Assembly (NCBI GenBank): GCA_005884465.1
Contig: VAZH01000045.1
Location: 1-12,853, forward strand
Length of the DNA: 12,853 nt
Reading direction: 5' to 3'
From: Alphaproteobacteria bacterium
Lineage (GTDB): Bacteria; Pseudomonadota; Alphaproteobacteria; Rhizobiales; Xanthobacteraceae
This document shows positions 1 through 12,853 of the stretch, piece after piece (position 1 is the first letter of the stretch; every line of letters begins with the position of its first letter). Under the pieces are notes generated by a model. It searched no databases. It was not told where the DNA came from and saw only the letters and a list, made by a program, of their open reading frames with translations. A program made the position numbers and the translations under genes.

Positions 1-337
1 CTTGCTCCTCGACATGAAACGACACCATCATCGAGAAAATCGCGTGGCCGTGCTGAATCGCGCTAATCCGGCGGGTCGAGTAGCTCTTGCCGTCGCGCAG
101 CCGCTCGACCTCGTAGATGATCGGAATCTGCGGATCGCCGGGAAGGATGAAATAGCAATGCAGCGAGTGCGGCAGGCGGCCTTCGACGGTGCGGCATGCC
201 GCCACCATCGCTTGTCCGATCACCTGCCCGCCGAATACCCGCTGCCAGCTCGTCTTCGGGCTGTTGCCCCGAAACAGGTTCACCTCGAGCGGCTCGAGAT
301 CGAGAATCGAAATCAGGTCAATCAGGCCTTTGGACAT
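1..337 (-). CDS. tesB: Acyl-CoA thioesterase II, N-terminal part (runs off the left edge)
   Basis: TesB hydrolyses medium- and long-chain acyl-CoA esters to free fatty acid and CoA in the cytoplasm. The reverse strand read from the ATG at 337 gives 112 codons that track the N-terminal hot-dog domain of E. coli TesB. The start (MSKGLIDLISILDLEPLEV) is followed by LFRGNSP, RVFGGQVIGQAM, LHCYFILPGDPQIPIIYEVE, LRDGKSYSTRR and IQHGHAIFSMMVSF, all at the expected spacing. The second hot-dog domain, which carries the catalytic Asp/Thr/Gln of the E. coli enzyme, lies beyond the window, so activity cannot be judged. No strong Shine-Dalgarno precedes the ATG (GGAA lies about 15 bases upstream), but the alignment to the family N-terminus supports this start. 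The gene is divergent from the UbiH-type gene, with a palindromic repeat in between. Confidence 0.93.
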   Translation of the reverse strand, partial: MSKGLIDLISILDLEPLEVNLFRGNSPKTSWQRVFGGQVIGQAMVAACRTVEGRLPHSLHCYFILPGDPQIPIIYEVERLRDGKSYSTRRISAIQHGHAIFSMMVSFHVEEQ

Positions 338-357
338 GGAAGCGCTTTCAGTTCCTG

Positions 358-476
358 GTCATTCCGGGGCGAGGCCAACGGGTCGGCGCTTTCGCGCCGC
401 CCGATGACAGGCTCTGCCTCGAACCCGGAATCTCGAAATTCCCGGTTCACGCGAAGGGCGCGTGCCCCGGAATGAC
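358..476. repeat. Palindromic intergenic repeat, about 119 bp, with nested hairpins
   Basis: A perfect 13-bp terminal inverted repeat bounds the element: GTCATTCCGGGGC at 358-370 and GCCCCGGAATGAC at 464-476. Inside are a perfect 6-bp stem with a 4-base loop (CGGCGC/GCGCCG, 384-399) and a 10-bp stem with one mismatch (421-448, GAACCCGGAA/TTCCCGGTTC). The termini match a sequence I recognise as a high-copy intergenic repeat of Bradyrhizobium-type genomes. It lies between two divergent genes and has no coding content. Copy number was not checked. Confidence 0.85.
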
Positions 477-496
477 AATAGGAGAGGTCAGCCTTG

Positions 497-526
497 TTTC
501 GCGGCCCTGTTTCGCCCAGCTATAGT
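497..526 (+). promoter_or_regulatory. Weak candidate promoter for the UbiH-type gene
   Basis: TATAGT at 521-526 is a good -10 hexamer. The best -35 at an 18-base spacing is the poor TTTCGC (497-502). It lies after the palindromic repeat and about 47 bases before the ATG at 573. This is sequence inspection only. Confidence 0.3.
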
Positions 527-572
527 CAGGTAGCAAGTCTGGTCTATGACCTCTGTGAGTTAAGGGTTCGGC

Positions 573-1634
573 ATGCCGGCACAGCGTAGCATTGTCATCG
601 GCGGCGGCGCGTTTGCCGGGCTGGCGCTGGCACTGGGCCTGCGTCAGGGCTTGGGGGCCGATATTCCCATCATCGTCGCCGATCCGGCGCTGGGGCTGCG
701 GCCAAGCCGCGATCCGCGCGCGACCGCCATCGTCGCCGCCTGCCGCCGGCTGTTCGAGGCGCTCGGGGTGTGGGATCAGGTGGCGGCGCAGGCCCAGCCC
801 ATTCTCGACATGGTCGTCACCGATTCCAGACTGCAAGACGCGACCCGTCCGGTGTTCCTGACTTTCGCTGGCGATGTCGAGCCCGGCGAACCGTTCGCGC
901 ACATGGTCGAAAATCGGTATCTGATCGATGCGCTGGTCAAGCGCGCGGAGGCTGAGGGCGTCGATCTCAGAGCCACATCGGTGACGACATTCGATTCGCG
1001 CAGCGATGGCGTCAATGTGACGCTGGCCGACGGTAGCATGGTCGAGGCGAGCCTGTTGGTTGCGGCCGACGGCGCGCGCTCGAAATTGCGCGAGCGTGCC
1101 GGCATTGTCACCTACGGCTGGGATTACGATCAATCGGGCATCGTGGTCACGGTCGGACACGAGCGCGATCATGACGGCCGCGCCGAAGAGCATTTTCTGC
1201 CCGCAGGTCCGTTCGCGATCCTGCCGCTGACGGGGAAACGCTCGTCGCTGGTATGGACCGAGAAGCGTGACGAGGCCGCGCGCATCGTCGCGCTTGGCGA
1301 GGATGAATTTCATCGCGAGCTCGAACAGCGTTTTGGGCTGCATCTCGGCGAGATCAAGGCGCTGGACAGACCGCGCGCGTTCCCACTTGGTTATTTTGTC
1401 GCGCGCTCGTTCATCGGCGAACGGCTGGCGCTGGTCGGCGACGCCGCGCATGTGATTCACCCGATCGCGGGACAAGGCCTCAACATGGGGCTGAAGGACG
1501 TCGCAGCGCTTGCCGAGGTAGTTGTCGATGCCGCAAGGCTCGGCATGGATCTCGGCCAGGCCGACGTGCTCGAACGCTACCAGCGCTGGCGCGGTTCGAC
1601 ACCATGGCGATGGGGCTGGCCACCAATTCGCTGA
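573..1634 (+). CDS. FAD-dependent ubiquinone-biosynthesis hydroxylase (UbiH/UbiL/COQ6 family), frameshifted near the 3' end
   Basis: This family uses FAD, NAD(P)H and O2 to hydroxylate the aromatic ring of ubiquinone precursors at the inner membrane. Visible motifs are an N-terminal Rossmann glycine-rich loop (GGGAFAG, residues 10-16), the DG motif VAADGARS (Asp166-Gly167) and the FAD-ribose-binding GDAAHVIHP (Gly289-Asp290). The last continues into the family signature HPIAGQGLNMGLKD. The ATG at 573 is preceded by TAAGGG at 561-566. After Arg340 the frame runs into 13 unrelated residues and stops at 1634, while the true C-terminus continues in another frame to 1792. Restoring one base near 1592 (reading CGC-CGG-TTC-GAC, WRRFD) gives a normal 406-residue protein. 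Which ring position it hydroxylates cannot be told from sequence alone. The gene is either a pseudogene or carries a sequencing error. Confidence 0.9.
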   Translation: MPAQRSIVIGGGAFAGLALALGLRQGLGADIPIIVADPALGLRPSRDPRATAIVAACRRLFEALGVWDQVAAQAQPILDMVVTDSRLQDATRPVFLTFAGDVEPGEPFAHMVENRYLIDALVKRAEAEGVDLRATSVTTFDSRSDGVNVTLADGSMVEASLLVAADGARSKLRERAGIVTYGWDYDQSGIVVTVGHERDHDGRAEEHFLPAGPFAILPLTGKRSSLVWTEKRDEAARIVALGEDEFHRELEQRFGLHLGEIKALDRPRAFPLGYFVARSFIGERLALVGDAAHVIHPIAGQGLNMGLKDVAALAEVVVDAARLGMDLGQADVLERYQRWRGSTPWRWGWPPIR

Positions 1635-1792
1635 ATCTCTTGTTCTCGAACGAATCGACGCTGCTGCGCGTCGTGCGCGATATCGGGCTCGGGCTGGTCG
1701 ATCGCGCGCCGCCGCTGAAAAGCATATTCATCCGCCAGGCTGCGGGACTTGCAGGCGAGGTGCCGCGGCTGTTGAAGGGCGAGGCGTTATAG
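1593..1792 (+). pseudogene. Displaced C-terminal 66 residues of the UbiH-type hydroxylase
   Basis: This is the natural end of the preceding gene, read in the frame that contains the ATG at 1604. It reads FDTMAMGLATNSLNLLFS, then VVRDIGLGLVDRAPPLKS, IFIRQAAGLAGEVPRLLKG and a TAG at 1790-1792. This is the conserved C-terminal helical region of UbiH/COQ6 proteins, where the M-T/A-N-LF-S segment is typical. It has no start codon or ribosome site of its own that would suggest independent translation. It exists as a separate reading frame only because one C or G is missing in the CTGGCGCGGTTC stretch around 1587-1597. No slippery heptamer is present there, so programmed frameshifting is unlikely. 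Confidence 0.85.
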
Positions 1793-1832
1793 CCCTCAGC
1801 GTCGCCCCGCGCTGTAGCAATCATCAATGCAC

Positions 1833-1952
1833 GTCGTCCCCGCGAAAGCGGGGACCCATAGCCACCGGCCCCAGCCGTTTGCGAAAGCCGTCCGCCGCAG
1901 TGGCTTAGCCGAGAGGCCGCGGAGTATGGGTCCCTGCTTTCGCAGGGACGAC
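1833..1952. repeat. Palindromic intergenic repeat, 120 bp, each arm itself a hairpin
   Basis: The 28-bp left arm at 1833-1860 and the right arm at 1925-1952 are inverted repeats, identical at 26 of 28 positions. Each arm folds on itself: CCCCGC-GAAA-GCGGGG on the left and CCCTGC-TTTC-GCAGGG on the right. The two differences between the arms are the two partners of one base pair, so both hairpins stay intact. The motif (GTCGTCCC..GGGACCCATA) resembles a dispersed Bradyrhizobium repeat. It sits between the convergent ends of the UbiH-type gene and the Trm112-like gene, where it could also act as a bidirectional terminator-like structure. Confidence 0.85.
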
Positions 1953-1973
1953 AGCTCAAACCATATCGCGCCT

Positions 1974-2171
1974 TCACTCGATCTTCCTCGCCTCTTCCGG
2001 CAGCATGATCGGGATGCCGTCGCGGATCGGATAGGCGAGTTTTGCGGAGCGCGAGATCAGTTCCTGCCTTGCTGCGTCGAACTCCAGGGGACCCTTGGTC
2101 ACCGGACAGACCAGAATTTCCAAAAGCTTGGGGTCGACGGTGCCTTCAAGGCGTTCGGGCGGGGATGTCAT
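1974..2171 (-). CDS. Trm112-like/YcaR family small protein (UPF0434)
   Basis: A 65-residue protein that aligns along its length with E. coli YcaR, of the Trm112 family. In eukaryotes and archaea Trm112 activates methyltransferases; the bacterial role is not settled. Recognisable blocks are [38 protein letters not shown] and [10 protein letters not shown]. The zinc-ribbon CPxC of YcaR is reduced here to CPVT with no other Cys, so zinc binding by the usual ligands is not possible; my impression is that this is common in alphaproteobacterial members. I chose the ATG at 2171 over the upstream ATG at 2222 because AGGATC lies directly before it and GGAG 15 bases before, and because the added 17 residues do not belong to the family. 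The TetR gene ends 68 bp upstream on the same strand. Confidence 0.88.
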
Positions 2172-2239
2172 GATCCTGGTCTCCGGCTTCTTGTTCGACG
2201 CTGTAGCATATCCGATCGTCACGTGTATCCGCGCAGCCC

Positions 2240-2776
2240 TTATCGCGAGGCCATCCGCAGCAGTTCGTCGAGCACCGCCCGCCGTCTTGCCCGGGCCAAC
2301 GGTTTGTCCGACCGCGCAAAGCCGACAAATGCCCAGTAAAAAATCTGCGCTCGCGCACGGGCCACGCCGGGCGAAAGCCCGGATGCCCTGAGCATGCTTT
2401 CGACGTAGCCGAGCCGGCGTCGGTCGATGGCCTGCACGGCGCTTCGCGCCGCCGGGTCGACCGTGGCCCAGGTGCGGACCGCGTTCTCCAGCGCCAGCTT
2501 GCCGCCGAACGCCTGGCGCAGCAGAAGCGGCAGCCGGTCGTGGTTATCGGAGGCGGCCTCGAGATTGGCGATGATCTGCTCGGCGGCCACCTCGCGCCAA
2601 TGCTTGAGGATCGCGGCGTGGAAGGCGCCGATGTCGGCGAAATGCCAGTAAAAGCTGCCGCGCGATACCCCCATTGCTTTCGCCAGCGGCTCGGCTTTCA
2701 GGGCCGTGAAACCGCGCTCAGCCAGCGTCTTGAGGCCCTGATCGAGCCAGTCCTTGGCGGAAAGTTGATCGGTCAT
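2240..2776 (-). CDS. TetR/AcrR-family transcriptional repressor
   Basis: A 178-residue regulator, about the usual size of the family. The N-terminal domain (about residues 6-55) has the classic TetR helix-turn-helix, ending [22 protein letters not shown] (Gly36 onward), with SxGSFYWHF as the recognition-helix signature. The rest is an all-helical ligand/dimerisation domain (to MASR*) too divergent to name a ligand. The ATG at 2776 was chosen because GGGAAGGAAA directly precedes it; an in-frame upstream ATG at 2923 would add 49 residues that translate the operator region. It is divergent from a small membrane-protein gene, and the shared 95-bp region holds two near-identical palindromes. Autorepression plus control of the membrane protein is therefore the likely role (inference). 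Confidence 0.92.
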
Positions 2777-2798
2777 TTTCCTTCCCGGGGGCACCTTA

Positions 2799-2816
2799 CC
2801 ATACACCACTGTATTG
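2799..2816. promoter_or_regulatory. Operator 1 for the TetR-family repressor
   Basis: CCATACA-CCAC-TGTATTG: the inner 14 bp (ATACA-N4-TGTAT) are perfectly symmetric. It shares 13 of 14 arm bases with operator 2. It overlaps the candidate -35 (TTGACA, 2814-2819) of the plus-strand gene and a candidate -10 (ACTGTA on the plus strand, 2808-2813) of the repressor gene. Confidence 0.75.
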
Positions 2817-2837
2817 ACAACCGCGGGCGGCTGTCCT
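2808..2837 (-). promoter_or_regulatory. Candidate promoter for the tetR gene
   Basis: On the minus strand, AGGACA (plus 2832-2837) and TACAGT (plus 2808-2813) sit 18 bases apart, each a 4/6 match to the sigma70 hexamers. The -10 lies inside operator 1, as expected for an autoregulated TetR gene. It is weaker than the facing promoter. Confidence 0.4.
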
Positions 2838-2842
2838 AGAAC
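2814..2842 (+). promoter_or_regulatory. Sigma70-type promoter for the small membrane-protein gene
   Basis: A consensus -35 TTGACA (2814-2819), a 17-base spacer and a -10 TAGAAC (2837-2842). Transcription would start near 2849, inside operator 2. This leaves a leader of only about 23 bases before the ATG at 2872. The -35 overlaps operator 1 and the -10 abuts operator 2, so repressor binding would block it at both ends. Confidence 0.7.
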
Positions 2843-2860
2843 CCATACAGTCATGTATGG
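2843..2860. promoter_or_regulatory. Operator 2 for the TetR-family repressor
   Basis: CCATACA-GTCA-TGTATGG is a perfect 7-bp inverted repeat around a 4-base centre. Its centre is 44 bp from that of operator 1. It overlaps the expected transcription start of the small membrane-protein gene and ends 11 bases before its ATG. Confidence 0.8.
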
Positions 2861-2871
2861 AGCGCCCTCCG

Positions 2872-3222
2872 ATGCGCGACCTCTTGCTGCAATGTTCCGG
2901 GATTGCCGCGATTGCGGCGGCACTCGTTCACGGCGTGCTCGGCGAAACCAAAGTATTCGCCCGCGCCACCATCACACCGCCGCGACTGCGGACCCTGATC
3001 CGTCTGGTCTGGCAGGCCGGCACCGTGGCCTGGATCGGCGGCGGCGTGCTGCTGATCGCCGCGCCGTTGATGGGCTCGGAGCCGGCACGGCACTGGATTA
3101 TCGCAACGCTGGCATGCGTATTTGGCTTTGCCGCGCTGGCTAACGCCTGGGCGATGCGCGGCCGCCATTTCGGATGGGTGGCGCTCAGCGCGGTGGTCGC
3201 GCTCGCGGTTGCCGGATATTAG
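2872..3222 (+). CDS. Small inner-membrane protein, uncharacterised, under TetR-type control
   Basis: A 116-residue hydrophobic protein that I do not recognise. About four membrane segments are visible: LLLQCSGIAAIAAALVHGVL (4-23), TVAWIGGGVLLIAAPLMG (51-68), WIIATLACVFGFAALANAW (75-93) and GWVALSAVVALAVAGY at the C-terminus. Short charged loops lie between (ETKVFARATITPPRLRTLIR, MRGRHF). A His-Gly in the first segment (LVHGVLGE) stands out. The ATG at 2872 is preceded by GGAG with a 9-base gap. A further in-frame ATG at 2857 lies inside operator 2 with no ribosome site, so I reject it. Divergence from a TetR-family regulator suggests an inducible function such as stress tolerance, transport or membrane sensing, but the sequence shows none of these directly. 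Confidence 0.82.
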   Translation: MRDLLLQCSGIAAIAAALVHGVLGETKVFARATITPPRLRTLIRLVWQAGTVAWIGGGVLLIAAPLMGSEPARHWIIATLACVFGFAALANAWAMRGRHFGWVALSAVVALAVAGY

Positions 3223-3287
3223 CGTGGCGAAAAGAGCTCTCTTCAATCTCCGCCGCTGAAGGGACTCTCCTGATCGCTCCCGACACC

Positions 3288-3318
3288 TTAGAATGTCTCT
3301 AGTTTAGAAGGAGTCTTT
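3288..3318 (+). promoter_or_regulatory. Tandem Irr-box-like elements upstream of the iron operon
   Basis: Two TTAGAA-containing elements lie 16 bp apart. TTAGAA-TGT-CTCTAG (3288-3302) matches the rhizobial Irr/ICE pattern, as I recall it (TTAGAA-N3-TTCTAA), at 10 of 12 positions. TTAGAA-GGA-GTCTTT (3304-3318) matches at 9 of 12. The first also contains TAGAAT (3289-3294), a possible -10 hexamer without a good -35. They lie about 60-90 bases before the first gene of an operon that includes an FTR1 iron permease. Irr control is inferred from the motif and this context. Confidence 0.45.
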
Positions 3319-3379
3319 TTGCGCCTCCGGCAGCAAGCCGCTAGCTGACAGCATCAATCCCAAAAACGGAATGCGAGCG

Positions 3380-4279
3380 ATGCGAGCGCGGATACCGCCT
3401 GGACGATGTCATAGCATTGTGCTCTGCGCGATCGCCTGTCTTTTTTGTGATAGCGGCACCGCGCACGCGGAGGATGCCAGCTCCTGGCGCGATATCGAGA
3501 CCAAATACATTTTTGGATTTACCACCGGTTCCGGCATTGGCCTTGAAGGCGAGAAGGAATTCACCGTCGACAGCATTGGCCGGTTCGGCAAGCGCGATGG
3601 CCACTACGCGGCGACCGAGACCAAATACGAGTTCGAATTTACCCCGACCCAGTTCATCCAGATCGAATTCGGCGCGCTCGGAGCGACCCACCATATCGGC
3701 GGCGTGACCGATCTCGATGACCGGCGCCAGGTCGCATTGAGCGGAGCCTTCGCAGAATTCCGCTATCTTGCGATCGAGCGCACCTCGAACAACCCGTTGG
3801 CGGTCACGCTGGCGTTCGAGCCGACGGTGCGGCGGATCGACGAGACCGGCGGCGAACGCGTGCGCAATTATGAGTTCGAAACCATCATCAACGCCGATCT
3901 CGAGCTTCTGAAGAACCGCCTGTTTGCGGGGTTCAATTTGCTATACGAGCCCGAGGTCACACAGACTGCGGCGGGCGATACTGAGCGCGAGGCCAAGTTC
4001 GGCGGTTCGGCCGCGCTATCGCTTCGGATCGCGTCCAATGTCGTGCTCGGCGGCGAGGTCTGGTATCTCAGGCATTACGACGCCGCCAATTTAACGGCTT
4101 TCACCGGCGACGCCGTCATGCTGGGACCGACGCTCTATGTCCAGTTCACGCCAAAAATGTTCATGACCGCGGCGTGGAATACCCAGGTCTGGGGACGCGA
4201 GGTCGGCAATGCCGTCTCGCTGAACCTGGCCGAGTTCCAGCGCAATCGCGCCAGACTTAAATTCGCCGTCGAATTTTGA
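3380..4279 (+). CDS. Predicted outer-membrane beta-barrel protein, first gene of the iron operon
   Basis: A 299-residue exported protein without a family name that I can assign. It has a signal peptide (hydrophobic SIVLCAIACLFC, likely cleavage after GTAHA, before EDASS). The rest shows alternating polar/hydrophobic beta-strand stretches, such as TKYEFEFTPTQFIQIEFGALG, LAVTLAFEPTVRR, FAGFNLLYEPEV and VVLGGEVWYLRHYD. It ends in AVEF, the terminal Phe that BAM-assembled barrels normally carry. It has no TonB box or plug domain that I can see, and no Cys after the signal peptide. Two segments starting ETKY recur 40 residues apart. I chose the ATG at 3380, with GGA 9 bases upstream; an in-frame ATG at 3371 has no usable ribosome site. 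The cupredoxin gene follows after 39 bp and the FTR1 gene after that, so a role as channel or receptor for iron is inferred from context only. Confidence 0.8.
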   Translation: MRARIPPGRCHSIVLCAIACLFCDSGTAHAEDASSWRDIETKYIFGFTTGSGIGLEGEKEFTVDSIGRFGKRDGHYAATETKYEFEFTPTQFIQIEFGALGATHHIGGVTDLDDRRQVALSGAFAEFRYLAIERTSNNPLAVTLAFEPTVRRIDETGGERVRNYEFETIINADLELLKNRLFAGFNLLYEPEVTQTAAGDTEREAKFGGSAALSLRIASNVVLGGEVWYLRHYDAANLTAFTGDAVMLGPTLYVQFTPKMFMTAAWNTQVWGREVGNAVSLNLAEFQRNRARLKFAVEF

Positions 4280-4318
4280 TATTCCTTAAACCCGGATAAC
4301 GCTGGACAGAGGTGTGCT

Positions 4319-4663
4319 ATGGTTATCGTCATTAGAAAATTGATCTTGGCCGCGCTTTGCGCGATCGCGGTGCTTCCGCTCTCTCCGTCCCAAGCGCAAC
4401 AGGCGACCGAGCTTCAACTGACCTATTCCAAGGGCCAGTTCCAGCCGAGCGAACTGCGCGCGCCGGCCGACAAACCCATCACGGTTCGTCTGAAGAACCT
4501 CGACGCCAAGGCCATGGAGTTTGAAAGCAAATCGCTGCGGGTGGAAAAGGTGGTCGCCGCCAACAGCGAGGGAGTCATCAATGTGCGGGCATTGAAACCC
4601 GGCCGCTACGAATTTTACGACGACTTCAACGAAAAGGCGCGTGGCGCCTTGGTCGTGCAATAG
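4319..4663 (+). CDS. Periplasmic cupredoxin-fold protein (Cupredoxin_1, FtrB-like)
   Basis: A 114-residue exported protein: signal peptide (KLILAALCAIAVLPLSPSQA, cleavage probably after SQAQ or SQA), then a single beta-sandwich domain. The domain holds the landmarks LQLTYSKGQFQPSELRAPADKPITVRLKNL, AMEFESKSLRVEKVVA and LKPGRYEFYDDFNEKARGALVVQ, typical of Cupredoxin_1 proteins encoded beside FTR1 permeases (FtrB of the FtrABCD systems, or the Cup domain of EfeO). In those systems it acts with the permease in ferrous/ferric handling. The mature protein has no Cys and no His, so it cannot hold a type-1 copper site; acidic residues and Met are the only candidate ligands. Its ATG follows ACAGAGG with a 6-base gap. 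It lies between the barrel gene and the FTR1 gene, almost touching the latter. Confidence 0.85.
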   Translation: MVIVIRKLILAALCAIAVLPLSPSQAQQATELQLTYSKGQFQPSELRAPADKPITVRLKNLDAKAMEFESKSLRVEKVVAANSEGVINVRALKPGRYEFYDDFNEKARGALVVQ

Positions 4664-4673
4664 GCAGGCGCGG

Positions 4674-5504
4674 GTGTTGGCCGCACTGATCATCGTTTTT
4701 CGCGAGGTCTTCGAGGCCGGATTGATCGTCGGCATCGTGCTCGCGGTGACCGGCTCGGTTCCGCGTCGCAATCGCTGGATTGGCGGCGGCGTGCTCGTGG
4801 GTACGCTTGCGGCTTGCATCGTCGCCGCGTTTGCCGGCGTACTGTCCCAGCTATTTGCGGGCATGGGGCAGGAGCTGTTCAACGCGGCGATCCTGGCCAT
4901 CGCCGTCATCATGCTGACGTGGCACAACGTCTGGATGGCGCGGCACGGCAGGGAAATGGCCGGAGAAATGCGCGCGGTCGGACAGGCGGTCGCGGACGGA
5001 ACCAAACCGCTGCTGGCATTGGCTGTGGTGGTCGGTGTTGCGGTCTTGCGTGAAGGCAGCGAGGTCGCGCTGTTCCTGTATGGCGTCGCTGCGTCCGACG
5101 GTGGGTCGGCCTTGAGCCTCGCGATCGGCGGAATCATCGGGCTGGCGCTTGGAGCAGCCGTTTGCCTGCTAACCTATTTTGGCCTGATGCGCATCCCGCC
5201 GCGGGCATTGTTCGCGACCACGACGGTCCTGATCACATTGCTTGCGGCCGGCATGGCGGCGCAGGCGGTGGCATTCCTCGAACGCGCCAATTGGCTTACG
5301 CCCCTCGATACGGTGGCCTGGGACAGTGGCTGGCTGCTTTCGGAAAAGAGTATCGCCGGCCGGGCAATGCACACCTTGATCGGCTATACCGATCAGCCGA
5401 CGGAAATGCAGCTTTTGGTCTATCTGGGCGTGCTTGTCGTGACCGTCATGCTGATGCGGCTGACGGCACCTGAACAGCGCGCCGGTGTTACCGCAACCGG
5501 TTGA
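4674..5504 (+). CDS. FTR1-family iron permease (FtrC/EfeU type)
   Basis: A 276-residue inner-membrane protein that moves iron into the cytoplasm. Both hallmark REXXE iron-binding motifs are present inside membrane helices: REVFE (residues 10-14) and REGSE (126-130). About seven hydrophobic segments are visible, including ALIIVFREVFEAGLIVGIVL, ILAIAVIMLTWHNVWMA, LLALAVVVGVAVLREG, GGIIGLALGAAVCLLTYFG, TVLITLLAAGMAAQAVAF and LLVYLGVLVVTVMLM. The start is the GTG at 4674: AGGCAGG precedes it by 5 bases, and residue 2 onward fits the family N-terminus. The longer in-frame reading from 4641 overlaps the cupredoxin gene with non-family residues. It begins 10 bp after the cupredoxin stop, so the two are probably cotranscribed. 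No FtrA/P19, FtrD ferredoxin, EfeO or EfeB gene lies next to it. Confidence 0.93.
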   Translation: MLAALIIVFREVFEAGLIVGIVLAVTGSVPRRNRWIGGGVLVGTLAACIVAAFAGVLSQLFAGMGQELFNAAILAIAVIMLTWHNVWMARHGREMAGEMRAVGQAVADGTKPLLALAVVVGVAVLREGSEVALFLYGVAASDGGSALSLAIGGIIGLALGAAVCLLTYFGLMRIPPRALFATTTVLITLLAAGMAAQAVAFLERANWLTPLDTVAWDSGWLLSEKSIAGRAMHTLIGYTDQPTEMQLLVYLGVLVVTVMLMRLTAPEQRAGVTATG

Positions 5505-5527
5505 CGATCCGGCCGGGCAAGACCGCG

Positions 5528-7078
5528 CTAATTCCAATATGGCTTTAGTTTCTCGAACTCGCAAAAAGCACGCTCGGCCGCGGTGAGTAGGGGCTTGAAC
5601 CGGGCTTCCTCGTGCCCTGTCAGCAAGCCTGCAGCGAATATGCGTCGGGACGGCCTGGCCGATCGTGCAGCCGAGGCCTTGGCGATCCGGCTCGTGAGCT
5701 TCTCATGCACGATGACGTCGTTCAAATCGCCAAAGCAATCCTGCATGTCCTTGAGCGCCGACAAGAAGGACTCTCGATGTTTTTCTTTCTTTTTTCCGGG
5801 AAACACCGTCTCATAGAACTCCGCAGCGTAGCGTAGTTTTTTCACCTGGATTCGAAGCTTGTGCCGCGCCTGAGCATCGAGTTTTGCCAGCATGCGGCCC
5901 CGTTTCCGAATCTTCTTCCGGCGTCGCGTCAGTTGCGCGCGAGCCAGCGTCTTGATCGGCTGCTCGCAACGCTGGCGCGCGAGTTCGTTTCGCGGCTCCC
6001 GCCAGCCGCCGACGTCGAGCCATGCGGCGAGGTTCAGCGTCAGGTCGCGAAATCGCCTCGAACAGACCGCCGTCAATGCGCGCGCCACGGCGGCGTCACG
6101 CCGGTCCGCCAGATCGTGCGACAGGCTTCGCATCCCGGTTAATCGTGCATGGCTCTTTTCAAGCGGCGCCACGACCCTGGTCAGGAAAACGTCGAATTCG
6201 CGCGCGGGACCAAGTTCGCTTGTGAGCCATTTCAGTTCCCGCTTGATGTCGCGCACTTCCGCTTCCGCAACAATATCCGAGAATAACGATATCGCGGCGC
6301 GCAGGCGTCGCAACCCGACGCGCATTTGATGGATGCCCGCAGGGTCTCCGGCAAGGATTGCCGGTTTGTTGGCGACTATCTGCTTGAGACAGGCAAATCC
6401 AATCGATTGGAACGCGGCGCTCGCCGGCATGTCCGGCGCAATGTCAACGGCGTCGCCTTTTGCGACCGCGGCGTCCTCGCCGGCGAGAAGCTCGTAGCCG
6501 CGTTGAGACTTGCTTTTGACGGCAAGTTCGCCAGACATAGCGTGTGCAATCGTGCGCGCGAACTCGAACAGGCGTGCTCTGTTGCCTCGCTTCAGCTCGA
6601 GTTCGGCCTCGCACAGCGGCAGCGTGCCATTGCCGGCATCGATTTCGCCGCGATCGATCGTCAATGCGATATCGCAGTCCTTGCGGGTAAGCGGATAGCT
6701 GGTGCGCTGCACGCGGGTTTCGAACACAGGGCGCAATCGCTTGCGCAGCTTCTTGATGCCCAATGGTTCGAGTGCCGATGTATCCGCCCGTTTCAGGTCC
6801 GGCCGGCTGTCGTCGACCGCCGCTTCCCATTCGCCGCGTTCGAACGGGCTTCCGTTATCTGACTTGATGGTCTGGATGTACCGACTGCCGGTGCGCCGGA
6901 CGCGCAACGTCAGGCCGTTGTCTTTAAGTTTCAGTCGTTTAGTGTCGAAGTAGACCGAGAGCTGATTTTCGCTTCGCTTCGACCTGGTTGCCCCGCGGAG
7001 CAAGGGCACGCGCCGGAGCCGCGCGAAATTCGCGGATGGCAGCTGCAGCTTGATTTCGATTTCCTTCGGAGACGACAC
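5528..7078 (-). CDS. CYTH-CHAD domain protein (inorganic triphosphatase/polyphosphate-binding)
   Basis: A 516-residue cytosolic two-domain protein. Residues about 5-205 form a CYTH domain that opens with the ExExK signature (EIEIKL, residues 6-11) and continues with charged strands (YFDTKRLKLKDNGLTLRVRR, CEAELELKRG) lining a triphosphate tunnel. The family hydrolyses triphosphates such as PPPi or thiamine triphosphate with a metal ion. Residues about 230-505 form a CHAD domain with the two conserved histidine helices, HQMRVGLRRLRA (His250) and HKLRIQVKKLRYAAEFY (His406), and the DMQDCFGDLNDV element. CHAD domains bind polyphosphate granules. I chose the GTG at 7078 because GGAG lies 6 bases before it and ExExK is normally close to the N-terminus. 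A longer reading from a TTG at 7165 would translate a repeat. It is convergent with the FTR1 gene, 23 bp away. Confidence 0.92.
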   Translation of the reverse strand: MSSPKEIEIKLQLPSANFARLRRVPLLRGATRSKRSENQLSVYFDTKRLKLKDNGLTLRVRRTGSRYIQTIKSDNGSPFERGEWEAAVDDSRPDLKRADTSALEPLGIKKLRKRLRPVFETRVQRTSYPLTRKDCDIALTIDRGEIDAGNGTLPLCEAELELKRGNRARLFEFARTIAHAMSGELAVKSKSQRGYELLAGEDAAVAKGDAVDIAPDMPASAAFQSIGFACLKQIVANKPAILAGDPAGIHQMRVGLRRLRAAISLFSDIVAEAEVRDIKRELKWLTSELGPAREFDVFLTRVVAPLEKSHARLTGMRSLSHDLADRRDAAVARALTAVCSRRFRDLTLNLAAWLDVGGWREPRNELARQRCEQPIKTLARAQLTRRRKKIRKRGRMLAKLDAQARHKLRIQVKKLRYAAEFYETVFPGKKKEKHRESFLSALKDMQDCFGDLNDVIVHEKLTSRIAKASAARSARPSRRIFAAGLLTGHEEARFKPLLTAAERAFCEFEKLKPYWN

Positions 7079-7121
7079 GAGTTGCTCCAAATGCCGGATC
7101 TCGACTAGGACATCGGCCGAT

Positions 7122-7144
7122 GGAAACCCGGTTCCCACTTTTCC
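7122..7144. repeat. Short intergenic repeat with AAACCGGTTCCCACTTTT-type core
   Basis: A 23-bp stretch with GGAAA at one end and TTTCC at the other, around an ACCCGGTTCCCAC core. It resembles the GGAAAAGTGGGAACCGG element that I recognise as a frequent intergenic repeat in Bradyrhizobium and relatives. It lies 44 bp upstream of the CYTH-CHAD start and helps to rule out a longer N-terminus for that gene. The remaining gap up to 7228 shows nothing else. Confidence 0.55.
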
Positions 7145-7228
7145 GGATAATGTGGCAGAACTCAATTCGGCAATAAGCGCACAGGTTCCCGGCCCTGCTG
7201 CGTCAAATCTTCGGTGGTCGGCTTGGTA

Positions 7229-7903
7229 CTACTGCAGCGGCGGGTCGCCGCTGGTGCGCTTCTTCGCAAGATCCATCTCGGTGACCGCGATCAGGATTTC
7301 GGCGCGCGTTTTCAGGTCGGGCGCCTCAAGCATTGCCTGTTTTTCCGGCGGCCCGTAGGGCGACATCATCGCCAGCGCGTTGACCAGTGCCTCGTTGGGG
7401 GCGCTTTCGACGCCTTCCCAGTCCACCTTGAGATTATTGGCTTTGAGAAAATCCGTCAGCACCGCGAGCAGCGCCTCGCGGTCGACGGCTTCCTCGCCTT
7501 TGCGCGCCGTGAAATCGTCGAGGTAGGGAAAATAGTCCACCTTGCATTGTCGGTATGCGGTCTGCACGGCAATTTCCTCGATCACCTTGAAGCGCGTGAT
7601 GCCCGTGAGTTCGAGGATGTAGCGGCCGTCGCCGGCCTCGGCGAGCTGGGTGATGCGCCCGACGCAGCCGACGCGAAACAGCTTCGGTTTGTCCTCGTCC
7701 GCCGAGTGGAAAACGTCCGGCTGGATCATGCCGATCAGCCGATGGCCGTCGCGCAGCGCATCGTCCACCATCGCAAGATAACGCGGCTCGAAGATGTTGA
7801 GCGGCATCTGGCCGCGCGGCAGCAGCAGCGCGCCGGGCAGCGGAAACACCGGTATCACCTCGGGAAGGTCGCCGGGCCCGCGATATTCGGCATTGATCGG
7901 CAT
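7229..7903 (-). CDS. Free-standing LON substrate-binding-domain protein
   Basis: A 224-residue protein consisting of one Lon N-terminal (LAN/PUA-like) domain and no AAA+ or peptidase part. The domain starts at VIPVFPLPGALLLPRGQMPLNIFEPRY, with the conserved FPL and NIFEPRYL, and continues through HRLIGMIQP, GCVGRITQLAEAGDGRYILELTGITRFKV. It ends in helices with TDFLKANNL and LVNALAMMSPYGPPEKQAMLEA. Such proteins are often annotated as peptidase S16 but lack a catalytic Ser-Lys dyad, so proteolysis is not expected; a substrate- or protein-binding role is inferred. The ATG at 7903 has GGGGCCGC just before it. It follows the thioredoxin-TPR gene on the same strand after 110 bp. Confidence 0.92.
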   Translation of the reverse strand: MPINAEYRGPGDLPEVIPVFPLPGALLLPRGQMPLNIFEPRYLAMVDDALRDGHRLIGMIQPDVFHSADEDKPKLFRVGCVGRITQLAEAGDGRYILELTGITRFKVIEEIAVQTAYRQCKVDYFPYLDDFTARKGEEAVDREALLAVLTDFLKANNLKVDWEGVESAPNEALVNALAMMSPYGPPEKQAMLEAPDLKTRAEILIAVTEMDLAKKRTSGDPPLQ

Positions 7904-7940
7904 CTGCGGCCCCGGCGCTAGTCTTTAAAGCATTGGTTTG

Positions 7941-8014
7941 GCGCGTATTCCAATCGCAAAACCGGTAACCAGCCCCGGATCAAGTCCAAGGGCATGCTTT
8001 TGCGGAATATGCGC
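7941..8014. repeat. Imperfect inverted repeat between the thioredoxin and LON genes
   Basis: GCGCGTATTCC..GCAAAA (7941-7960) pairs with TTTTGCGGAATATGCGC (7998-8014), with one G/A difference and a 4-base bulge. The 37-base interior includes CCGGATCAAGTCC, also seen in dispersed Bradyrhizobium-type repeats. Its right arm ends on the first base of the stop codon of the thioredoxin gene. It could be a mobile repeat copy, a transcript-stabilising hairpin or an attenuator between the two genes; the sequence does not decide. Confidence 0.55.
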
Positions 8015-8937
8015 TACGAGAACAAGATCGTCGATAGCCGCTTGCGTCCATCCATGGTGGCCTGATCGGCCGGCCCCCAGGCGTCGAAGAACTGCACGAG
8101 TTGCTTTCGCGCGGCATCGTCGTTCCATTTGCGGTCGCGCTTGACGATCTCGAGCAGTTGATCGGTGGCTTCAGCGCGCTTGCCTGAGGCGTTAAGCGCG
8201 GTCGCGAGATCGAATCGCGCCTGATGATCGAGCGGATTTGCCGCGACTTTCTGTTCCAGCTCGCTCACCGGGCCAAGCGCCTTGGCCTGTTCGGCGAGAT
8301 CGATCGCCGCCTGCACGGCCTTGACCGTCGGGTCATTGCGCTTCGATTCCGGCACCATGGCCAGCGTCTGCTTGGCTTGCTCGATGGCCCCGGTTGCAAC
8401 GTAGCATTTGGCAAGCCCCGCCAGCGCTGCGATATTGGTCGGGTCCGCCGCCAGCACCTCGGCATAAATTTGCGCTGATGTGGCGGGATCGCCTTCCGCC
8501 AGAACCGCTTCGGCCTCCTTGAGAATTTCCGCGACATTAGGCTCGCCAGCGGCCGGCATGCCTGCCGACACCTTGTTGATGAAAGCGTTGACCTGGCTCT
8601 CCGGCACCGCGCCCATGAAACCGTCGGCGGGCTGGCCGTTGACGAAGGCGATCACGGCCGGGATCGACTGGATACCCATCTGGCCCGGGATAGCCGGATG
8701 CTCGTCGATGTTCATCTTCACCAGCTTGACCTTGCCCTTTGCGGCGCGGACCGCCTTCTCCAGAATCGGCGTGAGCTGGCGGCACGGGCCGCACCATGGC
8801 GCCCAAAAGTCGATCAGCACCGGCTGCCGCTTTGACTCCTCGATGACGTCCTTCACGAACGTCTGGGTGGTCGTCTCCTTGATCAGATCGGGCGCCGCCT
8901 GCGGCGCCGCTCCACTGCCCTGCTCTACTATCGTCAC
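8014..8937 (-). CDS. Thioredoxin-TPR co-chaperone (CnoX/YbbN family)
   Basis: A 307-residue cytosolic protein with an N-terminal thioredoxin domain (about 20-130) and C-terminal TPR-like helices (about 140-300). The active site is the complete WCGPC (48-52) with the cis-Pro of SIPAVIAF (Pro93), so unlike E. coli YbbN it should be redox-active. The TPR part is visible as repeats of the type AEAVLAEGDPATSAQIYAEVLAADPTNIAALAGLAKCYV and ANPLDHQARFDLATALNASGKRAEATDQLLEIV. The family protects chaperone clients from overoxidation and passes them to GroEL/DnaK. The start is a GTG at 8937 with GAGGA 5 bases upstream. It is the first gene of a probable two-gene minus-strand unit with the LON-domain protein, and an ATTTTA (8973-8978; TAAAAT on the minus strand) upstream may be its -10. 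Confidence 0.93.
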   Translation of the reverse strand: MTIVEQGSGAAPQAAPDLIKETTTQTFVKDVIEESKRQPVLIDFWAPWCGPCRQLTPILEKAVRAAKGKVKLVKMNIDEHPAIPGQMGIQSIPAVIAFVNGQPADGFMGAVPESQVNAFINKVSAGMPAAGEPNVAEILKEAEAVLAEGDPATSAQIYAEVLAADPTNIAALAGLAKCYVATGAIEQAKQTLAMVPESKRNDPTVKAVQAAIDLAEQAKALGPVSELEQKVAANPLDHQARFDLATALNASGKRAEATDQLLEIVKRDRKWNDDAARKQLVQFFDAWGPADQATMDGRKRLSTILFS

Positions 8938-9191
8938 GGGAATCCTCGCCTTGTGTGTGAAGGATCGGGTCTATTTTAGCATGTCCCAGCCCTAATTGGC
9001 GCTTGACGGCCCAATTTGCAATCGGCGGAACCCCGCCCGGCTGCTTTTGGGCTGATTTGCGGGCCGATCGCCGATCATGGCCGCTCGGCCAGGCCTGTTC
9101 CCCGGGGGCAGCGTGACCTGTTGCATTCACGGGCCGCATTTGGCATAGCTCTGCCCGTTGCCGGCGAGGGATCGCCGTCAATCTCTCGGAT

Positions 9192-9266
<75 letters not shown>

Positions 9267-9302
9267 GATTTTCTCAGGTGGCAAAGCAGTAACTTGATGA
9301 CG

Positions 9303-9330
9303 AGCCGCCGCTTGGCGGCTTTGTTGCTTT
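9303..9330 (+). terminator. Rho-independent terminator after tRNA-Gly
   Basis: A 7-bp perfect stem AGCCGCC (9303-9309)/GGCGGCT (9314-9320) with a GCTT loop, followed by a T-rich tract (TTGTTGCTTT). It lies 36 bp beyond the tRNA. It would separate the tRNA transcript from the DUF2235 gene downstream. Confidence 0.75.
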
Positions 9331-9467
9331 ATGCCCGTTCAACTAAAATCGTGGCATCCGCGATTCCTGATCGCCGACGATGAAAGCCTTTTCTGTTAGG
9401 TATGGAAATGCAATGCTCCAATACCAGAGGTTGCAAAGTCGTTTGGTGATGCGCCGAGGGCAATCCC

Positions 9468-11714
9468 ATGAGCCGAAACATTGTTCTGCTGTCCGACGGC
9501 ACTGGCAATTCCGCGGCGAAGGTGTGGCGCACCAATGTCTGGCGCACCTTCGAGGCGCTGGACCTTTCCGGTTCGGACCAGGTCGCGTTCTATGACGACG
9601 GCGTCGGCACTTCGTCGTTCAAGCCGTTGGCGATTCTCGGCGGGGCGTTCGGCTTCGGCCTGAAGCGCAACGTGATCGACATCTACAAATTCGCATGCCG
9701 TAATTATCGCGACGACACCGACCACATCTACGGATTCGGATTCAGCCGTGGCGCCTTCACGATCCGCGTCGTCATCGGCCTGATTCTCAATCAGGGCCTG
9801 GTGTCGGCCCAGAATGAAGCGGAACTCGACAGAAAGGCCCGCGCGGCCTACCGTCAGTATCGGCGGGAGCGGTACCATACTGTCTGGCACATCGAGGATG
9901 TTTTCCGCGCGATCCGCGACCTGTTTCTGCCGAAAGATTACGACAAGGCCGACAATCGCCCGGTGGGAAAGATTCGCTTCATCGGGGTCTGGGACACCGT
10001 TGCTGCGTACGGAGCGCCATTGGATGAGATGACGCGCGGCATCAGCAAATGGATCTGGCCGCTGGAGCTTCCGAACCACACGCTCAACCGCGAGCGGGTG
10101 ATGCGCGCCTGCCAAGCCCTCGCACTCGATGAAGAGCGTACGACGTTTCATCCCGAACTATGGAACGAGCGGGTCGTGCCTCCCGGGGAATTCGATCCGG
10201 ATAAAGAACGCTTCATCAAGGACGAGCAAATCAGCCAGGTCTGGTTCGCCGGCGCGCATTCCAACGTCGGCGGCGGCTATCCCGACGATACGCTGGCCTA
10301 CATTCCGTTCGTCTGGATGATCACCGAGGCGCAGCGCTGCGGTTTGAAGTTCAAATCGGATGCCGCGACGCCGCCGGCTGACCCCGATACGTTCAAGAAC
10401 GCGATCTCGAAACGCGACAAGGATGGCCGCATCTACGATCCGCGCAAGGGGCTTGGTGGCTACTACCGCTATGGGCCGCGCAAACTGGTGCAGCTTTGCA
10501 ACGCGCAATACTCCAAGAAGGAAGACGACGAAGTCCTGATCGAGCGGCCGAAGATCCACGAAAGCGTCTTCCGGCGGATCGACAATCATGCCCACGCCTA
10601 TGCACCGGTCGGCTTGCCGCCGACCTACGACGTCGTCAAGGAAAACGGTACGATCGTCACGCCGGATCAGTATGGCTTCGAGACCGACAACGACGCGAAG
10701 GCCCGCGCGGACGCGCAGGAGCATATCTGGAACGAGATCTGGAAACGCCGAATCGTATATTTCGCAACGGTCGGCGCCACGGTGTGGTTGTTCGCGTATC
10801 CGCTGCTCCGCTCGGCTCCCCGCTCCGACGAGTATGTCAGCCCAATCCGATGGGTATCCGATCTCATCCGCATTGTCGGTAATTTCCTGCCCGGCTTTGC
10901 CGAAACCTGGATCAACGGCTTCGCGCGTAGCCCCGGCCAGTTCGTGGTCCTGCTGCTTCTCGTGGCCGGCTTGACCTGGCTCGGAGCTGGAATTGCATCG
11001 CAAATATCGGACCGTATGGGGGCGATCTGGCGGCGCGTTAGCTCTGCGCCATCGGGTCTTCCGGACGATGCCGTCTACGGGCTTCGTAGCAATAAATACT
11101 ATATAGCGCTTCACGAGGGGTTGAAGCGGAAATGGGCGCCGGCTTTCTTTGCACTGCTGTTCGTTTACCTCGGGGCCACCTTCGCCAGCCACCTGCTTTA
11201 CAATGTTCAGGACGTTGCGGGCTGGACCTGCGTTGAAGACGGCACGGCAAGCGGCCTCGCCAAGGGCGAAAAGCGCGAGGTGGATTTCGCCACGTCGAAC
11301 CTCTGCAACAGGACCGGGATTGCCGTCGAGGGCAATGGCGCGAAATATCACATAGCGATCAAGGCGACATCGCAGTGGCGCGACGATGGCATCCCGTCAC
11401 AACTCGGCGGGTTCTATTCCACCGACGCACCGGCCTGGTATCAGCGCGTGTTGTTTATGCTTGGCGTTCCGCTCCGCCGTGAACTGACGCGGCCATGGTT
11501 CCGGCTGGTCCTGCGCTACGGCGCGACCGGCGGCGAGGAAGTGTTCCTTGATCCGGATCCAGAGGACGGCACGATCGAAGAGGTCATCCGGCCGACCCGT
11601 AAGGGCGAACTGTTTGTTTTCGTCAACGACGCCGTGGTCGGCATTCCCGGGCTTTACGATGTTTTCTACCGCAACAATGAAGGCGGCGGAAAACTAACGG
11701 TGACCCGGAGATAA
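9468..11714 (+). CDS. DUF2235 (Tle1-like) alpha/beta-hydrolase protein with membrane segments
   Basis: A 748-residue protein. The N-terminal 300 residues are a DUF2235 hydrolase domain: start MSRNIVLLSDGTGNS, nucleophile elbow GFSRG (Ser93), a conserved WDTVAAYG (Asp176) and FAGAHSNVGGGYPDD (His264), together a plausible Ser-Asp-His triad. DUF2235 includes the type VI secretion phospholipase effectors Tle1, but also many uncharacterised proteins. The second half has three hydrophobic segments, around 428-447 (RIVYFATVGATVWLFAYPLL), 492-510 (FVVLLLLVAGLTWLGAGIA) and 556-578 (APAFFALLFVYLGATFASHLL). A beta-rich tail ends NNEGGGKLTVTRR. No signal peptide and no VgrG, PAAR, Tli immunity or other secretion gene lies beside it, so an effector role is not supported here; a membrane-bound lipase or esterase is the more cautious reading. 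The ATG at 9468 follows GAGGG with a 7-base gap. Confidence 0.88.
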   Translation: MSRNIVLLSDGTGNSAAKVWRTNVWRTFEALDLSGSDQVAFYDDGVGTSSFKPLAILGGAFGFGLKRNVIDIYKFACRNYRDDTDHIYGFGFSRGAFTIRVVIGLILNQGLVSAQNEAELDRKARAAYRQYRRERYHTVWHIEDVFRAIRDLFLPKDYDKADNRPVGKIRFIGVWDTVAAYGAPLDEMTRGISKWIWPLELPNHTLNRERVMRACQALALDEERTTFHPELWNERVVPPGEFDPDKERFIKDEQISQVWFAGAHSNVGGGYPDDTLAYIPFVWMITEAQRCGLKFKSDAATPPADPDTFKNAISKRDKDGRIYDPRKGLGGYYRYGPRKLVQLCNAQYSKKEDDEVLIERPKIHESVFRRIDNHAHAYAPVGLPPTYDVVKENGTIVTPDQYGFETDNDAKARADAQEHIWNEIWKRRIVYFATVGATVWLFAYPLLRSAPRSDEYVSPIRWVSDLIRIVGNFLPGFAETWINGFARSPGQFVVLLLLVAGLTWLGAGIASQISDRMGAIWRRVSSAPSGLPDDAVYGLRSNKYYIALHEGLKRKWAPAFFALLFVYLGATFASHLLYNVQDVAGWTCVEDGTASGLAKGEKREVDFATSNLCNRTGIAVEGNGAKYHIAIKATSQWRDDGIPSQLGGFYSTDAPAWYQRVLFMLGVPLRRELTRPWFRLVLRYGATGGEEVFLDPDPEDGTIEEVIRPTRKGELFVFVNDAVVGIPGLYDVFYRNNEGGGKLTVTRR

Positions 11715-12177
11715 AAGCGCGCGATAATCGCATCCGGTTTCCGCGGCAGCATCCCGATTCACGTTCCGGATCGAGATGCTTTGGTCTCCAGCCGAACGCG
11801 CCCCGTCGCGCCGCTCAGCCGCTGGTCGAATCCCTGGGCTAACCCCCTGCCCATTCGCCAGCTCGGCCGCTATAGCGTAAGTGGAAACGATAATGACACT
11901 GCCTTCGACCTGAGCACGGTTGGTAACACGAGAGGTGCGGGCAATGTCGATGCCGCACTGCAGCGTCCGCAAAAATTACATCGAATAAAACCGATCGAAA
12001 GAAATTTTTTCTCAGCTTATTTTTACCCTCACAGAGACGCGCGGCGCGCTTCTCTCCCTCAGTGGATGTGATAACCTTTTGGGGTCTGACCCACCTTACA
12101 GCAGACCAAAGTTCGTCTCTCGAAACGTTCAAAATAAACAACACGCGCAGCCGCCGGGCTGCAGAGGGAGTGACGCG
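11715..12177. other. Gene-free 463-bp stretch upstream of the beta-propeller gene
   Basis: No convincing gene was found. Reading frames at 11781-12071 (plus) and 11694-11972 (minus) have no ribosome site, domain or coding bias that I can see. The stretch is AT-rich at about 11970-12030 and then shows three dyads: an AGAGA/TCTCT hairpin with one mismatch (12033-12055), an 11-bp palindrome GGGTCTGACCC (12082-12092), and GCAGCC/GGCTGC (12147-12162) just before the ribosome site. It probably holds the promoter and a long leader of the next gene, but no clear -35/-10 pair could be fixed. Confidence 0.5.
12082..12092. promoter_or_regulatory. Short perfect palindrome, possible operator
   Basis: GGGTC-T-GACCC, symmetric about 12087. 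A second dyad, GGTCTG/CAGACC (12083-12088/12102-12107), overlaps it. It lies 86-96 bases before the ATG of the beta-propeller protein. The regulator is unknown. Confidence 0.3.
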
Positions 12178-12853
12178 ATGAAATCGACATTCAATCGATC
12201 CGTTCTTGCGCTCGCAGCGATCCTCGTTGTCGCGGGGGCCAGTCAGGCCGGCGCGCAGGATAAGCCGCTCAAGAAGTACGAGTCCGGCACCAAGGAATTC
12301 TGGACCCATCCGCCGGATGATTGGTTCCTCGGCGACGAGACCGAAGCCCAAAAGGGCCTCGCGCCGCCGTCGGGCCCGCCGACCGGCGCGTCGGAGGCCG
12401 AACTCGCCGCGATGATGAAGAAGATCAAGCTGCCGCCGGGCTTCCAGATCGAAGTCTACGCGCCGGGTGTGCTGCAAGCGCGGCAGATGGCCTGGGGCGA
12501 CAAGGGCACGCTGTTCGTCGGCTCGTTCGACCTCGGCAACGTCTATGCCATCACCGACACTGGCGGCAAGAGAGAGGTCAAGACCGTCCTCAAGAAGCTC
12601 AACATGCCCACCGGGCTAGCGTTCAAGGATGGTGCGCTGTACGTCATCGCCATCGACAAGCTGATCAAATACGACAACGCCGAAGCCAACCTCGACAAGC
12701 TCGGCGACGGCAAGGTGGTCTATGACGACATGCCGTCCTACGTGGCGCATGGCTGGAAGTACCTCGCGCCCGACAAGGACGGCTGGTTCTACGTGCCGTT
12801 CGGACCTCCCTTCAATATCGGGATTCCGCCAACCAGCGTAGCGCAGATCCGTC
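12178..12853 (+). CDS. Secreted beta-propeller protein, glucose/sorbosone dehydrogenase-like, N-terminal part (runs off the right edge)
   Basis: 225 codons are present. A signal peptide (SVLALAAILVVAGASQAGA, likely cleavage after Ala26, before QDKPLKKY) sends it to the periplasm. After a linker rich in Pro and Gly comes a six-bladed propeller start: KIKLPPGFQIEVYAPGVLQARQMAWGDKGTLFVGSFDLGNVYAI, then MPTGLAFKDGALYVIAIDKLIKYDN and APDKDGWFYVPFGPPFNIG. This pattern is typical of PQQ-type soluble aldose (glucose/sorbosone) dehydrogenases and related secreted propellers. The PQQ- and Ca-binding residues lie partly beyond the window, so the substrate and cofactor cannot be stated. The ATG at 12178 follows GAGGGAG by 7 bases. 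The missing C-terminus might also carry a cytochrome c domain, as in some relatives. Confidence 0.88.
   Translation, partial: MKSTFNRSVLALAAILVVAGASQAGAQDKPLKKYESGTKEFWTHPPDDWFLGDETEAQKGLAPPSGPPTGASEAELAAMMKKIKLPPGFQIEVYAPGVLQARQMAWGDKGTLFVGSFDLGNVYAITDTGGKREVKTVLKKLNMPTGLAFKDGALYVIAIDKLIKYDNAEANLDKLGDGKVVYDDMPSYVAHGWKYLAPDKDGWFYVPFGPPFNIGIPPTSVAQIR

Follow-up and report, generated by a model that had tools for sequence, protein, structure and literature searches.

A predicted outer-membrane β-barrel and an FtrB-type cupredoxin form a conserved gene pair with the FTR1 iron permease as an optional partner

The conserved unit in the window (the whole 12,853-nucleotide stretch of DNA analysed here) is a pair of genes encoding a predicted outer-membrane β-barrel and an FtrB-type cupredoxin, and the FTR1 permease encoded directly downstream is an optional third member. 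A preliminary description had regarded the three genes as one system. Their adjacency, a conserved link between barrel and cupredoxin, and signals of the iron type (FTR1, the FtrB metal ligands, Irr-like boxes and one fusion to FtrABCD) stand, whereas the idea of the trio as one fixed system is rejected by our survey, which covered 296 genomes from the family. We suggest, with a probability of about one half, that the proteins constitute an iron-handling module.

Results

The barrel gene (positions 3371–4279, forward strand; 302 residues if translation starts at the first ATG, 299 if it starts at the one at 3380), the cupredoxin gene (4319–4663, forward; 114 residues) and the gene for an FTR1/FtrC-type inner-membrane iron permease (4674–5504, forward; 276 residues, TTG start) follow one another with gaps of 39 and 10 nt. 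The shorter gap holds for the TTG start of FTR1; the GTG start at 4641 given in the list of open reading frames overlaps the cupredoxin gene. On one side, the trio is flanked by a 121-residue open reading frame that belongs to no Pfam family, together with a TetR regulator, and on the other by a CYTH-CHAD protein. Coordinates and Pfam assignments thus agree with the order and spacing described earlier, and likewise with the claim that the usual companions are missing next to the trio: among the flanking reading frames, Pfam revealed no gene for P19/FtrA, EfeO, EfeB or a ferredoxin (FtrD). In the genome to which the window belongs, which is 70.9% complete, P19 (PF10634, FtrA type) was not found, and the cupredoxin of the trio is the only PF13473 protein found. 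Scans of positions 3100–5700 yielded no sigma-70 promoter and two terminator-like sites (average in shuffled sequences, 2.8), both of them within the FTR1 gene and none between genes.

The permease matches PF03239 (E 2.2e-34) and scores below the cut-off of the NCBIfam model for EfeU (142.5 bits; cut-off 255). The two REXXE motifs ascribed to it are present as REVFE and REGSE, and residues R10, E11, E14, R126, E127, G128 and E130 are invariant in all 15 aligned FTR1 sequences. The cupredoxin matches PF13473 (E 4.7e-29) and the structure of Brucella FtrB (PDB 8VUK; E 8.2e-14). For FtrB, passages of PMC11966278 give E84, E86, E93, D118 and D119 as Fe/Mn ligands, in a site observed with manganese, and report that mutation of the His abolishes ferroxidase activity. 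In our alignment these ligands correspond to E67, E69, E76, D101 and D102 of the window cupredoxin, and each position is conserved in at least 25 of the 26 sequences; Asn104 stands where FtrB has His121. This copper ligand is replaced in the window cupredoxin, as it is in 14 of the 18 cupredoxins that have both partners, with the Fe/Mn set retained. Among cupredoxins accompanied by FTR1 only, the Asp-Asp pair is less constant (both Asp kept in 20 of 34).

Structure prediction, the step that had been proposed for the barrel, yields a 12-strand pore (pLDDT 88.7) with an N-terminal (signal) helix at residues 13–26 and a C-terminal Phe. The match to PF13557 remains below threshold (16.7 bits; cut-off 22), structural alignment with the COG4313 channel gives 7% identity, and a PHROGs scan gave no match. 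None of the best 120 of 2098 barrel homologs carries a precomputed Pfam domain, and their source-given names are all ‘hypothetical protein’. The predicted lumen is rich in acidic residues (17 conserved acidic versus 7 conserved basic positions), as judged from residue alternation, with the strand at 118–135 giving no signal.

The neighbours of the best 150 barrel relatives in the survey were examined. A cupredoxin lies directly downstream, in the same order and on the same strand, in 21 of them, and no listed cupredoxin is found beside the other 129; all listed relatives with more than 42% identity are cupredoxin-linked. FTR1 follows directly in 9 of these 21 places, and of the 12 others one reaches FTR1 past three genes and another is cut off by the end of its contig. 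No barrel is visible at 66 of the 75 cupredoxin-FTR1 pairs, at least three of the 66 beginning at a contig edge. The barrel is thus not generally needed for FTR1, and the expectation that its homologs would accompany FTR1 does not hold, since they are mostly located elsewhere. In the tree, the linked barrels (27 rows, plus four at contig edges) form one clade with an SH-aLRT support of 99, all 24 unlinked rows fall outside, and linkage to FTR1 changes repeatedly. The 21 recurrences of this order and strand, together with the single clade of linked barrels, rule out chance neighbourhood. Conserved within this clade, and rarer or absent outside, are H235, E59, E193, D247, E288 and E301; the basic residues K45 and R293 likewise distinguish it.

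Individual genomes illustrate how the pair stays together while its other neighbours vary. Two Nitrobacter-like genomes (G083, 100% complete; G177, 89%) encode barrel and cupredoxin, have no FTR1 match and contain FeoB_C matches, and in two genomes of the window's own genus the cupredoxin and FTR1 genes lie between identical neighbours with the barrel absent. Together with the survey counts, these cases establish the partnership of barrel and cupredoxin as one in which FTR1 is optional. In another relative (G068), the pair is part of a six-gene run of barrel, cupredoxin, P19, cupredoxin, Fer4_5 and FTR1 and is thereby coupled with a full FtrABCD set. The trio is also found in G842, a genome from a different family of the order, and on a plasmid of Methylocella, where it is annotated as transporter, cupredoxin and FTR1, and a genome of another order (G299) encodes a distant barrel and a cupredoxin without FTR1. 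Relatives detected by the barrel profile were found in 6 of 385 genomes in a class-level search and in 16 of 299 in a phylum-level search (own and already known genomes counted); absence at these levels is weak evidence, because at most six and eight candidates per genome, respectively, were scored.

Upstream of the barrel gene lie two imperfect sites resembling Irr boxes (ICE), which overlap and occupy 3287–3303 and 3303–3319 on the forward strand. The matrix was built from promoters of mbfA-type genes (with Rubrerythrin and VIT1 domains) in nine genomes, including the window's own; of 14 such loci, the nine with a clear site were used, leaving out one with a weaker site (L156) and four in which none was seen (L157–L160). 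The best site in the window, at 3303–3319, scores 12.3 bits, which is borderline when compared with the upstream regions of 347 controls (empirical p 0.055). Of 40 regions upstream of the operons, 20 exceed the 95th percentile of these controls; since the 40 regions are related, the Mann-Whitney p exaggerates the difference. Two barrel-free relatives of the same locus give p 0.12–0.13, and one region yielded no score.

Discussion

The likeness of these boxes to those of mbfA-type genes raises the alternative that the operon serves detoxification or control of iron storage, being switched on, like mbfA, when iron is plentiful, with barrel and cupredoxin scavenging or releasing excess periplasmic Fe(II). 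In line with this view, passages of PMC3413700 state that Irr functions as a repressor when iron is depleted and that blr7895 is one of its targets, an mbfA-type gene is located about 0.8 kb from the barrel-cupredoxin-FTR1 operon in G842, and barrel and cupredoxin persist without FTR1 in the two Nitrobacter-like genomes. We nonetheless consider it unlikely: (i) FTR1/FtrC proteins are described as importers in passages of PMC11966278, (ii) in one relative the pair is linked to the ferrous uptake system FtrABCD, (iii) the window cupredoxin is devoid of the His whose mutation abolishes FtrB ferroxidase activity, and (iv) Rudolph et al. 2006 refer in their title to control by the element that is both positive and negative.

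Alternatively, the barrel might be a general or non-metal channel of the COG4313/PF13557 type, connected with the cupredoxin by nothing more than a common promoter. Structural comparison reveals that 12-strand barrels of similar shape carry other cargo (FapF amyloid, the COG4313 channel, autotransporters); the VIA-align structural list for the barrel contains no solved iron channel, which is uninformative either way. This reading appears improbable, however, considering that the barrels linked to a cupredoxin group in a single clade, in which particular charged and His residues are conserved, and that the pair holds while other neighbours change. That the metal is copper or manganese, with FTR1 attached in some lineages only, is very doubtful: although the cupredoxin fold, the 12 of 21 places without direct FTR1, the FtrB site observed with manganese, a plasmid copy of cupredoxin and FTR1 among genes annotated for copper efflux, and the outer-membrane manganese transporter MnoP recorded in Bradyrhizobium (PMC6011978) would all be compatible with it, the replaced His copper ligand alongside the retained Fe/Mn set, the linkage to FTR1 and P19/FtrABCD, and the Irr-like boxes argue against it.

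In the iron-handling module that we favour, the predicted 12-strand barrel would act as a channel admitting iron, probably Fe(II), into the periplasm, where the cupredoxin would bind it, and at the window locus FTR1 would then carry it over the inner membrane. The passage of iron, its direction, the contact between barrel and cupredoxin and a control of the operon by Irr are what we infer from gene content, residues and upstream sites. The inner-membrane step looks interchangeable, with FTR1 in the window and full FtrABCD in G068, and in the FTR1-less Nitrobacter-like genomes it is possibly provided by FeoB. It is tempting to speculate, if only tentatively, that the barrels are outer-membrane Fe(II) channels that work independently of TonB, constitute a family not yet described and have a cupredoxin of their own that docks to them: an acidic lumen would let Fe(II) pass, and the cupredoxin would take it, unoxidised, at the periplasmic mouth via its E-x-E/E/D site and hand it on to FTR1, FtrABCD or FeoB, depending on which of these inner-membrane transporters the genome provides.

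In Bradyrhizobium-like soil bacteria, the pair would add an outer-membrane step to iron uptake of this kind. In PMC11966278, ‘outer membrane’ appears a single time, where a figure legend deals with other transporters, so that an outer-membrane Fe(II) step appears unaddressed in the FtrABCD model presented there; likewise, we found no description of the barrel-cupredoxin pair in the literature searched, which covered few subscription papers. A barrel kept with an FtrB-type cupredoxin both inside and outside FTR1 operons is a named candidate for the outer-membrane step of ferrous iron, and a clean natural comparison is offered by genomes in which the operon, flanked by the same genes, either includes the barrel or lacks it.

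Comparison with known systems

The window barrel is predicted to have the 12-strand fold in common with the Phenol_MetA_deg/COG4313 (PF13557) channels, from which it differs in its sub-threshold profile match and low structural identity. DUF6662 (PF20367) is matched by two distant barrel-profile relatives (L111 and L113), but not by the window barrel itself. MnoP of Bradyrhizobium japonicum provides a precedent, in the same genus, for an outer-membrane protein that handles a divalent metal, although it carries manganese (PMC6011978).

EfeUOB and FetMP share a permease of the FTR1 superfamily with the window, and EfeO is described in PMC11966278 as having an N-terminal cupredoxin domain; they differ in that no EfeO, EfeB or P19 adjoins the window genes and the cut-off of the EfeU model is not reached. 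FtrABCD of Brucella, Bordetella and Burkholderia is alike in that an FtrC/FTR1 permease, carrying two REXXE motifs, comes after an FtrB-type cupredoxin, but additionally comprises P19/FtrA and the ferredoxin FtrD, both missing here, whereas at the window locus a barrel precedes the cupredoxin and Asn replaces His121. The preliminary list of FTR1 partners was right about the absence of FtrA and FtrD, but leaves out FtrB, the cupredoxin that FtrABCD itself contains. A five-component system in Rubrivivax includes FtrP. As judged from sequence, the window set resembles FtrB and FtrC without FtrA and FtrD.

Organization and occurrence of the locus

In the window, the three genes adjoin on the forward strand just as the preliminary description had it: the barrel gene (3371-4279), for which Pfam yields only a sub-threshold match to PF13557, is followed after 39 nt by the cupredoxin gene (4319-4663; PF13473, E 4.7e-29) and then, after 10 nt, by the FTR1 gene (4674-5504; PF03239, E 2.2e-34), which encodes both REXXE motifs. 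A 121-aa ORF to which Pfam assigns no family and a divergent TetR regulator gene are located upstream, and a convergent gene for a CYTH-CHAD protein downstream. Farther along, the gene at 9468-11714 specifies 748 aa that include a catalytic domain of the T6SS Tle1-like phospholipase type (PF09994, E 5.5e-67). The same genome, an assembly that is 70.9% complete, carries a second, distant FTR1 gene on a different contig (L002 250-1071, contig C303; 26% identity to that of the window), which adjoins a COX15-CtaA gene; many genomes in the family have FTR1s that score similarly low.

It had been proposed that the trio constitutes one envelope-spanning iron operon. The neighbourhood stands and iron is probably the metal involved, but the trio does not hold up as a conserved unit: judged from the sequences compared, that unit is barrel plus cupredoxin. 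A single scan of a genome collection supplied a first set of 16 loci, in which the cupredoxin gene comes next after the barrel in 14 of the 14 loci long enough to show it (in L012 and L014 the sequence stops inside the barrel), and FTR1 comes next in 10 of these 14, the exceptions being L003, L010, L015 and L016. A second survey covered 296 genomes of the family, overlapping the first set such that several loci are the same sequences, and revealed barrel relatives in 127, cupredoxins in 81 and FTR1 in 156 genomes. The positions of the listed matches were compared by script, with the best 150 each for barrel and FTR1, of which more exist; 82 of the 150 FTR1 matches entered this comparison, and none of the remainder, checked separately, adjoins a listed cupredoxin. 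Among the matches listed, a cupredoxin lies directly downstream of 21 of 150 barrel relatives, the barrels so linked exhibiting 39-100% identity and the other 129 at most 42%. The 107 cupredoxin places, again among the matches listed, have FTR1 directly downstream in 75 cases, the barrel upstream in 21, both in 9 and neither in 20. Of the 66 cupredoxin-FTR1 pairs seen without a barrel, at least three (G231, G164, G291:C170) start at the end of a contig, so that a barrel would not be visible there. In genera g34 and g3, six genomes (G239, G251, G291, G171, G115, G049) harbor the two pairs apart, with barrel-cupredoxin at one site and FTR1 beside another cupredoxin elsewhere. In Afipia sp. 1NLS2 (L003 7404-11548), genes reminiscent of metal resistance (for a MerR regulator, an HMA-domain protein and a heavy-metal P-type ATPase) follow the barrel-cupredoxin pair in the place of FTR1.

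Evolution of the association

In a tree of 55 barrels (27 cupredoxin-linked, 4 at contig edges, 24 unlinked), the linked and contig-edge sequences form a single group (SH-aLRT 99, quick method) outside of which all 24 unlinked barrels fall, and the cupredoxin link requires one change, the tree being midpoint-rooted with some long branches. When the cupredoxins are labelled barrel-only, both, FTR1-only or neither, their tree (65 sequences, built from few columns and with 30 of 62 forks open) requires 15 changes. One change versus 15 thus argues that barrel and cupredoxin have been kept together, while FTR1 was gained and lost over time. Two Nitrobacter-like genomes of genus g20 (one assembled into 4 contigs and 100% complete) possess barrel, cupredoxin and FeoB_C, and no FTR1 match was found in either; the locus of one of the two (G177) is identical to that of Nitrobacter sp. 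62-13. G164, another g20 genome, carries FTR1.

Two genomes of the window's genus (G289, G212) contain cupredoxin and FTR1, with the barrel absent, flanked by FAD monooxygenase, Trm112, TetR and 121-aa genes at one end and by Lon-domain and thioredoxin genes at the other end; these flanking genes are 56-88% identical to the window's neighbours. Since their cupredoxins group among the three-gene Bradyrhizobium ones (support 87-91, not starred), barrel loss is the simpler reading. The copy in Bradyrhizobium sp. AS23.2 (L018 1696-4460) looks broken: the barrel matches in its last third only, behind a transposase-like ORF, and the FTR1 match is in two pieces in different frames.

Predicted metal site of the cupredoxin

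The best solved relative of the window cupredoxin is Brucella FtrB (8VUK, E 8.2e-14). According to the FtrB report (PMC11966278), the Fe(II) mimic Mn(II) is liganded by E84, E86, E93 and D119, the copper residues are D118 and H121, and the H121A variant still binds copper, its ferrous oxidase activity being gone. Across 26 aligned cupredoxins, 25 chosen as barrel-linked plus a distant one, E84 and E93 are invariant, E86, D118 and D119 occur in 25, and H121 in 11; the window has Asn at the last position. Because the FtrB ligand residues are kept and the H121 position is Asn, the window cupredoxin is predicted to be an iron binder and a poor ferroxidase. Within a larger set, cupredoxins with both partners have Asn at this position in 12/18 and His in 4/18 cases; His121 is retained in 7/11 barrel-only cupredoxins, six of these with the full ligand set, and FTR1-only cupredoxins possess the full FtrB set in 18/34 and both Asp in 20/34 cases.

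Upstream sites and proposed function

The mbfA-type genes (Rubrerythrin+VIT1 domains) of nine genomes, the window's own included, are preceded by a near-perfect TTTAGAA-N3-TTCTAAA site, and at another five mbfA-type loci the site is weaker or missing; blr7895 we take to be the mbfA homolog of Bradyrhizobium. In G842, an mbfA-type gene (L112 8271-9242) sits on the strand opposite to the barrel-cupredoxin-FTR1 operon, some 0.8 kb away. Rhodobacter mbfA and Bradyrhizobium blr7895 are named with Irr boxes in PMC3413700. With a matrix built from the nine sites and 347 upstream regions as controls, 20 of the 40 regions taken from in front of barrel or cupredoxin operons exceed the control 95th percentile (three-gene 8/18, two of these 18 loci stopping before FTR1; two-gene 4/8; six-gene 1/1; barrel-free 7/13). 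The controls possibly include intergenic DNA common with divergent neighbours, which would render the test conservative; the 40 regions are related, so that the Mann-Whitney p is too good. The window itself scores 12.3 bits at best (p 0.055 versus the 347 controls).

Alongside the observed anatomy, conservation and ligand residues of the barrel-cupredoxin-FTR1 locus, we infer channel activity, contact and direction, and consider an iron route from barrel via cupredoxin to an inner-membrane transporter most likely. Independently of TonB, the barrel would admit iron, probably Fe(II), to the periplasm; there it would be bound by the cupredoxin, and FTR1 in the window, or another transporter elsewhere, would carry it inward. 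Because the boxes are mbfA-like, iron detoxification has to be counted as a rival. Alternatively, the barrel might be a general channel having its promoter in common by happenstance, or the metal handled might be one other than iron.

Relation to FtrABCD

Beyond the family, the trio is found in G842, from another family of the order, and on a Methylocella tundrae plasmid; G299, from another order, has a distant barrel with cupredoxin and no FTR1 nearby. A Beijerinckiaceae plasmid (L116 5944-7134) carries, in a stretch with copper-efflux annotations, a cupredoxin (annotated fragment) and FTR1, and the annotation shows no barrel. G710, a distant genome within the phylum, has a DUF6662 barrel gene ahead of those for an FMN-binding protein and ApbE (L113 4133-6423), adjoining genes that read like heavy-metal efflux. 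In G068, six genes follow one another, from barrel and cupredoxin through P19 (PF10634, E 9e-68), a second cupredoxin and a Fer4_5 protein to FTR1, which joins the barrel-cupredoxin pair to an apparently complete FtrABCD set; within the family, L207 has a P19-cupredoxin-FTR1-FtrD set without barrel. Our literature search, covering sources accessible in part, returned no description of such an outer-membrane partner. We regard the window locus as a variant of the FtrB/FtrC-type iron systems that has a predicted outer-membrane partner.
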